Shown here piece after piece: positions 1 to 64,000 of a stretch of 64,000 nucleotides of DNA (position 1 is its first letter; every line of letters starts with the position of its first letter). The stretch is from Phycisphaerales bacterium. Its GTDB lineage: Bacteria > Planctomycetota > Phycisphaerae > Phycisphaerales > UBA1924. The stretch covers positions 1 through 64,000 of the forward strand of contig JASBRY010000005.1 of NCBI GenBank assembly GCA_030149165.1, in the 5' to 3' direction. Under the pieces are notes generated by a model. That model was not told the origin of the DNA and made no database searches. It saw nothing but the letters and a program-made list of their open reading frames with translations. The translations under genes and the position numbers were made by a program.

Positions 1-258
1 CGTCGCATTATCTGTGATTTGATTCATGTGGGCACAGTTGTGGCATGGATACACGGGCATAATCTATTCTACCCGATTAGAAACGGCTGCCAACTCCCAA
101 ACAACCCGAATCAGGACGCACAATCAAAGTGAACCACTACCAGAATCTGACGCTCGGAATCTGCATGGACTAGACCTGCATGGGATCGGGGTCTACAGTC
201 GGAGCCCGAATCGTTCAGCATTGCGCTGGGTGACGACGAGACGAATGGAGATTTGACC
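1..258. other. Leader region upstream of rpmH, no convincing gene
   Basis: The track ORF at 26..256 has no recognisable motif or ribosome binding site and is probably chance. A weak -10-like CATAAT lies at 58-63 but lacks a good -35 partner at 17 bases. I see no DnaA-box cluster, so nothing here supports a replication origin, although rpmH often lies near one in other bacteria. Confidence 0.4.
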
Positions 259-399
259 ATGGCAATGCACTACCCAAGACGAGTCAGCAACATCAAACGC
301 CGCCGTACGGTCGGTTTCCGCGCTCGCATGAAGACCAAGAGTGGCCGCAAGATCATCAACGGCCGTCGTCGCATCGGTCGCAAAGTGAACTGCAAGTAA
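259..399 (+). CDS. rpmH: 50S ribosomal protein L34 (bL34)
   Basis: This is a 46-residue basic protein, too short for the ORF track. It shows the bL34 core '[20 protein letters not shown]' and a C-terminal GRKVNCK, so it is the small large-subunit protein that binds 23S rRNA. The N-terminus is [16 protein letters not shown] rather than the usual MKRTYQPS, but the rest aligns and the length matches the family (44-50 residues). A GGAG at 247-250 lies 8 bases before the ATG and fixes the start. In many bacteria rpmH is followed directly by rnpA. Here it is followed by a terminator, so it appears to be monocistronic. Confidence 0.95.
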
Positions 400-430
400 G
401 TCACAGACCCGACAACTCAGATTACCAAAG

Positions 431-453
431 GCTCGCAATTTGCGAGCTTTTTT
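431..453 (+). terminator. Rho-independent terminator of rpmH
   Basis: GCTCGC-AATTT-GCGAGC forms a 6-bp stem (the inner AA/TT may extend it), followed by six T residues. It begins 31 bases after the rpmH stop codon. Confidence 0.9.
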
Positions 454-746
454 GATGGAGCCCACCCTATCCGATATACGCTTGGAAGACTCAATTAAGT
501 GTTCCTGGACCGATACTCATAACTTGAGTCGCAATAACCAAGAAAACCAGGAAAAAATTTCACCTCTGCTTCCCGCGCTCCCTTATCCACAAGGACGGTA
601 AGGAGCTGAGGTAAAGACCCTGTTTTTGATCCGTATTGGGGATTGAATGTGAAACTGGGTAATCTGGCACGATGAGCATAAACTTATTGGCATTCAATGG
701 GTTACGAATTTCCTCACAATTGATTCCATAATTCGTTTCAAAGGTA

Positions 747-774
747 TTGACACCCCCCCAAAATTGCTTATTCT
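747..774 (+). promoter_or_regulatory. Sigma-70-like promoter of the PEP-CTERM gene
   Basis: A perfect -35 TTGACA (747-752) is separated by 16 bases, including a run of C, from a -10-like TATTCT (769-774). Transcription would start near 781 and give a leader of about 190 bases before the ATG at 969. The rest of the 400-968 stretch holds only the rpmH terminator and this leader. Confidence 0.65.
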
Positions 775-782
775 ATCTCTAG

Positions 783-811
783 CCCGGCATGATCAGTACC
801 CAAATGCCGGG
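783..811 (+). promoter_or_regulatory. 5' leader stem-loop
   Basis: CCCGGCAT (783-790) pairs perfectly with ATGCCGGG (804-811) across a 13-base loop, right at the predicted 5' end of the mRNA. A second short hairpin closed by a TTCG tetraloop follows near 873-890. The arrangement could protect the transcript from decay or regulate translation. It does not match a riboswitch class that I recognise. Confidence 0.55.
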
Positions 812-968
812 TTGCACAACATCGTTCGATGTGTTCAGAGAGAAGAGAGAACCCAACGGACATCTTGAAGTGCCGCCCTTCGTGGGGCAATCTACGGGTT
901 TGTGTCAAGTGCAGGTGTGTTGCCTGTGCTTGCTAGTGTGTTTGATTCAAACGAAAGAGAGACTAGAA

Positions 969-1544
969 ATGAAGATCGCAATCACTGCAATCGCTGCAAT
1001 CGCTGGTGCTGCAACCGCATCGCCTTACTTCACCGAAGCTGCTGGCTTCACCCAGACTGACGCTGCACCTGCTGGCGCTTTCGCAACCGTCACCATCGAC
1101 ATCTCCGGCGTGAACAGCTGGGACCTCGAGCTCGACGCAAGCAACGAAAGCGTTTCGCAGTTCATCCTCGCTGGTGGTCACATCACCGGTATCGGCTGGG
1201 ACGTGAACTACTCCACCGTTGGCGCTTCATGGCTCTCCGAAGCTGTTATGCGCTTCAACAACGACCTGTACCTCACCGTCGGTATCGGCGATGACTTCGC
1301 AGGCTCCAGCTCATACAGCTCGGGCGGCGTGTTCGACCTCGTCGGCACTGGCCTCGACTTCTTCCTCGCTGGTGACGGCCTCCTGAACATCGAGTTCTTC
1401 GAGTCCTTCGATGACGTCTCCGACGCAATCGACGGTACCTTCGGCCAAGGATCGACTCTGCAGATCCAGTACGAAATCCCAGCTCCATCGGCACTCGCAA
1501 TGCTCGGCCTCGGTGGCCTCGTTGCTGGCCGTCGTCGCCGCTAA
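969..1544 (+). CDS. Secreted PEP-CTERM-like sorting-signal protein
   Basis: This 191-residue exported protein is of unknown function. The track ORF starts at 789, but the ATG at 969 is preceded by a purine-rich 'AAGAGAGA' and begins a clear signal peptide (MKIAITAIAAIAGAATAS). The mature part is acidic, rich in Gly, Ser and Asp, and nearly free of cysteine, as in extracellular beta-rich proteins. The C-terminus 'IPAPSALAMLGLGGLVAGRRRR' is a PEP-CTERM-type anchor: a Pro motif, a hydrophobic helix, then arginines. In that system the tail is recognised by an exosortase. A strong promoter and a hairpin-rich leader suggest high expression. The body sequence does not identify a partner or substrate. 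Confidence 0.8.
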   Translation: MKIAITAIAAIAGAATASPYFTEAAGFTQTDAAPAGAFATVTIDISGVNSWDLELDASNESVSQFILAGGHITGIGWDVNYSTVGASWLSEAVMRFNNDLYLTVGIGDDFAGSSSYSSGGVFDLVGTGLDFFLAGDGLLNIEFFESFDDVSDAIDGTFGQGSTLQIQYEIPAPSALAMLGLGGLVAGRRRR

Positions 1545-1637
1545 TCCGGTGACCGATACGACATCAGTCGTATCACTTGTTTCTCGAGCCTGACCCACGC
1601 GGTCGTATACCGCGGGTTCGACTAAACGAACACACGC

Positions 1638-1673
1638 AAGCCCTCGACTTCATGTCGGGGGCTTGTTCTTTTT
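1638..1673 (+). terminator. Terminator of the PEP-CTERM gene
   Basis: AAGCCCTCGAC pairs with GTCGGGGGCTT (one mismatch or wobble) and is followed by the T-rich GTTCTTTTT. Two further hairpins lie between the stop codon and this site: GATACGAC/GTCGTATC near 1555-1574 and CGCGGT/ACCGCG near 1600-1616. Confidence 0.85.
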
Positions 1674-1699
1674 CCACTCTCAACCAATCCGTATATCAA

Positions 1700-1730
1700 A
1701 GAGAAAAGGACGCTCGATGCGTCCTTTCGA
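1700..1730 (-). terminator. Terminator of nuoB, probably bidirectional
   Basis: AAAGGACGC (1705-1713) and GCGTCCTTT (1719-1727) form a perfect 9-bp stem with a 5-base loop. Read on the minus strand it is followed by TTTTCTCTTT. It separates the convergent PEP-CTERM gene and nuoB. Confidence 0.75.
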
Positions 1731-1751
1731 TTGACTTCAGTTGCAGATGAT

Positions 1752-2312
1752 TCAGCTGTCCAATCCAACAGGTTGAGGACTCACCGCATGGGTCGGCTCA
1801 ACGACCACACCGAGCGGTGCTCGCTTGCCACCCTTCATCGGAGGGATGCCTTCCTGATCGATGTGACGCTGGATCGCCATGACCCCTTCGAGGAGCATCT
1901 CCGGACGAGGAGGACATCCAGGCACATAGACATCCACTGGGATGAACTGATCCACGCCTTGCACAGTCGCGTAAGAATCGAAGACCCCACCCGTCGATGC
2001 ACAAGCGCCCATCGAGATGACCCACTTGGGTTCGGTCATCTGCTCATAGATCCGTTGGAGCACTGGGAGCATCTTGACGCTGATGCGTCCCGCGACGATC
2101 AGCAGGTCCGCTTGTCGAGGGGAGAACGCCATGCGTTCCATCCCGAAGCGTGCGATGTCATAGCGTGAGGACGCGGTCGCCATCAACTCGATCCCGCAGC
2201 ACGCGGTCGCGAAAGGCATCGGCCAAAGCGAGGAGCGGCGCCCCCAGTTGACGATGTGACGGAGTTGTGTCGTCAGGAAGTTATCTGTTGGAATCGCGGC
2301 TTCTAGACCCAT
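1752..2312 (-). CDS. nuoB: NADH-quinone oxidoreductase subunit B
   Basis: This is the 186-residue complex I peripheral-arm subunit that holds the terminal 4Fe-4S cluster N2 and passes electrons to quinone at the cytoplasmic face of the membrane. All ligand cysteines are present: the adjacent pair in 'ATACCGIE' (38 and 39), one in 'SMGACAST' (104) and one in 'VPGCPPRP' (133). Length is normal for the family. AAGGG about 7 bases before the ATG supports the start. No other nuo gene is adjacent, so the rest of complex I must be encoded elsewhere. It has its own downstream hairpin terminator. Confidence 0.96.
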
Positions 2313-2334
2313 CGGATCGCCCTTTCATTCACTC

Positions 2335-2351
2335 GCGTTTTGAACAAACGC
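2335..2351 (-). terminator. Possible weak terminator after the ACT-domain gene
   Basis: GCGTTT-TGAAC-AAACGC is a 6-bp inverted repeat in the gap between nuoB and the ACT-domain gene. It has no convincing T tract, so the call is tentative. Confidence 0.3.
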
Positions 2352-2391
2352 ACTAGCAAGTGTACGCAGAGATGATACCGGATGACTGCGA

Positions 2392-2853
2392 TTAAGCCGC
2401 AGATTCGCCCGCGGAATCCTCGGTATCCATATGCAGCTCTGGGGATGGCCAATCCGCATTGTCGATCAGATCCATCGCGCGATCATGCTCATCAAAGCGG
2501 AACACACAGACCGGACCATCAATGCCCTCTGCGCCTGGAATCAGGTAGCAGTAGCGGATGTTGATGCGATTGTCCGCCATGAGGACCGACAGGTCACGGA
2601 TCATGCCTGGACGGTTCTCGACGCTGACTCCGATCACTGGAGCTTCGACGATGGGACCGATCCCCGCGTCAACTAGCGACTCACACATCTGGCGTAATGA
2701 CTGCTCAGGTGTGCCGAGCAAACGCACGCACCCGCGGTCCTGATATTCGGTTGTAGAGATCGATGTGATCTCGACTCCTGCGGATTTCGCGGCGTCGAGA
2801 ACGCCCGCGAGTTCGCCGGGGCGCTGCTGAAGATACACACTGAACTCGGACAT
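2392..2853 (-). CDS. Tandem ACT-domain protein
   Basis: This small cytoplasmic protein of about 153 residues consists of two ACT modules. The first begins 'SVYLQQRPGELAGVLDAAKSAGVEI' and the second 'VIGVSVENRPGMIRDLSVLMADNRINI'. Both show the betaalphabeta pattern with the conserved RPG turn that binds amino acids at ACT interfaces. There is no catalytic domain, so it is probably a free-standing amino-acid sensor or regulatory subunit. The start is uncertain. ATG at 2853 has AAAGAG upstream, and in-frame ATGs at 2868 and 2931 exist. It is transcribed toward nuoB on the same strand, but no functional link is evident. Confidence 0.8.
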   Translation of the reverse strand: MSEFSVYLQQRPGELAGVLDAAKSAGVEITSISTTEYQDRGCVRLLGTPEQSLRQMCESLVDAGIGPIVEAPVIGVSVENRPGMIRDLSVLMADNRINIRYCYLIPGAEGIDGPVCVFRFDEHDRAMDLIDNADWPSPELHMDTEDSAGESAA

Positions 2854-3014
2854 TTGTACTCTTTGCATAGGAACCTTGATTCTAGGCACAAACCCCGTTT
2901 CTTTCCCTTCAAACGCTGGAGAAAGACCCATTGTGTGGGCGCCTCAAATGTGATGAGGGGGGACTTCCTATACCTTTCGGATCAATGAAGGGTTCGGATA
3001 TCTGGAAGTTCAAT

Positions 3015-4442
3015 TCAGTTTAAAAGTTCGGATAATGTTTGCTGCCCAATGCTGGATCGAGCCGCCCCCAGAATCGATCCTGGGATCTTCGCACGCGTCT
3101 GATCCCTGAGTCGATCGAGATGTTCTCCCGCGTCCAGCAGCTCCGTCAGATGGATCTGCTCCGCTGGTCGAGCGAGCGTATACGCGGCATCCGCATCCTC
3201 GCCTTGCGAGATCAGGTTGAGCAGGTCAGATTTGTGCAGTGCATTGAGCAGCGTCGCGGCGAGGGAGGGATCGATATCCATCTCTGTTGCGAGCTCATCC
3301 GCTGTCGTTGTGTGTCCTTCCACGAAGCGTTTCCCAATGACCCCACCCACTCCGATGAGGATGAGCGGATCGAGCAGCACAGGGATCGAGCTATCACCCT
3401 CGCCGCTGAGTGTTGCGAGTCCTTTGTTGACCAGTCTGGTGAAGTGCTGGAGTGCGTGTGTTGCTTGCATCCCCAGCAGCACGATGACCCAGGTCACATA
3501 GACCCAGAGCAGGAAGAGCGGGAGGATCGCGAGCGAGCCGTAGAACTTCGTGTATCCAGTCGCGTTGCGGAGGTACATCGTGAACGCGGCTTTCCCGAGC
3601 TCCCACAGGATCGCGGCCATGAACGCTCCAGCGAGCGCAGGACGGATTTTGATCTTGGTGTTCGGGATCGTGAGGAAGGCGACGAGCATCAGGACTGTTG
3701 AGATGAGGACTGAGACCCCGAAGCTCGCGAACATCGCGCCGATGGTACCCCCTTCTCCCGATGCAGAGATGATCCATTTCGCGAGTGTATCTCCAACGAT
3801 GAATGTCGCCGCGAGCAGGAGCGTACCGAGCGTGAGCATCGTCCAGTACAGCATCAATCGGCGCAACCACGGCCGTCCTGACGGCGCGGCGCAGAGCTGA
3901 TTGAACGACTTCTCGATCTCGATGAGCATCGACATCGCGGCATAGATCAGCACGATCAACGACGCGAGCGCGATCCATCCAGTCGGTACATTGCGGATGG
4001 AGGTGTTGACTCGATTGATGAGGTTTGAGATCAGTTCTTCGATATTCGAAGCCGCAGATCCATCCGAATCATCAGTGTTGGTTTGTTGGATGTCTTGTGG
4101 ATTGAGCACTGGTGTTGGATCGACATCCTGCGGTTGTTGATCCTCAATCGGAGCCGTCGAGATTTGTGAGATCCCAGCATAATCCAGCACGCGGCGCACG
4201 CCGGCATCTACTTCGTCTTCAGAAACAAAGGACCCGAAGATGAGCAGACCGATCGCCATGACGGGGATGATCGAGAAGATCGTGCGATACGACATCGCCG
4301 CGGCCATGCGCGGGATCTGCGAGCGGTACAACCCACCGATCCCCAAGCGGGAAACCGCGACGAGCCTATTCCATTCCTCGCGCAAGCGCGATGCCGTCGG
4401 CTCTTGAGGTGGTGTATTGCTCTGAGGTTCTTGTTCGCTCAT
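3015..4442 (-). CDS. YihY/BrkB family inner-membrane protein
   Basis: This 475-residue polytopic protein carries the YihY/BrkB pattern: 'LGIGGLYRSQIPRMAAAMSYRTIFSIIPVMAIGLLIF' for the first helix, further helices around 'GWIALASLIVLIYAAMSMLIEIEKSFNQL', and 'GAFMAAILWELGKAAFTMYLRNATGYTKFYGSLAILPLFLLWVYVTWVIVLLG'. The family was once annotated as ribonuclease BN, but that activity belongs to another protein. Its role is probably membrane transport or envelope function. About 80 hydrophilic residues lie between helix one and helix two, and the last ~110 residues form a soluble tail resembling a winged-helix module. The start codon lies 3 bases beyond the stop of the rluB-like gene, so the two are probably co-translated. 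Confidence 0.85.
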   Translation of the reverse strand: MSEQEPQSNTPPQEPTASRLREEWNRLVAVSRLGIGGLYRSQIPRMAAAMSYRTIFSIIPVMAIGLLIFGSFVSEDEVDAGVRRVLDYAGISQISTAPIEDQQPQDVDPTPVLNPQDIQQTNTDDSDGSAASNIEELISNLINRVNTSIRNVPTGWIALASLIVLIYAAMSMLIEIEKSFNQLCAAPSGRPWLRRLMLYWTMLTLGTLLLAATFIVGDTLAKWIISASGEGGTIGAMFASFGVSVLISTVLMLVAFLTIPNTKIKIRPALAGAFMAAILWELGKAAFTMYLRNATGYTKFYGSLAILPLFLLWVYVTWVIVLLGMQATHALQHFTRLVNKGLATLSGEGDSSIPVLLDPLILIGVGGVIGKRFVEGHTTTADELATEMDIDPSLAATLLNALHKSDLLNLISQGEDADAAYTLARPAEQIHLTELLDAGEHLDRLRDQTRAKIPGSILGAARSSIGQQTLSELLN

Positions 4443-4445
4443 TGG

Positions 4446-5492
4446 TCAGTCGTCTCGGGATTTGCGAGGGGTCCCTGACTTCTTGGGAGGATTGGTCGTC
4501 CGATTGATCGCGTTTTTGATTGAGCGACGCCGAACACCTTTGGATGGTCCCGAACGAGGGTCCACATAAGGTGTTTTCGGCTTCTTCGTCGACTGATGTG
4601 ACGAAGATTTGCGATCCGGCTCCAGTTTAATCGCTGCGGATTTGCGGAGTGCTTTGATCTCATCACGCGTCAGTTCGCGCCAAGCACCGCGCGCCACACC
4701 TTTAAGCTTGACGGGCCCCATCCCGACGCGTTCGAGCTTGCGGACCGGATACCCCACGGCCGCGAGCATTCTCCTGACTTGTCGATTGCGTCCCTCACGC
4801 AGCGTGAGTTCCATCACGGTCGAATCCCGATCCTGAGCGATCAGCTCGATCTCAACATGCGCTGTTCGTTTGGCGCCGTGCGTTTGACCTTCTTTCCGCT
4901 GTGCGAGGAAGATCCCACGCTCAAGCTCTTGGATTGCATCCTGATCGAGTTTGCCTTTGACACTGACTCGGTAGGTTTTGGGCACTCCGTAGCGTGGATG
5001 CGTGAGACGATTCGCGAGTTCGCCGTCGTTGGTGAGCAGGATCAGCCCCACGGTCTCGTAGTCCAATCGTCCGACCGGGAAGAGTCTCGGAGCGGCGGGA
5101 TGATCGACCAACTCGGTCACGGTCCGCCGGTCATATCCCGGCTCATCTTTCGCGGCGCTGAGTGTTCTTGGAGGTTTGTTGAGCATCACATACACCAAAC
5201 GCTCAGGTTTGGGGAGCACTTTGCTCTGGACCACGATGCGATCTTCTTCAGGATCGACCCACAGAGGAAGATCAGTCACGATCTGCCCGTTGACAGTCAC
5301 CTCTCCCGCTTCGATGAGCGCTTCGCACGCTCGGCGCGATCCAACGCCGGCGTCCGCCATCACGCGTTGGAGGCGCTCACCGCGCGAAGCATCCCTCAAA
5401 TCCGTGTCTTTGGAAGGCTTTCGTCTGTTTGATTTGGTTGGATGTTCGCTCACGCAAGAGTGTACGCCGAGCGTTGTCATGAATTGGGTCAT
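4446..5492 (-). CDS. rluB: RsuA/RluB-family rRNA pseudouridine synthase
   Basis: The enzyme isomerises a specific uridine in rRNA to pseudouridine. An S4 RNA-binding domain comes first ('ERLQRVMADAGVGSRRACEALIEAGEVTVNG'). The catalytic domain follows, with the RsuA-type motif 'GRLDYETVGLILLTNDGELANRLTHP' that contains the catalytic Asp. 'LREGRNRQVRRMLAAVGYPV' is also typical. A basic tail of about 90 residues, rich in Lys, Ser and Arg, extends beyond the catalytic fold. RluB (large subunit) fits better than RsuA because of the 'REGRNRQVRRM' region, but the target base cannot be read from sequence. The start is uncertain between 5492, 5480 and a GTG further in. It is the first gene of a pair with the YihY gene. 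Confidence 0.88.
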   Translation of the reverse strand: MTQFMTTLGVHSCVSEHPTKSNRRKPSKDTDLRDASRGERLQRVMADAGVGSRRACEALIEAGEVTVNGQIVTDLPLWVDPEEDRIVVQSKVLPKPERLVYVMLNKPPRTLSAAKDEPGYDRRTVTELVDHPAAPRLFPVGRLDYETVGLILLTNDGELANRLTHPRYGVPKTYRVSVKGKLDQDAIQELERGIFLAQRKEGQTHGAKRTAHVEIELIAQDRDSTVMELTLREGRNRQVRRMLAAVGYPVRKLERVGMGPVKLKGVARGAWRELTRDEIKALRKSAAIKLEPDRKSSSHQSTKKPKTPYVDPRSGPSKGVRRRSIKNAINRTTNPPKKSGTPRKSRDD

Positions 5493-5614
5493 GGATCCAG
5501 ACCGGAAGCGAACTCTGCAGCCGATTTTCGAGTTATTCGGCCCTATATGCCGACACTGGAGTGATACGCGCGGGAGTGCAAACCCGCACAGAGCTTCATT
5601 GACGAGGTATCACG

Positions 5615-7207
5615 ATGAACCCGCAGACCAATACTCCCACCATTCATACTTCCAGCGATGCCAAAGCGGAAACGCTGGTCGAGCCGCGCGCTTCGGTCAC
5701 CAAAGCAGCGCTCCCAAGCAACGAGGACATGTTCCTCTCGCCGAGGGTGATGGATGCTGGGACCTTCGCACGCTATTCGGAGATGCTCAAGTCCATCATC
5801 GCACAAGCGACCACGCAGGGACGCGTGCTCGAGGACTTCAGCGCTGATGCGGAAGAGATGATCCGCAGAGCCGGAGAATCCGGCGCCACACTCGACAAGC
5901 GACTCCAAGCCGGAGTACGCATGCTCCGTATGATCGACGAACGCGTCGATCGCACAGACGAGGCGCTCGACAAGGTCCGCGAGATCCTCCCAAGCGCCGA
6001 CACGATGCGCCGTCAAGCCGAGTCGCTCATGAACGATGCGCTGGACAAGGCACAATCCCAGCTCGACGGCATGGTCCGCGACGCGGAGATCCGCGCCCAA
6101 GCCGCGGAACATCGGGCGCGCGTCGCGATGCAGAAAACCGAAGAACGCACGCAGCGGCTCGAAGCACTCAATGCGGATCTCGACATGCGCATGAGCGCCA
6201 TCGAGCAGCGCATGGAAGAAGCACAGAACCAGAGCGGCCAAACCATCGGACTGATCGATCGTCGCTTGGTGTCGTTCCAGGAAGAACTGAACACCCAAAT
6301 CGACGAGGTCGTTGCAAAGGCAAACAACGCAACGGCGAACATCGAACAGCGCATCGAGGACGCGAGCACACTCACAGAGCAGCGCGTCGAATCGCTCGGA
6401 TCGTCCATCGAACCAGTGAAATCCGCTGCTGAGCAAGCGATGAGAGCATTGGGTATTGATCCTGAGAATCCGCGATTCGAGGACTCGCCGCTCGCGAAGA
6501 TCGAATCACTCGTCGAGCGAGGCGAAGCGCACATCGCGGGAGTCGATCGCGTGCTGCGTCAACTGACTGAACTCCAGAATCAAGCGGAAGCGGTCAAGGG
6601 CGACTTCGGTGTTTGGCTCCTCGACTCAGCAAACAAACTCGACGAGCTCGAAGCGCGCAAGGACTTGCTCCAAGGCCCGATTGGTGATGCCGCGAAACGC
6701 ATCGGTGAGATCGGTCCGGATCTGGAGGACAAGCTTGAGCTCGCATCCAACAAGCTCGAGCACCTGAGCACACAGTCTGGAGATCTCAAGCAAGCGATCA
6801 ACTCGTCATCGCAACTCGCTGAGAAAGCGACCGACAAACTGACCAACCAAGCGTCACAGCTCCAGGCGCTGCTCGATGGCTCGCTCCATCGTCTGACACA
6901 ACGCGTCGAGCAAGCGGGTGTTTGGCTGGGATCGCTCATCACACGCGCCGAACAGATCGGTCAGGAACTGGGAGGCAACCCCAACGCCGCGAGCAGCGAG
7001 ATTCTCAGATCCGTCGAGGAGGTTCAAGCGAAAGTCACCAAACTGACCGATCCTGATTCCTCAGCCGTCGAGACTCCGCTCGAGGAAACGGTCAACGAGC
7101 CCAAGCCGATGAAAATCCCAGAGCGGCTCCACATCGACTCCATCGCGTTCGACGGCTCCACTTCGATGGTCATCGAGCACGACGACGGCAACCAGGGCGC
7201 GGACTGA
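5615..7207 (+). CDS. Long coiled-coil protein of unknown function
   Basis: This 530-residue protein has no signal peptide, membrane helix or cysteine. From about residue 60 to residue 480 it is almost entirely charged heptad-like helix rich in Glu, Ala, Arg and Gln, for example 'AEHRARVAMQKTEERTQRLEALNADLDMRMSAIEQRM'. A short, non-helical, threonine-rich N-terminus and an acidic C-terminus flank it. GAGG before the ATG supports the start. It lies about 400 bases upstream of gspD/gspE on the same strand, so a scaffolding or cell-shape role near the secretion machine is possible. No motif proves it. It could equally be a filament-forming or chromosome-associated protein. Confidence 0.7.
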   Translation: MNPQTNTPTIHTSSDAKAETLVEPRASVTKAALPSNEDMFLSPRVMDAGTFARYSEMLKSIIAQATTQGRVLEDFSADAEEMIRRAGESGATLDKRLQAGVRMLRMIDERVDRTDEALDKVREILPSADTMRRQAESLMNDALDKAQSQLDGMVRDAEIRAQAAEHRARVAMQKTEERTQRLEALNADLDMRMSAIEQRMEEAQNQSGQTIGLIDRRLVSFQEELNTQIDEVVAKANNATANIEQRIEDASTLTEQRVESLGSSIEPVKSAAEQAMRALGIDPENPRFEDSPLAKIESLVERGEAHIAGVDRVLRQLTELQNQAEAVKGDFGVWLLDSANKLDELEARKDLLQGPIGDAAKRIGEIGPDLEDKLELASNKLEHLSTQSGDLKQAINSSSQLAEKATDKLTNQASQLQALLDGSLHRLTQRVEQAGVWLGSLITRAEQIGQELGGNPNAASSEILRSVEEVQAKVTKLTDPDSSAVETPLEETVNEPKPMKIPERLHIDSIAFDGSTSMVIEHDDGNQGAD

Positions 7208-7606
7208 TTCCTCCCGATTCTCGGAACACCGATCAATCGCAGAACTGATGAACTGCATCTTCTGAGCGAATTCTCTTCGTTCTCGGCAATCTGGATCGGA
7301 TGTGATCGTTTTGACCTCTGAGCGGCTGCGATGATATCGCATTTGCTGTAAGCAACTACAAATAAGATGCTTATGGATTATTGAGACTGCCCGCTCACAC
7401 GCCACCGATTGGATGGAGGCTAAAGCGGGCTCACGAGTTTGGATGCTCAATGCAATGTTTGCATGGACAAGGGTACTCAAACTCACGACACCCCCTGAAA
7501 CGGCCCGAAAAAAGGGTATCCGTCGGTGTTTTTGCTCGGCGTGTCTACGATCTGAGCCCGGCATCGTCGAAGGACGATCAATACGAGATTCGATGGAGTT
7601 TGCACT
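7208..7606. other. Gap between the coiled-coil gene and gspD
   Basis: About 400 bases without a credible gene. It contains a small perfect palindrome TTGCT-GTA-AGCAA at 7343-7355. I find no strong promoter hexamer pair. The ORF at 7413..7610 overlaps the gspD start as GTGA but shows no protein-like signature and was not accepted. Confidence 0.45.
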
Positions 7607-10162
7607 GTGATTCAATACCTCAAAATGATCCCGATGACCGCTCTGATGCTCGTGTGCTGCATGACACTGAGCACGATGCCTGTGATCGCGCAAGATGCCG
7701 GGAATGACGAACCTGAGATCGAGCCGGTCATGGACTGGGGAGTCGATCGTCCGACGCGTCAGAACAACCCGCCGGTCATCAAACGCAACGACCCAAGCGA
7801 TCGTCAGGACACACGCAAGGAACCCACAGTGTCCTTCGGCGCGTTTTCTGAACCGATCGAGTTGACCACACTCATCGAGTATGTCGGATCATCCCTCGAC
7901 ATCAACATCATCGTCAAAGGCGCTCCGACTGGTGAGGTCACCTTCCACGCGCCTGTCGAGATCCCAAAGAGTCAGCTCATTGAACTGCTCGATGCGATGC
8001 TTGAGCAGTACTCGTTCACCATCTCGCACGAACCCACCTCGGACTTCTGGATTGTCCAGCCCGTTGCGGATGTGCGCCCCAACATGGGATCGGAGCGTCC
8101 GAGCACGCAGATCATTCCGACACCCAACATCAAGCCTTCGTTGATGGTCCCCGCGCTGAGCGCTTCGCTCGGATCGGGACTCAGCGCCGCGCCCAACGCA
8201 AAGGGCGGCCCGATCCAAGCGATCGACGAGCTTGGGGTGATCATCATCAACGCACCACCGCGTGATATCAGCCGCATCAAAGCGCTGATCGCACAGTTGA
8301 TCCAGATCGACGACGACCAACGCTACATCCGATTCGAGCTCGATCACCTCGCGGCGCCCGCAGCGCTTGAGCGTGCGGTCGGACTCGTCGGCGGGAACAG
8401 CTCTGGTCAGAATCGCGTCGTACAGAACCAGCCTGGTACACAGGGCACTGTTGGACTGTCCAATGCGTCGCTCTCGAATATGGCGGATCGGATCACCATC
8501 GATCCGCAAGGCAACGCGCTCATCTTCAAAGGCACCGAAGCAGAGATCGCTCGCGTCGAGGAAGTCCTCGAAGTGATCGATGTCCCCAACACGCTCGAAC
8601 CCAAGAACTACTTCGCTGGATCGTCCGCGGCTCAGATCGCGGACATCGCGAAGAGCAGAGGGTTGGGTGAGGTCATCCAGATCACAGATGATTCGAACAA
8701 TCCGTTTGCGCAAGGCAACATCCGACTCAACAATCAGAACGCGTTCCAGAATCAATCTTCGAATACCAGCTCCGGCGGACCGGTCATGGTGGTGGACACC
8801 ACACGCGGCAACATCGTGTACTACGGCACTCCAGCGCAACAGCAACAGCTCGCGGATCTCATGAAAGAACTCGGAACCGAGGACGAGCGCGTCGTCATCA
8901 AGGAGTATGTGCTCAACCACTCGGACGCGGAAATCGTTGCGGAACTCATGACCGCGATCATCACGGGTCAACAACGGACGGGCGAATCTGATTTCCTTCC
9001 CGGATCATCAGGTCGAAACAACGCTGTCTCAGAGTTCCGTCCGGCATTCGGAGCAAGCGGGGGCTCGGATGTCACCGCGGCGTTTGACCCCGACATCGTC
9101 GCGGTCATCGCGGATCCAGACAACAACCAGGTCGTTGTCCGCGCCCCGATCAAGCAGCAGGACGACCTCGCGAAACTGATCACACGTCTGGATCGCCGCA
9201 AACCCCAGGTGTATCTCCAAGCGATGATTGTGTCGGTTTCGGATACCGAGAACTTCTCGCTCGCGTTTGAATCGCAGATCAACGCGGGGCAGTTCGGACT
9301 GAACACAGGAAACACGCTCTCGTCGCTCCCATCCACATCGAGCTTTGGTGATATCCGTACCGTGAATCCTGGACTCGCGGGACTGACCGCGGCGGTGATC
9401 ATGACGGACCAGATCCCGATCATTATCAACGCAAGTCAGACAGATACCGATGTGCGGATCCTCTCGACCCCGCAGTTGCTTGTGAACGACAATCAAGAAG
9501 CAGAGATCGTTTCGCTCTCCGAGCAACCCTTCCAGGAAATCTCACAGGGCGACGGTGGGAATGTCACCGCGTTCGCGGGATTCGCTGAAGCAGGGACCAC
9601 GCTCCGCGTCACGCCATCGATCTCCGACGGCGGATACTTGCGTCTCGAGTACTTTGTCGAACTCTCGAACTTCACCGCGACGCAGGGACAAGCGGGTTCG
9701 CCTCCTCCTCGTGACCGGAACACTGTGCAAGGCGCGTTGAGCGTCCCATCGGACGCGACCATCGTCATCGGCGGGATCACTGTGGACAATGTCCGCGACA
9801 CAGTCATGAAGGTCCCACTGCTTGGTGACATCCCACTCGTGGGTGAGCTCTTCAAGAACACGAGCAAGATCAACACACAATCCAAGCTGTATGTGTTCCT
9901 GACCCCTCGCATCATGACCGATCCGAACTTCCTTGATCTCCGGCTCCTGAGCGAAGGGCCGTATGCGGAGATGGAACTCGATCCGCGCGTTCCTGATCTT
10001 GAGCCGGTCACAATCAACGCATCGAACAGAGGTCAAGCGACACAACCATCGGACGAATCGTTTGAAATGCAGCGGCAGTCGCTGCCGCCTCAACCTGAAC
10101 CCGATGCGTTTGAGCCTTCGCTGACCCCAGTGCTCATCGATCCAAACGAGGACATGGATTAA
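7607..10162 (+). CDS. gspD: Secretin, outer-membrane channel of type II secretion or type IV pilus
   Basis: This 851-residue secretin forms the outer-membrane gate of a type II secretion or type IV pilus machine. A GTG start is supported by GGAG 8 bases upstream and is followed by a signal peptide ending near 'MPVIAQDAG'. Successive N-domains occupy roughly residues 75-500, including repeated 'GNIVYYGTPAQQQQLADLMKELG' modules. The secretin domain follows from about 535 ('PQVYLQAMIVSVSDTENFSLAF'). It contains the membrane-crossing signature 'VPLLGDIPLVGELFKNTSKINTQSKLYVFLTPRI'. A Pro- and Gln-rich tail ends the protein. The gspE-like ATPase starts 3 bases after the stop. Naming it gspD rather than pilQ is a preference, since the two families overlap. 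Confidence 0.9.
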   Translation: MIQYLKMIPMTALMLVCCMTLSTMPVIAQDAGNDEPEIEPVMDWGVDRPTRQNNPPVIKRNDPSDRQDTRKEPTVSFGAFSEPIELTTLIEYVGSSLDINIIVKGAPTGEVTFHAPVEIPKSQLIELLDAMLEQYSFTISHEPTSDFWIVQPVADVRPNMGSERPSTQIIPTPNIKPSLMVPALSASLGSGLSAAPNAKGGPIQAIDELGVIIINAPPRDISRIKALIAQLIQIDDDQRYIRFELDHLAAPAALERAVGLVGGNSSGQNRVVQNQPGTQGTVGLSNASLSNMADRITIDPQGNALIFKGTEAEIARVEEVLEVIDVPNTLEPKNYFAGSSAAQIADIAKSRGLGEVIQITDDSNNPFAQGNIRLNNQNAFQNQSSNTSSGGPVMVVDTTRGNIVYYGTPAQQQQLADLMKELGTEDERVVIKEYVLNHSDAEIVAELMTAIITGQQRTGESDFLPGSSGRNNAVSEFRPAFGASGGSDVTAAFDPDIVAVIADPDNNQVVVRAPIKQQDDLAKLITRLDRRKPQVYLQAMIVSVSDTENFSLAFESQINAGQFGLNTGNTLSSLPSTSSFGDIRTVNPGLAGLTAAVIMTDQIPIIINASQTDTDVRILSTPQLLVNDNQEAEIVSLSEQPFQEISQGDGGNVTAFAGFAEAGTTLRVTPSISDGGYLRLEYFVELSNFTATQGQAGSPPPRDRNTVQGALSVPSDATIVIGGITVDNVRDTVMKVPLLGDIPLVGELFKNTSKINTQSKLYVFLTPRIMTDPNFLDLRLLSEGPYAEMELDPRVPDLEPVTINASNRGQATQPSDESFEMQRQSLPPQPEPDAFEPSLTPVLIDPNEDMD

Positions 10163-10165
10163 GCG

Positions 10166-11878
10166 ATGGGCAAACGCAACGGACTCATCAAACGCGACAA
10201 GAGCGGCAGCTCGATCGCTCGCTCGAAGGACATGGCGCCGGTCGTCGTGGACGCGTGGGACGACGCGGCTCGCGCGCTGGGACCACTCAAACTCAGCGGA
10301 GAGCAACTTAAAGCGTTCGCATCCATCGACGGCTCGGACGACGAGCCTTGGGATGTGATGCTTCAGTCGCTCGCGCTCGATGAATCAAGCGCCCTCAAGC
10401 TCTTGTCCGATCGCACAGGGCTCCCGTACGAGCAGGACCCAAAGCTCAAGGAATCATCTTCACGCTTCTACGAACTCATTGATCCAACCAAAGCACGCAG
10501 CGTGCAGGTCGCGTGTGTCGAGCGCGATGGATCGACTTTCGTGCTCGCGACCTCGCGTCCGATGCAACCCAGCGTGTTCACGATGCTTGAGGATGAGCTC
10601 GACGCACCGGTTCGGATTATTCTCGCGCCACGAGCCGCGGTCGCGAACCTGATCAATCGTGGATACGAACAACGAGGCGATCTCGTCACTGAGATCGTCG
10701 AGGACATCCCGCTCGATCAATCCGCGATTGAATCCGCCGCAGGCGCGATCGGTAAGACGACGGACCTACTCGCACAAGCGCGTCAGACGCCGGTCATCCG
10801 TCTCGTGAACATGATCCTTTTTGAAGCGCTCCGTCGGGGTGCTTCAGATGTGCATGTCCATCCGATGGAAGAGCGTCTCGCGATCCGCTTGCGCATCGAC
10901 GGCATGCTCGTCGATGCGTTCAGTCCCCCACCGACCCTCGCGGCGGCGATCTCCTCGCGCCTGAAGGTCATGACGGAACTCGACATCGCGAATCGCCACT
11001 CCCCTCAGGACGGCCAAACGACCGTGAGGATCGGATCGAAGAAGATCGACATCCGCCTCTCAGTCATCCCAACCATCTTCGGCGAACGGATCGTGCTGCG
11101 CCTGCTCGATCAGTCCAACCAAGAACTCGATCTCAACGCCGTGGGAATGGCGAAGAGGATGCAGACCAAGCTTATGGACTGCGTCGAGCGCCCCAACGGC
11201 ATTCTCTTGGTCACCGGACCAACAGGTTCTGGTAAAACCACGACCCTCTACGCCGCGCTCGGTCGCATCGATCGCGCGACGCGCAATGTCATGACCATCG
11301 AAGATCCGGTCGAGTACCACCTCGACGGCATCTCACAGATGCAGGTCAATGTCAAACGCCAGGTCACTTTCGCGACCGGTCTGCGTTCGCTGCTGCGTCA
11401 GGACCCCGATGTGATTCTGGTTGGTGAAATCCGTGACCCCGAGACCGCGCAGCTCGCGATCCAAGCATCGCTCACGGGTCACTTTGTGCTTGCGACGCTT
11501 CACACCAATGACGCGCCGAGCGCGATCCCGCGTTTGCTGGATATTGGTGTCGAGCCATATCTGGTCACCTCGTCGTTGTTGGGAGTGCTCGCACAGCGCC
11601 TGATGCGCCGCATCTGCACCACCTGTCACGGCACAGGTCGTCACGAAGGCGATCAATGCGAGACCTGCTTCGGGACTGGGTACAAGGGCCGACTCGCCGT
11701 TCACGAGCTCATGCTCATGAACGACAAGCTCCGTCAGCTAACCGCGAGTCGCGCCGACGGCGTGACGCTGTACGAAGCCGCGGTTGATTCGGGATTCGAG
11801 CCGATGAAGGTCGACGCGATGGAGAAGGTCAAACAAGGACTCACAGACGAAGCGGAAGTCTTCCGCGTGCTGCACTAA
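10166..11878 (+). CDS. gspE: GspE/PilB-type secretion ATPase
   Basis: This 570-residue cytoplasmic hexameric ATPase powers assembly of pseudopili or pili. The N-terminal part resembles the GspE N1 domain (around residues 50-150). The motor domain has Walker A 'GPTGSGKTTTLYAAL', an Asp box 'MTIEDPVEYHLDGISQMQVN', Walker B 'LLRQDPDVILVGEIRDPETAQ' and a His box 'TGHFVLATLHTND'. A tetracysteine zinc loop 'CTTCHGTGRHEGDQCETC' follows, typical of GspE and PilB and absent from retraction ATPases such as PilT. It is directly downstream of gspD and certainly co-transcribed. The remaining secretion genes are not in this window, apart from a candidate prepilin near 38.8 kb. Confidence 0.93.
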   Translation: MGKRNGLIKRDKSGSSIARSKDMAPVVVDAWDDAARALGPLKLSGEQLKAFASIDGSDDEPWDVMLQSLALDESSALKLLSDRTGLPYEQDPKLKESSSRFYELIDPTKARSVQVACVERDGSTFVLATSRPMQPSVFTMLEDELDAPVRIILAPRAAVANLINRGYEQRGDLVTEIVEDIPLDQSAIESAAGAIGKTTDLLAQARQTPVIRLVNMILFEALRRGASDVHVHPMEERLAIRLRIDGMLVDAFSPPPTLAAAISSRLKVMTELDIANRHSPQDGQTTVRIGSKKIDIRLSVIPTIFGERIVLRLLDQSNQELDLNAVGMAKRMQTKLMDCVERPNGILLVTGPTGSGKTTTLYAALGRIDRATRNVMTIEDPVEYHLDGISQMQVNVKRQVTFATGLRSLLRQDPDVILVGEIRDPETAQLAIQASLTGHFVLATLHTNDAPSAIPRLLDIGVEPYLVTSSLLGVLAQRLMRRICTTCHGTGRHEGDQCETCFGTGYKGRLAVHELMLMNDKLRQLTASRADGVTLYEAAVDSGFEPMKVDAMEKVKQGLTDEAEVFRVLH

Positions 11879-11886
11879 ACTTGCGG

Positions 11887-12492
11887 ATGCCCAATCCCGC
11901 ATCACTTGAACCAATGGTCGTCGAGCCCGTCACACTGACGAATGACTTTGTCATACTCGAGCCATTATCGATGAAGCACACCGAGGATCTTCATGCTGCG
12001 GTGGATGATCGCGTGTTCGAGTTCATGCCTATGCGATCATCTGTGCAGACTCCGAAAGAAGTCCGGCGATACATCGAGTTTCAACTGTCCAGAACCAAGG
12101 TACTCGTCTTTGCCGTCATCGACAAAACGACTGGCAAAGCAATCGGATCAACCAGCTACATGAACATCCGATGCGACCATCGCGGGCTGGAGATCGGATC
12201 AACATGGATCACCGCTTCAGCACGCGGCACCAAGATTAATCCATCGATGAAACACCTCATGCTCAAGCACGCATTTGAAAAACTCGGCGCGATCCGTGTC
12301 GAGCTGCGCACCGATGCACGCAACGAACGATCGAGAGCCGCGATCCTGAAACTCGGCGCTGTCTTTGAGGGCACTCTGCGCAATCACATCATCATGCCGG
12401 ATGGTCACTTCAGAAACACGGTGGTGTACTCCATCGTCCCAGAGCAATGGCCAATGATCGAACAGCGACTGCTGGAGCGGATTGGTTCATAA
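11887..12492 (+). CDS. GNAT family N-acetyltransferase
   Basis: This protein of about 200 residues resembles the RimJ/RimL branch of GNAT enzymes, which transfer acetyl from acetyl-CoA to an amino group. The strands and helices 'VFAVIDKTTGKAIGSTSYMNI', 'LEIGSTWITASARGTKINPSMKHLMLKHAFEKLGAIRVELRTDARNERSRAAILKLGA' follow the fold. The usual acetyl-CoA loop (Q/RxxGxG/A) is reduced to 'ARGTKINP', and 'NERSRAAILKLGAVFEG' is typical. The track uses TTG at 11881; I prefer ATG at 11887, with ATG at 11914 possible. No clear ribosome binding site is seen. It starts 8 bases after gspE but need not be functionally linked. The substrate is unknown. Confidence 0.82.
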   Translation: MPNPASLEPMVVEPVTLTNDFVILEPLSMKHTEDLHAAVDDRVFEFMPMRSSVQTPKEVRRYIEFQLSRTKVLVFAVIDKTTGKAIGSTSYMNIRCDHRGLEIGSTWITASARGTKINPSMKHLMLKHAFEKLGAIRVELRTDARNERSRAAILKLGAVFEGTLRNHIIMPDGHFRNTVVYSIVPEQWPMIEQRLLERIGS

Positions 12493-12529
12493 AAATCATG
12501 CCCCCGTCCGGGGGAGCGGACGGGGGCAT
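12493..12529 (-). terminator. Strong hairpin, terminator-like on the minus strand
   Basis: ATGCCCCCGTCC (12498-12509) and GGACGGGGGCAT (12518-12529) form a perfect 12-bp stem. The T tract (GATTTTT) follows only on the minus strand, so it would end leftward transcription. On the plus strand it still abuts the acetyltransferase stop codon and may act as a mRNA 3' end. A second hairpin, GCGGCATC/GATGCCGC, lies at about 12538-12566. Confidence 0.6.
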
Positions 12530-12622
12530 AGAGGAGCGCGGCATCAAGCCCGAAGGCGATGCCGCAAGAGAGAGCAATTCATGGAGTCACATAACGCATC
12601 GACACACCAGACGCGTACACGG

Positions 12623-12637
12623 TGCATCGACGATGCA
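12623..12637. repeat. Perfect palindrome, possible operator
   Basis: TGCATCG-A-CGATGCA is an exact 15-base palindrome in the gap upstream of the MDR oxidoreductase gene, of a size suitable for a dimeric repressor. No cognate regulator is adjacent. Confidence 0.4.
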
Positions 12638-12721
12638 TCAACAAATAGACCACGATTTGAGCACGCATTTTGCACAGATCGTCCAAACTCGGCAGAAATC
12701 ACCTTGATGTTCGTACCTCGT

Positions 12722-12751
12722 TTGTATTCCATAGGTCATTCTGCCTATGTA
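12722..12751 (+). promoter_or_regulatory. Candidate promoter with overlapping inverted repeat
   Basis: A weak -35 TTGTAT (12722-12727) is 18 bases from TATGTA (12746-12751). CATAGG (12730-12735) and CCTATG (12744-12749) form an inverted repeat across the spacer and -10, as in many repressor or MerR-type sites. The MDR gene begins 28 bases downstream. Confidence 0.4.
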
Positions 12752-12779
12752 ATAAAGCACCTCTTGTCATGAGAAACTT

Positions 12780-13814
12780 ATGAATACTCAACCCAATAAC
12801 GAAACCATGAAAGCCGCGGTCTACGAGCGCTACGGCCCCCCTGAAGTGGTGCAGATTCAACAAGTCCCCAAGCCGCAGATCAAGGACGGCCAGGTGCTTG
12901 TTAAGGTTCACGCAACGAGTGTCACCACTGGTGATGCGCGATTGCGTGCATGGGATATCCCATCACTCCTGTTCGCAATCCCGGCTCGATTCATGATCGG
13001 TCTCTTCAAACCACGCAAACAGATCCTCGGCACATCCGTCGCTGGAGTTGTTGAGCAGGTCGGCGGTGAAGTCCAAGGATTGAGCGTCGGACAACGCGTG
13101 CTCGCATCGACGGAGATGGACTTCGGAGCACACGCCGACTTTGTAGCCGCGAGCGGAGATGGATTGACTCAACCGATTCCGGATGATTTGAGTTTCGAGG
13201 AAGCCGCGGCTCTGTGCTTTGGTGGATCGGCAGCGATCTACTTCTTGAGTGATCTAGGAAATCTCCAATGCGGCCAACGCGTGCTCATCATCGGTGCCTC
13301 GGGCGCACTTGGGGTTTCTGGGATTCAATACGCCAAGCACCTCGGGGCGCATGTTACCGCCGTGTGTTCGGGCGCGAATCATGATCTTGTTCGCTCATTG
13401 GGCGCTGACGAAGTCATTGATTACACGAAAGTAGATCTGGGGACCAAGACGGTCGAAGACAACTGCCGATTCGATGTGGTGTACGACGCGGTGGGCAAGT
13501 CGAGCCGCAGGAAGTGCAAGCACCTTATGAAACCAGGAGGCGTGTTTCTCCCAGCTGTGATGCGAGCACCTGAAGTTTGGCAGATGATCTGGACGCCAGT
13601 GGTGTACAAACTCAATCGCAGCACGATCAGGACTAAATCGGGTGTCGCATTTGCGAAGGCAGAGTCGCTCACGAAACTGCTCGCGCTTGTCGAAGATGGA
13701 TCGATGAAAGCCGTGATCGATCGGACCTATCCGCTCGACGAAGCCGTCGAGGCGCACCGCTATGTCGATACTGGACATAAGCGTGGGAATGTCATTTTGC
13801 GGATCGTTGATTAA
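12780..13814 (+). CDS. NAD(P)-dependent zinc-independent MDR oxidoreductase
   Basis: This 344-residue medium-chain dehydrogenase resembles quinone oxidoreductases (zeta-crystallin type). The N-terminal GroES-like fold begins 'MKAAVYERYGPPEVVQIQQVPKPQIKDGQVLVKVHATSV'. The Rossmann domain has 'GQRVLIIGASGALGVSGIQYAKHLGAHVTAV', and 'LGADEVIDYTKVDL' is typical. The catalytic zinc ligands of alcohol dehydrogenases are not evident. The likely reaction is NADPH-dependent reduction of a quinone or enone. Its stop codon TAA overlaps the stop codon of convergent aroC within the palindrome TTAA. A possible operator lies in its promoter. Confidence 0.88.
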   Translation: MNTQPNNETMKAAVYERYGPPEVVQIQQVPKPQIKDGQVLVKVHATSVTTGDARLRAWDIPSLLFAIPARFMIGLFKPRKQILGTSVAGVVEQVGGEVQGLSVGQRVLASTEMDFGAHADFVAASGDGLTQPIPDDLSFEEAAALCFGGSAAIYFLSDLGNLQCGQRVLIIGASGALGVSGIQYAKHLGAHVTAVCSGANHDLVRSLGADEVIDYTKVDLGTKTVEDNCRFDVVYDAVGKSSRRKCKHLMKPGGVFLPAVMRAPEVWQMIWTPVVYKLNRSTIRTKSGVAFAKAESLTKLLALVEDGSMKAVIDRTYPLDEAVEAHRYVDTGHKRGNVILRIVD

Positions 13815-15028
13815 GCGATGACCGTTCCCGGCTCACCCGGATGATCAAGCGGGAGCGTCCGCGCCACATCGAGGAACGCGTCGTAGTTGCCGCGTGTTTC
13901 GATCACACTGTCACCACCGAACTTATCAAGGAACGCCGCGGCGACTTCGAACGCAACCACATTCTCCATCACCACACTCGCGGCAGACACGGCACAAATA
14001 TCGCTCCGCTCGTACTGTGAATCCTCGGCCTTCTTCGAGTTGAGATCGATGCTCGGGAGCCCCTGCAGCAGCGTTGCGATCGGTTTCATCGTACCTGTCA
14101 CTACGACGGGCTGCCCGTTGGTCATGCCGCCCTCAGTCCCGCCGGCATTGTTGCTCGAACGCACAAACCCAAGCGAAGGCGTGTTTACCTTACTGGCATC
14201 GAATGCGATCGGATCGTGCAGTTGCGAGCCCAATCGTTTCGAGCACTGACCGCCCAATCCGATCCCCACCGCTTTGAACGCTTGGATCCCCATCACCGCT
14301 CCAGCGATGCGAGAGTCGAGTTTCTCGTACCAGTTCATCGAACTCCCGATGCCTGGAGGACAGTTGAATATATGGCACTCAACATCGCCACCGACGGTAT
14401 CCTTGTCGGACTTGGTCTTGCGGATGATGTCGCATTGCTGTTCCGTTGTTTGCGGATCGAGGGTATAGGTCGCGGACTCATCGCGTGCAGCGGTCAGCGC
14501 ATCGAGTTCATCCATGCTCACTTGCACATCGGTCGTTGCATCCAGAATCGAACGGACGAACCCGAAAACTTCGACCTCAAAGACTTGCTTGAGCAGCAAG
14601 CGTCCGATGCAACACGCCGCGACACGAGCGGCGGTCTCGCGAGCGCTGGCGCGTTCGAGCGTTTCTCGACAATCGGTCGTCAGCCACTTGATCGATCCCG
14701 CGAGGTCCGCGTGTCCCGGACGAGGACGATATACAGGAGGCGTGCGCTCCAGGTCATCCAGCCGCGAGTCTCTGTTTTTGATGAGCATGGTGATCGGAGA
14801 TCCGATGGACTTTCCGAGTCGCACACCGGTCAAGATCTCGACCGTATCGGTCTCGAGTTTCTGTCTTCCCCCGCGCCCATATCCGCCTTGTCGGCGTGCG
14901 AGTTCGCGATTGATGATGTCCGTGTCGATCCTGAGCCCCGCCGGGACTCCCATGACTGTCGCGATCAGCGCCGGGCCGTGCGATTCACCGGCGGTCTGGT
15001 AAGTCAGTCTGGATTGATACTGAGTCAT
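13811..15028 (-). CDS. aroC: Chorismate synthase
   Basis: This 405-residue enzyme converts 5-enolpyruvylshikimate-3-phosphate to chorismate using reduced FMN, the last step of the shikimate pathway. It starts with 'LTYQTAGESHGPALIATVMGVPAGL', the conserved GESHG FMN-site region. It continues through 'RRQGGYGRGGRQKLETD', 'TRETLERASARETAARVA' (as CRETLERASARE), and 'SNNAGGTEGGMTNGQPVVV'. The length is somewhat above the usual 360-390 residues. AAGGGA 7 bases before the ATG supports the start. The product feeds PheA, encoded about 7 kb to the right. The gene has no co-directional neighbour with an obvious link; the MFS/spermidine synthase gene lies 34 bases upstream. Confidence 0.96.
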   Translation of the reverse strand: MTQYQSRLTYQTAGESHGPALIATVMGVPAGLRIDTDIINRELARRQGGYGRGGRQKLETDTVEILTGVRLGKSIGSPITMLIKNRDSRLDDLERTPPVYRPRPGHADLAGSIKWLTTDCRETLERASARETAARVAACCIGRLLLKQVFEVEVFGFVRSILDATTDVQVSMDELDALTAARDESATYTLDPQTTEQQCDIIRKTKSDKDTVGGDVECHIFNCPPGIGSSMNWYEKLDSRIAGAVMGIQAFKAVGIGLGGQCSKRLGSQLHDPIAFDASKVNTPSLGFVRSSNNAGGTEGGMTNGQPVVVTGTMKPIATLLQGLPSIDLNSKKAEDSQYERSDICAVSAASVVMENVVAFEVAAAFLDKFGGDSVIETRGNYDAFLDVARTLPLDHPGEPGTVIA

Positions 15029-15062
15029 ATCTGTCCCTTATCGGCGTTTGTTTTTGAGCAGT

Positions 15063-17366
15063 TCATCGGAAAAGCGAGAGGATATTCGAATACTGATCCG
15101 TCCAGAGTCGGACTTCAAACATTGGTTCGCCTTGCTGGAACATGCCGGCATCCAAGAGCGCTTGAGCGCTCGTTGTATCCTTGGTCAGCGCGATCCAGAT
15201 AGACGGGAACCAGTATTCTTCCATGTGATCAGGGATCTCATCACGCTGCTGTTCATAGCGCATCACATACGCTTTGTGCTTCTTGCCAAGCTCGAATACC
15301 AATGGCTGGAATCTGAGGTGCCTGTTCGATACATGAAGCAGGATAATCCCATCATCCGTCATCCGATCGAAGTAAAGCTGGATCGCTTCATCAGTCAGCA
15401 GGTGAACAGGGATCGCGTCAGAACTGAACGCGTCGATGAGCACCATGTCGTATGGATCTTCACCGATCCGTCGTTCTTCCTCCAGAAGCAGCCGACCATC
15501 CCCGAGCGCGACATCAACTTTGCACTCGGCATCTGACAAGTAGGTGAAGAACTCGGGATCCTGCGCGATGTGCGCGACCTCCGGATCGATCTCAAAGTAT
15601 CGAATTGTATCGTTTGCTCGCCCGTGCGCCGTGATTGCTCCGGACCCAAGCCCCACGATCCCGATGCGTGCCCCGTCCGGTTTTGTCTCTTTGAGCGCTC
15701 TGATACCCATGCCGCATGGACCATTGATGTGGTAGTACCCAAGCGGCACATCCTTGAATGCATCATCGAGATACTGCACGCCATGATTGGTGGTGCCGTG
15801 CATGATGGTTCGCACCGTCATCATCTGCTCGATTTCCGGATCGTAAAACTTCTCGTCAACAACGCTCAAAACGCCATAGAAAGTTCTGCTCCGATACTGG
15901 ATCCGTGGATCGGTCAGTTTGTCGTATACCGAAGCACTCAACGGCACGGCGAGCACGAGCATGCATGCGAGTCCATCACTCCACGCGAGGTAGATGAGGA
16001 CTGCTGGTACGATCACAATGAATCCGAATAATGCGATCGGACGGTCGCTCGTCGGGATAGGCAATAGATCAATCAAGGATCCGATGAAGAGTCCCATCAG
16101 CACCATGTACAAAACACTGAACAGCGGCAGTCCATAGCGTGTGAGCAGTGCGATCTTCTTGGATTTTCGATCTTTGATCGATCGGATCGATTGCCAGGGA
16201 ATGAGTGAAACCGAGCAGATCAACATGATCTGGTACTCGAGTGTCGTCTCGAAGATCAGCGGAGCGACGATCCCGTTGAACACCCCACCCAATGCGCCGC
16301 CGATCGACATGATCAGATAAAACTCCGTGAGATGCTCTGCTCCCGGTCGATCCTTTGCGAGCAGTCCGTGTCCCGTCAGTCCGACAAGCGCGAGCAGTAT
16401 CAACTGAACCGAAACCAACGCAGGAAGCGGGGCATAGTTCTGAGCCTCTGACGCGAGTACCAATACCGTCGCGGCGATAACCGAAATCACCATCGGACGA
16501 CGGATCACAGCGACAAACTTCTCGGCATCCACCGCGAATGCGATGATCATGGTCAAGAGGTACACCGCGAGCGGCAACACCCAAAGCAACGGAAACGAAG
16601 CGATATCCATCGTGATGTGACTCGTCACCCCCAGCAGCATCGACGAAGGAACGAAGGCATAAAAGACCCAACGCAAACGGCGAGGCCAAGTGATCGGTTG
16701 ATCAGGTGTTTGTGTCTGCTCAGTATCCTCCGGCGGCGCGAGCACCTCAGGTGGTGGAGCATGCGGATCATCCTTCGCGCCTTTTCGAGTCATCAGGATC
16801 GCACCAAAACTCAGCACAATGAAGACCCCGAATCCACTGAGCCATACCTCTCTCTGAGAATCAAGCCCCAGTGTTGGCTCGATCAAGAATGGATACGCAA
16901 GCAGACCAAAGAAACTCCCCGCGTTGCTCGCCGCGTACAGGAAGTATGGATCGTGCGCTTTGCTGTGACCTGTGCGTGCAAACCACCCCTGCACCAGTGG
17001 CCCGGCGCTGGAGATCATAAAGAATGGCAAACCTGAGACGAGAGCAAGCTGAAGAATCAGCCAAGGCACCGGAAAGGTTGTCGCATTGGGAGGTGCTTCG
17101 GGTGTGTCAAAGAGAATCCCCGCAACGAGCGCGATGATCAGCATCGCGATATGTCCCATCAGTTGCATGCGGCGAGAGACACGCTTCATCACAAAGTGCG
17201 CGTACAAATACCCAAGCAGCAGCACAGTCTGGTAGAACAACATACAGGTCGTCCAAACCGAGGAGCTCCCTCCGAATACTGGGAGCAGACTTTTAGCCAC
17301 CATTGGTTGCACTGAGAACAACAGCGTCGCGGAGAGGAATACTGTAAAGACGAAATAGAGAACCAT
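15063..17366 (-). CDS. Fused MFS-like membrane protein and spermidine synthase-like domain
   Basis: This 767-residue protein has an N-terminal region (about 1-460) of roughly a dozen hydrophobic helices, starting 'MVLYFVFTVFLSATLLFSVQPMVAKSLLPVFGGSSSVWTTCMLFYQTVLLLGYLYAHF'. The C-terminal domain (about 480-760) is a Rossmann methyltransferase fold like spermidine synthase. It has 'IGIVGLGSGAITAH', an acidic 'YFEIDPEVAHIA', and 'MVLIDAFSSDAIPVHLLTDEA'. Family members of this architecture are common in planctomycetes, but a polyamine product has not been shown for most. A soluble, highly charged loop of about 45 residues splits the membrane part. GGAG 5 bases before the ATG supports the start. 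The gene is probably co-transcribed with aroC. Confidence 0.88.
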   Translation of the reverse strand: MVLYFVFTVFLSATLLFSVQPMVAKSLLPVFGGSSSVWTTCMLFYQTVLLLGYLYAHFVMKRVSRRMQLMGHIAMLIIALVAGILFDTPEAPPNATTFPVPWLILQLALVSGLPFFMISSAGPLVQGWFARTGHSKAHDPYFLYAASNAGSFFGLLAYPFLIEPTLGLDSQREVWLSGFGVFIVLSFGAILMTRKGAKDDPHAPPPEVLAPPEDTEQTQTPDQPITWPRRLRWVFYAFVPSSMLLGVTSHITMDIASFPLLWVLPLAVYLLTMIIAFAVDAEKFVAVIRRPMVISVIAATVLVLASEAQNYAPLPALVSVQLILLALVGLTGHGLLAKDRPGAEHLTEFYLIMSIGGALGGVFNGIVAPLIFETTLEYQIMLICSVSLIPWQSIRSIKDRKSKKIALLTRYGLPLFSVLYMVLMGLFIGSLIDLLPIPTSDRPIALFGFIVIVPAVLIYLAWSDGLACMLVLAVPLSASVYDKLTDPRIQYRSRTFYGVLSVVDEKFYDPEIEQMMTVRTIMHGTTNHGVQYLDDAFKDVPLGYYHINGPCGMGIRALKETKPDGARIGIVGLGSGAITAHGRANDTIRYFEIDPEVAHIAQDPEFFTYLSDAECKVDVALGDGRLLLEEERRIGEDPYDMVLIDAFSSDAIPVHLLTDEAIQLYFDRMTDDGIILLHVSNRHLRFQPLVFELGKKHKAYVMRYEQQRDEIPDHMEEYWFPSIWIALTKDTTSAQALLDAGMFQQGEPMFEVRLWTDQYSNILSLFR

Positions 17367-17455
17367 GCAGACTCCAGCAATGCGAGCGAAGAAAAGGCTC
17401 TATACAATAGCACGAAATACCCCTCTACTCCTCTCCTGACACACGGAGCGACGAC

Positions 17456-17731
17456 ATGAAACCTCAGGATGATGTCTGCTTGTGCTTTCATGTGCCGCTC
17501 GTCAAAGTCCGCACATATCTATCGCGAGAGAATCCCCCTGTCGCATCGCTCATCTCCGAATGTCTCGGCGCGGGTACTGGATGCGGCTGGTGCGTGCCGT
17601 ACCTCAAAGAACTCCACAAACAACATCAGTCCGGACAACTCCCCACCATCGAGGGCAGCGCCGCGGATTACGCCGAAGGCAGACTGAAGTTCAACAAATC
17701 CGGCGCGCGCGATGAACCAGAATCCCAATAA
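17456..17731 (+). CDS. BFD-like [2Fe-2S] ferredoxin
   Basis: This 91-residue protein shows the bacterioferritin-associated-ferredoxin (BFD) cluster pattern: 'CLCFHVPLVKVR' with CxC and, further on, 'GAGTGCGWCVPYL' with CxxC. The four cysteines bind a 2Fe-2S cluster in this fold. BFD domains hand electrons to ferritin-stored iron or sit in nitrite reductases and related enzymes. No bacterioferritin gene is adjacent, so the partner is unknown. The C-terminal 35 residues are polar and lack motifs. A GGAG 9 bases before the ATG fixes the start. It is convergent with the RNHCP gene. Confidence 0.85.
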   Translation: MKPQDDVCLCFHVPLVKVRTYLSRENPPVASLISECLGAGTGCGWCVPYLKELHKQHQSGQLPTIEGSAADYAEGRLKFNKSGARDEPESQ

Positions 17732-17751
17732 AAAACCGGGACGAACCCGGT
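17729..17751 (-). terminator. Terminator of the RNHCP gene, also faces the ferredoxin gene
   Basis: ACCGGG (17735-17740) and CCCGGT (17746-17751) form a 6-bp stem with a 5-base loop. On the minus strand it is followed by a TTTTT run. Confidence 0.8.
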
Positions 17752-17775
17752 ATTGATCTCCGAACTGAGTTTGCA

Positions 17776-18174
17776 TCACATCCTGAATCTCGGGAGCAGT
17801 TCCAGCGGGAAAGCGGGTGATGAGATCGGACGCAGCGCCAGCGCCAGCAGCGCAAGCTCGTCGTCGTCTCCCGCGATCCGATTGGTGCGGAGTTGGCTGC
17901 ATCCTGTGCAGCGGTGCACGAGCACCCACTCCCCATCCGAACGCCCCGCGATCGAGATCGGTTCCATCGGTTGCGCGCACGGCGATCTCCGATCACCGAC
18001 TTTGTCATCCACATGCCTCGACCAGAGACAGTGCGGACAGTGGTTGCGTTGATTGGTCCCGTATGCCTGATAGGAGATGTATCCCTTGCAATGGATGCAT
18101 TGGAAACCGCCCTGCTTGTGGGCGTGCTTGTCGTGATGTTTCAACTGTGAATCCTTATCGCACCCGGCGCGCAC
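17776..18174 (-). CDS. RNHCP domain protein
   Basis: This protein of about 132 residues has the RNHCP zinc-binding signature. It shows 'FQCIHCKGYISYQAYGTNQRNHCPHCLWSRHVDDKVGDRRSPCAQPMEPISI' followed by 'HRCTGCSQLRTNRIAGDDDELALLALAL'. Four CxxC or CxxH-type pairs probably hold two zinc ions. The family is widespread, small and uncharacterised; a nucleic-acid-binding role is only a guess. The track start is a GTG at 18174 with a weak GGTG upstream. A TTG at codon 11 is an alternative. The N-terminal His/Lys-rich stretch 'KHHDKHAHK' is unusual. A terminator lies just downstream. Confidence 0.82.
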   Translation of the reverse strand: MRAGCDKDSQLKHHDKHAHKQGGFQCIHCKGYISYQAYGTNQRNHCPHCLWSRHVDDKVGDRRSPCAQPMEPISIAGRSDGEWVLVHRCTGCSQLRTNRIAGDDDELALLALALRPISSPAFPLELLPRFRM

Positions 18175-18305
18175 AATCGCACCAGGCCGGTGTCAGGCGT
18201 GCGTCTGTACCGCAGCGCCGATGTGTATGGAATAACACGATCAGGATTTAGACAATGGGTGCGAGCATCAGCCCGGATAGTACACGCAGAGAGGAAAGTG
18301 TGCAA

Positions 18306-18330
18306 CAAAAAACCCCAGCAAATGCCGGGG
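18306..18330 (-). terminator. Terminator of the TPR/alpha-CTD gene
   Basis: On the minus strand CCCCGGC-ATTT-GCTGGGG forms a 7-bp stem (one G-T pair) followed by six T residues. It lies 25 bases after the stop codon. Confidence 0.9.
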
Positions 18331-18354
18331 CTGAGTATTCAGTGTGAGTTCAAC

Positions 18355-19296
18355 TTACTCGTTGTCATCGATCACACGAAGCGACAGACCGAAGTTGGTG
18401 AGCTTCTCGTGGATCTCAACGAGTGAGGTCGAACCAAAGTTTTTGACACCCATCAGTTCAGCTTCGGTGTGTGAGCAAAGGTCACCAATGCTCTGGATAT
18501 TGAGCATCTGGAGCGCTTTACGAGCACGCACAGTGAGCTGGAGCTCTGAGACCGGCTTGGAGAGCAGCTGCTCTTTGCCTGATCCCTTGAGCTTCTCGAG
18601 GATCTGTCGGCGAGCAACACGGTGCGCATCCTCGTGACCCTGACCGAGCTTCAACCCCTTGACCGAGAGCATCCGCTTGATCTCGTCGAGTGAGGACTCT
18701 CCAAAGTTCTTGTAGCTCATGAGTTCCGATTCGTTGATCCGGATCAGGTCGCCAAGCGTACGGATATTCATCTTCTTGAGGCAGGTACGCGCACGAACGG
18801 TCAGTTCGAAGTCCGTCACAGGCGTATCAAGCAATGCGCGACGCTTCATGATGTCCCGCTCGTTCTCTTCCTCGACCATCATGCCCTTAGAGGCAAGCAC
18901 ATCGGTCATGAACAGACGCGCACGAGCGTGGTTTGGGTTCGTGTCCAGAATCTGACGCAAGCAGCGCTCCGCACGCACATAGTCACCCTGATCCTCGTAG
19001 AGGACCGCGAGGTTCATGAGTGCGTTGATCGGCGCTGGCGCGTGCTCGCACACACGCTCGTAGAGCGAGAGTGCTTCTTCTTCATCGCCTTGCAGATCGA
19101 GCTGGTACGCGAGCTTGAACGCAACATCCAGATTCCCTGGATCCGCGGCAAGCGCCGAGCGCAAGGACTCGATGCCCTCGCTGCGGTAACCATCGTTGAG
19201 TTGGGTCAACGCCTGCTCATACAGGTCTTTGGCGTTCTGTGCGTCAGCGGCGGCGGCCGAAGCCCCGACCACCATGTCCATGGGATCGTTGGTCAT
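18355..19296 (-). CDS. TPR protein with two RNA polymerase alpha-CTD modules
   Basis: This 313-residue cytoplasmic protein has an N-terminal half (about 20-135) of tetratricopeptide-like helices: 'LYEQALTQLNDGYRSEGIESLRSALAADPGNLDVAFKLAYQL', then two more units. Two copies of the RNA polymerase alpha-subunit C-terminal domain follow. Copy one is 'FELTVRARTCLKKMNIRTLGDLIRINESELMSYKNFGESSLDEIKRML' (about 160-210). Copy two is 'LQLTVRARKALQMLNIQSIGDLCSHTEAELMGVKNFGSTSLVEIHEKL' (about 245-295). Both keep the helix-hairpin-helix that contacts UP elements and activators. There is no alpha N-terminal domain, so it cannot replace RpoA. It may tether factors to DNA or polymerase. AGGAG 5 bases before the ATG fixes the start, and a strong terminator makes it monocistronic. 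Confidence 0.88.
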   Translation of the reverse strand: MTNDPMDMVVGASAAAADAQNAKDLYEQALTQLNDGYRSEGIESLRSALAADPGNLDVAFKLAYQLDLQGDEEEALSLYERVCEHAPAPINALMNLAVLYEDQGDYVRAERCLRQILDTNPNHARARLFMTDVLASKGMMVEEENERDIMKRRALLDTPVTDFELTVRARTCLKKMNIRTLGDLIRINESELMSYKNFGESSLDEIKRMLSVKGLKLGQGHEDAHRVARRQILEKLKGSGKEQLLSKPVSELQLTVRARKALQMLNIQSIGDLCSHTEAELMGVKNFGSTSLVEIHEKLTNFGLSLRVIDDNE

Positions 19297-19391
19297 GTGT
19301 TCTCCTGATCAAACAAGCCCGAATGCTCATTCAGGCGGTCGTAAGTCTAGGCCCACAACGGACCAAACGCAAGTCTCAGACACCCAACACA

Positions 19392-20978
19392 TTAGCCCCC
19401 TGTCAGGGTCGGATCGGGAAGCACATCGTCAAACGGATCCAGATCCGGCTCCTGATCCGCTTCCACAAGCGACATCGTCTTCCACTTGCCGCCGAGGAAT
19501 CGAATACTGAGCGCGATCCCCAGCGCGATGATGTACAACGACGCACCGATCCAAGGACCCATCGATCCAAGCTGAGGCATCCAGTGGATCAGCGCCAGAC
19601 CAACGCCTGGAATGCAGACCCACGACAGCACGATCGTCGCAACACCCGGCCAGACGGTGTCTCCAGCGCCGCGCAACGCAGCAGAGGTCGTGATCGCCAT
19701 CGCATCAAAGATCTGGAACACCGCCGCGGCGATCATCACTGACGAACCGATCGCGATGAGCTTCTCACGAAGTTCAGGCGGAGTGTCACTGTTGATGAAG
19801 AATCCGATGAGCGGCCCGCGGAACACGACGAACACCAAGGCGCACAGCGCCATGTAGCCCATCGTGATCTTCAGCGCCAGCTTCGTCCGTTCAAGAGCAA
19901 TATCAGGACGTTTCATCCCCATCGCTTTCCCGACCACGGCTTGCGTCGCGATCGACAAACCAACCGCAGGCATGAAACTCAGGTGCATGTACTGCAGCGC
20001 GATCCAACCCGTCGTGTTGTGCCAGACCGGATCGTCACCGATCGCTTCGCCACCCATCGGGACCAGCCATGCCATGAGTGCCGCCCAGCACGCCATTTCG
20101 TTGATGAACATGAGTCCCGGCGCGAATCCGACCTTGAACAACCCTTTGATGCAGGTCACACTCAAGCGCCACGCTTTGCGAGTGCCATACTCAATCGCAT
20201 AACGCGGACTCAGGAACAACGCCATCGGGATCAGGAACTCGACGAACCCACCAACCACGGTTGCGATTCCCGCACCGGTCAGTCCGAGTTTGGGTGCTCC
20301 GAGATTCCCGAAGATCAACACATAGTTGAGGAAGACATTGGTCGCATTCCCGCACAGCGCGCTCACGAGGACAACCTTGGGACGATGCATCCCATAGAAG
20401 TAGTGGTGCACGCATCGGCTGGTGATGGTGCCGAGTCCGCCGAGGAGCATGATCATCGCGTAGTTGGATTCGAGCTCGATGAGCATCGTCTCGCCGCTGT
20501 GGATACGCGAGAACAGATCGGGAACCACGAATGCTGCGGGAATCAGGATCAGCAACCAGTAGACCGCGCCAATCCAGAGACCGTTCCACGCGTACGCAGC
20601 GCCGCGTTCTGGTTTATCCGCGCCAAGATTCTGGGAGACGAACGAGTTGATCACGCCTGTCATCCCAAGCACGAACGACATCATCATCCACGCCATCATC
20701 CCGCCGTTGGACTGCGCCGACACATAGACGGGCTCTGGACCAATCTCCTTGACCATGAGCTTGTCGACGAACTGCATCACGGTGTACGACGCCATCGTCG
20801 CGACTGAAGGCAGCGCGATCGCGAGCATCTCTCCGAGCGCATGATCAGCACTCGCGATCGACGCGTCGTCCAGTTCCTGTAGATCGACAGGTGGGGTTGT
20901 CTGCTCCGCTCCGATCAGTCCGGCGTCGACAGACTCGACGGACCGATCAACCGAAGTTGGTTCGTGCACTTCTGACAT
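19392..20978 (-). CDS. MATE family efflux transporter
   Basis: This multidrug/toxin extruder of about 528 residues probably exports small organic cations in exchange for Na+ or H+. Twelve hydrophobic helices follow the MATE layout: 'ALGEMLAIALPSVATMASYTVMQFVDKLMVKEIG', 'FVLGMTGVINSFVSQNLGADKPERGAAYAWNGLW' and, in the second half, 'GLSIATQAVVGKAMGMKRPDIALERTKLALKITMGYMAL'. A 40-residue polar N-terminal extension and a short acidic tail flank the core. The track begins at a TTG (20990); the ATG at 20978 is preferred. A good promoter lies 150 bases upstream. Confidence 0.9.
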   Translation of the reverse strand: MSEVHEPTSVDRSVESVDAGLIGAEQTTPPVDLQELDDASIASADHALGEMLAIALPSVATMASYTVMQFVDKLMVKEIGPEPVYVSAQSNGGMMAWMMMSFVLGMTGVINSFVSQNLGADKPERGAAYAWNGLWIGAVYWLLILIPAAFVVPDLFSRIHSGETMLIELESNYAMIMLLGGLGTITSRCVHHYFYGMHRPKVVLVSALCGNATNVFLNYVLIFGNLGAPKLGLTGAGIATVVGGFVEFLIPMALFLSPRYAIEYGTRKAWRLSVTCIKGLFKVGFAPGLMFINEMACWAALMAWLVPMGGEAIGDDPVWHNTTGWIALQYMHLSFMPAVGLSIATQAVVGKAMGMKRPDIALERTKLALKITMGYMALCALVFVVFRGPLIGFFINSDTPPELREKLIAIGSSVMIAAAVFQIFDAMAITTSAALRGAGDTVWPGVATIVLSWVCIPGVGLALIHWMPQLGSMGPWIGASLYIIALGIALSIRFLGGKWKTMSLVEADQEPDLDPFDDVLPDPTLTGG

Positions 20979-21124
20979 CTTGATATCCAAACTTGCTTGT
21001 GGGATATGAACCCTGTGTACCGTCGCTCACCGCCCCAAGCTGCAGTTTGGGATGCGGGATCGTTCATTTCTTTGCCAAAAATTGACGAGTCGAAATGTCA
21101 GCAGGTGGTGTTCATAGTGCGGAG

Positions 21125-21152
21125 AGTGTACCAGAAAAAGACTCTTGGTCAA
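21125..21152 (-). promoter_or_regulatory. Promoter of the MATE transporter gene
   Basis: On the minus strand TTGACC (21152-21147) is 16 bases from TACACT (21130-21125). The resulting leader would be about 140 bases. It includes a short CCCAA/TTGGG hairpin at about 21035-21055. Confidence 0.5.
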
Positions 21153-21179
21153 ATAAGTCCCGCAATTCACATCAAATTC

Positions 21180-22229
21180 TCACAGAGCGTGCGTCTGGAT
21201 CTTGGAGTTGCACATCTCGATCGCCAGATCGATTGCGCTGCCCATGGAGCCGGGATCAGCGATCCCTTTGCCCGCAATATCGAACGCCGTGCCGTGATCT
21301 GGAGAGGTCCGCACAACATCACCAAGCCCCAATGTGATGTTCACGGCATCATCACGCTCGAGCAGTTTCACAGGGATCAATCCCTGATCGTGATACATCG
21401 CGACGACCAGATCGTACTTCCCCTCCATCGCGGGACGATAGATCGTGTCCGCCGGGAAAGGTCCCTCGACGCGGATCCCTGATTCGATCGCGAGATCTAT
21501 CGCCGGCTTGATCAGCCGCTGCTCCTCATCCCCCATCAAACCATCTTCCCCAGCATGCGGATTCAGTCCACACACAGCGATGCGAGGACGATGAATCCCA
21601 AGATCCAGACACGCTTGATGTCCAAGATCGATCGCCGTGTGCACCTTCCCAATAGTCAGCACATCGCGGATGTCGTTGAGCGCGATGTGCACCGTCGCGA
21701 GCACCACACGCAGTTTCTTTCCGACGAACATCATCGCGAATCTTCGCTGTCCCAGCGTCTTGGCGATCAGTTCCGTGTGTCCAGGATAGTTCTTCCCAGC
21801 GAGCGACCACGCGAGTTTGTTGATCGGTGCCGTGACAATCCCGTGCGCATGGAGCGGATCGCTCGGATCTCGCATCGTGTCCTCGATCGCGTCCTTCACC
21901 CAGTGGAAGCTCATCGCGCCCGATATGCGATCCGGCTTGCCATTAAAGCTGAACTCGATCCCTTCCTCTTTCATGCGCGGATCCGAATCAAGCAGCACGA
22001 TCGGATGCGTTTTGATTGTCGAGATCAGTGGTGAGCGTCCATCCACTTGCCACCAGAACGGATCAACGCCGCACACCTGCGCCGCGTTGTGGAGGACTGA
22101 GGATGAGCCATGGATGAGGAATCTCGCGCGTTTGCGTCGTCCGTTCTGCGCCAGAGCGCGCACCAAGACCTCAGGTCCGATCCCACCCGGATCACCCATC
22201 GACACTGAGATGGTTGGAACGCCGTTCAT
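21180..22229 (-). CDS. pdxA: 4-hydroxythreonine-4-phosphate dehydrogenase
   Basis: This enzyme of about 349 residues oxidises 4-phosphohydroxy-L-threonine with NAD(P)+ in the DXP-dependent route to pyridoxal phosphate. It opens with 'VPTISVSMGDPGGIGPEVLVRAL', typical of PdxA. The three metal-ligand histidines appear in 'YPGHTELIAKTLG', 'GLNPHAGEDGL' and 'VAMYHDQGLIPVK'. Length is slightly above the usual 330. The track uses TTG at 22235; ATG at 22229 is preferred. The prephenate dehydratase gene ends 36 bases upstream and the two may be co-transcribed. PdxJ is not seen nearby. Confidence 0.95.
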   Translation of the reverse strand: MNGVPTISVSMGDPGGIGPEVLVRALAQNGRRKRARFLIHGSSSVLHNAAQVCGVDPFWWQVDGRSPLISTIKTHPIVLLDSDPRMKEEGIEFSFNGKPDRISGAMSFHWVKDAIEDTMRDPSDPLHAHGIVTAPINKLAWSLAGKNYPGHTELIAKTLGQRRFAMMFVGKKLRVVLATVHIALNDIRDVLTIGKVHTAIDLGHQACLDLGIHRPRIAVCGLNPHAGEDGLMGDEEQRLIKPAIDLAIESGIRVEGPFPADTIYRPAMEGKYDLVVAMYHDQGLIPVKLLERDDAVNITLGLGDVVRTSPDHGTAFDIAGKGIADPGSMGSAIDLAIEMCNSKIQTHAL

Positions 22230-22265
22230 GCACAATGATACGCGAACGAGCGTGGACGGATCGGA

Positions 22266-23471
22266 TCAGAGGATCCGAGTCGAGCGTGGGAACGATCCGA
22301 GCACATGGATCTCTTTGCAGTGGACGCGTGCATCCTTGAGTGCCTTCTTCATCGATGGATCGTCGCGATGCGCGTTCGCATCGATGTAGAAGGTGTAGTT
22401 CCAGTTCTCGCGTCCTGATGGTCGCTTATCGATGTGGCTCAGGTTCACCCCAGCGTTATGGAACGATTGGAGGACCTCAACCAGCGCCCCATGCTTATCT
22501 TCCGTCACAAAGGTGAGTGCGGTTTTATCGTCCCCAGTACGGCCGGCGCGTTCCTTGGAGATCACATAGAAACGCGTGATATTGTCGGGATTGTCCTCGA
22601 TCCCCTCAAACAGGATCGGAGCGCCATACAACTCGCCCGCAAGCTCCGATGCGATCGAAGCGGATCCTGGATCAGCACCGATTGAGCGAGCGGTCTTATT
22701 CTCATCGAGCGCTGTCTGTACGGATTGACTCGTCGAGACATCGGGACACAGCGTCGCATCGGGATACTGCGCACTGAGCCACTCCCGGCACTGCGCGAAC
22801 ACCTCAGGTTTCGAGTGAATCCGGCGGATGTGCTTGGGATCCGCATCGCTCAGGAACATGTGATGGATCGCGATCTGGATCTCCGCGTACACATGCACCT
22901 TCCCCGCGTTGTCCCACAGCGCGTCGAGTGTTTCCGTGATCCCGCCCCCGATGGAGTTCTCGATCGGGACGAGTCCGTAGTTCGCGTGACCACGCCGGAC
23001 CTCGTCGAACACTGATCCGATCAAACGCAGATCCGTGTATTCCACAGACGATCCGAACTGCTTGACGGATGCTTGATGCGAGTACGAGCCGGGAGGTCCC
23101 AAGAAACCGATCCGCAATGGTCTTTCCAGCGCAAACGATCCCGACATCATCTCGCGATAGACCGCTTCGATTGTCCGATCTGGAAGCGGCCCCTGATTGT
23201 TATCCAGCGCCCGCTGGAGCACCTGCGCCTCGCGATGCGGCGCGTAGATCGGGGTATCGCTGCCACGCTTGATCTCCCCCACCTCGACCACACACGAAGC
23301 ACGCTCGTTGAGCATCGCGACGAGTTTCTTGTCGATCCGATCGATCTTCTTGCGCAGCGCCTCCAGCGCCGCGGAGTCCATCGGGGTCTCTACGCCTTTG
23401 GGTTGCTTCGCTTTGGAAGGCGTCGCTTTGCCTCGACCGCTTGCTTTCTTCTTGGTGGTCTTTTTCGCCAT
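22266..23471 (-). CDS. pheA: Bifunctional chorismate mutase / prephenate dehydratase (P-protein)
   Basis: This protein of about 401 residues makes phenylpyruvate from chorismate in two steps. A lysine- and alanine-rich stretch (about 1-30) precedes a chorismate mutase domain ('DSAALEALRKKIDRIDKKLVAMLNERASCVVEVGEIKR'). The dehydratase domain follows ('RIGFLGPPGSYSHQASVKQFG', and 'NITRFYVISKE' with the essential TRF). The ACT domain is last ('LVEVLQSFHNAGVNLSHIDKRPSGRENWNYTFYID') and probably binds phenylalanine for feedback inhibition. AAGGAG six bases before the ATG at 23471 decides the start over the longer track ORF (23510). It uses the product of AroC, encoded in the same window. Confidence 0.96.
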   Translation of the reverse strand: MAKKTTKKKASGRGKATPSKAKQPKGVETPMDSAALEALRKKIDRIDKKLVAMLNERASCVVEVGEIKRGSDTPIYAPHREAQVLQRALDNNQGPLPDRTIEAVYREMMSGSFALERPLRIGFLGPPGSYSHQASVKQFGSSVEYTDLRLIGSVFDEVRRGHANYGLVPIENSIGGGITETLDALWDNAGKVHVYAEIQIAIHHMFLSDADPKHIRRIHSKPEVFAQCREWLSAQYPDATLCPDVSTSQSVQTALDENKTARSIGADPGSASIASELAGELYGAPILFEGIEDNPDNITRFYVISKERAGRTGDDKTALTFVTEDKHGALVEVLQSFHNAGVNLSHIDKRPSGRENWNYTFYIDANAHRDDPSMKKALKDARVHCKEIHVLGSFPRSTRIL

Positions 23472-23617
23472 ACAAAGCTCCTTATCGCCCATCCAAGCGC
23501 TGCTGGTCAATGAAGATGACCGATTTGTGTATGATTGTCCGATATTTCATCCATATCTCAACGCTCATTCACGCTTTACGCACGAAAGCATCGCACACAG
23601 ATCCCCAAGAACCCATC

Positions 23618-24583
23618 ATGGACCCCACCATTATCCCCTCATCTACCCTCACACTCGCGCAGTCCCTCCCAGAAGGCGGCTCAGTCCCCCTCTTCTTCCT
23701 CCTCGCAGGTGGTCTGATGCTCTGGCTCTTCGGCGCCAAGATCGTCAAACCAGTCTTCTTCATCTTCGGACTCGCTGTGGGTGGATTCGTCGGCACCACA
23801 ATCATCCCGCTCACCGGACTCCCGCCGTTCGAACTTGGGAGCTTCACCATCAATCCAGGATTCACTGGACTCATCGTCGGCGCCATCATCGGCGGACTCG
23901 TCATGCTCGCGATGTTCCGCATGGTCATCACCCTCACCGCCGCGATCGCGTTCGCGGCTGCAGGACTGCTTGGCGCGATGGTCTACCTGCATTTCTACCC
24001 CACCACGATGGTCGATCGTGACCTTTCGCAGACCGAATCCATGATCGCTGAATCGGGAGACCTGACTACAGACGCGCTCAACGCCGCGACCGATTCGCTC
24101 TCTGTAGAAGCCGCGGAGAGATCCGTGAATCTCATCAACGGCGACTCTGAAAACCCGCTCATCGATGACGATACCAAGAACGACATCCTCGACGCCGCGG
24201 AACGCTCGCGTGCGTTTGTTGCCCGCGTCGTGGAAACGGTCAGGGAAGATCTGGATTCAAGACCCACCCGCGACAAGATGGTCGCGTTCTCGTCCATGTT
24301 CGCGGGACTGGCGCTGGGACTGCTCGTCGGAGTCGTCATGCCGAATCGCGCCGCGGCACTCGTGACCAGTCTGACAGGATCCGCCGCGTGGATCGGAGCG
24401 GGAACCGCATTGCTCACTGCACGCAACGGCGAGATCCCAGGATTCCTCGATCAATCCGCCGTGGTCTGGGCCGTTGCGTGGATCATCATCACCATCATCG
24501 GATTGTTTGTGCAACTGGGATTTCTGGACAAGAAATCAGCAAAGCCAGCTCGATCCTCCGACAATGATGACGACGATGAATAA
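23618..24583 (+). CDS. Multi-pass membrane protein of unknown function
   Basis: This protein of about 321 residues begins with a Ser/Thr-rich segment. Four closely spaced hydrophobic helices follow (about 24-125): 'VPLFFLLAGGLMLWLFGAKIVKPVFFIFGLAVGGFVGTTIIPL', 'GFTGLIVGAIIGGLVMLAMFRMVITLTAAIAFAAAGLLGAMVYL'. A soluble acidic helical stretch (about 130-215) comes next, then two or three more helices ending 'VVWAVAWIIITIIGLFVQLGFLD'. The tail is 'DNDDDDE'. The Gly-rich helix pattern recalls DUF4203/TMEM198-type proteins, but this is a weak resemblance. The ATG at 23618 follows the last stop-free upstream extension; the track ORF (23441) is too long. It is divergent from pheA. Confidence 0.7.
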   Translation: MDPTIIPSSTLTLAQSLPEGGSVPLFFLLAGGLMLWLFGAKIVKPVFFIFGLAVGGFVGTTIIPLTGLPPFELGSFTINPGFTGLIVGAIIGGLVMLAMFRMVITLTAAIAFAAAGLLGAMVYLHFYPTTMVDRDLSQTESMIAESGDLTTDALNAATDSLSVEAAERSVNLINGDSENPLIDDDTKNDILDAAERSRAFVARVVETVREDLDSRPTRDKMVAFSSMFAGLALGLLVGVVMPNRAAALVTSLTGSAAWIGAGTALLTARNGEIPGFLDQSAVVWAVAWIIITIIGLFVQLGFLDKKSAKPARSSDNDDDDE

Positions 24584-24685
24584 AAGAACAATTGGACCGC
24601 GTGTCCAATATCACGCAATATCGCCCTAATTTCGGGGATTCTGACGACAAATCTCTGCAAGATCAGCACACAAAATCGCACCTAT

Positions 24686-24714
24686 TTGACTTCCAGTGCT
24701 GGAGATGCGACAAT
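24686..24714 (+). promoter_or_regulatory. Promoter of the small helical protein gene
   Basis: TTGACT (24686-24691) is exactly 17 bases from GACAAT (24709-24714). The leader would be about 80 bases long. Confidence 0.55.
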
Positions 24715-24799
24715 TACCCCTTCGGATTGGACCGATACCAGAGTGAGGACTGTGAGCGGATCTGAACGCAGAACCCTTCCAGACACACACGGAGGCGAC

Positions 24800-25153
24800 A
24801 TGTCCACGATTACTCAATCAACCTCAACTCGCCCACGCTCAGCAGACTCCCTCGATCCAATCCCGACGATCCACACGAATATCACAACGAATCTCACCAA
24901 AGCGGAGTTGCTCGCGCAGACCACAAAGCGTCGCGACGAAGCGAATACGCTCCTTGAGTCGCTCCTGGAAGCGAAGAAGATCTCTGAACGCAATCTCGCG
25001 TCCATCAATCAGGACGATCTGCTCAAGCGCGTCACCGGCAACTCCTCGATGGACAACGCGATCGCATCGACACGCAAGCTGATCGATTCGTTCAATCGCG
25101 TGATCGATGATCTTCGCAGAAACCTGAGCGAAGACGACCTCTCGGCGCTCTGA
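24800..25153 (+). CDS. Small helical protein of unknown function
   Basis: This cytoplasmic protein of 117 residues has a Ser/Thr/Pro-rich N-terminus (about 1-35). A two-helix region follows: 'KAELLAQTTKRRDEANTLLESLLEAKKISERNLASINQDDLLKRVTG' and 'AIASTRKLIDSFNRVIDDLRRNL'. No cysteine, signal peptide or known motif is present. The track ORF starts at 24686, but GGAGG four bases before the ATG at 24800 decides the start, and the promoter lies inside the longer ORF. It may be a planctomycete-specific protein. Neighbours (membrane protein, dut) give no clue to its function. Confidence 0.65.
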   Translation: MSTITQSTSTRPRSADSLDPIPTIHTNITTNLTKAELLAQTTKRRDEANTLLESLLEAKKISERNLASINQDDLLKRVTGNSSMDNAIASTRKLIDSFNRVIDDLRRNLSEDDLSAL

Positions 25154-25193
25154 GCAACCACTCCCAATCCGCCATCCCCGCCTATCGTCTGCT

Positions 25194-25694
25194 ATGACGA
25201 GCCCATCTGCTATTCAGACCAATCCTGCGCAGGGACAGTCCGCCGCGACTGTACGATTCATGAAACTCGATGATCGCGCGACGATCCCGCAATACCAGAC
25301 CCAACTCGCGGCGGGACTCGATCTCGCGGCATGCTTGCCGCGTCATGAGATGCCCGAGAGCGTGACTGTGAAGCCGGGAGATATCGTCAAGATCCCGCTG
25401 GGATTCGCGTGCGCTATCCCCGCTGGATTCGAGGGACAAGTCAGGCCGCGCTCTGGACTGGCGACTAAGCACGGCCTCAGCGTCCCCAACGCGCCGGGAA
25501 CCGTTGATGCGGACTATCGCGGAGAGATGTTCGTCGCGCTGATCAATCTCGGAAGACACCCCATCGACATCACACACGGCATGCGCATCGCGCAGCTCAT
25601 CATCGCTCCAGTGAGCCATGCAACGATTGTCGAAGTCGACTCGCTCGAAGACACTGAGCGTGGTGAGGGTGGATTCGGCTCCACAGGTCACTAA
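25194..25694 (+). CDS. dut: dUTP diphosphatase
   Basis: This 166-residue trimeric dUTPase hydrolyses dUTP to dUMP, keeping uracil out of DNA and supplying dTMP synthesis. All five motifs are present: 'AGLDLAAC', 'RPRSGLATKHGL', 'GTVDADYRGE' with the catalytic Asp, 'RIAQLII', and the C-terminal 'GEGGFGSTGH' arm. A 25-residue polar N-terminal extension precedes the fold. No Shine-Dalgarno sequence is seen at the ATG. It is convergent with rpsA and shares the hairpin between them. Confidence 0.97.
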   Translation: MTSPSAIQTNPAQGQSAATVRFMKLDDRATIPQYQTQLAAGLDLAACLPRHEMPESVTVKPGDIVKIPLGFACAIPAGFEGQVRPRSGLATKHGLSVPNAPGTVDADYRGEMFVALINLGRHPIDITHGMRIAQLIIAPVSHATIVEVDSLEDTERGEGGFGSTGH

Positions 25695-25720
25695 AAAAAA
25701 CACGGACCTGTTGGCCCGTG
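25692..25720 (-). terminator. Terminator between rpsA and dut
   Basis: CACGG(A)CC and GG(C)CCGTG form an imperfect stem around TGTT. On the minus strand it is followed by eight T residues, so it mainly ends rpsA transcription. Confidence 0.85.
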
Positions 25721-25745
25721 CTTGAGTGATCAATATGTGAACAGA

Positions 25746-27155
25746 TCAGAGCTTGAGGTCTCCAAGACCCATGCCCATCCCGCCGGCGTCGCCTAAGCCG
25801 CCGCCTTTGGATTTGTCCGCGCCCTTGCGCTTCGCTTGTTCGCGCAGACGACGCAGTTCTGGGGTTTCTTCTTTGACAACAGGTGTATCGCCACCACGGC
25901 CTCTACCGCGACCTCCGCCGCCGGATTGTTGCGGACGCTCTTTGAGCTGCTTGATCGACAGCGAGATTTTCTTGTCGTTCGGATCGATCTTGAGGACCTT
26001 GACCTGAACGACCTCCCCTTCTTGCAGGACATCACTGACCGCATTGACGCGCTTCCAGTCCAGCTCTGAGATATGGACGAGCCCTTCGACGCCTGGCGCG
26101 ACTTCAACGAACGCTCCGAAGTCCATGATTTTGGTCACCTTGCCGGTGATCTCCGCACCCTCGACGACCTCATCCTTGACAGCGCTGAATGGATCCGCTT
26201 GGAGCTGCTTCATCCCAAGCGAGATGCGATTGGTGTCCCAATCGAGCTTCATGATCTGGACGGTCACTTTCTGACCCTCGCTCACGAAACGCTCAACATT
26301 CTTCGCGCCGTGATTCACACGCTCATGACTCAGATCGTTGATGTGGATCAGACCATCCACACCACCAAGATCAACAAACGCGCCGAAGTCCATGATCTTG
26401 CGGACTGTGCCTTCCATCGTGTCGCCGACTTTGAGTGCTTCTTTGAGCGACTCCATCGCCGACTCGCGCTCCTTTACAAGAATCTCACGGCGTGAACACA
26501 CGATGTTCCCTGCACCACGACGATCGAGCTTCTGGATCGTGCAGGTCATTTTCTCACCAACAAACACTCCCAGATCCGGGATGTGCTGCAGATCCACCTG
26601 CGATGCAGGCATGAACGCACGATGGTTCGCGACCTCGAGTTCAAGACCGCCTTTGTTGGTGCCGGTCACGCGTGCTTCGACAACCTGACCAACCTGGAGC
26701 ATCTCCCAGTCCGCTTTCTGAACAGCGCCTGGGAGTACACAGATGTAGAGCGACTCTCCCGCGTCGTAGCGCTGGACGACGACTTCGAGTTGATCGCCTG
26801 GATTGGGTTTGTTGTCCTTGAACTGCTGGATATCGACGACACCCAGTTCCTTTGGACCAAACTCAACAAAGACATCCGTCGCGCCGACAGACACGACACT
26901 CCCAGTGCGATGCTCGCGTCCTCCACGCACTTCGCGTGGACCACGGATCGAGCCGGGAGCCTTGGGTGCTTCTGCGGCTCCGGCAGCATCAAGATCCGCC
27001 ATCGCGGCTTCGATCTCCGCTTCGGTCTGCGCATCGAGCTTGGTTTCGGTCTTCGTCGGAGCGGGAACAGTCACGGCTTCGGTCGCCGATGAGATTTGCT
27101 CCTGCTCTTGCGAAGGGGTTGGGTTCTCAGAAGCCTGGTTGGGCGTGTCGGTCAT
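25746..27155 (-). CDS. rpsA: 30S ribosomal protein S1
   Basis: This 469-residue RNA-binding protein helps mRNA dock on the small subunit. It contains four S1 domains at about residues 80-140, 155-225, 240-310 and 330-400. Repeats 'GDTMEGTVRKIMDFGAFVDLGGVDGLIHINDLS' and 'GAEITGKVTKIMDFGAFVEVAPGVEGLVHISELDWKRV' are the clearest. E. coli S1 has six, so this is a shorter form like those of several other phyla. An Ala/Glu-rich N-terminus (about 75 residues) and a Gly/Arg-rich tail 'GGGGRGRGRGG' flank the domains. The tail may add RNA affinity. The start is supported by an AGGA about 9-10 bases upstream. Confidence 0.93.
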   Translation of the reverse strand: MTDTPNQASENPTPSQEQEQISSATEAVTVPAPTKTETKLDAQTEAEIEAAMADLDAAGAAEAPKAPGSIRGPREVRGGREHRTGSVVSVGATDVFVEFGPKELGVVDIQQFKDNKPNPGDQLEVVVQRYDAGESLYICVLPGAVQKADWEMLQVGQVVEARVTGTNKGGLELEVANHRAFMPASQVDLQHIPDLGVFVGEKMTCTIQKLDRRGAGNIVCSRREILVKERESAMESLKEALKVGDTMEGTVRKIMDFGAFVDLGGVDGLIHINDLSHERVNHGAKNVERFVSEGQKVTVQIMKLDWDTNRISLGMKQLQADPFSAVKDEVVEGAEITGKVTKIMDFGAFVEVAPGVEGLVHISELDWKRVNAVSDVLQEGEVVQVKVLKIDPNDKKISLSIKQLKERPQQSGGGGRGRGRGGDTPVVKEETPELRRLREQAKRKGADKSKGGGLGDAGGMGMGLGDLKL

Positions 27156-27224
27156 TGGTTGGGAATCCTGCGTGGTCTTGGAAAGATGTTCAACTTGGGT
27201 CAGAAGAACCTGAGCGGAAGCGTG

Positions 27225-28313
27225 TTAGGACAACGCGGCTTGAGCTCTGGTTCCGAGGGACAGATTAATCGCTTTGACGATCCGCTCCGCGGTGTGGACA
27301 TTTGCAAATCCCGCTTCCGCATCGATCGCTGGACGCTCTCCGGTTTTCACGGCATCGAGGAACGCTTCGATCTCTTTGACAATCGGTTCGCCGTCGTCAA
27401 TCGTCAACGGCTCGATGTTGATGAGTTCGGTCCAGTCCACATCCGTCAGGTCCTTCCCAGAGCGGATCTGATCCCGAACCTCACGCATCTGGATCTCGTT
27501 GGCGGTTTTACGGATCATCATGCCGGACTTCGCGGCGTAATCGATCTTGATGTATCCGCCTTCACCAGTGATACGAGTCAGACGCTCGGTCTTCATCGCA
27601 AGGCGCGAAGCGGTGATGTTCGCGACGCACTGTCCGCCGCCGTCATCTTCCGGGATGTTCCAGACCAAGCGTGCGTTGCACAGGTCTTCGTACTCTCCCA
27701 CAACCGCGACACCAGACGCTTGGATCTCGTCAGGCTCGCGCCCATCCATCAGCATCAGCACCACATCGAGGTCATGGATCATCATGTCCATCACCACACC
27801 GATGTCGAGCGAGCGGAAAGTCATCGGAGACACGCGATGCACTTCCATGAAGCGCGGAGTGATCGGCTCGCTGTTGGTCGCCGCGGCGCTCTGCATCGCG
27901 CGCATGATCGGATTGAATCGTTCGATGTGTCCGACCATCAAGCAGGTGCCGTTTTCTTCCGCGATCCGTTTGATCTGCTCCGCTTCCGCGGCGTCTCCCG
28001 CGAGGGGCTTCTCAATCAGACACGCGACACCCGCTTTGAGGAACGGCTCGGCGCTCTTGAGGTGGAAGGTCGTCGGGACCGCGATCGACACCGCGTCGAC
28101 TCCCGCGTCGAGCAGTTCCTGCTCAGTCGCGAATGCTTGACAGCCGTGCTGCGCCGCGATTTCCTTGGCGCGATCGAGATTCGCATCGACAACACCCACC
28201 AACTCGACGCCTTCCATCTCCGCGTAGACACGCGCGTGATGACGCCCCATACGACCTACGCCCACGGCGCCACATCTCAGTGGGTTCTGTGGGGTGCTTG
28301 GTGTACTGGTCAT
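27225..28313 (-). CDS. Gfo/Idh/MocA family NAD(P)-dependent oxidoreductase
   Basis: This 362-residue dehydrogenase has a Rossmann fold at the N-terminus ('RCGAVGVGRMGRHHARVYAEMEGVELVGVVDANLDRAKEIAAQHG') and the family's 'EKPLAGDAAEAEQIKRIAEENGTCLMVGHIERFNP' with the catalytic EKP Lys. The C-terminal alpha/beta domain runs from about residue 130. Substrates in this family are mostly sugars or nucleotide sugars. 'GHIERFNP' is common in predicted UDP-N-acetylglucosamine 3-dehydrogenases linked to lipid A, but no acyltransferase gene is adjacent, so I leave the substrate open. AGGAG 8 bases before the ATG fixes the start. Confidence 0.9.
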   Translation of the reverse strand: MTSTPSTPQNPLRCGAVGVGRMGRHHARVYAEMEGVELVGVVDANLDRAKEIAAQHGCQAFATEQELLDAGVDAVSIAVPTTFHLKSAEPFLKAGVACLIEKPLAGDAAEAEQIKRIAEENGTCLMVGHIERFNPIMRAMQSAAATNSEPITPRFMEVHRVSPMTFRSLDIGVVMDMMIHDLDVVLMLMDGREPDEIQASGVAVVGEYEDLCNARLVWNIPEDDGGGQCVANITASRLAMKTERLTRITGEGGYIKIDYAAKSGMMIRKTANEIQMREVRDQIRSGKDLTDVDWTELINIEPLTIDDGEPIVKEIEAFLDAVKTGERPAIDAEAGFANVHTAERIVKAINLSLGTRAQAALS

Positions 28314-28361
28314 GAACTCAACTCCTGGAATCTGGTAATCGCCGAATCCGGCGCGGCTTGT

Positions 28362-28691
28362 TTAGACAAGCGCGTCCATCGCTTCGACGATGTCTTCTTT
28401 GCGTGTGAGACCAACGAACTGCTTCGCGACCTCGCCGCCTTTGAAGATCAATACGGTCGGGATCGCGCTGATGTTGAACTTCATCGCGACTTCTTTGTTG
28501 CTGTCGATATCGAGCTTGCCGATCTTCGCTTTGCCTTCGTAGGTGTCCGCGACCTCGTCGATCGTCGGAGCGAGCATCTTGCACGGCTGGCACCACTCGG
28601 CCCAGAAATCCACCAGCACCGGCTGATCGGAGCTCAGCACCGAATCGTCGAAGTTGCCGTCGTTGAACTCAAGTGTGTTTGCACCGGCCAT
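28362..28691 (-). CDS. trxA: Thioredoxin
   Basis: This protein of about 109 residues reduces disulfides using electrons from thioredoxin reductase. The fold is complete: 'PVLVDFWAEWCQPCKMLAPTIDEVADTY' with the active-site CxxC, and the cis-proline 'NISAIPTVLIFKGG'. The active site is WCQPC, not the classical WCGPC. The middle residue affects redox potential, so this may be tuned for another partner. The track ORF starts at 28718; the ATG at 28691 with AGGG upstream is preferred. It is near the Gfo/Idh gene on the same strand (48 bases) but no functional link is evident. Confidence 0.95.
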   Translation of the reverse strand: MAGANTLEFNDGNFDDSVLSSDQPVLVDFWAEWCQPCKMLAPTIDEVADTYEGKAKIGKLDIDSNKEVAMKFNISAIPTVLIFKGGEVAKQFVGLTRKEDIVEAMDALV

Positions 28692-28841
28692 GGAATTTGC
28701 CCTTTCCTTCTCAAGCAATCATTCTGTTCTGTATTCCATCGGATCCCTTCCGATGTTCGAGGTGACCCCGAGGTCTTAATCCTAGCACTTCGATTCGTCA
28801 ATGACCGATCCAGCACGTAATTGGACGCCCCTGAATTGCCC

Positions 28842-29732
28842 CTAAATTCCGCGCATCACGGCCCAAGCGGCGTCCAACGCACCCCGATGAATCCCCACAT
28901 CATGCACACGGAAGATCCGCGCTCCATACTGCATGTGCATCACCGACAGCCCCACTGTCGCGGCATCTCTCTCCATTGGGTTCGAATCCCTCCCCAATCC
29001 GATGCGACCAACAAAGCTCTTTCTGCTCAAACCACTCATCAGCGGACTGCCAAGTTCCAGCAGTTGACTCGTCCCACGGATCAACTCAAGATTGTCCTCA
29101 ACCGATTTCCCGAACCCCAATCCAGGATCAATCACAATCCGATCACTCGCAACTCCTGCTTTGATCGCGGCATCGCGTTGTACTTCCAAATGATCTCGGA
29201 CCGCACCAACCACATCTCCGTACTCCGGATTGCGGTCGTATTGATCCGAATAGGAATCCCGATCGGAAGTGGTCAGTCTGTGCATCAGCACGATCCCGCA
29301 GTTAAGATCCGACGCGAGCGCGAGCATCTCCGGATCTTCGGTCATCGCGGACACATCGTTGATCGCGTCGGCGCCGGCTTCAATCGCTCGTCGCGCGACA
29401 GTGCTCAGCGTTGTATCAACAGAGATCGGAATCTCGATCCCGCTCTTGCGGATCGCTTCGATGATCGGAACGACGCGCTTGATCTGTTCGTCGCTGCTCA
29501 CGCGCTGAGCGCCTGGACGCGTAGACTCGCCTCCGATATCGAGCATGTCCGCGCCGTCGTCGATCGCTCGTTTCACATGCTCGATCGCACGATCCACATC
29601 GTTGTACGCGCCACCATCAGAGAATGAGTCCGGAGTCGCGTTGACAATACAAACAACACACGGGCGATCGAGTGTGACCGCCCGTGTGTCTGAGAGTTGC
29701 CAAGTTGGTGCGTGCTCGTCGATTTGGTTCAT
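28842..29732 (-). CDS. folP: Dihydropteroate synthase
   Basis: This TIM-barrel enzyme of about 296 residues condenses p-aminobenzoate with 6-hydroxymethyl-dihydropterin pyrophosphate in folate synthesis and is the target of sulfonamides. Motifs: 'CIVNATPDSFSDGG' (Asn-rich loop; the usual is NVTPDSFSDGG), 'DMLDIGGESTRPGAQRVS', 'ISVDTT', 'DRIVIDPGLGFGKSVEDNLELIR' and 'GLSRKSFVGRI'. A GTG at 29753 and an ATG at 29732 are both possible starts; the ATG has GGA nearby. It is divergent from nothing on the right side and is followed by trxA about 150 bases downstream on the same strand. Confidence 0.95.
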   Translation of the reverse strand: MNQIDEHAPTWQLSDTRAVTLDRPCVVCIVNATPDSFSDGGAYNDVDRAIEHVKRAIDDGADMLDIGGESTRPGAQRVSSDEQIKRVVPIIEAIRKSGIEIPISVDTTLSTVARRAIEAGADAINDVSAMTEDPEMLALASDLNCGIVLMHRLTTSDRDSYSDQYDRNPEYGDVVGAVRDHLEVQRDAAIKAGVASDRIVIDPGLGFGKSVEDNLELIRGTSQLLELGSPLMSGLSRKSFVGRIGLGRDSNPMERDAATVGLSVMHMQYGARIFRVHDVGIHRGALDAAWAVMRGI

Positions 29733-29778
29733 GTCCAATTGTGCCGAGCACACATGATCAGATCAACCGATCGATGAA

Positions 29779-31545
29779 TCAGAACGACATATCGTCGTCA
29801 TTGTCATCGTCGCTGTCCCAATCGTCGTTGCCGCCGCCCATCGCGTCTTCTGGGATCATTTCCATGACCGCTTTGACGGTTTTGAGTGGGAGCACTGAGC
29901 GGACCATCATCCCGCCGCCGTCAGCGGTCGCGCCGAACGCGACCGGAGTCAGCCCGTCGATTGGTTCAAACTCAGGAACGATCCCGAACATCATCAGCAT
30001 CGGACCAACTGTGTTGAGGATGTGATCCACACCGACATACGCCTCCATGACGCGATTGTCAGGAAGCATCGCCGCCGCAGCCGCGATCCCTTGATTGCTC
30101 ATCATGGTGTTCTCGCCGTTGGCGGCTTTATATGCCTTGGAGAGCAGATCAGCGTTTTGTGAGAAGGTGAAGACCATGCCCTCGCCTGCTTTTGCGGCGT
30201 ATCCCGCAGGACCACCGTTTGGGCCGTACATCATCTGCATGATCATCGCTGGATCTGGGGCGCCGAATCCACCGCCGCCACCCATCATCGCGGGATCGAT
30301 CTCGAAGGACATGGAGTGTGTGTACGCCTCGATGCCGTTGATGGACGAAGGCTCTTCGGAGAACGATGCGTTAATCGAGACCCCCTGCTGTTCCATCTTG
30401 CCCATCCCGTTGTACATGCCTTGCATCGCTTCGATGCACGCGTCCGCGTCTTTGCCTTCGGAGTACATGACGGTGTTTGCGAGCAAGCCGTTCATCATCA
30501 TCGCGTCCGAAGCGCCGAGGATCTGAGCGCCGCCTTGGAACTGGTTCATGATCGCGTTGAAGTCGAATCCTGCGATCATGCCAGTGTTGTCCATCTTTTG
30601 CATCATGTCCATGTACTCTGTGATCATGGTCTGGATGCCTTCGCCGCGCAGGTCAAACGCTTGTGCGTAGAAGAAGTCCATCTGAGGCACTCGATTGAAG
30701 TACGAACCCGCGTCGCCGTTGTTGTTGAACATCGCGGCAGAATCAGTGCCTTCTTTGAACTGCAGACCGAAGTCGAACGCGAATCCCTGATTCTCGTCGA
30801 AACTCATGCCGCTCACGAACGCCTGCCCGTCCGCGACCGCGGTCTTGTAGAGGTTCATGAAGGTGTCGAATCCCTGCGCCGCTTCGGCGCCCATCATCAT
30901 CTCGATCATGTCGCCCTGCTGCTCCATCTCCGCGAACGATCCTTCGATCATCGGACGCAGCGCATCGAGACTGACATAGACCATCACATCGTTTGCAGAA
31001 GCAACACGATTCCCGGCAACACCAAGCATCGCTTGTGCTTCTTCGATCGTGTGCGAAGCGGGAGTGAATCCACCAAGGATATTGGTATCGTTGCTCATCG
31101 CGGCGTACCCACCACCGATGTCACGGAAGTAGATGTTCTGACCACCCATCGGGAACTCGACGAGCCCATTGACGGCTTCGCGCCCCTGAGTCAGGTCATT
31201 GAAGTTGCTCACTGGGAGCAGAACGACCGCATCAGGTTCGTTCTCCCAGTCGTCCTGCATATCGAGGATCACCGCCGCGGAGCCTTCTAGGTTCATGCCC
31301 GGCATGCCGCGCACCATCGAGGTCATCATCATGACCTCAGCCTTCCCCATATCCCCCATCATCGCGTTGACCTTGTCCATATCGGAGAGCAGTTCACCCA
31401 CATTGGGCATCACCACCACAATCTCCGAATCTCCAGGCACCATGGTCAGTGCCTTTGGAGTCCCCGCCATGACTGGGAGCGAGATCGCGAGAGCCGCGAG
31501 CGCAGCACCTGAGCGGATTGTGTTGGTCTTGAATGTCGTAAGCAT
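29779..31545 (-). CDS. Methionine-rich exported protein of unknown function
   Basis: This 588-residue protein has a signal peptide (ending around 'ISLPVMAG') and no further membrane helix, so it is periplasmic or cell-surface. I counted about 65 methionines by eye (around 11%), many in pairs or triples ('VMMMTSMVRGMPGM', 'AMMMNGLL', 'PAMIMQMMYG'). Such density is far above the usual 2-3%. Gly-rich loops and an acidic end 'GGGNDDWDSDDDNDDD' complete it. The repeated layout hints at duplicated alpha/beta units, as in large planctomycete proteins of unknown role. Met-rich regions can bind copper(I) or scavenge oxidants; neither is shown. AGGA about 9 bases before the ATG supports the start. Confidence 0.75.
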   Translation of the reverse strand: MLTTFKTNTIRSGAALAALAISLPVMAGTPKALTMVPGDSEIVVVMPNVGELLSDMDKVNAMMGDMGKAEVMMMTSMVRGMPGMNLEGSAAVILDMQDDWENEPDAVVLLPVSNFNDLTQGREAVNGLVEFPMGGQNIYFRDIGGGYAAMSNDTNILGGFTPASHTIEEAQAMLGVAGNRVASANDVMVYVSLDALRPMIEGSFAEMEQQGDMIEMMMGAEAAQGFDTFMNLYKTAVADGQAFVSGMSFDENQGFAFDFGLQFKEGTDSAAMFNNNGDAGSYFNRVPQMDFFYAQAFDLRGEGIQTMITEYMDMMQKMDNTGMIAGFDFNAIMNQFQGGAQILGASDAMMMNGLLANTVMYSEGKDADACIEAMQGMYNGMGKMEQQGVSINASFSEEPSSINGIEAYTHSMSFEIDPAMMGGGGGFGAPDPAMIMQMMYGPNGGPAGYAAKAGEGMVFTFSQNADLLSKAYKAANGENTMMSNQGIAAAAAMLPDNRVMEAYVGVDHILNTVGPMLMMFGIVPEFEPIDGLTPVAFGATADGGGMMVRSVLPLKTVKAVMEMIPEDAMGGGNDDWDSDDDNDDDMSF

Positions 31546-31768
31546 CGGGAACGGTCCTTTCGTATGGAACGATCGTGGTTAAAGTCAGTATCACAGCCCG
31601 CCCGGCACCCCCTATGGATCGCCGAACCAGTCCTGTAACGGTCTCTATCGTATTTCTATAGGAAGCAGCCGTCTCTGGTTTCAGTTCGTCAGAGAGATTT
31701 CTCACTCGCCAACACACCGAAACCCGCACAATCCATGCGGATTGACGAGAAACCCGGCTTTCGGACGA

Positions 31769-34700
31769 TCAAGCCCCCTTTGGGCTCGTTTCCGCGAGCG
31801 CCCCATCTTCCTCGTCTTCGTACTCATCTTCCTCGTATTCGTCCTCGTACTCGGCGTCGTCGTCCTCTTCGTCTTCCTCGTACTCCGCTTCAGCGTCGGG
31901 GTCTTCGTCGACCTCGTACTCATCTTCGTCGAGGTCCTCAGGATCGATCGGATTGCCGTCCTCGTCGACATACTCGTACTCGACTTCTTCGTCATCTTCC
32001 TCTTCGTCGTCCTCGGCTTCGTCGACGAGTTCCTCATCCTCATCTTCTTCGTACTCGTCCTCATCCTCGTCTTCCGCAACGAGCTCAGGATCCTCCTCGT
32101 CCTCATCCTCGGCTTCGTCTTCTTCGAGTTCATCGACTTCGAGTGCTTCGTCTTCGAGTGCTTCGTCTTCGTACTCTTCCTCGTCTTCTTCGATCTCGTC
32201 AGATGGCTCTTCGTCAGCAAGCTCCTCGTCCTCAGCATCCTCCTCGTCCACTGAAGATCCGAGCACCTCGACCGCATGCTGATTCACCCCAACCTCGAAC
32301 GGTACCTCGTCCAGATCTGAATCCGCATCCGCAGATTCCTCAGCAGTCGTTTCCTCATCATGATCAATAAAGATCGTCGCTTGGTGCTCGTCCTCCGGAT
32401 CAGTGCCATACGACAACTCGGTCTCGGCTGGTTCTGCAGTTGCCGACGAACCTCCGGATCGTTGTTCCGCTTCCATCTCCGCCGCGATCTCTTTCATGAG
32501 ATCCCATTCCTCGACAGAAATTAGCACATCGCGTGCGACCGACCCCTTGTGATCGGAGATGATCCCAGCGATCCCCATCAGATCGATCAATCGGCTCGCG
32601 CGTGTGTACCCGATCGCGAGTCGGCGCTGCAGCAGCGACACCGATCCACGCTTGGTTTCCAGCACGATCTCCACAGCACGATCAAACAACGGATCTTCCT
32701 GCGCCGCCGCGAGCGAGGCGCTGGAGTTGTTCTCTGTAGCAAGCAAGCGATCCTCATCACTGCTGTGCTCACCCTTGACCTGCATGAGCGAGCGCTCGAA
32801 GCTCGGCGCCGCGATGTCCTTGAGGAACTTGACCACGCGCCGGATTTCTTTGTCGTCCACAAGCGTCCCCTGCGCTCTGCTGAGCTTGTGACTGCTTGGA
32901 GACAACTGCAACATATCGCCCTGACCAAGCAGCAGTTCCCCGCCCTTCTGGTCCAGAACGATGCGCGAGTCCATCCCAGAAGCAACCTTGAACGCGATCC
33001 GGCAAGGCATGTTCGACTTGATCAGACCCGTCACCACATTCGCCTGCGGCCGCTGCGTCGCGAGGATCAGGTGGATCCCGACCGCACGCGCCTTCTGCGC
33101 GATACGGATGATCGCGCCCTCGACCTCTTTATTGGTCATCATGAGGTCCGCGAGCTCGTCGATAATGAACACCATGTACGGCAGTTTCTTGGGAGTCCGT
33201 GCCGCCTTCTCCTCCGTCTGGATATCGAGTCGTTCCTTGAGCTCGTCCCACTCCAGCTCGTTGTATCCCGCGATATCGCGCACGCCCGCGGATGCGAGCA
33301 GCTCGTAGCGCTCGTCCATCTTCGTGACCGCCCATTCGAGAATCGCCGCGGCTTTGGGCATCTCCGTCACCACCGGACACATCAGATGCGGGATGTCTTT
33401 GAACTGACTCATCTCGACCATCTTTGGATCGACCAGCACCAGCTTGAGCTCATCAGGGCGCTTCGTGTACAAGAAGCTCATGATGATCGTGTTCATGCAC
33501 ACCGACTTACCCGAGCCGGTGGTCCCCGCGATCAGCATGTGAGGCATCTTCGTGAGATCCGAGATCAACGGATCACCCGCCGCGTCCTTGCCAAGGAACA
33601 TCGGGAGCTTCATCCCCTCGAACTTGTTGCGATTGCTCATCAGCTCTTTGAGGCGCACGCGTTCCTTCGTTGGATTCGGCACTTCAATCCCGATCGTGTC
33701 ACGCCCCTCCATATTGGACACCACACGGATGTTCACGGCCTTAAGCGCGCGCGCCAGATCGCTCTCGATCGCGTTGATCTGCGAGACCTTCGTGCCTGGA
33801 GCGAGACGGATGTGGTAGAGCGTGATCGCGGGACCCGATTCGATGTCCACGACCTCGCCGTCGATCTTGTATTGCGTCAGCGCGTGCTCGAGCGATTCCG
33901 CTTGATTGCGCACGAGCGTTTCCAGCTTCTCGTTGAATCCGACCTCTGGTTCTTCGAGCAGATCCATTCTCGGGAACTTGTATCCCTCAAGCGACTGCGC
34001 GTTCTGGAACTCCGCGAGGTCCTCGTCGGTCGCCATCTGTTTGTTGTCTTGCGCGAATCGGACCGGGAGCGCCTCGATCTTCTCGCGAAGTTTGTCGCGA
34101 TCAAACACCTGCGGCGCGCCGACGACATCGTCCTCGTCGTCTTCCTCGATCTCATCACTCTCGATCGGTTGAGGGACCGGCTTGACCACACGCTTGGGTT
34201 TGCTCGCTCTTGGACGCGGCTCTTCTTCCGGTTCAGGTTTGACCTCGACCATCGTGTCATCGATGTCGTTCACCCGCACCATCACAGGCTTGGTCTTGCG
34301 CATCAGTCCGGTCAGACCACCAAGCAATCCACCTCCTGCTTTGCGTGTCCCCGATGACGCGACATCCGCGACACCATTGGCGCGAGCCGCGGCGGATCCC
34401 GCGAGCTGTCCGGCGCCTCGACCTGTCACGGCAAGCGCCGGCGCGAGCTTGTTCCACACCGCGATCGGGACTTCCCAGAGATACTTATCACAAGTCACGA
34501 GCAATCCGATGACGGTCAGCACACCGACCCAGACCAAAGTACCAGGGACCGCGAATCGTGGGACGAGTTCTCCAGCGCCCAATCCTCCGATCGTCCCGCC
34601 GCTGAGTCCTGGGATGACTCCCCAGTTCGGGACGAGCACGCCGAGCAGTGTGCACAGCGAAGCCGTGAGCACGAGCGCTCCAACCGCACGGACCCCGGGC

Positions 34701-35041
34701 TGTGTCATCGGACGAGCGATGACTTTCAGAATCAGCATCACGAGCGCGAACACCATCGGGATCACGATCCCGAGCCCGAAGAGCCGGAGCAAGCCGTAGG
34801 ACACATGCGCCCCAATCGGACCGGTCCAGTTCTGCGTCAACTCGTTGTGCGGATAGACGACATGCGACGGCGCATCAGCGGCGTTGAAGCTTACCAGTCC
34901 AGCGAACAGGAACACCCACACGGCACCCAACGCGAGCCAACCCACGCGAGACGCGAGGATCCACCCCTCTGTAGGGGGTTCTGATCGGTCCGAGACCTTG
35001 TAAGGCTTCCGCGATGCACGCTTCTTGGTAGTCTTTGCCAT
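31769..35041 (-). CDS. ftsK: DNA translocase FtsK with long acidic C-terminal tail
   Basis: This 1090-residue septal ATPase pumps chromosomal DNA during division and aids dimer resolution. About four membrane helices lie in the first 200 residues ('GWLALGAVWVFLFAGLVSF' and others). A charged linker follows (about 230-340). The RecA-like motor has Walker A 'IAGTTGSGKSVCMNTI' and Walker B 'YMVFIIDELADLMM'. The DNA-reading winged-helix gamma domain 'DPLFDRAVEIVLETKRGSVSLLQRRLAIGYTRASRLIDLM' lies near 775-850. Normally gamma ends the protein. Here about 200 further residues follow, and the last ~160 are about two-thirds Asp and Glu by hand count. The long plus-strand ORFs in this stretch are shadows of that acidic codon run. 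Confidence 0.94.
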   Translation of the reverse strand: MAKTTKKRASRKPYKVSDRSEPPTEGWILASRVGWLALGAVWVFLFAGLVSFNAADAPSHVVYPHNELTQNWTGPIGAHVSYGLLRLFGLGIVIPMVFALVMLILKVIARPMTQPGVRAVGALVLTASLCTLLGVLVPNWGVIPGLSGGTIGGLGAGELVPRFAVPGTLVWVGVLTVIGLLVTCDKYLWEVPIAVWNKLAPALAVTGRGAGQLAGSAAARANGVADVASSGTRKAGGGLLGGLTGLMRKTKPVMVRVNDIDDTMVEVKPEPEEEPRPRASKPKRVVKPVPQPIESDEIEEDDEDDVVGAPQVFDRDKLREKIEALPVRFAQDNKQMATDEDLAEFQNAQSLEGYKFPRMDLLEEPEVGFNEKLETLVRNQAESLEHALTQYKIDGEVVDIESGPAITLYHIRLAPGTKVSQINAIESDLARALKAVNIRVVSNMEGRDTIGIEVPNPTKERVRLKELMSNRNKFEGMKLPMFLGKDAAGDPLISDLTKMPHMLIAGTTGSGKSVCMNTIIMSFLYTKRPDELKLVLVDPKMVEMSQFKDIPHLMCPVVTEMPKAAAILEWAVTKMDERYELLASAGVRDIAGYNELEWDELKERLDIQTEEKAARTPKKLPYMVFIIDELADLMMTNKEVEGAIIRIAQKARAVGIHLILATQRPQANVVTGLIKSNMPCRIAFKVASGMDSRIVLDQKGGELLLGQGDMLQLSPSSHKLSRAQGTLVDDKEIRRVVKFLKDIAAPSFERSLMQVKGEHSSDEDRLLATENNSSASLAAAQEDPLFDRAVEIVLETKRGSVSLLQRRLAIGYTRASRLIDLMGIAGIISDHKGSVARDVLISVEEWDLMKEIAAEMEAEQRSGGSSATAEPAETELSYGTDPEDEHQATIFIDHDEETTAEESADADSDLDEVPFEVGVNQHAVEVLGSSVDEEDAEDEELADEEPSDEIEEDEEEYEDEALEDEALEVDELEEDEAEDEDEEDPELVAEDEDEDEYEEDEDEELVDEAEDDEEEDDEEVEYEYVDEDGNPIDPEDLDEDEYEVDEDPDAEAEYEEDEEDDDAEYEDEYEEDEYEDEEDGALAETSPKGA

Positions 35042-35130
35042 AACAGCGCGATATCGGCCATTGATGCAAAACTACAGCAGAATTCGTCGATCAAATCTCA
35101 CGAAAAGTGCCCTTCAAGCGGGATTTTCAC

Positions 35131-36468
35131 TCACGGGCATCCCATGCTGAATGCACTCAAGAACGCGCTGACATCCAAGAAGTTGAACGACATGTCCTCG
35201 TTGAAGTCCACCATTTCAGACAGGAACAACGACACATCGAGGAAGTTCAGATCCCCATCATTCGTCAGATCCGCAGGACAACTGCCGGCCAGTTCGTTGA
35301 GCAGCACCCTCGGCGATCCACCGTTGGTGCATCCGACAAGATCAAGCATCCCATCGTTGTTCAAATCAACCAGACTCAATGATCGTCCATCAAATGTTGG
35401 GGATTCAACAAGCGTGAAGGCACCCTTGGTGTCGTTGAGGTATACATCCTTGTTGTCATTGGAATTGATCCGCTCGAAGACGAAATCATCGAATCCATCA
35501 TCGTTGATATCACCAACAGCCATACGATCCAGAATAAACGCGGATGTCCCGCCTGGGCTTCCGAGTCCGGTGCTTGACCCCGATCCGGCAAAGTCATCCC
35601 CACCGTTAGGGAACATAGTCACCTCTGAACCTACGAACACGAGCAAGTCCGGCATCATGTCGCCGTCAAAGTCACCAACCTCGATAAAGTCAGGATCGCT
35701 CGAGGTGGAAAGCGTTCTGACTTGCGTAAATCCACCGGTGTTTCGACGAACCGAGACCAGATCAAACGCGCGATAGGCCAGTGCGAGATCGTCACTCCCA
35801 TCGCCGTCAAAGTCGAGCGCGACTAAGTCTTCGATTCCTCCAGTGGGCAGACCGGATGTTGAAATCTGTGACCAGCCTCCGCTCCACGAAAATACACGCA
35901 ACACCCGATTATCATTATCCACTACCGCGATGTCGTCGCGGGAGCCGTCACCATCGAAGTCGCCCAATCGTGCGAGATACTCCAGACCGCCGGCGAACGA
36001 GCTCGGTGATGCCGAAGTAAGTGAACCAAGCGTGGTGAATGAACCTGTCCCATCGTTCTCGTACGCCTGAAGATGAGCTTCCTGGAACGCATCAAACATC
36101 CCGAACTCGACAACCTGAACCAAAGCAACGAGGTCGATATCGCCATCGCCATCAAGATCACAGGGAATGACATCTTGGACCATGGAGTCATCGCCCGCCG
36201 TGATCGTGTATGTTGTTGCTGCACCCGCAGTCCCATCTCCCACACCCATCGCGATCCGAAAATCGTTCTGACTCCCGCCATAGCCCGCGACGAAATCTTG
36301 CGTTCCATCCCCATTGAGATCCGCGAATCGTGCGTATCCGCCTGGAATCGTGCTCGCCAAAACGATCGAAGCATCGTTATAAATTGTTCCCCCGGCATGC
36401 ACCGTCCCTGAAACTGCACAGAGCACACACATACCAACACCAAAGCGATTCATCATGAATAAGTCCAT
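35131..36468 (-). CDS. Secreted FG-GAP/VCBS repeat protein with dockerin-like C-terminus
   Basis: This 445-residue exported protein has a signal peptide ('MMNRFGVGMCVLCAVSGTVHA'). Beta-propeller-type calcium repeats follow, with the pattern 'DLNGDGTQDFVAGYG', 'DLDGDGDIDLVALVQ', 'DFDGDGSRDDIAVVD', 'DFDGDMMPDLLVFVG' and others, about seven units. The C-terminus 'CPADLTNDGDLNFLDVSLFLSEMVDFNEDMSFNFLDVSAFLSAF' is a two-EF-loop module that is very common at the ends of secreted planctomycete proteins. Its role is not settled. A surface-attachment or adhesion function is plausible. AGGAG 8 bases before the ATG at 36468 decides the start. Confidence 0.88.
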   Translation of the reverse strand: MDLFMMNRFGVGMCVLCAVSGTVHAGGTIYNDASIVLASTIPGGYARFADLNGDGTQDFVAGYGGSQNDFRIAMGVGDGTAGAATTYTITAGDDSMVQDVIPCDLDGDGDIDLVALVQVVEFGMFDAFQEAHLQAYENDGTGSFTTLGSLTSASPSSFAGGLEYLARLGDFDGDGSRDDIAVVDNDNRVLRVFSWSGGWSQISTSGLPTGGIEDLVALDFDGDGSDDLALAYRAFDLVSVRRNTGGFTQVRTLSTSSDPDFIEVGDFDGDMMPDLLVFVGSEVTMFPNGGDDFAGSGSSTGLGSPGGTSAFILDRMAVGDINDDGFDDFVFERINSNDNKDVYLNDTKGAFTLVESPTFDGRSLSLVDLNNDGMLDLVGCTNGGSPRVLLNELAGSCPADLTNDGDLNFLDVSLFLSEMVDFNEDMSFNFLDVSAFLSAFSMGCP

Positions 36469-36861
36469 CGAATATTCTCCTGAAATAAACCCACGATACG
36501 GATTGAAATAAATACTTATAAAAACCTACCACAGGACAGCTCCGATAGCAATCTCATTTTGCATTCGACATCCATATAACCGCCTTGAATCCGTTCTTTG
36601 CCCTATGAATCAAACCTGAATCTTCTCACGGCATCTCCAACACGCACATTCCGATTTTTTTTACTAATCCACACAACCCGAACTCAAGACGCCCAATAAA
36701 TGCGGTCGATACCACCAATGCCAAGGATGGCAGCGTGAGCCGATGGAATCGGCGACATCCAACCAAACACACTCAGCACTCATCGAATCTGGACGCTCCA
36801 GAAACGCTATCAGTGCGCTCGCGTCCCAATGACGCACAATCCCAGGGATCGGGAGGAACAC
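36469..36861. other. Divergent intergenic region
   Basis: About 390 bases between the FG-GAP gene (leftward) and the bactofilin gene (rightward). It is AT-rich next to the FG-GAP gene, contains an eight-T run near 36655-36662, and has no credible gene. I do not find a clear sigma-70 promoter pair for either side. Confidence 0.4.
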
Positions 36862-37362
36862 ATGACCAGCAACAATCCAGAACACATCAACGCTCCAGAG
36901 ATGACGATCATCGGTCGCGACACCCAGATCAAGGGTGAGATGTTCTTCGAAAAATCCGCACGCATCCTCGGCTCATTCGAGGGCAAGATCACCGCACAAG
37001 GCGAAGTGCAGATCTCCAGTGGTGCTAACTGCAACGCTGCGATCGAAGCACAACGCGTTATCGTCGACGGCCAAGTCAACGGCCCGATCTCAGCGCACGA
37101 GCAACTCACACTCACTGAGAACGCACGAGTCCAAGGCGATCTGACCGCCGGGACCCTCGTCGTCGCGGAAGGCGCGAGCTTCGTTGGTCACTGCAATGTC
37201 GGACCAGCCGCGCAGGAAATCCTCAACGGAACACAAAGCACAACGAACACAGCTCCAGCGTCCAATCAGGAACTCAAAGGCAGCAACCTGACCACCAAGC
37301 TCGATCTGACCCCGCCTTGGGCAAACCAGACGAACCAGCAGCCGCAGACCCAGTCGGCATAA
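36862..37362 (+). CDS. Bactofilin
   Basis: This polymer-forming cytoskeletal protein of about 166 residues has the bactofilin beta-helix core: 'MTIIGRDTQIKGEMFFEKSARILGSFEGKITAQGEVQISSGANCNAAIEAQRVIVDGQVNGPISAHEQLTLTENARVQGDLTAGTLVVAEGASFVGHCN'. Bactofilins form filaments that help shape cells or anchor other proteins at the membrane. Short polar tails flank the core. The track ORF begins at 36829; GGGAGG five bases before the ATG at 36862 decides the start. A second, zinc-ribbon bactofilin follows after a terminator-like hairpin. Confidence 0.93.
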   Translation: MTSNNPEHINAPEMTIIGRDTQIKGEMFFEKSARILGSFEGKITAQGEVQISSGANCNAAIEAQRVIVDGQVNGPISAHEQLTLTENARVQGDLTAGTLVVAEGASFVGHCNVGPAAQEILNGTQSTTNTAPASNQELKGSNLTTKLDLTPPWANQTNQQPQTQSA

Positions 37363-37410
37363 GACTGCTCTGTTTCTGACATCCCAATATCAAGCAGACC
37401 ACCCATCCCT

Positions 37411-37445
37411 GGCCGGTCTCGGTCAACATCGAGCCGGCCGTTTTT
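37411..37445 (+). terminator. Terminator or attenuator directly before the next start codon
   Basis: GGCCGG(T)CTCG pairs with CGAGCCGGCC (one bulged T) around GTCAACAT and is followed by GTTTTT. The T tract runs straight into the ATG of the next gene at 37446. Confidence 0.75.
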
Positions 37446-38063
37446 ATGGCGTCATTCTTCAAGCCACCCCGATTCCTGATCCGTGAGCGTGCCGCGCCGC
37501 GTCAGCAATCGACCGCGCCTGTCGAACACACCTGCTACCACTGCGCCAAACAATCACTCCATTCACCCTTTGCGCAGACCGCGTCGTGCCCCCACTGCGC
37601 CCAGCGCCTCCAGCTCGGAGACATCCACATCACAAATGGACATTGGGGGACCTCGATCCAGACCACTGGATCCGTCACGATCGACCAAGGCGCGCAGGTG
37701 CAGGTCAACCTCATCATCTGCTCCGGAAACCTGCGAATCTCTGGAAAGGTCCACGCGATGTGCATCGCTGGAGGACAGACAATCATCGACTCAACAGCGG
37801 ATGTGCAAGGCGGGATCCGCACACCTCGCCTGATCCTGGAACCCGGATCAACTGTGCGAGGTTGCTTGATCGAGACCCAATCGCGAGCACTGGGACAGAT
37901 CGATGTTGAATCCGCGATGCGTACCGCGCCCGGGAAGGGGCAAGCGGCACAGATCGAGATCAAGCCACTCTCGAATCCGATCGCTCATGACAAGCACATC
38001 GCCGCACGAATCTACCCAACCGTCGACGGCCCAAGACAAGCGAGCTTCCGCGTCGTATCCTAA
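37446..38063 (+). CDS. Bactofilin-like protein with N-terminal zinc ribbon
   Basis: This 205-residue protein begins with about 28 basic residues, then a zinc ribbon 'CYHCAKQSLHSPFAQTASCPHC' (CxxC-x15-CxxC). A right-handed beta-helix of bactofilin type follows: 'GHWGTSIQTTGSVTIDQGAQVQVNLIICSGNLRISGKVHAMCIAGGQTIIDSTADVQGGIRTPRLILEPGSTVRGCLIE'. The ribbon could bind nucleic acid or another protein and target this filament subunit. No Shine-Dalgarno sequence is seen because the upstream bases are the terminator hairpin, so the start is less certain. It is paired with the canonical bactofilin and followed 4 bases later by bioY. Confidence 0.82.
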   Translation: MASFFKPPRFLIRERAAPRQQSTAPVEHTCYHCAKQSLHSPFAQTASCPHCAQRLQLGDIHITNGHWGTSIQTTGSVTIDQGAQVQVNLIICSGNLRISGKVHAMCIAGGQTIIDSTADVQGGIRTPRLILEPGSTVRGCLIETQSRALGQIDVESAMRTAPGKGQAAQIEIKPLSNPIAHDKHIAARIYPTVDGPRQASFRVVS

Positions 38064-38067
38064 CGGC

Positions 38068-38700
38068 ATGACTCGCTCCCAATACCTCCCCACCAACGCA
38101 CCCGCTGATCAGCTCTCGAAGAGCGAGTCCATCGACCGCGACCTGCTCCGATTCATGAGCGTCCCGTTGATGACGCTGCTGACCGCGATCGCTTCGCAGA
38201 TCGCGATCCCCACAGCACCACTCGGAATTCCCATCACACTACAAACGCTTGCCGTGCTCTTGTGCGCGATGACACTTGGTGCGAAGCTCGGCACGCTCTC
38301 CATGCTCCTCTACCTCGTCACCGGCGCGATCGGAGTGGGTGTATTCGCCGAGGGGAACGCAGGATGGACGACCATCATCGGACAAACCGGCGGCTACCTC
38401 GTCGGATTCGTCGTCTGTCAACCCTTCGCACACTGGATTATCCGGCGCAAAGACAAAACCGTGCGAGGTTGGCTCGCGATCTTCACCGCTGGACTCGTGA
38501 TCCACGCAATCATTTTCGCGATCGGAGTCCCATGGTTGTGGTTCGTGCGAAACCAAGATTCCGTCAGCGACGCGATGAGTTGGTCCAGCGCCTGGTACTA
38601 CGGCATGGTGGTTTTCCTTCCGGGCGCAATTCTGAAATCTGGAATCGCCACGGGAATCGGCGCTTGGATCCTCCCAAGCGTGGCACGCAAGCTCTGGTGA
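38068..38700 (+). CDS. bioY: BioY biotin transporter (S component)
   Basis: This membrane protein of about 210 residues captures biotin and, with or without an ECF energising module, imports it. Hydrophobic helices: 'LMTLLTAIASQIAIPTAPLGIPITLQTLAVLLCAMTLGAKLGTLSMLLYLVTGAIGVGVFAEG' and 'GQTGGYLVGFVVCQPFAHWIIRR' match BioY, as does the Gly/Ala pattern at the C-terminus 'YGMVVFLPGAILKSGIATGIGAWILP'. A 35-residue polar N-terminal extension is present. The ATG at 38068 is 4 bases after the previous stop and the longer track ORF (37903) overlaps that gene. No BioM/BioN partner is adjacent, so it may work alone. Confidence 0.92.
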   Translation: MTRSQYLPTNAPADQLSKSESIDRDLLRFMSVPLMTLLTAIASQIAIPTAPLGIPITLQTLAVLLCAMTLGAKLGTLSMLLYLVTGAIGVGVFAEGNAGWTTIIGQTGGYLVGFVVCQPFAHWIIRRKDKTVRGWLAIFTAGLVIHAIIFAIGVPWLWFVRNQDSVSDAMSWSSAWYYGMVVFLPGAILKSGIATGIGAWILPSVARKLW

Positions 38701-38817
38701 GTATGGACACAGTTCTCGGTCCTACCAACAGTACAACCCTTCACTTCTCGCTGCTCGATTCTCCATTGCTCATCAGTTCTTGACTGGCACAGTGATCCCA
38801 GCGCCGATGAGTATCAA

Positions 38818-39339
38818 GTGCAAACTCTCACGGCACCATTTCGCAGTGCATTCTCGCTCATCGAGTTGGTGATCGTCGTCGTCATCATCGGGATCATCGG
38901 CGCGATCGCGATCCCGCGCATGTCCAGTTCCGCTGAAAACGCGGCGCGTGCTGCGGTCGTCGCCGATGCCGCGGTACTTCAACGAGCAGTGGACCTCTAT
39001 CAAACCGAGCACGGCGGGGTCCTGCCGCATGTCGGCGCCGGAACCGCGAAAGTCTTCTACTTCCGATTGCTCAAAACCACAGACTACGACGGTACAGTCA
39101 ACGAATCGGACGGTATCTACGGTCCATACATCAACGGCATACCGATCAATAGACACAATGGACTCGCAACCATCCGCCAAGACGGTGCTGCTGCCGGCGC
39201 CAACACACACGGCTGGCGCTACGACAGCGTCAGCGGGACCATCGAACCAGACCACACCTCTGGAACCACATCATTCAAAGTGGACACTGGGACGGTGAAA
39301 GAGAAAACCGAGAAACTGATCGATTCGCTGGGTGGCTGA
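38818..39339 (+). CDS. Type II/IV prepilin-like protein
   Basis: This 173-residue protein has a prepilin leader, 'MQTLTAPFRSAFSLIELVIVVVIIGIIGAIAIPRMS', where a prepilin peptidase would cut before the Phe of FSLIE. The residue before the cut is Ala instead of the usual Gly. After the helix, 'ENAARAAVVADAAVLQRAVDLYQTEHGGVLPH' and 'NTHGWRYDSVSGTI' resemble GspG-type major pseudopilins of planctomycetes. It begins at a GTG (38818). An overlapping out-of-frame ATG at about 38807 encodes nothing similar. It is far from gspD/gspE (about 27 kb) but probably part of the same system. Confidence 0.85.
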   Translation: MQTLTAPFRSAFSLIELVIVVVIIGIIGAIAIPRMSSSAENAARAAVVADAAVLQRAVDLYQTEHGGVLPHVGAGTAKVFYFRLLKTTDYDGTVNESDGIYGPYINGIPINRHNGLATIRQDGAAAGANTHGWRYDSVSGTIEPDHTSGTTSFKVDTGTVKEKTEKLIDSLGG

Positions 39340-39369
39340 TCGTTCTATCGCATCTGAATACAATCACAC

Positions 39370-39774
39370 ATGAGCGATGCCCCATCGACTCCAACCTATG
39401 TCTACTACGACGGCTGGTGCAACGCCTGCATCAAGTCCGCAAACCTTTTCACCAAACTCGACAAACAACGCGGCCTTCTCGAATGCGTGGATATCCGTCA
39501 ACCTGATGACCATCGCCTGAAGCTCGTCGATCTCGATGCGCAAACGCTCGCTACCTCGCTCCATACTCGAACTCCCGACGGCACAGTCCACGCCGGACCT
39601 GAAGCGATCCGTCAAGCGTTCACCATCATGGGACGCAAGCACAGCGCGTCATGGACCGCGCTCCCGATCATCCGTCCGATTGTGGATTTCTGCTATCGAA
39701 TCTTCGCACGCAACCGACTCAAGTGGTTCGCCACACACCAATGCAAAGACGGCACCTGCAAAATCGACCACTAA
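39370..39774 (+). CDS. DCC-type thiol-disulfide oxidoreductase (DUF393)
   Basis: This 134-residue protein of the DCC family has the signature 'VYYDGWCNACIKSANLFTKLDKQRGLLECVDIRQPDD'. The family CxxC (WCNAC here) is typical, although a thioredoxin-like reaction has not been proven for most members. 'PEAIRQAFTIMG' and 'CYRIFARNRLKWFATHQCKDGTC' complete the pattern; the last part holds two more cysteines. It is cytoplasmic and of unknown partner. Its TAA overlaps the TAG of the convergent OsmC gene within CTAA. Confidence 0.88.
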   Translation: MSDAPSTPTYVYYDGWCNACIKSANLFTKLDKQRGLLECVDIRQPDDHRLKLVDLDAQTLATSLHTRTPDGTVHAGPEAIRQAFTIMGRKHSASWTALPIIRPIVDFCYRIFARNRLKWFATHQCKDGTCKIDH

Positions 39775-40190
39775 TCCTCGAGCACGCTCTCGATTTGTAA
39801 CCCGTTGGTGATCGTCTTCTGTACTGGACACGCGTTGGCGATCTCCTTGAGCCGCGCACGCTGGGATTCATCCAGATCCCCCTCAAAGCTCAACGAGATC
39901 TCAATCAGCTCCGGCTCACCACGCCCATTTGGACGCGAGTGCTCAAGATCCAAACGCACAGACTGCAGGTCCCACCCCTTCCGCTCCGCATACATCTTCA
40001 CAGTAATCGCTTTGCACGCACCGAGTGATCCGAGCAAGAGCGCGTACGGATCGGGCGCTGAATCCGCGCCGCCCAGCGAGCCGGGCTCGTCGAGATAAAA
40101 AGTATGCCCCCCAGACTGCACCTCTGTCCGATACGGCTCTGTCCCGATCGTCACTGTCGCGGCTTTGTTGACTGTTTGTTGTTCACTCAT
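39771..40190 (-). CDS. OsmC/Ohr family peroxide-defence protein
   Basis: This 139-residue protein follows the OsmC pattern: 'HTFYLDEPGSLGGADSAPDPYALLLGSLGACKAITVKMYAERKGWDLQSVRLDLEHSR' with the first active cysteine, and 'LKEIANACPVQKTITNGLQIES' with the second. The Cys pair reduces organic hydroperoxides in this family. The OsmC subfamily fits better than Ohr because of the SLGACKAI and CPVQKTI motifs. Its start overlaps the stop of the upstream zinc-ribbon gene by 4 bases (ATGA), so the two are probably co-translated. Confidence 0.92.
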   Translation of the reverse strand: MSEQQTVNKAATVTIGTEPYRTEVQSGGHTFYLDEPGSLGGADSAPDPYALLLGSLGACKAITVKMYAERKGWDLQSVRLDLEHSRPNGRGEPELIEISLSFEGDLDESQRARLKEIANACPVQKTITNGLQIESVLED

Positions 40191-40885
40191 ACAGAACTGA
40201 ACTCCGGAATGTGCAAATTATTCAATCGCTCAATCAACTCCTGCTCCTCGGCGATGGATTCGCCTCGAACGAGCTTCTCCAGTGCCTCTCCGACCATCTG
40301 CAGATCGATCTGCTGACAGCGGAATCCGCCGGACAGCAGCACCTCGCGCTTACCACGCTCATCGAACTGCACCACACTCATCGATGCCCACACCCGACTC
40401 ACCGGCTTGAGCGTCACTCCCGGATTCACACCATCCCACGATCGAAACTCGCGCACGCTCGGATCCGCGCCGACAGGCCAACGCGAGAACCCGCCTTGCA
40501 CGAAGGTGAAGAACTCCGACCCAACACCCTTCTTGCTCGGACTCGTCAGCGCCATCCCGACGACCCCAGCGATCAACGCCGCGAGGATGACGAGCGCGAT
40601 GATCGGAGAGTTGATGAACAAGATCGCGATCAAGTTCCCATACAAGAACGCGACGATCGCGATCACGATCCACACCGCGCGTCTCCACGCAGGTCCAGCG
40701 GATTTCTTCGCAACCCCCGCGATCTGCAAGCCGCTTAAACCATGCTCGAACGGCAAGCCACACTCAGGACATGAACCGGGCGCGGGAATCCCTTCAAGCG
40801 AATACCCGCACCCGAGACAATCCTCAGGACGCTCCACGACCCTTGGGAATGGGAGCGGTTCATTCTTCTTTTTCTTCTTTGCCAT
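40187..40885 (-). CDS. Zinc-ribbon membrane protein of unknown function
   Basis: This 232-residue protein starts with a lysine-rich stretch (MAKKKKKNEP). A zinc ribbon 'CLGCGYSLEGIPAPGSCPECG' follows, of a kind repeated in many planctomycete membrane proteins, then two adjacent transmembrane helices ('RAVWIVIAIVAFLYGNLIAILFI' and 'PIIALVILAALIAGVVGMALT'). The last 120 residues form a soluble domain with no recognised motif. The function is unknown. It overlaps the OsmC gene by 4 bases. Confidence 0.75.
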   Translation of the reverse strand: MAKKKKKNEPLPFPRVVERPEDCLGCGYSLEGIPAPGSCPECGLPFEHGLSGLQIAGVAKKSAGPAWRRAVWIVIAIVAFLYGNLIAILFINSPIIALVILAALIAGVVGMALTSPSKKGVGSEFFTFVQGGFSRWPVGADPSVREFRSWDGVNPGVTLKPVSRVWASMSVVQFDERGKREVLLSGGFRCQQIDLQMVGEALEKLVRGESIAEEQELIERLNNLHIPEFSSV

Positions 40886-40899
40886 ATACAGCTACAGCA

Positions 40900-41292
40900 T
40901 CAGCCCGCTGATGGTCCCTGGTACTCCGCATCACCGAATCCCAGGATCGGGATAAAGATGAAGCTGAGCAAGATCATCCCAACGGCAAACGCGATGCTCT
41001 TTCCAAAAGATTTCGCGAGATCGACCATCAGGATGATCCAGAAAATCAGGTTCAGATACGGAATCAGAAGCAGGATCACCCACCACCCAGGACGCCCCGC
41101 GATCTTGCACATGATGTACGAGTTGTAGATCGGGATGATCGCCGCCCAACCAGGCTGACCCGCCTTGGTGAACATTTTCCAGAATCCCGCGATCACAACG
41201 ATGATGATCACGAGATAGATCAATAAGAAAACTCCCAATCCGACGGCGCCCGCAGCGTTGCCGCCGCCTTGTTGTGCAAGTGTCGTGAACAT
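40900..41292 (-). CDS. DUF5684-type small membrane protein
   Basis: This protein of about 130 residues has three to four helices: 'GVFLLIYLVIIIVVIAGFWKMFTKAGQPGWAAIIPIYNSYIMCKIAGRPGWWVILLLIPYLNLIFWIILMVDLAKSFGKS'. The blocks KAGQPGWAAIIPIYN and GRPGWW are typical of DUF5684, seen also in some signal-peptidase-associated proteins. No catalytic residue is known. AGGGG 8 bases before the ATG at 41292 decides the start over the longer ORF (41313). The zinc-ribbon gene begins 15 bases downstream. Confidence 0.78.
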   Translation of the reverse strand: MFTTLAQQGGGNAAGAVGLGVFLLIYLVIIIVVIAGFWKMFTKAGQPGWAAIIPIYNSYIMCKIAGRPGWWVILLLIPYLNLIFWIILMVDLAKSFGKSIAFAVGMILLSFIFIPILGFGDAEYQGPSAG

Positions 41293-41428
41293 CCAGTGTT
41301 CCCCTTTCATCATGACATATCAGCGCACCACACCGGCACACCGATACCACTATAACAAAAGTCAATATCGGCTACGATCCACCCACATTAGCCAGTTTTG
41401 ATCGTACCAAACACAACGACAAACCCAA

Positions 41429-41920
41429 TCAAGCCTCGGAATCGTCCCCAGAGCTTGCTTCAGATTTCCCGTTTCCCTTGCACGCGCCGGACAATCCGCC
41501 GCCCACCATCGCGCCGAGCACCCCGATGATCGGCTCCGCGATATACATCCAAGTCGGCGCCCGCGCCTTCATCATCGCTTCCATGTTCGGCGTATCACCA
41601 GTCCGCACCATGTCCTCGGCAGGGACTTCCTTCTTCATCTGCGCAAAAGCATTCAACGATCCGAGCAACACCACGAGCAGGATCAACGACCCCACAGCGC
41701 CCTTGGTCTTCCCGATCTTCCCGCACACCCAACCCCCAACCACGGCCGCGACAATCGAGGTCGCGCCCCACACAACGAGCCAAGCCGTGGTGACCTCATA
41801 GGTCCCCGCTTCAAACGCCTTGTCCGCGCCCATCGCGAAGTACGCACCAGTGAGCCCACCCATTACCACCACCGCCATCGCGACATATCCGAAAATCACC
41901 GCCAGTATTTTGCGTCCCAT
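41429..41920 (-). CDS. Small four-helix membrane protein of unknown function
   Basis: This protein of about 163 residues has hydrophobic segments at about 5-27 ('ILAVIFGYVAMAVVVMGGLTGAYF'), 46-66 ('AWLVVWGATSIVAAVVGGWVCG'), 74-92 ('GAVGSLILLVVLLGSLNAF') and 128-148. An acidic hydrophilic loop lies between helices three and four. A basic, then acidic tail ends it. AGGAG 7 bases before the ATG at 41920 decides the start. The track ORF (42007) wrongly runs into the end of the GHKL gene, 16 bases upstream on the same strand. No motif reveals its function, and a link to the GHKL-nuclease gene is not proven. Confidence 0.72.
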   Translation of the reverse strand: MGRKILAVIFGYVAMAVVVMGGLTGAYFAMGADKAFEAGTYEVTTAWLVVWGATSIVAAVVGGWVCGKIGKTKGAVGSLILLVVLLGSLNAFAQMKKEVPAEDMVRTGDTPNMEAMMKARAPTWMYIAEPIIGVLGAMVGGGLSGACKGNGKSEASSGDDSEA

Positions 41921-41936
41921 GTGGAGTCTCCTGTAG

Positions 41937-43916
41937 TTACTCTTTCTGTAAATGCTTCGGAAGATACTTGTTATGAATATCTTGAAGATATTTGAGAGCT
42001 GCGTCATCTGAGGCTTCGTAATTCAGCCTTTCCTGATAAAAACTCATTCGCGCTTTGCACTGACGAATCACATACGACCATGGAACTGCCCAGACTTGAA
42101 CATCAATGCCGTCGTCTTTCAATACTGAATATTGGCCGTACGGACGACCATCTTGTCCGACTTTGATTTTGGCTGAATCTGTAAGTTCGTTTGAAAGTGC
42201 CCAGAAAACCCAAGATGTCTCAGTACTTCTGAATCGTTCATCGCGAGCAACGGCCAATGCATAATCCTCTACTTTTTGTAAGATAGAAGTAGAAATGCTT
42301 TGTTTTGGCCTTTTAATTTCAACAACAAGATGCTGGACTTTTTCAACGCTTGGCTGTGGAATACGCCTTGAAAGCATCAGATCGACAATGCCCTTGGAGC
42401 CATCCGGCATTTCCACATTATCTTCATAATCTACCTCTCCATCCCTTCCAAGCTTCGCCACATGTTTTTTTAATACTTCATTCAGCGACTGATCTCCCAC
42501 ACTCAAAGAAAATTGTTCGCCAAAGATCCAAGTTTGCTCTTCCAGTATTTTTTGGAGCTGAGCTCGCTCAAGCAATGTTTTTCTCGATTCAGGATCATAA
42601 AGTAAAATTTCAAGCCCTCTTAGGAAATCCAATCTCCTGGTAACAGTCTTCGAGGCTTCTATAATATGTGTTAGTTCTGTATAGCTGAGCAAATCCGCTA
42701 AGTCGCGGGCTTTGTCAGCGGGAAGTTGTAAAACATTTTCTATTATTCGCTGGACATCTCCTGGACTAGATTCGATTGCATGACGCAATAGATGAAGCGA
42801 CAGTTTTTTGGACTTTTGCTCTGATTGATCAAAACTAGGAAGATAGTCATGGATGTTCTTTGCAACTACATCAAAGACTTGCCTTTCAACCGCTTCAACC
42901 GGGTCGGCCGGTACATCATCGAAGGGATAAACCTCTTCTGTCTTCCAAGATTCAATGAGATCGCTTGCAAGCTCTGCTCTCCTTGAAAGAAAATGATTGC
43001 GCAATAAATCCTTGGCGTTTTCCAGCAGTTTCGTATACTCTGGATGCCCATCACCAAATGCCAATGCTGCATTGTCTTCAAGATAACGGATATAGGATGA
43101 TTTAATGTAGGCTGTGAATACAAACTCAGGCGCATGGATCCCAGGGCTCACTTGATCAAGCGTGAATCCAGCCTCATCGCACAAGTAAAGCTTCCGTTCA
43201 ACAGGTGTGTTCCATTCCACAATCTCAATTTTAACTTCATGAAGCTCACCACTTTCCAGAGTCACACTTGGAAGATCGAAACTGTCAGATCTTTCTTCGA
43301 GAGCTGATGGATTAACCCACTTCTTATCAAATTTGATCTTGACACTTGGATACTGCCTGAGGCTTGGAGCAAATCTTAAAGCTAGATCTAATGAAATTTG
43401 TTCTGCATCATCAAAAGACGGGATCTCTTTTGATATTGATGAAATTGTGACTGTTGTACCTGTCTGATTAGCATCCACAGGCTCAGGATCTGACACATCA
43501 AAATTTGTAATGTCATCAAGATGGGCTTGAACATGTATTTTTTCGTACTTTGAACCATTCAGATAAACACTGGTCCATTCCACTTTCTTACCAAGAGCAA
43601 ATGCTCTATATCTCCCTTGCCCTTCCTTTCCATGAAGAATTCGCTGCTTGGTCTTAGATCTTTGTTTTTCTTTTTTCCAAGATCCGCCAAACTTACTAAA
43701 TACCTCTATCGCATCATCATGAGAAATACCGTGTCCATCATCCTTCACCTCAATCCGGTCTAACCCATCCAGTGCATTCCTGAATGTTCTGATCCAAATG
43801 TTCTCAGCATCGGCATCAAAGGAATTCCACACTAACTCAGAAAGCGCAATGACCGCCCGTGCATTCGCTAATGCCTTAATTTTTTCTGGCTGGATCTCGA
43901 CCCGAAATTTAGTCAT
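41937..43916 (-). CDS. GHKL ATPase fused to Shedu-like PD-(D/E)xK nuclease, probable defence protein
   Basis: This 659-residue cytoplasmic protein has a Bergerat (Hsp90/MutL/MORC-type) ATP site at the N-terminus: N-box 'ALSELVWNSFDADA' (E27, N31), G1 'VKDDGHGIS' (D59-G63) and G2 'LHGKEGQGRYRA'. A second beta-rich part (about 115-330) and a helical stretch (about 340-450) follow. The C-terminal ~200 residues, 'EEQTWIFGEQFSLSVGDQSLNEVLKKH', match the Shedu/DUF4263 pattern. They contain the PD-(D/E)xK residues D512 ('GIVDLML') and E533-K535 ('VVEIKRPK'). Two hand-counted 60-base lines gave 32% and 38% G+C against 57% in adjacent thiC, which suggests transfer. The ATG at 43916 follows a good promoter with almost no leader. 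A DNA-damaging, ATP-regulated anti-phage role is inferred from the family. Confidence 0.85.
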   Translation of the reverse strand: MTKFRVEIQPEKIKALANARAVIALSELVWNSFDADAENIWIRTFRNALDGLDRIEVKDDGHGISHDDAIEVFSKFGGSWKKEKQRSKTKQRILHGKEGQGRYRAFALGKKVEWTSVYLNGSKYEKIHVQAHLDDITNFDVSDPEPVDANQTGTTVTISSISKEIPSFDDAEQISLDLALRFAPSLRQYPSVKIKFDKKWVNPSALEERSDSFDLPSVTLESGELHEVKIEIVEWNTPVERKLYLCDEAGFTLDQVSPGIHAPEFVFTAYIKSSYIRYLEDNAALAFGDGHPEYTKLLENAKDLLRNHFLSRRAELASDLIESWKTEEVYPFDDVPADPVEAVERQVFDVVAKNIHDYLPSFDQSEQKSKKLSLHLLRHAIESSPGDVQRIIENVLQLPADKARDLADLLSYTELTHIIEASKTVTRRLDFLRGLEILLYDPESRKTLLERAQLQKILEEQTWIFGEQFSLSVGDQSLNEVLKKHVAKLGRDGEVDYEDNVEMPDGSKGIVDLMLSRRIPQPSVEKVQHLVVEIKRPKQSISTSILQKVEDYALAVARDERFRSTETSWVFWALSNELTDSAKIKVGQDGRPYGQYSVLKDDGIDVQVWAVPWSYVIRQCKARMSFYQERLNYEASDDAALKYLQDIHNKYLPKHLQKE

Positions 43917-43925
43917 CGTTGACTT

Positions 43926-43954
43926 ATTGTACGGAATATGTTCGCATGACACAA
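43926..43954 (-). promoter_or_regulatory. Promoter giving a near-leaderless GHKL-nuclease mRNA
   Basis: On the minus strand TTGTGT (43954-43949) is exactly 17 bases from TACAAT (43931-43926). Only nine bases separate the -10 from the ATG, so the mRNA would start almost at the start codon. No ribosome binding site is seen. Confidence 0.55.
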
Positions 43955-43976
43955 TAGCCACACGCAGAATTATGTA

Positions 43977-45983
43977 TCAAATAAGCCGATCTTCACTCGA
44001 AATGCCATGCGCCGGAGCCGTGTTGAGTTGGACCAGGACCTCCCCCTGCCGCTCGATCGCTTCGTCCGCATCGACATAATCCGAGTGACACGCGGCCTTC
44101 TCGCCATCGGCGCCCACGGCTTTCTTCGTCTTGCTCGCGAGCTTGTGGATCTCCTCCGGAGGGAGGTACCCACGCTGCTCAAGAATCTGCTGCTGCTCAG
44201 CAGTCAGCGCCGCGGATTTGACGGGCTTCCCGCGCTCGAAACCTTCCGCTTTCCCTGATTGGAACTCCTGGATCTCCTTGCTGATCCGCACGCTGCACCA
44301 GTCGTGTCCACACATGGCACAGAAGTCAGTATCGACATCCATGTCCTCGTCGTGGTACGCGCGAGCCGTGTCCTCGTCGAACGCGAGCTCAAAGTGCTTG
44401 TTCCAGTTGAGCGCCGCGCGTGCTTTGGTCAGCTCATCATCCCAGTCGCGCGTCCCCGGAATCCCCAGCGCCACATCCGCGGCATGAGCCGCGATCTTAT
44501 ACGCAATACACCCCTCCTTCACATCACCCTTCTTCGGAAGACCGAGGTGCTCCTTCGGAGTCACATAGCACAGCATCGAAGCGCCGTGGTACGCGATGCT
44601 CGTCGCACCGATGCAGGAAGTAATGTGGTCGTATCCAGGGAACACATCCGTCACCAGTGGTCCCAGCACATAGAACGGCGCCCCATGACAGAGTCTTCTC
44701 TGCAGCTTCGCGTTGTACTCGATCTGATCAAACGGCACATGCCCCGGCCCCTCAACCATCACCTGCACGCCGCGCCGCCACGCACGCTCGGTGAGTTCGC
44801 CAATCACCGCAAGCTCACCAAGCTGCGCCAGATCCGTCGCGTCCGCGAGCCCGCCAGGACGCAAGCCGTCGCCGATCGAGAAGCTCACATCGTGCTCACG
44901 CATGAGATCACAGATCTGATCCCACATCGTGTACATGATGTTCTCTTTATTATGCACGAGCATCCACTTCGCGAGCAGCGACCCACCACGCGACACGATC
45001 CCGATCGCACGCTTCTTGACAAACTTCAGGTGCTCGCGCTTCACGCCAGCATGAATAGTAAAGTAGTCCACGCCTTGCTTCGCTTGGTGATGCAGCGTTT
45101 CCATGATGAGCGTTTCATCGAGGTCCTCGATCTTCTTCCCGATGATCATCGAGTAGATCGGCACCGTCCCGATCGGAACCGTCGAGTGCTCAATGATCGC
45201 CGCACGGCACGCATCGAGATCACCCCCTGTAGACAAGTCCATCACCGTGTCCGCACCCCACTTCTCCGCCCACTGCAGCTTCTCGACTTCTTCTTCCGTC
45301 CCCGACGAGATTGGCGATGCGCCCATGTTCGCGTTGACCTTCGTCTTGCTCGCTCGGCCGATCGCCATCGGATCGAGGTTCTTCGCGAGATGCGCGCGAT
45401 TCGCCGGGATGATCAACCGCCCCGCCGCGATCTCGTCGCGCACCTGCATCGCCGACAAGTGCGGCTCGCGCTGAGCAACCCGCTCCATCTCGGGAGTGAT
45501 GATCCCCAACCGCGCCGACTCAAGCTGCGTGATCGGCGTGAACCCCTCCGGAGTCACCACGCGCCGAGTCACTCCCAGAGCATCGGTAAAGGTGTGCACA
45601 TGATCGGGAGTCTCGTCGTTCGCATCGCACGCGCTGTCAACAGTCTCGACCGACCATCCATCCGGAAGGAAGTCCCACGCGGTTTTCTTCGACGGCGCCG
45701 GCATCCCCGGCGTATCAGGAGACGAGAACGAGTACGCCCCGCCAATGTCCGCCTTGTGCGCAAACGATCCCGGAGTTGGCACCTCCGCATCACTCCCAGG
45801 ATTGAACGCGCCATGCACAGGCAGCATGAACTCCGACCCATCAATCGCCGGCGCCCCCTGCACCGTACGGAACGCGCTGCGCATATCCGCCGCGGACTTG
45901 TACTTGCTCGTCAGCGCCGCCGCCTTTCCCGCAGGGGAGGTGATCGAAAGGTGCTCAGGGTTGGTCTTGGGATAGGTCGTCAT
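43977..45983 (-). CDS. thiC: Phosphomethylpyrimidine synthase ThiC
   Basis: This radical-SAM-type enzyme of about 668 residues converts aminoimidazole ribotide to the HMP phosphate of thiamine. A 4Fe-4S motif lies near the C-terminus, 'DFCAMCGHDWCSVR' (CxxCx4C, with SAM-binding). The core shows 'KTKVNANMGASPISS', 'GADTVMDLSTGGDLDACR', 'TIHAGV', 'SRGGSLLAKWM', 'SIGDGLRPGG', 'MVEGPGHVPFDQI' and 'GPLVTDVFPGYDHITSCIGA'. Length is slightly above the usual 610-640, with a long N-terminal part. GGAG 6 bases before the ATG at 45983 decides the start; the GTG used by the track sits in the ribosome binding site. A TPP riboswitch controls it. Confidence 0.97.
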   Translation of the reverse strand: MTTYPKTNPEHLSITSPAGKAAALTSKYKSAADMRSAFRTVQGAPAIDGSEFMLPVHGAFNPGSDAEVPTPGSFAHKADIGGAYSFSSPDTPGMPAPSKKTAWDFLPDGWSVETVDSACDANDETPDHVHTFTDALGVTRRVVTPEGFTPITQLESARLGIITPEMERVAQREPHLSAMQVRDEIAAGRLIIPANRAHLAKNLDPMAIGRASKTKVNANMGASPISSGTEEEVEKLQWAEKWGADTVMDLSTGGDLDACRAAIIEHSTVPIGTVPIYSMIIGKKIEDLDETLIMETLHHQAKQGVDYFTIHAGVKREHLKFVKKRAIGIVSRGGSLLAKWMLVHNKENIMYTMWDQICDLMREHDVSFSIGDGLRPGGLADATDLAQLGELAVIGELTERAWRRGVQVMVEGPGHVPFDQIEYNAKLQRRLCHGAPFYVLGPLVTDVFPGYDHITSCIGATSIAYHGASMLCYVTPKEHLGLPKKGDVKEGCIAYKIAAHAADVALGIPGTRDWDDELTKARAALNWNKHFELAFDEDTARAYHDEDMDVDTDFCAMCGHDWCSVRISKEIQEFQSGKAEGFERGKPVKSAALTAEQQQILEQRGYLPPEEIHKLASKTKKAVGADGEKAACHSDYVDADEAIERQGEVLVQLNTAPAHGISSEDRLI

Positions 45984-46047
45984 GGAGAGCTCCACAGTTC
46001 AGTGCACCGGGAGCATGCGCGACAGTCCATACACAAACGACCATCTG

Positions 46048-46124
46048 CATTCCCTCCGCCGGTGCGAGCCGGATCAGGTTCAACGGGTCCATCTCAGCGA
46101 GCTACCAAGCTCGCGCCCCGTGCA
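46048..46124 (-). ncRNA. TPP riboswitch (THI element)
   Basis: On the minus strand the leader reads 'ACGGGGC...', a hairpin GCGAGCTTGGTAGCTCGC, 'CTGAGATGGACCCGTTGAACCTGATCCGG' and 'CCGGCGGAGGGAA'. These are the conserved thiamine-pyrophosphate aptamer blocks (CUGAGA, ACCCxUUGAACCUGAUC, GxGxAGGGA). It ends about 65 bases before the thiC ATG, so it probably represses thiC when TPP is abundant. Confidence 0.95.
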
Positions 46125-46131
46125 GTCAGTC

Positions 46132-46137
46132 ATTGTA
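46132..46137 (-). promoter_or_regulatory. -10 box of the thiC transcript
   Basis: Minus-strand TACAAT (46137-46132) lies 8 bases before the aptamer and 18 bases after the stop of the upstream cytochrome gene. The -35 is poor (CAATAA region), and would lie within that gene. Confidence 0.45.
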
Positions 46138-46154
46138 GCAAGTTCTCGATGAGC

Positions 46155-46952
46155 TTATTGACCCAGCGATTCAATCCAATGGCGGATCACATCAATCTCC
46201 GCCTGCGTCAACGGCTCCCCATCCCCCTCCGGAGGCATGATGTCCGGATCATCATGAGGCAGCTCGATCCGATACACCAACTCGCTTTCGTCTGGACTCC
46301 CCCGCCGCACCGTCTGCACACGATCATCAAGCACATACACGAGCGTGTCCAATCGGATGTCGTCCTCCGCCTCGTCCGGACCATGACACTCCACGCATGA
46401 TCGTTCCATGATCGGGAGCACGGAGAGCTCGAACATCTCCACAGACGCTCGGCTGATCCCCATCGCCTCCGCTTCAAGCACCAGCGGGTCTTCCTTGATC
46501 CCAAATAGTTCTTTCAATGGCTTGGTCAGGAACCCCTCGCCGTGCGTCAGGTTCCCGCCAAAGTGTCCAGTCGCGCCGATCGACGCCGCGGACACACACA
46601 GCAGCATCAGATACCCCACCCCGCTCTTGTGCTCGTTCCTCATCACCGACACGAGCATGAACCAGGTAATGAACATCAACACACCGCTGACGATCCCCAG
46701 TATGCGATGCAGATCGACGCGCGTCCCGCCGTCGAATCCAAGCACCAGTCCCGTGATCACCGAAACAATCGTCCCGAGCATCGCGAGCACGAACATCAGT
46801 GTCCCAGCACTGCTCGGACGATACCGCGCCCCCTTCCCCTTCATCACCCACGCGCGCCACAACTCCACCAACGCCGCTGATAAAGCGAGCGCGATCGGGA
46901 AGTGCAAGAGCACGAGGTGCGTGCGTCCGAAGAACTCAATCAGGTGTTGCAT
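46155..46952 (-). CDS. DUF2231 membrane protein with planctomycete-type cytochrome c domain
   Basis: This 265-residue protein has four transmembrane helices (about 10-30, 48-70, 83-103, 112-130) that fit DUF2231: 'RTHLVLLHFPIALALSAALVELW', 'LDRILGIVSGVLMFITW' (as DLHRILGIVSGVLMF). A C-terminal domain contains one heme c motif 'ERSCVECHGPDEAEDDIRLDTL' and 'MPPEGDGEPLTQAEIDVIRHWIES', matching the planctomycete cytochrome C (PSCyt1) module in which MPP supplies a second ligand. It probably moves electrons at the outer face of the membrane. The cytochrome b562-like gene lies 24 bases upstream and may share its transcript. Confidence 0.87.
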   Translation of the reverse strand: MQHLIEFFGRTHLVLLHFPIALALSAALVELWRAWVMKGKGARYRPSSAGTLMFVLAMLGTIVSVITGLVLGFDGGTRVDLHRILGIVSGVLMFITWFMLVSVMRNEHKSGVGYLMLLCVSAASIGATGHFGGNLTHGEGFLTKPLKELFGIKEDPLVLEAEAMGISRASVEMFELSVLPIMERSCVECHGPDEAEDDIRLDTLVYVLDDRVQTVRRGSPDESELVYRIELPHDDPDIMPPEGDGEPLTQAEIDVIRHWIESLGQ

Positions 46953-46976
46953 TCGATCCCTCGATTGGAGGATAGA

Positions 46977-47453
46977 TCAATCTTCTTTGAACGCGTCGTG
47001 TCCAGCGTTGCGTTCTTTGCGGAGTTTGCCGTAGTAGTTGACCGCACGCTCGTCCTTCCCAGCAAGGAGCGCGGAAACCAACGCGTTGGACGCATCGACA
47101 CTATCAGCGAGACTCATCCGGACCTTGTTGGTGAACTTCTCTTTCTCACCTTCGTATTTGTCCGCTGATCGCGTGGGAACCTCGACCTGATCAGCAACCA
47201 CAATACACTGCGCCAAGAGGATCGTCACCTGGTTCGCAAGGAACGCGGCTTCCTCGCGCGCTCCCGGAGCAGTCAAGTCTTCCATATGCGAACGCATCGA
47301 TTTGAGATGCTTGCCCGCTTGTTCCATCTGATCGTGAAACTCGTTCGCTGCAGTTGATCCCCAACTTCCAGTTGCTCCACTCGCAAGAGCGATCGAAGGA
47401 ATCGAGATCGCGCCCGCGGCTAAAAACGCTCTGCGTTGCATGCTTGGGTTCAT
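46977..47453 (-). CDS. Cytochrome b562-like exported protein with Tat-type signal
   Basis: This protein of about 158 residues starts 'MNPSMQRRAFLAAGAISIPSIALAS', a signal with a twin-arginine (RRAFL) motif. The mature part is a four-helix bundle: 'NEFHDQMEQAGKHLKSMRSHMEDL', 'REEAAFLANQVTILLAQCIVVADQVEVP', 'EKEKFTNKVRMSLADSVDASNALVSALLAG' and 'AVNYYGKLRKERNAGHDAF'. This arrangement, with an early Met and the final RNxxH, matches cytochrome b562, where Met and His hold heme b. The Tat signal would fit export with cofactor. The identification is moderate because the helices are poorly conserved in the family. Start is ATG 47453; an ATG at 47441 is possible. Confidence 0.62.
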   Translation of the reverse strand: MNPSMQRRAFLAAGAISIPSIALASGATGSWGSTAANEFHDQMEQAGKHLKSMRSHMEDLTAPGAREEAAFLANQVTILLAQCIVVADQVEVPTRSADKYEGEKEKFTNKVRMSLADSVDASNALVSALLAGKDERAVNYYGKLRKERNAGHDAFKED

Positions 47454-47584
47454 GACTATATCCGTTCTGCACAATCCGTGCGTTGTTGTTTCCCAAGAGT
47501 ATTCACACCATACCCCTGATCTTGATGCGAGCTAGACGAAACAGCAAGCCTGTTATTGCATCACCTCACTCCTACCAATGTACA

Positions 47585-47615
47585 CAAAAAAAGCCGTCGA
47601 GAACACTCGACGGCT
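47585..47615 (-). terminator. Terminator of the second PEP-CTERM gene
   Basis: AGCCGTCGAG (47592-47601) and CTCGACGGCT (47606-47615) form a perfect 10-bp stem with an AACA loop. Minus-strand T7 follows. Confidence 0.93.
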
Positions 47616-47649
47616 CTTGAGAGCTCAAACTATCAGTTCAAACAACAGA

Positions 47650-48276
47650 TTACGAGCGGCGGCGGCGTGAAGCGACCAAGCCACCCATTGCGAACAACGC
47701 TGCGGAACCAGGAGCTGGAACCACTTCGAAGAACGCGTTATCAAAGTGAGGCGCGCCCCCACCAGGACCGTCAGCGAAGTTACCTGTGATCAGAACGAGA
47801 CGAGCAGTCGCTGTCCCAGCAGGTGCGAAACCAGTGATGGTCTTCTGAACCCACTCGTCAACAGGTGCATCCGCGCCAGTGAAGGTGCCATTGCTGATGA
47901 AGCTGATCTGATTTCCGCCTGCATCGAGCCATTCGATGTTCACTGCTGCAACTTGACCAGCGCCCATGAGATCGCTGCTGTCATTGAGCATGAAGACTCC
48001 GCCGTTCCATTCCTGACCTTCGCTCGCTGCGAAATCCTGGAAGACGCCACCGAAACCGAACATCTTGAGTGCTTGACTCCCGTCGAGAACACCTGTGTTC
48101 AAGCCCGAACCATCAACCGTGAACACACTGTCAAATGGAGTCCATCCTGCTGCACCGTAGGTGTCAGGATTGCCCATGAGGTCTGTGTCTTCGAAACCTG
48201 CGTTTGCCAGAACATTCGCTTGAGCTGAAGCGCCAAGCATTGCCGTAGCACAAAGTGCTGCCATTCTCATTTTCAT
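47650..48276 (-). CDS. Secreted PEP-CTERM-like protein
   Basis: This 208-residue exported protein has a signal peptide 'MKMRMAALCATAMLGASAQA'. A beta-rich body without catalytic motif starts 'NVLANAGFEDTDLMGNPDTYGAAGWTPF', the form seen in carbohydrate-binding or CBM-like domains of secreted planctomycete proteins. The end 'VVPAPGSAALFAMGGLVASRRRRS' is a PEP-CTERM-type sorting tail. AGGAG 7 bases before the ATG fixes the start. It has its own promoter and terminator, so it is monocistronic. Its tail resembles that of the protein at 969-1544, so the same exosortase could handle both. Confidence 0.85.
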   Translation of the reverse strand: MKMRMAALCATAMLGASAQANVLANAGFEDTDLMGNPDTYGAAGWTPFDSVFTVDGSGLNTGVLDGSQALKMFGFGGVFQDFAASEGQEWNGGVFMLNDSSDLMGAGQVAAVNIEWLDAGGNQISFISNGTFTGADAPVDEWVQKTITGFAPAGTATARLVLITGNFADGPGGGAPHFDNAFFEVVPAPGSAALFAMGGLVASRRRRS

Positions 48277-48359
48277 TTGTTCTCTCCTTGACTCTGTAGA
48301 ACGAAATACGAAACCCGACTCTCTCGTTCAGGATCCGACTCTCGTGTAATGTAACTGTT

Positions 48360-48388
48360 ACTATGACCGATTCTCACCACGGAATCAA
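48360..48388 (-). promoter_or_regulatory. Candidate promoter of the second PEP-CTERM gene
   Basis: Minus-strand TTGATT (48388-48383) is 17 bases from CATAGT (48365-48360). Just downstream is the inverted repeat GTAAC-A-GTTAC. The leader would be about 80 bases. Confidence 0.35.
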
Positions 48389-48493
48389 CCCCCATTTTCC
48401 CAGAAACCAGATATTTTTCACCAATTCAAGACCTGTACACACCCCATAATGTTGTCAATTCGGGCTTTTTCAGGTCCCCGGGCATGATGCTCC

Positions 48494-48985
48494 TCAAACC
48501 TGATCGCCCATCAGCATCCATTCCATCACACTGGACATCGGTAACTGTTCCACCCCCAACTGCCTCAACATATTCAGACATTGAGCACGATGATGCATCG
48601 AGTGCGTCATCACATGTGCCAGAATCCCGCCTCTCGTGAAGGTGTACACCTGCCCGTTCCGCTCTGGAGTGAGCACATCATCGAACGATCCCTGCAGCGC
48701 CGCCGCCTCGAAATCCCCAGTCACCTCATCCTGCAGTTTGACAACACCATCCACATCGAGATGCAGCCCCTCCAACCTCGGACGCTGCTCCGACGCATTG
48801 AGCACATCCGTCCAACCACGCATCGCACCAAGATTGTGCACGAGGTTGTCGTGCAACGATCCGCACCCCATTTCAAACTTCTGATGGAACTGCTCCTCGC
48901 TCAACTCACGGCATGCCTCATACAACTGAGCGTTCGCCCAACGATCATGCGCGATCATCACCGCATGCGGCTGACTCACTTTCAT
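48494..48985 (-). CDS. DinB family metal-binding protein
   Basis: This 163-residue four-helix-bundle protein has the DinB histidine triad: 'LHDNLVHNLGAMRGW' (H), and 'GGILAHVMTHSMHHRAQCLNMLRQLG' (two more H). Members include thiol-S-transferases and are often induced by stress; the name DinB here does not mean DNA polymerase IV. No cysteine-thiol partner such as mycothiol or bacillithiol genes is near. The ATG at 48985 is followed by MKVSQPHAV. A purine-rich GAGAGAG is upstream. Confidence 0.88.
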   Translation of the reverse strand: MKVSQPHAVMIAHDRWANAQLYEACRELSEEQFHQKFEMGCGSLHDNLVHNLGAMRGWTDVLNASEQRPRLEGLHLDVDGVVKLQDEVTGDFEAAALQGSFDDVLTPERNGQVYTFTRGGILAHVMTHSMHHRAQCLNMLRQLGVEQLPMSSVMEWMLMGDQV

Positions 48986-49017
48986 TGCTCTCTCCTCGGA
49001 TTGCAGAATCGGGATCT

Positions 49018-49602
49018 CTATGACACACGGAACTGATCGATCATCGAGCGCACAGTGCCCTTCGCTTCCGCTTCAGGAACCGGTGAACCATTGTAACTCG
49101 CGAGCCCTGATTTGGTGATGATCAACTGCCATGCCGCCTGGTTAAGGTCGAGGTTGTGCTTGAGCTCACCGGCGCGTTTGATCCGCTCGAGCGCATCGTG
49201 AAACGCGCCGTGGAAACGCTCGCGCGCCTGCTCAACGCGTTTGCGTGCTTCCTCATCCACCGATGCAAGCGAGATCGCCGCGCGATGCATCATGCAGCAG
49301 GGAGAACACTCCCCTGAATGCTGAAACTCGATCATCGCGCCGAACAAGCCCTCAAGCTCATCGAGCGACTGGATCGTGTTGATCCGCTCGACCATCGCTC
49401 CGACCACATTCTGCGAGTACGCATCGAGCGCTTTGAGATACAACTCGTGCTTGTCGCCAAAGGTGTCGTAGAGCGAGAACCGATTGATCCCCATCGCCGC
49501 GGTGAGATCTGAGATACTCGCCGCATCGTACCCCTTCTCCCAAAAAACACCCATCGCCTTCGCGAGGACGGTATCGGGATCAAAGGACTTCGGACGAGGC
49601 AT
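49018..49602 (-). CDS. TetR/AcrR family transcriptional regulator
   Basis: This protein of about 194 residues is a one-domain repressor. The N-terminal helix-turn-helix reads 'FDPDTVLAKAMGVFWEKGYDAASISDLTAAMGINRFSLYDTFGDKHELYLKALDAYSQ', matching the TetR pattern of the AcrR group. The rest is the helical ligand-binding and dimer domain. Cysteines in 'SGECSPCCMMHRA' could respond to redox state or ligand. Target genes are unknown; the DinB gene lies 32 bases downstream on the same strand and may be in its operon. GGAG 9 bases before the ATG at 49602 favours it over 49617. Confidence 0.9.
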   Translation of the reverse strand: MPRPKSFDPDTVLAKAMGVFWEKGYDAASISDLTAAMGINRFSLYDTFGDKHELYLKALDAYSQNVVGAMVERINTIQSLDELEGLFGAMIEFQHSGECSPCCMMHRAAISLASVDEEARKRVEQARERFHGAFHDALERIKRAGELKHNLDLNQAAWQLIITKSGLASYNGSPVPEAEAKGTVRSMIDQFRVS

Positions 49603-49710
49603 CTCAACAATCTCCATCGCCGGACATCGGCGGCTTGATTCTAGTGCACAACACAGCAGAGTTCACTTTTATTCTGTATTTGTCGTGTTGCACGCGATTC
49701 AAATCGCTGA

Positions 49711-52578
49711 TCAAGGTAGGGTGATCGCCTTATTGATCCGGACCTCATAGCCCGGCACGCGCACACTGATCACCGCTTGGTCACCACTCACCAGATTCTT
49801 GAACACGAACGAACGCCGACCGTCTCCCATCGATTCGATGGCGCTGATCGTCGATTCTTGACGAGCATTCTTTGGCGCCACCGCGATCAGATCCGCAGCG
49901 ATCTGCTCACCGGTCTGGTTGGTCACGATTGCATCGACCTCAACCAATCCATCCCGCGCCCCTTTCCGGAACTTCAGATCCAGATCGATGACATCCGTCC
50001 CCAGCTCGATCTCGCGCTCGACACGCATCAAGCCGTACTCTTTGTCCGCCATCAGCTCGACATCAAAGACCAGATCCTTCATCCCCGCGAGCTGCGCGGA
50101 GGAATACGACACATCGAGGTCAATCCGTTCTTCAAGCCCCGCCGTCACGACAAAGTTCACTACGCGTGGAACGATCTCCCATGACCGATCCACATTCGTC
50201 CCTCCAGGCTCCGAGTATCCGCCTGGTTCAACAATGTACACACGCCCGCGGATCGAGAAACTCCAAGGGTTCTTCACCACCAACTGATGCTTGTGCACAC
50301 CAGTCGTCGCATCCAATCGATCCGGAGTCAAACGCAGATTCCCCAAGAACTGAACCAACTCCGGATTCACCCCAGTCACAATCACAGGCGTGCGCGTCAC
50401 CTCGATCCGATGCATCGGCAGACTCAGCTCCGTCTTGTGCGAGAGTCCGATGATCTCTTCATTCCCGAACAGATCCACCAATCGGACCGCACCGGTGCTC
50501 AACGGCAGCTCAACCACAGCACGCTCCATCGTCGGCTCATCGAGCCACAGCACGATCGCGCCATCCGAGATCCCATCAGTCAACGAATCATCACGAGCTT
50601 CAAGATCAACCCGTGATGAGCACAACAGCATCCGCACGCCGTGCTCCAGATCAATCTCCTCGATCGCCTCGCGCCCCCCAAGCTGATCCACCAGCGTCCT
50701 CCACACCAACAACTCCGGCGCCGGCATCACACGACCACGCTGACCAGGTTCCACAATCCATGGATCACTCAGCACGATCTGCGTGTTGCGTTCATCGGCG
50801 CCAGCAAGCTTGCTTGCCCACCATGACGAGATCGCTCGGCGTCCCAACCACCCCACACGCGACCACACAGATTCTTGAGTTCCACTGGACGCGTACGCAC
50901 GATGAACCACACTCAGTTCACCGCCTTCCGCTTCACTCCGCACCGGTGCCCACTGACCGATCAGATCCGACATCGCGTCATCGGGATATGTTGGATCATC
51001 CTGAACCAAGAGCCGAATCGACTCGCTCATCACGCCCGCTTCAAAGGGACGATCCATCGCCCAAGGCACACCAATAACTGCACCCGGCACATACGGATCC
51101 ATCAACCCACGCACCTCACCCGCTTCGTCCGCGAGCACATCACTCTTATCTTCATTGGGCGCGATCCCCAGGCGCCACTGCGAAACCTGCTGACCATACC
51201 GATCCAATAAAGATCCAATCATCGGCATCGCGATCGATTCATGCTCCGTCAACAACTTAAACACCGCATCGTGATCGATCGCCGCTTGATCCGCGAGTTC
51301 AAACGGCACTTCCGCCATCGTCAGACTCACATCGACCCCCATCTCAACAACACGATCCACTGAACTCAGCAGCACCGAGTCCTTGTCCAGATCCTCTCCC
51401 ACAGTGTCCGCATCCATCGCGCGCATCTCAAGATGCTTGACACCGCTCATCTGCACAATGTCTGGGAGCGTCCGAAGCAAACGCTCATCAAGCGTCGTTG
51501 ATCGAAGCGCAAAGATCGAATCCTCAGGAACCAATCGCTTCGCGCCAAATCCACCAACGAGCTTCCCACCAACGCGTTCTGGTTGCCAAAGAAAGTCGAG
51601 CTCATTGCGTCCAACCAATCCCGATCCGGAATACACATCAAAGACCGCGGAGTACCAGCCGTACTTGGGAAGATCAGGAGTCCATTCCTCGTTCAAACCG
51701 TTCCCGCGCCCGCTGTCGTGCTCGTCAACGAGTTGGCTCGACGCATCAAACACGCGTACATACGAGCGTAGATCATCACCTGTCAGATCGCGCACCGTCA
51801 TCTCGAGCTTCGGAGGTTGCTCTCCAGAAACAATGTTCCCAGGAGTCCCTGTGCTGAGCCCGATCATCGGGACCTGCGCGACCACCACATCATCAAACCA
51901 CGCGCCGCCGTCGTAATCCTGTGCCCAAACAGTAAAAGGCTTTAGCCTCCGCGTCCTCGGCTGCTGCTCAGGTTGCAACAACTGCAACTCCACACGCACA
52001 AACGCCGCCTCAGGTTCTGCCCCTTCGATAAACACCGAGAGCAGTTCCCACTCGCCGCGCGTGCGCACCAAGCGCGTCGAAACCTGCGAGTCCTCAATGT
52101 CATTCCCTGCACGATCGATCAGCACAGCAACCAAACGCGCCCGCGCGTGGGTCAGACCATTGGTCCGGACGCGCGTGCTGATCAGATAATCCGCGTTGGG
52201 GAACACTGTCAACTCGCCGTGGCGCAGGATCAGACTCGTCGATCCCCCATCGGTTGGGAGGTGGACCGATCCCTCACCCGAAAAAGCCGGGGATGAGTAA
52301 TCCAGTTCCGCTCGATTCCAGATCGGGAACCCCGGCCGATCCCTCGGCACATTGGGATCATGCTGAGCTCGGATCCATCCCATCGGAACAGGGAGCGGAT
52401 TGGTGTACTGTTCCTCGAAATCGAACGCACGGATAATCCGCCCCGCGTACTCAGGACGCGTGATCGTCCCGCCGTCCTCGATGTCGCGAGTCTGGATCGC
52501 TTGGGACGCGTGTGTAGTACACAGCACCACCGCGCCCGCGATCCATCGCGAAAGCGCGGCCATGTGCCCGCCACTCAT
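49711..52578 (-). CDS. Large exported protein of unknown function
   Basis: This protein of about 955 residues has a signal peptide ('MAALSRWIAGAVVLCTTHASQA'). A jelly-roll carbohydrate-binding-like region follows near residues 40-230 ('IIRAFDFEEQYTNPLPVPMGWIRAQHD', 'GAWFDDVVVAQVPMIGL'). A region at about 330-660 has alternating helix and strand blocks as in a TIM-barrel glycosidase ('VGEDLDKDSVLLSSVDRVVEMGVDVSLTMAEVPFE'). A beta-rich C-terminus ends it. I cannot identify catalytic residues. It may act on polysaccharide but this is inference. AAAGG 7 bases before the ATG at 52578 decides the start. It is divergent from the nitroreductase gene. Confidence 0.68.
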   Translation of the reverse strand: MSGGHMAALSRWIAGAVVLCTTHASQAIQTRDIEDGGTITRPEYAGRIIRAFDFEEQYTNPLPVPMGWIRAQHDPNVPRDRPGFPIWNRAELDYSSPAFSGEGSVHLPTDGGSTSLILRHGELTVFPNADYLISTRVRTNGLTHARARLVAVLIDRAGNDIEDSQVSTRLVRTRGEWELLSVFIEGAEPEAAFVRVELQLLQPEQQPRTRRLKPFTVWAQDYDGGAWFDDVVVAQVPMIGLSTGTPGNIVSGEQPPKLEMTVRDLTGDDLRSYVRVFDASSQLVDEHDSGRGNGLNEEWTPDLPKYGWYSAVFDVYSGSGLVGRNELDFLWQPERVGGKLVGGFGAKRLVPEDSIFALRSTTLDERLLRTLPDIVQMSGVKHLEMRAMDADTVGEDLDKDSVLLSSVDRVVEMGVDVSLTMAEVPFELADQAAIDHDAVFKLLTEHESIAMPMIGSLLDRYGQQVSQWRLGIAPNEDKSDVLADEAGEVRGLMDPYVPGAVIGVPWAMDRPFEAGVMSESIRLLVQDDPTYPDDAMSDLIGQWAPVRSEAEGGELSVVHRAYASSGTQESVWSRVGWLGRRAISSWWASKLAGADERNTQIVLSDPWIVEPGQRGRVMPAPELLVWRTLVDQLGGREAIEEIDLEHGVRMLLCSSRVDLEARDDSLTDGISDGAIVLWLDEPTMERAVVELPLSTGAVRLVDLFGNEEIIGLSHKTELSLPMHRIEVTRTPVIVTGVNPELVQFLGNLRLTPDRLDATTGVHKHQLVVKNPWSFSIRGRVYIVEPGGYSEPGGTNVDRSWEIVPRVVNFVVTAGLEERIDLDVSYSSAQLAGMKDLVFDVELMADKEYGLMRVEREIELGTDVIDLDLKFRKGARDGLVEVDAIVTNQTGEQIAADLIAVAPKNARQESTISAIESMGDGRRSFVFKNLVSGDQAVISVRVPGYEVRINKAITLP

Positions 52579-52689
52579 TTGGACGCCTTTGCTTCCAGCC
52601 ATCTTCCCAAATCATCGGCTCTTTCGACCAATCCCATCCATTTCTCCGCACCCCTCCCCCAACCCCACACTCCACACTACCATGGACCC

Positions 52690-53394
52690 ATGACCGACAA
52701 GCCCGACAAGCCCGACCAGCCAGATCAGACCAATCCGAGCCAATCCGACAACGACTGGATCCCCCTCGATCCCCATGTCCCAGCAGGCTCATCCTTCGAC
52801 GGCGCTGCTGAGTTCTACCAGACCATCCAAAAACGCCGGACAGTACGACATTTTTCAGACAAGCCCGTCCCTCGAGAGGTCATCGAGCAGGTCCTCCTCG
52901 CCGCAGGGACCTCACCTTCTGGCGCCCACAAACAGCCCTGGCGCTTCATCGCCGTCTCCAATAAGGATATCAAACACAAAATCCGCGTCGCCGTGGAAGA
53001 GGTCGAACGCGAGTTCTACGAGGATCGCGCCTCAGAGCGTTGGCTCGAAGACCTCGAACCCTTCGAGACCAATCCCGACAAGTCCTACATCGACACCGTC
53101 CCCTGGCTCATCATCGTCATGGCGCTGCGCACCACAGACGACGGCGGACAGGTCTACTACCTCAACGAATCCGTCGGGATCGCGACGGGACTCCTTCTTA
53201 CCGCCGCGCACCACGCCGGACTCGCGACGCTCACGCACACCCCCTCCCCAATGAAGTTCCTCCGCGAGGTGCTCGATCGTCCAGATCACGAGCGCCCCTA
53301 CATGATGATCCCGATGGGGTATCCCGCAGAGGATTGCAAAGTCCCCAACATCAAGCGCAAGGACCTCGATGAACTCGCGGTGTTTATCGAATGA
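52690..53394 (+). CDS. Nitroreductase family protein
   Basis: This FMN-dependent oxidoreductase of about 234 residues begins with an Asp/Pro/Gln-rich stretch (about 1-40). The core 'EFYQTIQKRRTVRHFSDKPVPREVIEQVLLAAGTSPSGAHKQPWRFIAV' has the RRT/S-R FMN-phosphate site. 'ESVGIATGLLLTAAHHAGLATLTHTPSPMKFLREVLDRPDHERPYMMIPMGYPAEDCKVPN' is the C-terminal FMN and dimer part, and resembles the branch that includes iodotyrosine deiodinase. The substrate is unknown. The track ORF starts at 52360; the ATG at 52690 is chosen because the family fold begins there. A bidirectional hairpin follows. Confidence 0.87.
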   Translation: MTDKPDKPDQPDQTNPSQSDNDWIPLDPHVPAGSSFDGAAEFYQTIQKRRTVRHFSDKPVPREVIEQVLLAAGTSPSGAHKQPWRFIAVSNKDIKHKIRVAVEEVEREFYEDRASERWLEDLEPFETNPDKSYIDTVPWLIIVMALRTTDDGGQVYYLNESVGIATGLLLTAAHHAGLATLTHTPSPMKFLREVLDRPDHERPYMMIPMGYPAEDCKVPNIKRKDLDELAVFIE

Positions 53395-53398
53395 ATAA

Positions 53399-53420
53399 CC
53401 CCGGCTCGCATGAGCCGGGG
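53399..53420. terminator. Bidirectional hairpin between nitroreductase and atpG genes
   Basis: CCCCGGCTC-GCAT-GAGCCGGGG is a perfect 9-bp stem with a 4-base loop. T tracts are weak on both sides, so termination is likely but less certain. Confidence 0.7.
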
Positions 53421-53446
53421 CTTGTGGATTCTGTTTAGCGAAACGC

Positions 53447-54322
53447 TTACTCGAGAGCCGCGGCACCCGAGATGATCTCGGTAAGCTCAGTCGTAATCTG
53501 AGTCTGACGCACGCGGTTGAACTCACGCTTGAGCAGATGACCCATCTTGCCCGCGTTGTCTGTCGCGGCTTTCATCGCGACCATACGAGCGATGTGCTCG
53601 GAAACGACCGCATCATTGAAGCACTGGAACAACACCGCCTTGACCGCTGCCGGGAGCAACGAATCGAGCAGCGATTCCGCGTCTGGTGAGAACTCGTACA
53701 CATCCTGCATCGAGCTTTCGCTGCCGTCGCTCTCAACCTCTGGGGTCGAGAATGGGAGCAGTTGCATCACCTCAGGACGCTGACGACCAGCGCTGATGTA
53801 TTTCATATAGACCACGCGAACCGCCGAAACTTCGCCATTGACGAACATCTCGATAAAGCGTGCCGCGAGTCGTTCTACATCCTCAAACGCCGGCTTATCA
53901 CCGATGTGCGTGTGATGCGTGAAGTCAGTAAATCCATTGAACTTCAGAGCGCTTGCGCCCTTCTTCCCAACGATCTCGATCTGCCCATTACCCGCAGCGG
54001 ACGACTCACGCAAGTGCTTGAGCGCTGTACGAACGATGGTGCCGTTGTAAGGACCACACAGACCACGATCCGCGCTGAGCACGAGCGTCAGCTCGTTCGC
54101 TTCCGCAGATGGTTCAGTCAACAGTGGATGCCCCTCACCCACACCCGCTGCCGCGAGCTGAGCGACCAGGTCAAACAGCGTATCGGTATACGGCCGAGTC
54201 GCGAGCGAAGACTGCTGCGCCTTGGCAAACTTACTCGTCGCGATCATCTGCATCGTGCGCGTAATACGCTTGATGTTCCCGACCGCCTTCATCCGCTTCT
54301 TGATATCGCGTGCATTACCCAT
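53447..54322 (-). CDS. atpG: ATP synthase F1 subunit gamma
   Basis: This 291-residue rotor shaft subunit joins the F0 ring to the catalytic hexamer. It opens 'MGNARDIKKRMKAVGNIKRITRTMQMIATSKFAKAQ' and ends 'MVAMKAATDNAGKMGHLLKREFNRVRQTQITTELTEIISGAAALE', the paired helices that form the shaft. 'LSADRGLCGPYNG' in the middle is also conserved. The length is normal. No other atp gene is adjacent, so it is separated from the usual atpBEFHAGDC cluster, unless the cluster is elsewhere in the genome. A hairpin precedes its 3' end. No strong ribosome binding site is visible. Confidence 0.97.
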   Translation of the reverse strand: MGNARDIKKRMKAVGNIKRITRTMQMIATSKFAKAQQSSLATRPYTDTLFDLVAQLAAAGVGEGHPLLTEPSAEANELTLVLSADRGLCGPYNGTIVRTALKHLRESSAAGNGQIEIVGKKGASALKFNGFTDFTHHTHIGDKPAFEDVERLAARFIEMFVNGEVSAVRVVYMKYISAGRQRPEVMQLLPFSTPEVESDGSESSMQDVYEFSPDAESLLDSLLPAAVKAVLFQCFNDAVVSEHIARMVAMKAATDNAGKMGHLLKREFNRVRQTQITTELTEIISGAAALE

Positions 54323-54745
54323 AGGAGTCGATGATAGCCCCGCGCACCCAAAGCGTCCGCTTCATCACACCCAGCAATCCGCTGAATTGCTCAAAATTGA
54401 CCGATTCAACCCCACCCAAATGAGCCGTCGATCACTCCCCAGAAGCGTGCCGACGAGGACCGCGATCCTCACCCATCCGATACGGCTGGGTTTCTTCCGG
54501 ATACGGAAACGCCGTGCTCAAGCCCGTGATCCTCGGCAAGCTCGCCTTCTCCGGCAATCCCGCCTGTGGATTCGACTGCTGGACCTTCTCAGCTCCTGAT
54601 GAGTTACTCACATCTTTCCCATCACGCACGGCAGACCTCTCTTCCATTCTCATCCAATCCCAGCTCCACACAGAAACCAGTCCCGGACATGGAAGCATGA
54701 CACGGAAACGACAAGCCGCAAGCCAATATGTTCAGAAACCGTAAA
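54323..54745. other. Gap upstream of atpG, doubtful small ORF
   Basis: About 420 bases. A minus-strand ORF (54432..54698, 88 codons) could encode a basic, Pro- and Arg-rich small protein starting at an internal Met ('MRMEERSAVRDGK'). No homologue signature or clear ribosome binding site is seen, so I do not call it a gene. I see no good promoter hexamers for atpG. Confidence 0.3.
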
Positions 54746-55561
54746 CTACTCCACGATCAAGCCGTCATACGCGAGATCGATCCCCTCACGCAACGACCGA
54801 GTAGTCTCCGCGTGCGCCAGATCATGCGTCATATGCACAAACAAGGTCCGAGAAGCCCCGATCCGTTCTGCTTCCTCCACCGCTTGCGCCACCGTGAAGT
54901 GTGTCCGATGCGGACGATGCCGCAGCGCATCGAGCACCAGCGTCTCCACCCCCTCCAGATACCCACGCGACAGTTCTGGAATCTCAACCACATCCGTGCA
55001 GTACGCGATCGGGAGCACCCGAGATTCATCCTGGATCTCATCACTCTCGAAGCGGAACCCAAGGATCTCCTGCACGCCGTGCATCAAAGTCATGGGAGTG
55101 ATCTTCATCCCGAATAGCTCGATCATCTCCCCCGCGACCAGTTCCCTCGGCACAAGATCCGCGATGAACGACTTCTGGATGTTCTTCTCTTTCTCGAAGA
55201 TGTGCTGATACACCCGCCGCAGCGACTGATGCGTATGCGCATCGGCCCACACCTCGATCGGTTGCTTCATGATCTCATTAAACCGACGGATCTCATCGAG
55301 CCCCCACACATGATCGACATGATTATGTGTTATCAGGATCGCATCCACACGCGTCAACCCCTCTCGCAGCACCTGCTCGCGCAGGTCGGGAGACGCATCG
55401 ATCAGGATCACCCGCTCCTGACCCGTCGAGTCCACAAACTCAATGGTCGCGCTCGTCCGCGTCCGCGTATCGCGCGGATCCGACGATCTGCACACCGCAC
55501 AATCACACGCGATGATCGGCACCCCCGCCGATGTCCCAGTTCCCAAGAAACGAATACGCAT
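54746..55561 (-). CDS. PhnP-like metallo-beta-lactamase fold hydrolase
   Basis: This protein of about 271 residues has the PhnP subfamily pattern. It opens 'MRIRFLGTGTSAGVPIIACDCAVCRSSDPRD', where the early cysteines may bind a structural metal. The metal site reads 'AILITHNHVDHVWGLDEIRRF' (THxHxDH with Val where Ala is usual), 'LMHGVQEILGF' and 'LFVHMTHDLAHAET'. PhnP is a cyclic-phosphate phosphodiesterase in C-P lyase operons, but no phn gene is near, so the substrate is unknown. The track starts at TTG 55567; ATG 55561 is preferred. It is the last gene of the BatA operon, 20 bases downstream. Confidence 0.85.
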   Translation of the reverse strand: MRIRFLGTGTSAGVPIIACDCAVCRSSDPRDTRTRTSATIEFVDSTGQERVILIDASPDLREQVLREGLTRVDAILITHNHVDHVWGLDEIRRFNEIMKQPIEVWADAHTHQSLRRVYQHIFEKEKNIQKSFIADLVPRELVAGEMIELFGMKITPMTLMHGVQEILGFRFESDEIQDESRVLPIAYCTDVVEIPELSRGYLEGVETLVLDALRHRPHRTHFTVAQAVEEAERIGASRTLFVHMTHDLAHAETTRSLREGIDLAYDGLIVE

Positions 55562-55581
55562 ACCCAACGATAGTCAGCCCC

Positions 55582-57723
55582 TTACAAATACACCTTCCGA
55601 TTGTAAATCCACCACTCAATCATCATCACCCCCAGCGCCGCGATCAGCAGCCACACCCACCACTCCTTGAGCCGCTTGATCTCCCCCTGATTGCTCGCGC
55701 TAACCACGCGATTGGACAGATCCACCTGTGTCAGTGTCCCCGCATCGGACTCGGCGCTGTCGAGCAGGTTCGCCGCGTAGAAACGCACGATCCGTCCGTC
55801 GTCCTCCACATCGCTCGCGCCAGCGCTCCCAGTCCACTGCACGCGATACATCCCAGTCTCTCGGATCGGGCCGTAGACAATCCGCCCGTCCGGCGCCGCG
55901 ACGATCTCGCTGCTCAGCGATCCATCAGGTAGCGTCACGCGGATATTCCCCGCATCCGTCGGGACACGATCCGCGAGTACATACCCCGGAGACAACTGAC
56001 GAGCGTTCACATCCACCTCCGTCCCGACCTGCGTCCCCAGATAATCCACGGCGCTCGCCAAGAAAACAACAAAGCTCACATCAAACGGCCAGTTGGAAAA
56101 CTTCGGATCAAACCCCACCATCACCGCGCGCACATCCCCCGTGCTCATCTCCACAATCGCCGGCCCCTCCGTCGTCTCCGCGAGCGAGACCAGCTCCGAT
56201 CCATCCGGGATCTCGATCGTGCGAGACTTCCCGATCACGACCGCATCAAGCGTCAGATCGCGCAGCAGCGGATGCGTCCGTCTCCAGTTAATAATCTGCG
56301 TGCCAGGACCTTCTCCCTTGTCCACAACCCCGCCGGGACCGGTGTACACATCACCCACGACCAAGTAGCGTCCAGGATCGAAGACAACGCCGCCCTCACC
56401 CGCTTCGGGAAGCACGCTATCAAACACAAACAGATCGATCGCGCTCGTCTCCCCATCCTCGCGCATCTGCTCGTACTCGCTCGGAGTGATCACCAACAGA
56501 TCCGAGATCGACAACCCACGCAGCGCCTCGCGCAGGAACAACGACCCCGTCGTCACCAGCGCCACCGACGCCTGCTTCGCCGGAGGGACAATCAGCGTCC
56601 CGCGATTGTCCGTCGAGAGCACATCCAACCCCCCACCAGACGGGCCCCCCTCACCAAACCCAGTCGTCAATCGAACACCAACCACAACACCGTTGGGCTC
56701 GACGAGCTCAAACACCACACCCCCAGTGCTCGCTTCGCGCTCACCAGTCTGCGAGTTCACCTTTGCCCCCTCCAGTTTCACCGCCCGCACCGAAACCACG
56801 GCTCCCCCAACCAACAACTCCGCATCAATCGAGCGCGGATTCAGATCCGTCGACTGCACCCCCACAAACACACTCAGCTTGCGAGGATCCTCATAGTCCC
56901 GCTCGGCACGCAACGCCGTGAGTCCGACATTGACCGATCCCGCACTCCCGATCGCGTGGTACTCAAAGCTCGGCGCGTCTCCGGCTTGCTCTTGCGAATC
57001 CGCGCGGACCACATCGAGATCCGAGATCCGTCCATCACTGAACAGATGGAAGAAGTACGCATCCCCCCCTTTGATGCCCTCGATCTCCACCGGATCGGTC
57101 CCCTCACCGCTCGGACCCGTATCAATAAACACACGATTGGGTCGCTGCGACTGCGCTAATCGGTACGCCTCCTCAATAGAGCTCGGCCCATCCGTCTGCA
57201 CAATCCCGTTGATCGCGTTGATCAGCGTCTGCTTGTCCGATGTAAACTGCGAGACGATCTCTGCCGACCGATCAAACGCGATCACCATCGCCTCGTCCGC
57301 ACGCTCCGATTCCTCAAACAACGAAGGCGACGCGAGCCCCTCCACCAAACCGATCGCCCGCTCCTTCGCGACCTCTAATCGTGTCCGATCACCTGCCCCA
57401 TCACCGTCAACCGCACGCATCGAAGCGCTCCGATCAATCAACAGCACCAGCTTGCGTCCCGCCGATGCGCTCGCCGTCGAGCGAGGCTGCGCCAGCGCCA
57501 GCAGAATCAACCCCAGAATAATCAGCTGTAAGAACAGCAACAGATTCCGCCGGAGCCTCTGAAACGGTGCGTTCGCTTGCAGGTCCTGGATCGCCTTCTT
57601 CCAAAGCAGCGTCGAGGACACTTCCCGAGGCACCCTCCGCAGCTTCAAAAAATACAGGATCACCAACGAAGGGATCGCGATCGCGCCCACCAAAGCCGCA
57701 AGCATCGGGGTCGCCCAGGTCAT
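55582..57723 (-). CDS. BatA/VWA-domain membrane protein
   Basis: This 713-residue protein has an N-terminal 'aerotolerance regulator' helix pair (residues 5-28 and 60-82), 'MLAALVGAIAIPSLVILYFLKLRRVPREVSSTLLWKKAIQDLQANAPFQRLRRNLLLFLQLIILGLILLALAQP'. A VWA domain follows with a MIDAS motif 'LLIDRSASM' that binds metal and ligand. The later soluble region (about 280-680) contains beta-rich and helical segments, and a last helix near 690-708 anchors the end. In such operons it works with MoxR and DUF58 proteins, probably in envelope protein maturation. Its first bases are almost repeated at the start of the upstream gene. ATGA overlap with that gene marks translational coupling. Confidence 0.88.
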   Translation of the reverse strand: MTWATPMLAALVGAIAIPSLVILYFLKLRRVPREVSSTLLWKKAIQDLQANAPFQRLRRNLLLFLQLIILGLILLALAQPRSTASASAGRKLVLLIDRSASMRAVDGDGAGDRTRLEVAKERAIGLVEGLASPSLFEESERADEAMVIAFDRSAEIVSQFTSDKQTLINAINGIVQTDGPSSIEEAYRLAQSQRPNRVFIDTGPSGEGTDPVEIEGIKGGDAYFFHLFSDGRISDLDVVRADSQEQAGDAPSFEYHAIGSAGSVNVGLTALRAERDYEDPRKLSVFVGVQSTDLNPRSIDAELLVGGAVVSVRAVKLEGAKVNSQTGEREASTGGVVFELVEPNGVVVGVRLTTGFGEGGPSGGGLDVLSTDNRGTLIVPPAKQASVALVTTGSLFLREALRGLSISDLLVITPSEYEQMREDGETSAIDLFVFDSVLPEAGEGGVVFDPGRYLVVGDVYTGPGGVVDKGEGPGTQIINWRRTHPLLRDLTLDAVVIGKSRTIEIPDGSELVSLAETTEGPAIVEMSTGDVRAVMVGFDPKFSNWPFDVSFVVFLASAVDYLGTQVGTEVDVNARQLSPGYVLADRVPTDAGNIRVTLPDGSLSSEIVAAPDGRIVYGPIRETGMYRVQWTGSAGASDVEDDGRIVRFYAANLLDSAESDAGTLTQVDLSNRVVSASNQGEIKRLKEWWVWLLIAALGVMMIEWWIYNRKVYL

Positions 57724-58124
57724 GGAGTCACCTCTGGACGCGACAACTCAATCTCATACAACGATTCTTCATCAGTCGGCTCAAAGGTGATGCGATCGAG
57801 CGCATCGTCACTCCCGAAGTACAAGTACATCCGCTTGCGCCCGTAGTAATCAAAGAATCCACCAAAGACAATCGATTGCCTCGGCTTCACCCAGGTAATG
57901 ATGTCCTCGTCCTGCTCCCCATAGTCATAAGGCTCGATCGACAATCGCTCAAGCTGATCCCAAGCACCCGCCTTCGACATCCCAAGCGGGAAACGCTCCT
58001 GCACACGCTGATCAAAGACCGCGCGATCCAAATCTGAATGAAGCGTTCGACACCCAGTACAAAATGTAAGCAGGATCACGCTCGCACCAACCAGAGCCGC
58101 AAGCATCGGGATCGCCCAGGTCAT
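57720..58124 (-). CDS. Chimeric lipoprotein-like small protein
   Basis: This protein of 134 residues begins 'MTWAIPMLAALVGASVILLTFCTGC', nearly the same as the start of downstream BatA (MTWATPMLAALVGAIAIPSLVILYF). The first ~45 bases differ at only a few positions, then a 12-15 base deletion follows before the shared GTGATCCTG. The rest, 'RTLHSDLDRAVFDQRVQERFPLGMSKAGAWDQLERLSIEPYDYGEQDEDIITWVKP', resembles small lipoproteins with an SmpA/BamE-like 'FPLGMSKAGAWDQL' turn. A Cys after TG could be lipidated, although the box is imperfect. Start and stop overlap the neighbours as ATGA on both sides, so it is fully embedded in the operon. Confidence 0.72.
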   Translation of the reverse strand: MTWAIPMLAALVGASVILLTFCTGCRTLHSDLDRAVFDQRVQERFPLGMSKAGAWDQLERLSIEPYDYGEQDEDIITWVKPRQSIVFGGFFDYYGRKRMYLYFGSDDALDRITFEPTDEESLYEIELSRPEVTP

Positions 58125-58540
58125 CAACGAAATCTCCAGTTATATACAAGCTGAGCAACAATGTTTCCAGCCAGCATTCCAATGGTGAGTACAGCAAGCA
58201 CACTTGTAGTCCGCTGCTGGGCTTTACCATCCAAGAGCGTGTGCGCAAAGGCTATTGTGACCACCCAAACCGGCAGACTGACAAGACTCACGGCCCACAG
58301 TCCCAATCCTGATTCACCAGGCTCATTGACACGAGCAGCATACTCGATAAACCACCAATATACAAGCAACATAAGCAATCCGATATTGAGGGCCACAACC
58401 AATCTTGGAATCCAAACGAAAGCACTGTGAATGTTTGGCGTGCTTTCTCTATTCTCAATATCCTTTCGATGAACGACGCAGCCAAACCCAACGAAGTTGT
58501 ACACCGTAAAGATGAGGATGATCGTTGTAAGCAGATTCAC
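58124..58540 (-). CDS. Small four-helix membrane protein, unknown
   Basis: This 138-residue protein has four predicted helices at about 3-20, 44-65, 77-97 and 112-131 ('LTTIILIFTVYNFVGFGCVV', 'FVWIPRLVVALNIGLLMLLVYWWF', 'LGLWAVSLVSLPVWVVTIAFAHTLL', 'TTSVLAVLTIGMLAGNIVAQLVY'). It has no known motif. It overlaps DUF58 by 4 bases on one side and the chimeric gene by one on the other. One hand-counted line gave about 45% G+C, against about 63% for a line in batA, so it may be a later insertion. A role with the MoxR system is possible by location only. Confidence 0.7.
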   Translation of the reverse strand: MNLLTTIILIFTVYNFVGFGCVVHRKDIENRESTPNIHSAFVWIPRLVVALNIGLLMLLVYWWFIEYAARVNEPGESGLGLWAVSLVSLPVWVVTIAFAHTLLDGKAQQRTTSVLAVLTIGMLAGNIVAQLVYNWRFR

Positions 58541-59484
58541 CGCAGCAACCCCCGCTTCCGCAGGTAATCCACCAGCAGCGTATCGATCGGCGTGTCCGAC
58601 TGGATCGTCAACCCCGTGATCTCTCGCCGAGCACAGAAATCGCGCAAGCCCTGACAGTACGCAGACAAGTTCTCCTTGTACTTCTTGAGCAGCGGCGCCG
58701 AGATCGTCACCTCCGCCATGTCCCCATCCTCCACATCGCGCAGCTGCAGATCCCCCGCAATGTCAGGCTCCACCTCCTGAGGCGACAACACCTGAATCGC
58801 AAACACATCGTACCCGCGACCCACCAGCAGCCGAAGACCAGTCTCGTACCCCTCCTTCATGAAGAAGTCGCTCAGCACGATCATCACGCCCTTGCCGCGG
58901 CGCGTCATCGCGATGCGCTTGCACGCCTGTCCGAAGTCCGTCCCCCCCTCCGGCGTGATCGAGCACAAAAACCGCGCCAGGTCATGCGTTCTTCTTCGTC
59001 CACGCAGATCACGGATATTCCCCGCGATCGATTGCTCCCCTCCAGCAATCACCAGCTCATCGCGCATCCCCACAGCCGTGACCGCGACGCGGTTGAGGTT
59101 CAGCAGCCCGATGTACCCCAGCGCCATCGCGACCTGCTGCATGTAGTAGAACTTATTGGGTTCGCCGCAATCGCTCGAAGCGCTCGCATCGATCACAATA
59201 TGCAACGACAGGTCCTCCTCCTCCATGAACAGCTTCATGAAGAACCGATCGAGCCGCGCGTAGATATTCCAGTCGATGTGCCGCAGGTCATCGCCCGTCG
59301 CATAAGGACGATGATCCGCAAACTCGACACTCTCGCCGCGTTTTTTAGATCGCCGCTCGCCCTTGAGCTTGCCCGCGAAGATCTTCCGCGACGACACATC
59401 CAGATGCGAGATCTTCCCGATCAGCTCAGAAGACAGCAGCTCATCAATCGTCGCAGGCCGAGTTGGATTCTCCGATCGCAGCAT
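58537..59484 (-). CDS. DUF58 domain protein
   Basis: This 315-residue protein is the usual partner of MoxR ATPases. The DUF58 core reads 'SSRKIFAGKLKGERRSKKRGESVEFADHRPYATGDDLRHIDWNIYARLDRFFMKLFMEEEDLSLHIVIDASASSDCGEPNKFYYMQQVAMALGYIGLLNLNRVAV'. The VWA-like part has 'DASASSD' and later 'GVMIVLSDFFMKEGYETGL'. No membrane helix is present, so it is cytoplasmic or peripheral. It starts at the TAATG overlap with the upstream lipoprotein gene. Its job, with MoxR, is inferred to be assembling or activating a target complex. Confidence 0.92.
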   Translation of the reverse strand: MLRSENPTRPATIDELLSSELIGKISHLDVSSRKIFAGKLKGERRSKKRGESVEFADHRPYATGDDLRHIDWNIYARLDRFFMKLFMEEEDLSLHIVIDASASSDCGEPNKFYYMQQVAMALGYIGLLNLNRVAVTAVGMRDELVIAGGEQSIAGNIRDLRGRRRTHDLARFLCSITPEGGTDFGQACKRIAMTRRGKGVMIVLSDFFMKEGYETGLRLLVGRGYDVFAIQVLSPQEVEPDIAGDLQLRDVEDGDMAEVTISAPLLKKYKENLSAYCQGLRDFCARREITGLTIQSDTPIDTLLVDYLRKRGLLR

Positions 59485-59702
59485 TACTCTTCAATCTCCC
59501 GGAACACATCATCAATAGCCTTGTCAATCTTCGTCTCACTCGACCGCGCCCGCCGCGTGTAGGTCTCGTCCGCACCGATGCCCTCGGCGCTGATCACCTC
59601 GCGATAGCAACCAGACATACTCGATATCAATCCCACAAGCACACCCGCGACAAGACACAGCCGAACGCCCACTCGTAAATCCTGCTTCATCGAGCTCTTC
59701 AT
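59484..59702 (-). CDS. Small lipoprotein
   Basis: This protein of about 72 residues has a signal 'RVGVRLCLVAGVLVGLISSMSGC' ending at a lipobox (SMSGC), so it is probably lipid-anchored. The mature part 'YREVISAEGIGADETYTRRARSSETKIDKAIDDVFREIEE' is helical and charged. The start at 59702 overlaps the previous stop as ATGA; an ATG at 59690 is an alternative. It sits between another lipoprotein and DUF58, so it may be part of the envelope system. No family match is recognised. Confidence 0.72.
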   Translation of the reverse strand: MKSSMKQDLRVGVRLCLVAGVLVGLISSMSGCYREVISAEGIGADETYTRRARSSETKIDKAIDDVFREIEE

Positions 59703-60202
59703 TGACCGTCCTCCGCATCCCATCGCACAAACACCGTCCCCTCGCGCCCCAGCTTCGGGACCGTCACAAACCCCGTCTCGAGCGGCTCATCAATCACCAC
59801 CCGAAACACGAACCCATCGTCCCATCCATCCCGCAGTGCATCCTCTCCTACTCCCTCCGCACTGAGCGAGAGCAATCCGCTCAGCTGTTGATCCTGACGG
59901 CGCTCTTTGATCATCAGCGCGTACTGCACACTCATCCAGTCCTCATCACGCGAGCCGTGCACCGTGGGACCAATCACAAACTGCGACAAACTCCCGTCCT
60001 GCTCCGAAACGCACAGATGCGTGCGCCATCCATACCCCCTTTGCTCCGCGACCATCGACCGCGCCCGCTCCATCGAATCCGCATCCCCCGCTATTCCCAC
60101 AACCCAGGTCTCGCCGGGACCGCGCGAGCGCTCCCCCCCTCCGATCGCGCAGCCGCTCAAAAGCAGTACACACGCAACCAGACTGACCGCATTCCGGATC
60201 AT
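59699..60202 (-). CDS. Lipoprotein of unknown function
   Basis: This 167-residue protein has a lipoprotein signal 'MIRNAVSLVACVLLLSGCAIGG'. The body begins 'WVVGIAGDADSMERARSMVAEQRGYGWRTHLCVSEQDGSLSQFVIGPTVHGSRD', with an alpha/beta feel, reminiscent of SPOR-like peptidoglycan-binding folds, which is only a resemblance. It overlaps MoxR by 4 bases (ATGA), indicating translational coupling. It is the first of two lipoprotein genes between moxR and the DUF58 gene. Confidence 0.75.
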   Translation of the reverse strand: MIRNAVSLVACVLLLSGCAIGGGERSRGPGETWVVGIAGDADSMERARSMVAEQRGYGWRTHLCVSEQDGSLSQFVIGPTVHGSRDEDWMSVQYALMIKERRQDQQLSGLLSLSAEGVGEDALRDGWDDGFVFRVVIDEPLETGFVTVPKLGREGTVFVRWDAEDGQ

Positions 60203-61248
60203 GAACCCACCATCGCCGTCGGCTGTGTCGGAGTGAGCTTGAGTATCTCGCGCACCACATCGTCCGAGCTCACGCGATCCGCCTCCGCTTCAAAGTTCAT
60301 CAGCACACGATGCCGCAGACAAGGCATCGCGACATCCTGGATGTCCTGATAGCTCACATGGAAACGACCATCGACCAGCGCGCGAACCTTGCCCGCCAGA
60401 ATCAGCGCCTGCGCCCCGCGAGGACTCACCCCGCAGCGCACATACCGATTCGTTGGACCATTGGGACCACCCGCCGCCGTATCAGTCTCCGGATGCGTCG
60501 CCAAAACCAGCCTCGCCGCGTACTGCTTTACATGCGGCGCGACCACCACCTGACGCACGAGCTCCTGATATTCAAGAATCGCCTTCCCATCGAGCACCTT
60601 GCCCGCGACCGGATTCTCCGCGCCCGTCGTCCGATCAATGATCTCCATCAGATCCTCAAGCCCCGCGTATCCCACATCGACCTTGAGCAAGAACCGGTCC
60701 ATCTGCGCCTCGGGAAGCGGATAGGTCCCTTCTTGTTCAATAGGGTTCTGCGTCGCGAGCACCAAGAACGGCTCATTCAATTCATACGTCTCACCCGCCA
60801 CCGTCACCGAGTGCTCCTGCATCGCTTCCAGAAGAGCCGACTGCGTTTTCGGCGTCGCGCGATTGATCTCGTCCGCGAGCACCACCTGCGCAAAAATCGG
60901 CCCCTGCTGAAACTCAAAGCTCCGATGACCCGTGTCCGGATTCTCCGAAACAATATTGGTCCCGATCACATCCGCAGGCATCAAGTCCGGCGTGAACTGA
61001 ATACGACTAAACGGCAAGTGCAATGTCGTCGCCAGCGTCCGCACCAGCAGCGTCTTCCCAAGACCAGGCACACCCTCGAGCAGCACATTGCCCCCCGCGA
61101 ACAACGCGACGAGCACCGCATCGACCACCGCCTGCTGACCCACCATCACCTTGCCGATCTCACCGCGCAGCTGCGCGAAACTCGCTCGGAACTGCTCGCA
61201 CTGCGCCTTGACCTCAGCAGGGGTCTCAAGATTCTCATTCATTGCCAT
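60199..61248 (-). CDS. MoxR family AAA+ ATPase
   Basis: This 349-residue ATPase has Walker A 'GNVLLEGVPGLGKTLLVRTLA', Walker B 'QVVLADEINRATPKTQSALLEAMQE' and sensor 'LVLATQNPIEQEGTYPLPEAQMDRFLLKVDVGY'. The last ~80 residues form the lid. MoxR proteins act as chaperones with VWA-containing partners, here the DUF58, BatA and VWA proteins of the same operon. GAGGAG 6 bases before the ATG at 61248 fixes the start. Confidence 0.94.
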   Translation of the reverse strand: MAMNENLETPAEVKAQCEQFRASFAQLRGEIGKVMVGQQAVVDAVLVALFAGGNVLLEGVPGLGKTLLVRTLATTLHLPFSRIQFTPDLMPADVIGTNIVSENPDTGHRSFEFQQGPIFAQVVLADEINRATPKTQSALLEAMQEHSVTVAGETYELNEPFLVLATQNPIEQEGTYPLPEAQMDRFLLKVDVGYAGLEDLMEIIDRTTGAENPVAGKVLDGKAILEYQELVRQVVVAPHVKQYAARLVLATHPETDTAAGGPNGPTNRYVRCGVSPRGAQALILAGKVRALVDGRFHVSYQDIQDVAMPCLRHRVLMNFEAEADRVSSDDVVREILKLTPTQPTAMVGS

Positions 61249-61296
61249 GTCAAACTCCTCGCCGAACCCTCGGCGTTGGTATCTTCACTCTATCAA

Positions 61297-64000
61297 CTAT
61301 TCCTGCCCGTCATACTCATCCCGCGCCCGCTTCTTCGCTGCACGCAGCGCACTGAGCGCATCCATCGTCTCGTCTTCCTTCGATTCCACTTTCTTTGGTT
61401 TACCGATCGAGGGTCCACCAGTTTCTTCTTGTCCAGACAGCGCCACAGGACCATCCTGGATCTGAACCGTCTGATCCGCCTCAAACTTACGCGCCGATTG
61501 CTTGCGATCGTCCCCAGTCCGCGATTCCGTCCGAACGCGCGCCGCTCGCATCGCCGCCGTCGCGTCCATCGATCGATCCGTTTCTTTGTGCGCCCCGCGC
61601 CGCACGAACGCCGCGATCGCTCGTGGATCAATCCGCACGCGCCGCACCGCAACATCGAGCAGGAAGATCCCAATCCCAGCAATCGCAACCGCCATCCAGA
61701 TCGGAGTCAGCGCGACAGGCATCGTCAGCCCCTCACGCGACCACAGATCAGAAACCGTCGGATCTGCACTGAGCACGCGACCACCTGTAATCGAAGCGAC
61801 CTGTCTGAGCAACGGAAGATTCGTTCTGAGCGATTTGTACTCATCCGCAAAGGGACGGATCACCGCCGCCTGCGCACTCCCCTCAAGAACTTGATCCCCA
61901 TCCCCAGGCGCCCGGTATTGCATGTTCACCACATACGAGCCGGGCTTCGATGAATCAAAGTCCCCCTCATAGCGCCCCGGCCCAACCTGACGCAGCTCAA
62001 CAATCTCCCCGATCCCATCGGGAGTCGAAGCACGCGCCCTGAAGTTCGCAAAGTCCATCCGATCCCCACTCGGATCAAACGCCTCGACAATCACACGCGT
62101 CCGCTCGCCCGTGTTCTCAGTCGTCACGCGCAGCGTCGATTCCCCGCCCGGACGCATCGCCCAGCGCACATGCTGCTCCCAGAACTGGTTGAACCCGCTC
62201 CACCCCACCCAAGCCGGAGACCAACGCGACGACACATCACTCGTAAAGGTCACCACCTTCCCGAGCCCGTACTGCCACTGCGCCGCGATCGGATCTTCTT
62301 CCTTCCCTCGAAGCGTGACCAGACTCAACCCCTCACGCTCCGCCGCGACCACATACCCCTGGATCGGAGGCACCGCGTTGATCCCACGCATCGTCTCCGT
62401 CGGAACCCCAGTCCGCGAAGGACTGAACGCCTCCCCCTCCCAGATCAGCGCCCTACGAATAGTCTGCGCTTCCTTAATGAAAATTTGCGGCAGCGTCGCA
62501 AGCGCATTATTACTCACATTGTAATAAGTCCCCCCAGTCATCCGCGCCATCGTGCGGAGCGTGTTGGTATCCCCCGCCGAGTGTGGATTCACACCGACCG
62601 CCGAGATCGTAATCCCCGACTGCTTGAACTGACGCAGCAAACTCCGCGACAACGACGGATCACCATCACTGATCACAATGCAGTGCTTCTGCCCCGCCTG
62701 CGCGTTCTGCAGTCCCGCCAGCGCCAACTGCAACGACGGATCAAAGCTCGGCATGTCCCCAAACTGCAGGTTATTGATCGCCTTGCGTACCGCCGATCGA
62801 TCACCCACCGGAGACAGCGGATACACCCAATCCGTCCCGCCCAACCCCTGATACTCCACGATCCCGATGAGATCCAAACGCGACAACGCATCCGCGGCTG
62901 CGTTACAAATCTGCTTCCCATAGAACACACCCTTGGGAATCTCCACCGAGTGGACCACCAGCGCCAGCGCCCCGCGAGGCATCTGTCTTTTCTGAGGAGG
63001 ATCAAGCCGAATAGGAAGCGCATCAGCGAGCGGCGATCCGATCCATCCCCCAGCACCAAACGACTCGGGACCACCGATCATCATGATCCCGCCACCCGTG
63101 TCGTGCACATACTGACGCATCATCTCTTGCTGCGTCTCCGCGAATGAGTACGCCGATTGATTGATCAGCACCACCGCTTCGTACGAAGCAAGCTCAGGGA
63201 GCGATCCTGGGAACTCCGAAGCGCTGATGCGCTGCGTCTCTAGTTCTGCCGCGTGCAGCGCATCCTCGATACGCACCGCCTCGCGCGGATCCTCCGCGAC
63301 CACGAGCACCAGCCCCTCGCTCCCCACAAAGGTGATCACCGATCCGTTGTTGTTCTGTCGGAGCGAGTCACCAATCGTCGTGCCGACTGTCCCATCATCA
63401 TTCAATGAAGCAATCGGTTCAAACACCGCATCATACAGCTGAGGTCCCGCCTGCGTCACCGCGATCGGAACCCGGATGACATTGCGACCCTTCTTCAGCT
63501 CCGCGTAATACCCAAGTTCATCGGGCGCCGGATCTAGATCAATCGGCGTCCCGCCGCGCGACACCATCAATCGACCCACCGCCGGAGTCGTGCTTGTCAG
63601 CACCACCTTCAGCGCGATCGTCTCACCAACGCGCGTGTTCGCCGGCGCTTGCACCCCCTCGACCATGATCTCCTCGGCGTACTCAAACTCCACAGGGAGC
63701 ACATCGATCGGGATCCCCGCCGCCTTCGCCTGCTGCGCCGCTTGGAACAGCGACCCCTCCGTCTCGTTCGCGTCCGTCACAAGCAGGATCCGCGCAGCCG
63801 CATCCGTCGCGCTGTTCGCGATCGCTTGATTGACCGCGGATGCAAGATTCGTCGCTTCCGTATCCCCAATAAACTGCCGCTCGATCCCGCGCACAAACTT
63901 GCTCGGAGACGCCTGCACGATCGAGTCCCGCGCCGCCGTGATCACCCCAAGCTTGTCATCCGGCTGCCTCGATCCCTGCTGCGCCAGCTCCACAAACGAG
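61297..64000 (-). CDS. VWA/glutamine-amidotransferase-like membrane protein, partial
   Basis: The gene is cut by the window edge: the track GTG at 63993 is an internal codon and the true N-terminus lies beyond. At least 900 residues are visible. The first part is the end of a VWA-type domain ('AARILLVTDANETEGSLFQAAQQAKAAGIPIDVLPV'). A class-I glutamine-amidotransferase-like domain follows (about 265-340, 'SYEAVVLINQSAYSFAETQQEMMRQYVHDTGGGIMMIGGPESFGAGGW') without a clear nucleophile Cys. A second VWA domain ('GQKHCIVISDGDPSLSRSLL') has a degenerate MIDAS. One helix near 'TPIWMAVAIAGIGIFLLDVAV' precedes a charged cytoplasmic tail of about 130 residues. It heads the MoxR operon as far as visible. 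Confidence 0.87.
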   Translation of the reverse strand, partial: SFVELAQQGSRQPDDKLGVITAARDSIVQASPSKFVRGIERQFIGDTEATNLASAVNQAIANSATDAAARILLVTDANETEGSLFQAAQQAKAAGIPIDVLPVEFEYAEEIMVEGVQAPANTRVGETIALKVVLTSTTPAVGRLMVSRGGTPIDLDPAPDELGYYAELKKGRNVIRVPIAVTQAGPQLYDAVFEPIASLNDDGTVGTTIGDSLRQNNNGSVITFVGSEGLVLVVAEDPREAVRIEDALHAAELETQRISASEFPGSLPELASYEAVVLINQSAYSFAETQQEMMRQYVHDTGGGIMMIGGPESFGAGGWIGSPLADALPIRLDPPQKRQMPRGALALVVHSVEIPKGVFYGKQICNAAADALSRLDLIGIVEYQGLGGTDWVYPLSPVGDRSAVRKAINNLQFGDMPSFDPSLQLALAGLQNAQAGQKHCIVISDGDPSLSRSLLRQFKQSGITISAVGVNPHSAGDTNTLRTMARMTGGTYYNVSNNALATLPQIFIKEAQTIRRALIWEGEAFSPSRTGVPTETMRGINAVPPIQGYVVAAEREGLSLVTLRGKEEDPIAAQWQYGLGKVVTFTSDVSSRWSPAWVGWSGFNQFWEQHVRWAMRPGGESTLRVTTENTGERTRVIVEAFDPSGDRMDFANFRARASTPDGIGEIVELRQVGPGRYEGDFDSSKPGSYVVNMQYRAPGDGDQVLEGSAQAAVIRPFADEYKSLRTNLPLLRQVASITGGRVLSADPTVSDLWSREGLTMPVALTPIWMAVAIAGIGIFLLDVAVRRVRIDPRAIAAFVRRGAHKETDRSMDATAAMRAARVRTESRTGDDRKQSARKFEADQTVQIQDGPVALSGQEETGGPSIGKPKKVESKEDETMDALSALRAAKKRARDEYDGQE

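What the first reader, a model, noticed from the sequence alone, without database searches (positions are those of the whole stretch)
37446..38063. Bactofilin with an N-terminal zinc ribbon next to a canonical bactofilin
CYHC...CPHC precedes a bactofilin-type beta helix. Zinc ribbons on bactofilins suggest attachment to nucleic acid or protein and a mixed filament with the neighbour at 36862.
Basis: partly seen in the sequence, partly recalled or inferred. Interest (0 to 1): 0.58.

Follow-up and report, generated by a model that had tools for sequence, protein, structure and literature searches.

The report
Zinc-ribbon partner of a planctomycete bactofilin
Many planctomycete bacteria carry a conserved two-gene cytoskeleton module, a normal filament-forming bactofilin plus a shortened bactofilin whose first turns are replaced by a probable zinc-ribbon domain, and the second protein probably ends or anchors the filament rather than building it.

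Summary
The ORF at 37446-38063 is a 205-aa bactofilin (PF04519, residues 59-139) with CxxC-x14-CxxC in front of the helix. It follows a canonical bactofilin (36862-37362); these are the only two found in this Phycisphaeraceae-type genome. The architecture recurs across Planctomycetota: all 84 readable relatives keep the four cysteines at the same spacing. Canonical and ribbon bactofilins occur together (class sample: 82 genomes with both, 8 and 4 with one only, 205 with neither), mostly as an adjacent pair but unlinked in much of one family. In the alignment the ribbon protein lacks the first ~27 residues of the canonical domain, which include the known N-to-N filament-contact positions, but keeps a hydrophobic residue at the C-to-C contact. 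Canonical N-tails are acidic without the usual membrane-targeting motif; ribbon-protein N-tails are basic and here read MASFFKPPRFL. Best reading: a ribbon-capped accessory subunit that ends or tethers the partner's filament. A conserved terminator-like hairpin directly before its start codon may keep it scarce. Polymerisation, zinc binding and the ribbon's target are inferred, not shown. No description was found in the open-access literature searched. New variant of a known kind.

The parts
36862..37362 (+). Partner A: canonical bactofilin, 166 aa, short acidic N-tail without membrane-targeting motif
   Evidence: PF04519 93.5 bits, profile 1-97; tail analysis
37410..37445 (+). GC-rich hairpin (37410-37440) plus T5, terminator-like, directly before the start codon of partner B
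   Evidence: Conserved in window, L003, L004, L060 with paired changes in the stem; its leading sequence occurs once in the genome
37446..38063 (+). Partner B: ribbon bactofilin, 205 aa
37446..37502 (+). N-terminal peptide MASFFKPPRFLIRERAAPR, hydrophobic and basic, membrane-targeting-like
   Evidence: 17 of 19 residues invariant in window, L003 and L004 although L004 is only about 50% identical overall; synonymous codon differences
37533..37598 (+). C4 zinc-ribbon motif CYHC-x14-CPHC (residues 30-51)
   Evidence: 84 of 84 readable relatives keep it
37620..37874 (+). Shortened bactofilin beta-helix (residues 59-143)
   Evidence: PF04519 residues 59-139; AF2 model; hhalign to canonical residues 42-119 only
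37881..38060 (+). C-terminal tail, low AF2 confidence, with a motif PGxGxAAQIEIKP kept in L003 and L004

Best explanation
The two genes form a bactofilin module with division of labour. Partner A (36862) is the filament-forming bactofilin. Partner B (37446) is an accessory bactofilin in which the first turns of the beta-helix, the N-to-N filament contact in other bactofilins, are replaced by a C4 zinc ribbon, while the C-to-C contact stays hydrophobic. B would dock on the C-face of A and so end, or decorate the ends of, A filaments, presenting the ribbon and its basic (here membrane-targeting-like) N-tail to whatever the filament is tied to: envelope, nucleic acid or a protein client. The terminator-like hairpin directly before the start of B would keep B scarcer than A in this lineage. 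SHOWN: ribbon motif, shortened helix, pairing and co-occurrence, tail chemistry, conserved hairpin. INFERRED: zinc binding, C-face docking, capping or tethering, low stoichiometry, ribbon target.
For: Invariant CxxC-x14-CxxC in 84 of 84. Co-occurrence of A and B, 82 both against 8 and 4 single in the class sample and 48 both against 11 A-only in the phylum sample, also when unlinked (family f95, e.g. G295 with B near 3.38 Mb and A near 3.80 Mb of one contig). hhalign pairs B only with A residues 42-119; N-to-N positions of alphaproteobacterial BacA map to A residues about 17-27, which B lacks; the C-to-C residue is aromatic in 32 of 38 A and L/I/F/V in 39 of 40 B. N-to-N mutants of BacA keep self-interaction, ascribed to the C-to-C face (PMC12364344). 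A tails acidic (-1.2), 0 of 70 membrane-targeting-like; B tails basic (+2.3), 11 of 83. Hairpin.
Against: No interaction, polymerisation or metal data. Four f96 genomes (G296, G319, G349, G380; 93-94% complete) have B without a detected A, so B can work without A or with something else. 8 and 11 genomes have A without B. Most B tails are basic but not membrane-targeting-like. AF2 did not place the ribbon, so 'cap' is by sequence order only; B may form a replacement first turn after the ribbon (strands predicted at residues 60-67). The co-occurrence test is not corrected for shared ancestry.
Confidence: 0.4

Rival explanations
1. True mixed filament: A and B co-polymerise within one filament and the ribbon decorates it along its length.
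For: Conserved adjacency and co-occurrence; B keeps most of the helix and the C-face. Bactofilins of one species are known to interact and co-localise (Rhodomicrobium vannielii BacA with BacB and BacC, PMC10259793).
Against: B lacks the aligned N-to-N contact positions, so alternation would need a new N-face built by the ribbon.
Confidence: 0.22
2. Ribbon-led adaptor: B is mainly a zinc-ribbon binding protein (nucleic acid or protein client) that uses its helix to ride on any bactofilin or on itself; capping is incidental.
For: B persists without A in four f96 genomes; ribbon core net charge averages +2.4 and tails are basic; family f48 has two ribbons in tandem; weak profile matches to RPB12, RpoP and L43 ribbons.
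Against: Strong tie to A elsewhere; matches to nucleic-acid ribbons are weak (E 0.015-0.03) and prove no target.
Confidence: 0.23
3. Membrane tether: B supplies the membrane anchor that the planctomycete A protein lacks.
For: A tails lack the motif MFSKKKK known from most bactofilins (PMC12448750); B of this genus starts MASFFKPPRFL and others MxLFxK/R.
Against: Only 11 of 83 B tails fit even a loose pattern; A-only genomes of family f52 also lack the motif in A.
Confidence: 0.1
4. The cysteines are not a zinc site (a redox or disulfide pair, or vestigial).
For: AF2 gave no confident ribbon; no ribbon family passes its cut-off in the window protein.
Against: Fixed spacing in 84 proteins of roughly 20% identity; several Pfam ribbons match other members at E down to 1.4e-5; surrounding pattern RxVxCYHC..VxxRAxSVxCPHCxxRV is ribbon-like.
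Confidence: 0.05

Closest known systems
Bactofilins (PF04519): BacA of Caulobacter crescentus, Thermus thermophilus bactofilin
   Same: Pfam match above cut-off in all 40 aligned members at E <= 0.1 and in the window protein above the curated score; beta-helix model with bactofilins as best PDB folds; hydrophobic residue at the C-to-C contact
   Different: First ~27 domain residues missing in the alignment and a C4 ribbon in their place; in this lineage a separate partner provides the full-length domain
Rhodomicrobium vannielii BacC (bactofilin with an extra cadherin domain that depends on BacA for localisation; PMC10259793)
   Same: Accessory bactofilin with an added domain, riding on a main bactofilin
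   Different: The added domain is cadherin-like, not a ribbon; no evidence of common origin; likeness is in role only
Bactofilins with an N-terminal membrane-targeting sequence or transmembrane helix (PMC12448750)
   Same: N-terminal addition that ties the filament to something else
   Different: There the tether sits on the polymerising protein itself; here it is on a separate, shortened partner and includes a ribbon
C4 zinc ribbons of RPB12, RpoP and L43e type
   Same: CxxC...CxxC of similar spacing; weak profile matches (E 0.015-0.03)
   Different: No shown homology; different proteins and partners

Membership tests
Bactofilin (PF04519) | Match to the family profile above the curated cut-off | tested here: met
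   40.4 bits against 27.9
Bactofilin (PF04519) | Right-handed beta-helix core | tested here: met
   AF2 helix pLDDT 82-93; best PDB folds are bactofilins, 6rib probability 1.00, E 0.026
Bactofilin (PF04519) | Full-length domain with the N-to-N contact | tested here: not met
   B aligns only to canonical residues 42-119 and profile columns 18-95
Bactofilin (PF04519) | Hydrophobic C-to-C contact residue | tested here: met
   L/I/F/V in 39 of 40; V137 in the window
Bactofilin (PF04519) | Polymerisation into non-polar filaments | not testable with these tools
   Needs biochemistry or complex prediction
C4 zinc ribbon | Two CxxC knuckles at ribbon-like spacing, conserved | tested here: met
   84 of 84
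C4 zinc ribbon | Ribbon fold and bound zinc | tested here: inconclusive
   AF2 below pLDDT 50 in the ribbon; metal not testable here
Membrane-targeting-sequence bactofilin | N-terminal MFSKKKK-like peptide | tested here: inconclusive
   Window B starts MASFFKPPRFL, similar in chemistry, not in letters; absent in A
Bactofilin-LmdC (M23 peptidase) operon | M23 peptidase gene next to the bactofilin | tested here: not met
   Flanking window genes searched are FtsK, FG-GAP, BioY, pilin-like, DCC1, OsmC; no widely shared neighbour among the clusters examined in other loci

The most novel reading that the evidence does not exclude
A phylum-wide cytoskeletal end-piece: a bactofilin that has traded its N-terminal filament face for a zinc ribbon, so that it caps bactofilin filaments at the C-face and ties their ends to membrane, nucleic acid or a client. 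It would be a dedicated end-binding subunit for filaments that have no polarity.
Probability: 0.3. Interest if true: 0.72.

Novelty: new variant of a known kind. Interest (0 to 1): 0.55.

Why it matters
Bactofilin filaments are non-polar and nucleotide-free, and how their length and attachment are set is largely open. A conserved partner built like a one-faced subunit with its own binding domain gives a direct, testable candidate for ending and anchoring them. The planctomycete canonical proteins examined lack the membrane-targeting motif described for most bactofilins, so the partner may be what tethers them. The pair is present in a cultured type strain, Phycisphaera mikurensis NBRC 102666 (genome G421, identified by its plasmid NC_017081; pair at L094), so it can be studied in a named organism.

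Tried and rejected
Plasmid and viral collections: one ribbon protein each, no relatives; an alignment-based viral scan could not be run. Conserved neighbours: apart from the pair, shared genes in the clusters examined were lineage-specific; BioY follows B in L003, L004 and L062. Link with MreB: nearly universal in the class, so uninformative. Single origin of B: all 85 B fall on one side of one split of a 97-column tree, but support is 0.13, so no weight is put on it. The consensus scan did not report the hairpin before B in the form described here, since its stem has a bulge; it was seen by eye and checked. The whole genome could not be loaded as a file. Literature: no description of ribbon bactofilins or of planctomycete bactofilin pairs found; the library is open-access only, so this is not proof of absence.

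Full report
Observation. The reading frame 37446-38063 (+) codes for 205 aa and matches Bactofilin PF04519 above its cut-off over residues 59-139, entering the profile only at column 18. In front lies C30-YH-C33-x14-C48-PH-C51. The gene ending 83 bases upstream (36862-37362) is a canonical bactofilin covering profile 1-97. No other PF04519 match was found in the 2.84-Mb assembly. A 93% identical protein lies in a Phycisphaeraceae MAG and a 48% identical one in a Phycisphaerales MAG.

Recurrence. In a sample of 294 genomes of the phylum 71 had a bactofilin match, and the rows show a recurring pattern: a full-length hit followed on the same strand, a few hundred bases downstream, by a truncated one. 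I took 38 such loci; the second gene carried CxxC-x14-CxxC in 37, and the remaining one (L031) is N-masked at that place. Extended to 85 ribbon proteins including the window's, 84 were readable and all 84 had the motif with exactly 14 residues between the pairs. This includes genes unlinked from the canonical one (L074-L077) and genes of family f96 without a detected canonical one (L078-L081). Members of family f48 (L012, L015, L017, L018, L021) carry two tandem ribbons.

Co-occurrence. A genome was scored A when a PF04519 match began at profile column 1-3, and B when a match to ribbon alignment A1 covered ribbon and helix. The lists were read by hand from the tables, whose match lists are cut at the end, so single genomes may be misfiled. 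Class sample: 82 both, 8 A-only, 4 B-only, 205 neither. Phylum sample: 48 both, 11 A-only, 0 B-only, 236 neither. The Fisher p-values are extreme but ignore shared ancestry. Within the window's own family some genera have both genes and others neither, with one genome A-only, which suggests the two are gained or lost together. In family f95 several genomes keep both genes far apart, for example on one contig of G295 and of G568.

Anatomy of B against A. hhalign pairs B with A residues 42-119 only (E 8.6e-19). Residues mutated in the N-to-N interface of alphaproteobacterial BacA (PMC12364344) fall on A residues about 17-27 by the alignment; this numbering was counted by hand and the offset between species is uncertain, but the whole stretch is absent from the B alignment. 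The C-to-C residue (F130 in Caulobacter, F105 in Thermus; PMC12364344) is aromatic in 32 of 38 A and L/I/F/V in 39 of 40 B. AF2 on residues 20-155 with three sequences gave a helix of pLDDT 82-93 and no confident ribbon. Foldseek's first three PDB hits are the three bactofilin entries, with a modest best E of 0.026.

Tails. With starts chosen by a rule that prefers ATG and an upstream purine-rich site, A tails average 9.7 residues and net charge -1.2, B tails 17.0 residues and +2.3 (70 pairs). A loose membrane-targeting pattern fits 0 of 70 A tails and 11 of 83 B tails. In the window's lineage the B tail MASFFKPPRFL(I/M)R is strongly conserved, with synonymous codon differences between window, L004 and L060, so translation very probably starts at 37446. 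Published work gives MFSKKKK as the common bactofilin membrane-targeting consensus (PMC12448750).

Expression. Directly before that ATG stands a GC-rich hairpin and five T (37410-37445). L003, L004 and L060 have it too, with stem positions that differ on both sides yet still pair. Its leading sequence occurs once in the genome. It looks like an intrinsic terminator; reading it as a device that keeps B below A is inference, and it was examined only in this lineage.

Mechanism. I favour a division of labour in which A makes the filament and B is a one-faced, ribbon-capped subunit that ends or tethers it. Zinc binding, interaction, polymerisation and the ribbon's target were not testable here.

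Standing. B is a bactofilin by profile and fold but fails the full-length-domain feature, so I call it a new variant of a known kind rather than an ordinary member. No description was found in the open-access literature searched.

Noticed in passing
L012, L015, L017, L018, L021: Ribbon bactofilins of family f48 carry two tandem CxxC-x14-CxxC ribbons before the helix. One of these genomes (G088) is a single contig of 4,406,153 bases; its identity was not verified.
   Followed up: partly
window 37410-37445: Conserved terminator-like hairpin and T-tract end directly at the ATG of the ribbon bactofilin, leaving no room for an ordinary ribosome-binding site between them.
   Followed up: partly
L072, L073 (genome G566); L009, L057 (genome G242): Two separate canonical plus ribbon pairs in one genome.
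   Followed up: no
L078-L081 (family f96): Ribbon bactofilin without a detected canonical bactofilin in four genomes of 93-94% completeness.
   Followed up: partly
window 38068-38700 (+): BioY (PF02632) starts 5 bases after the ribbon bactofilin's stop; the same order is seen in L003, L004 and L062.
   Followed up: partly
window 40187-40885 (-): Another protein with two CxxC pairs near its N-terminus (CLGC...CPEC) and probable membrane segments; no Pfam match.
   Followed up: no
window 31769-35041 (-): FtsK-type DNA translocase with a long acidic tail rich in E and D after the gamma domain.
   Followed up: no
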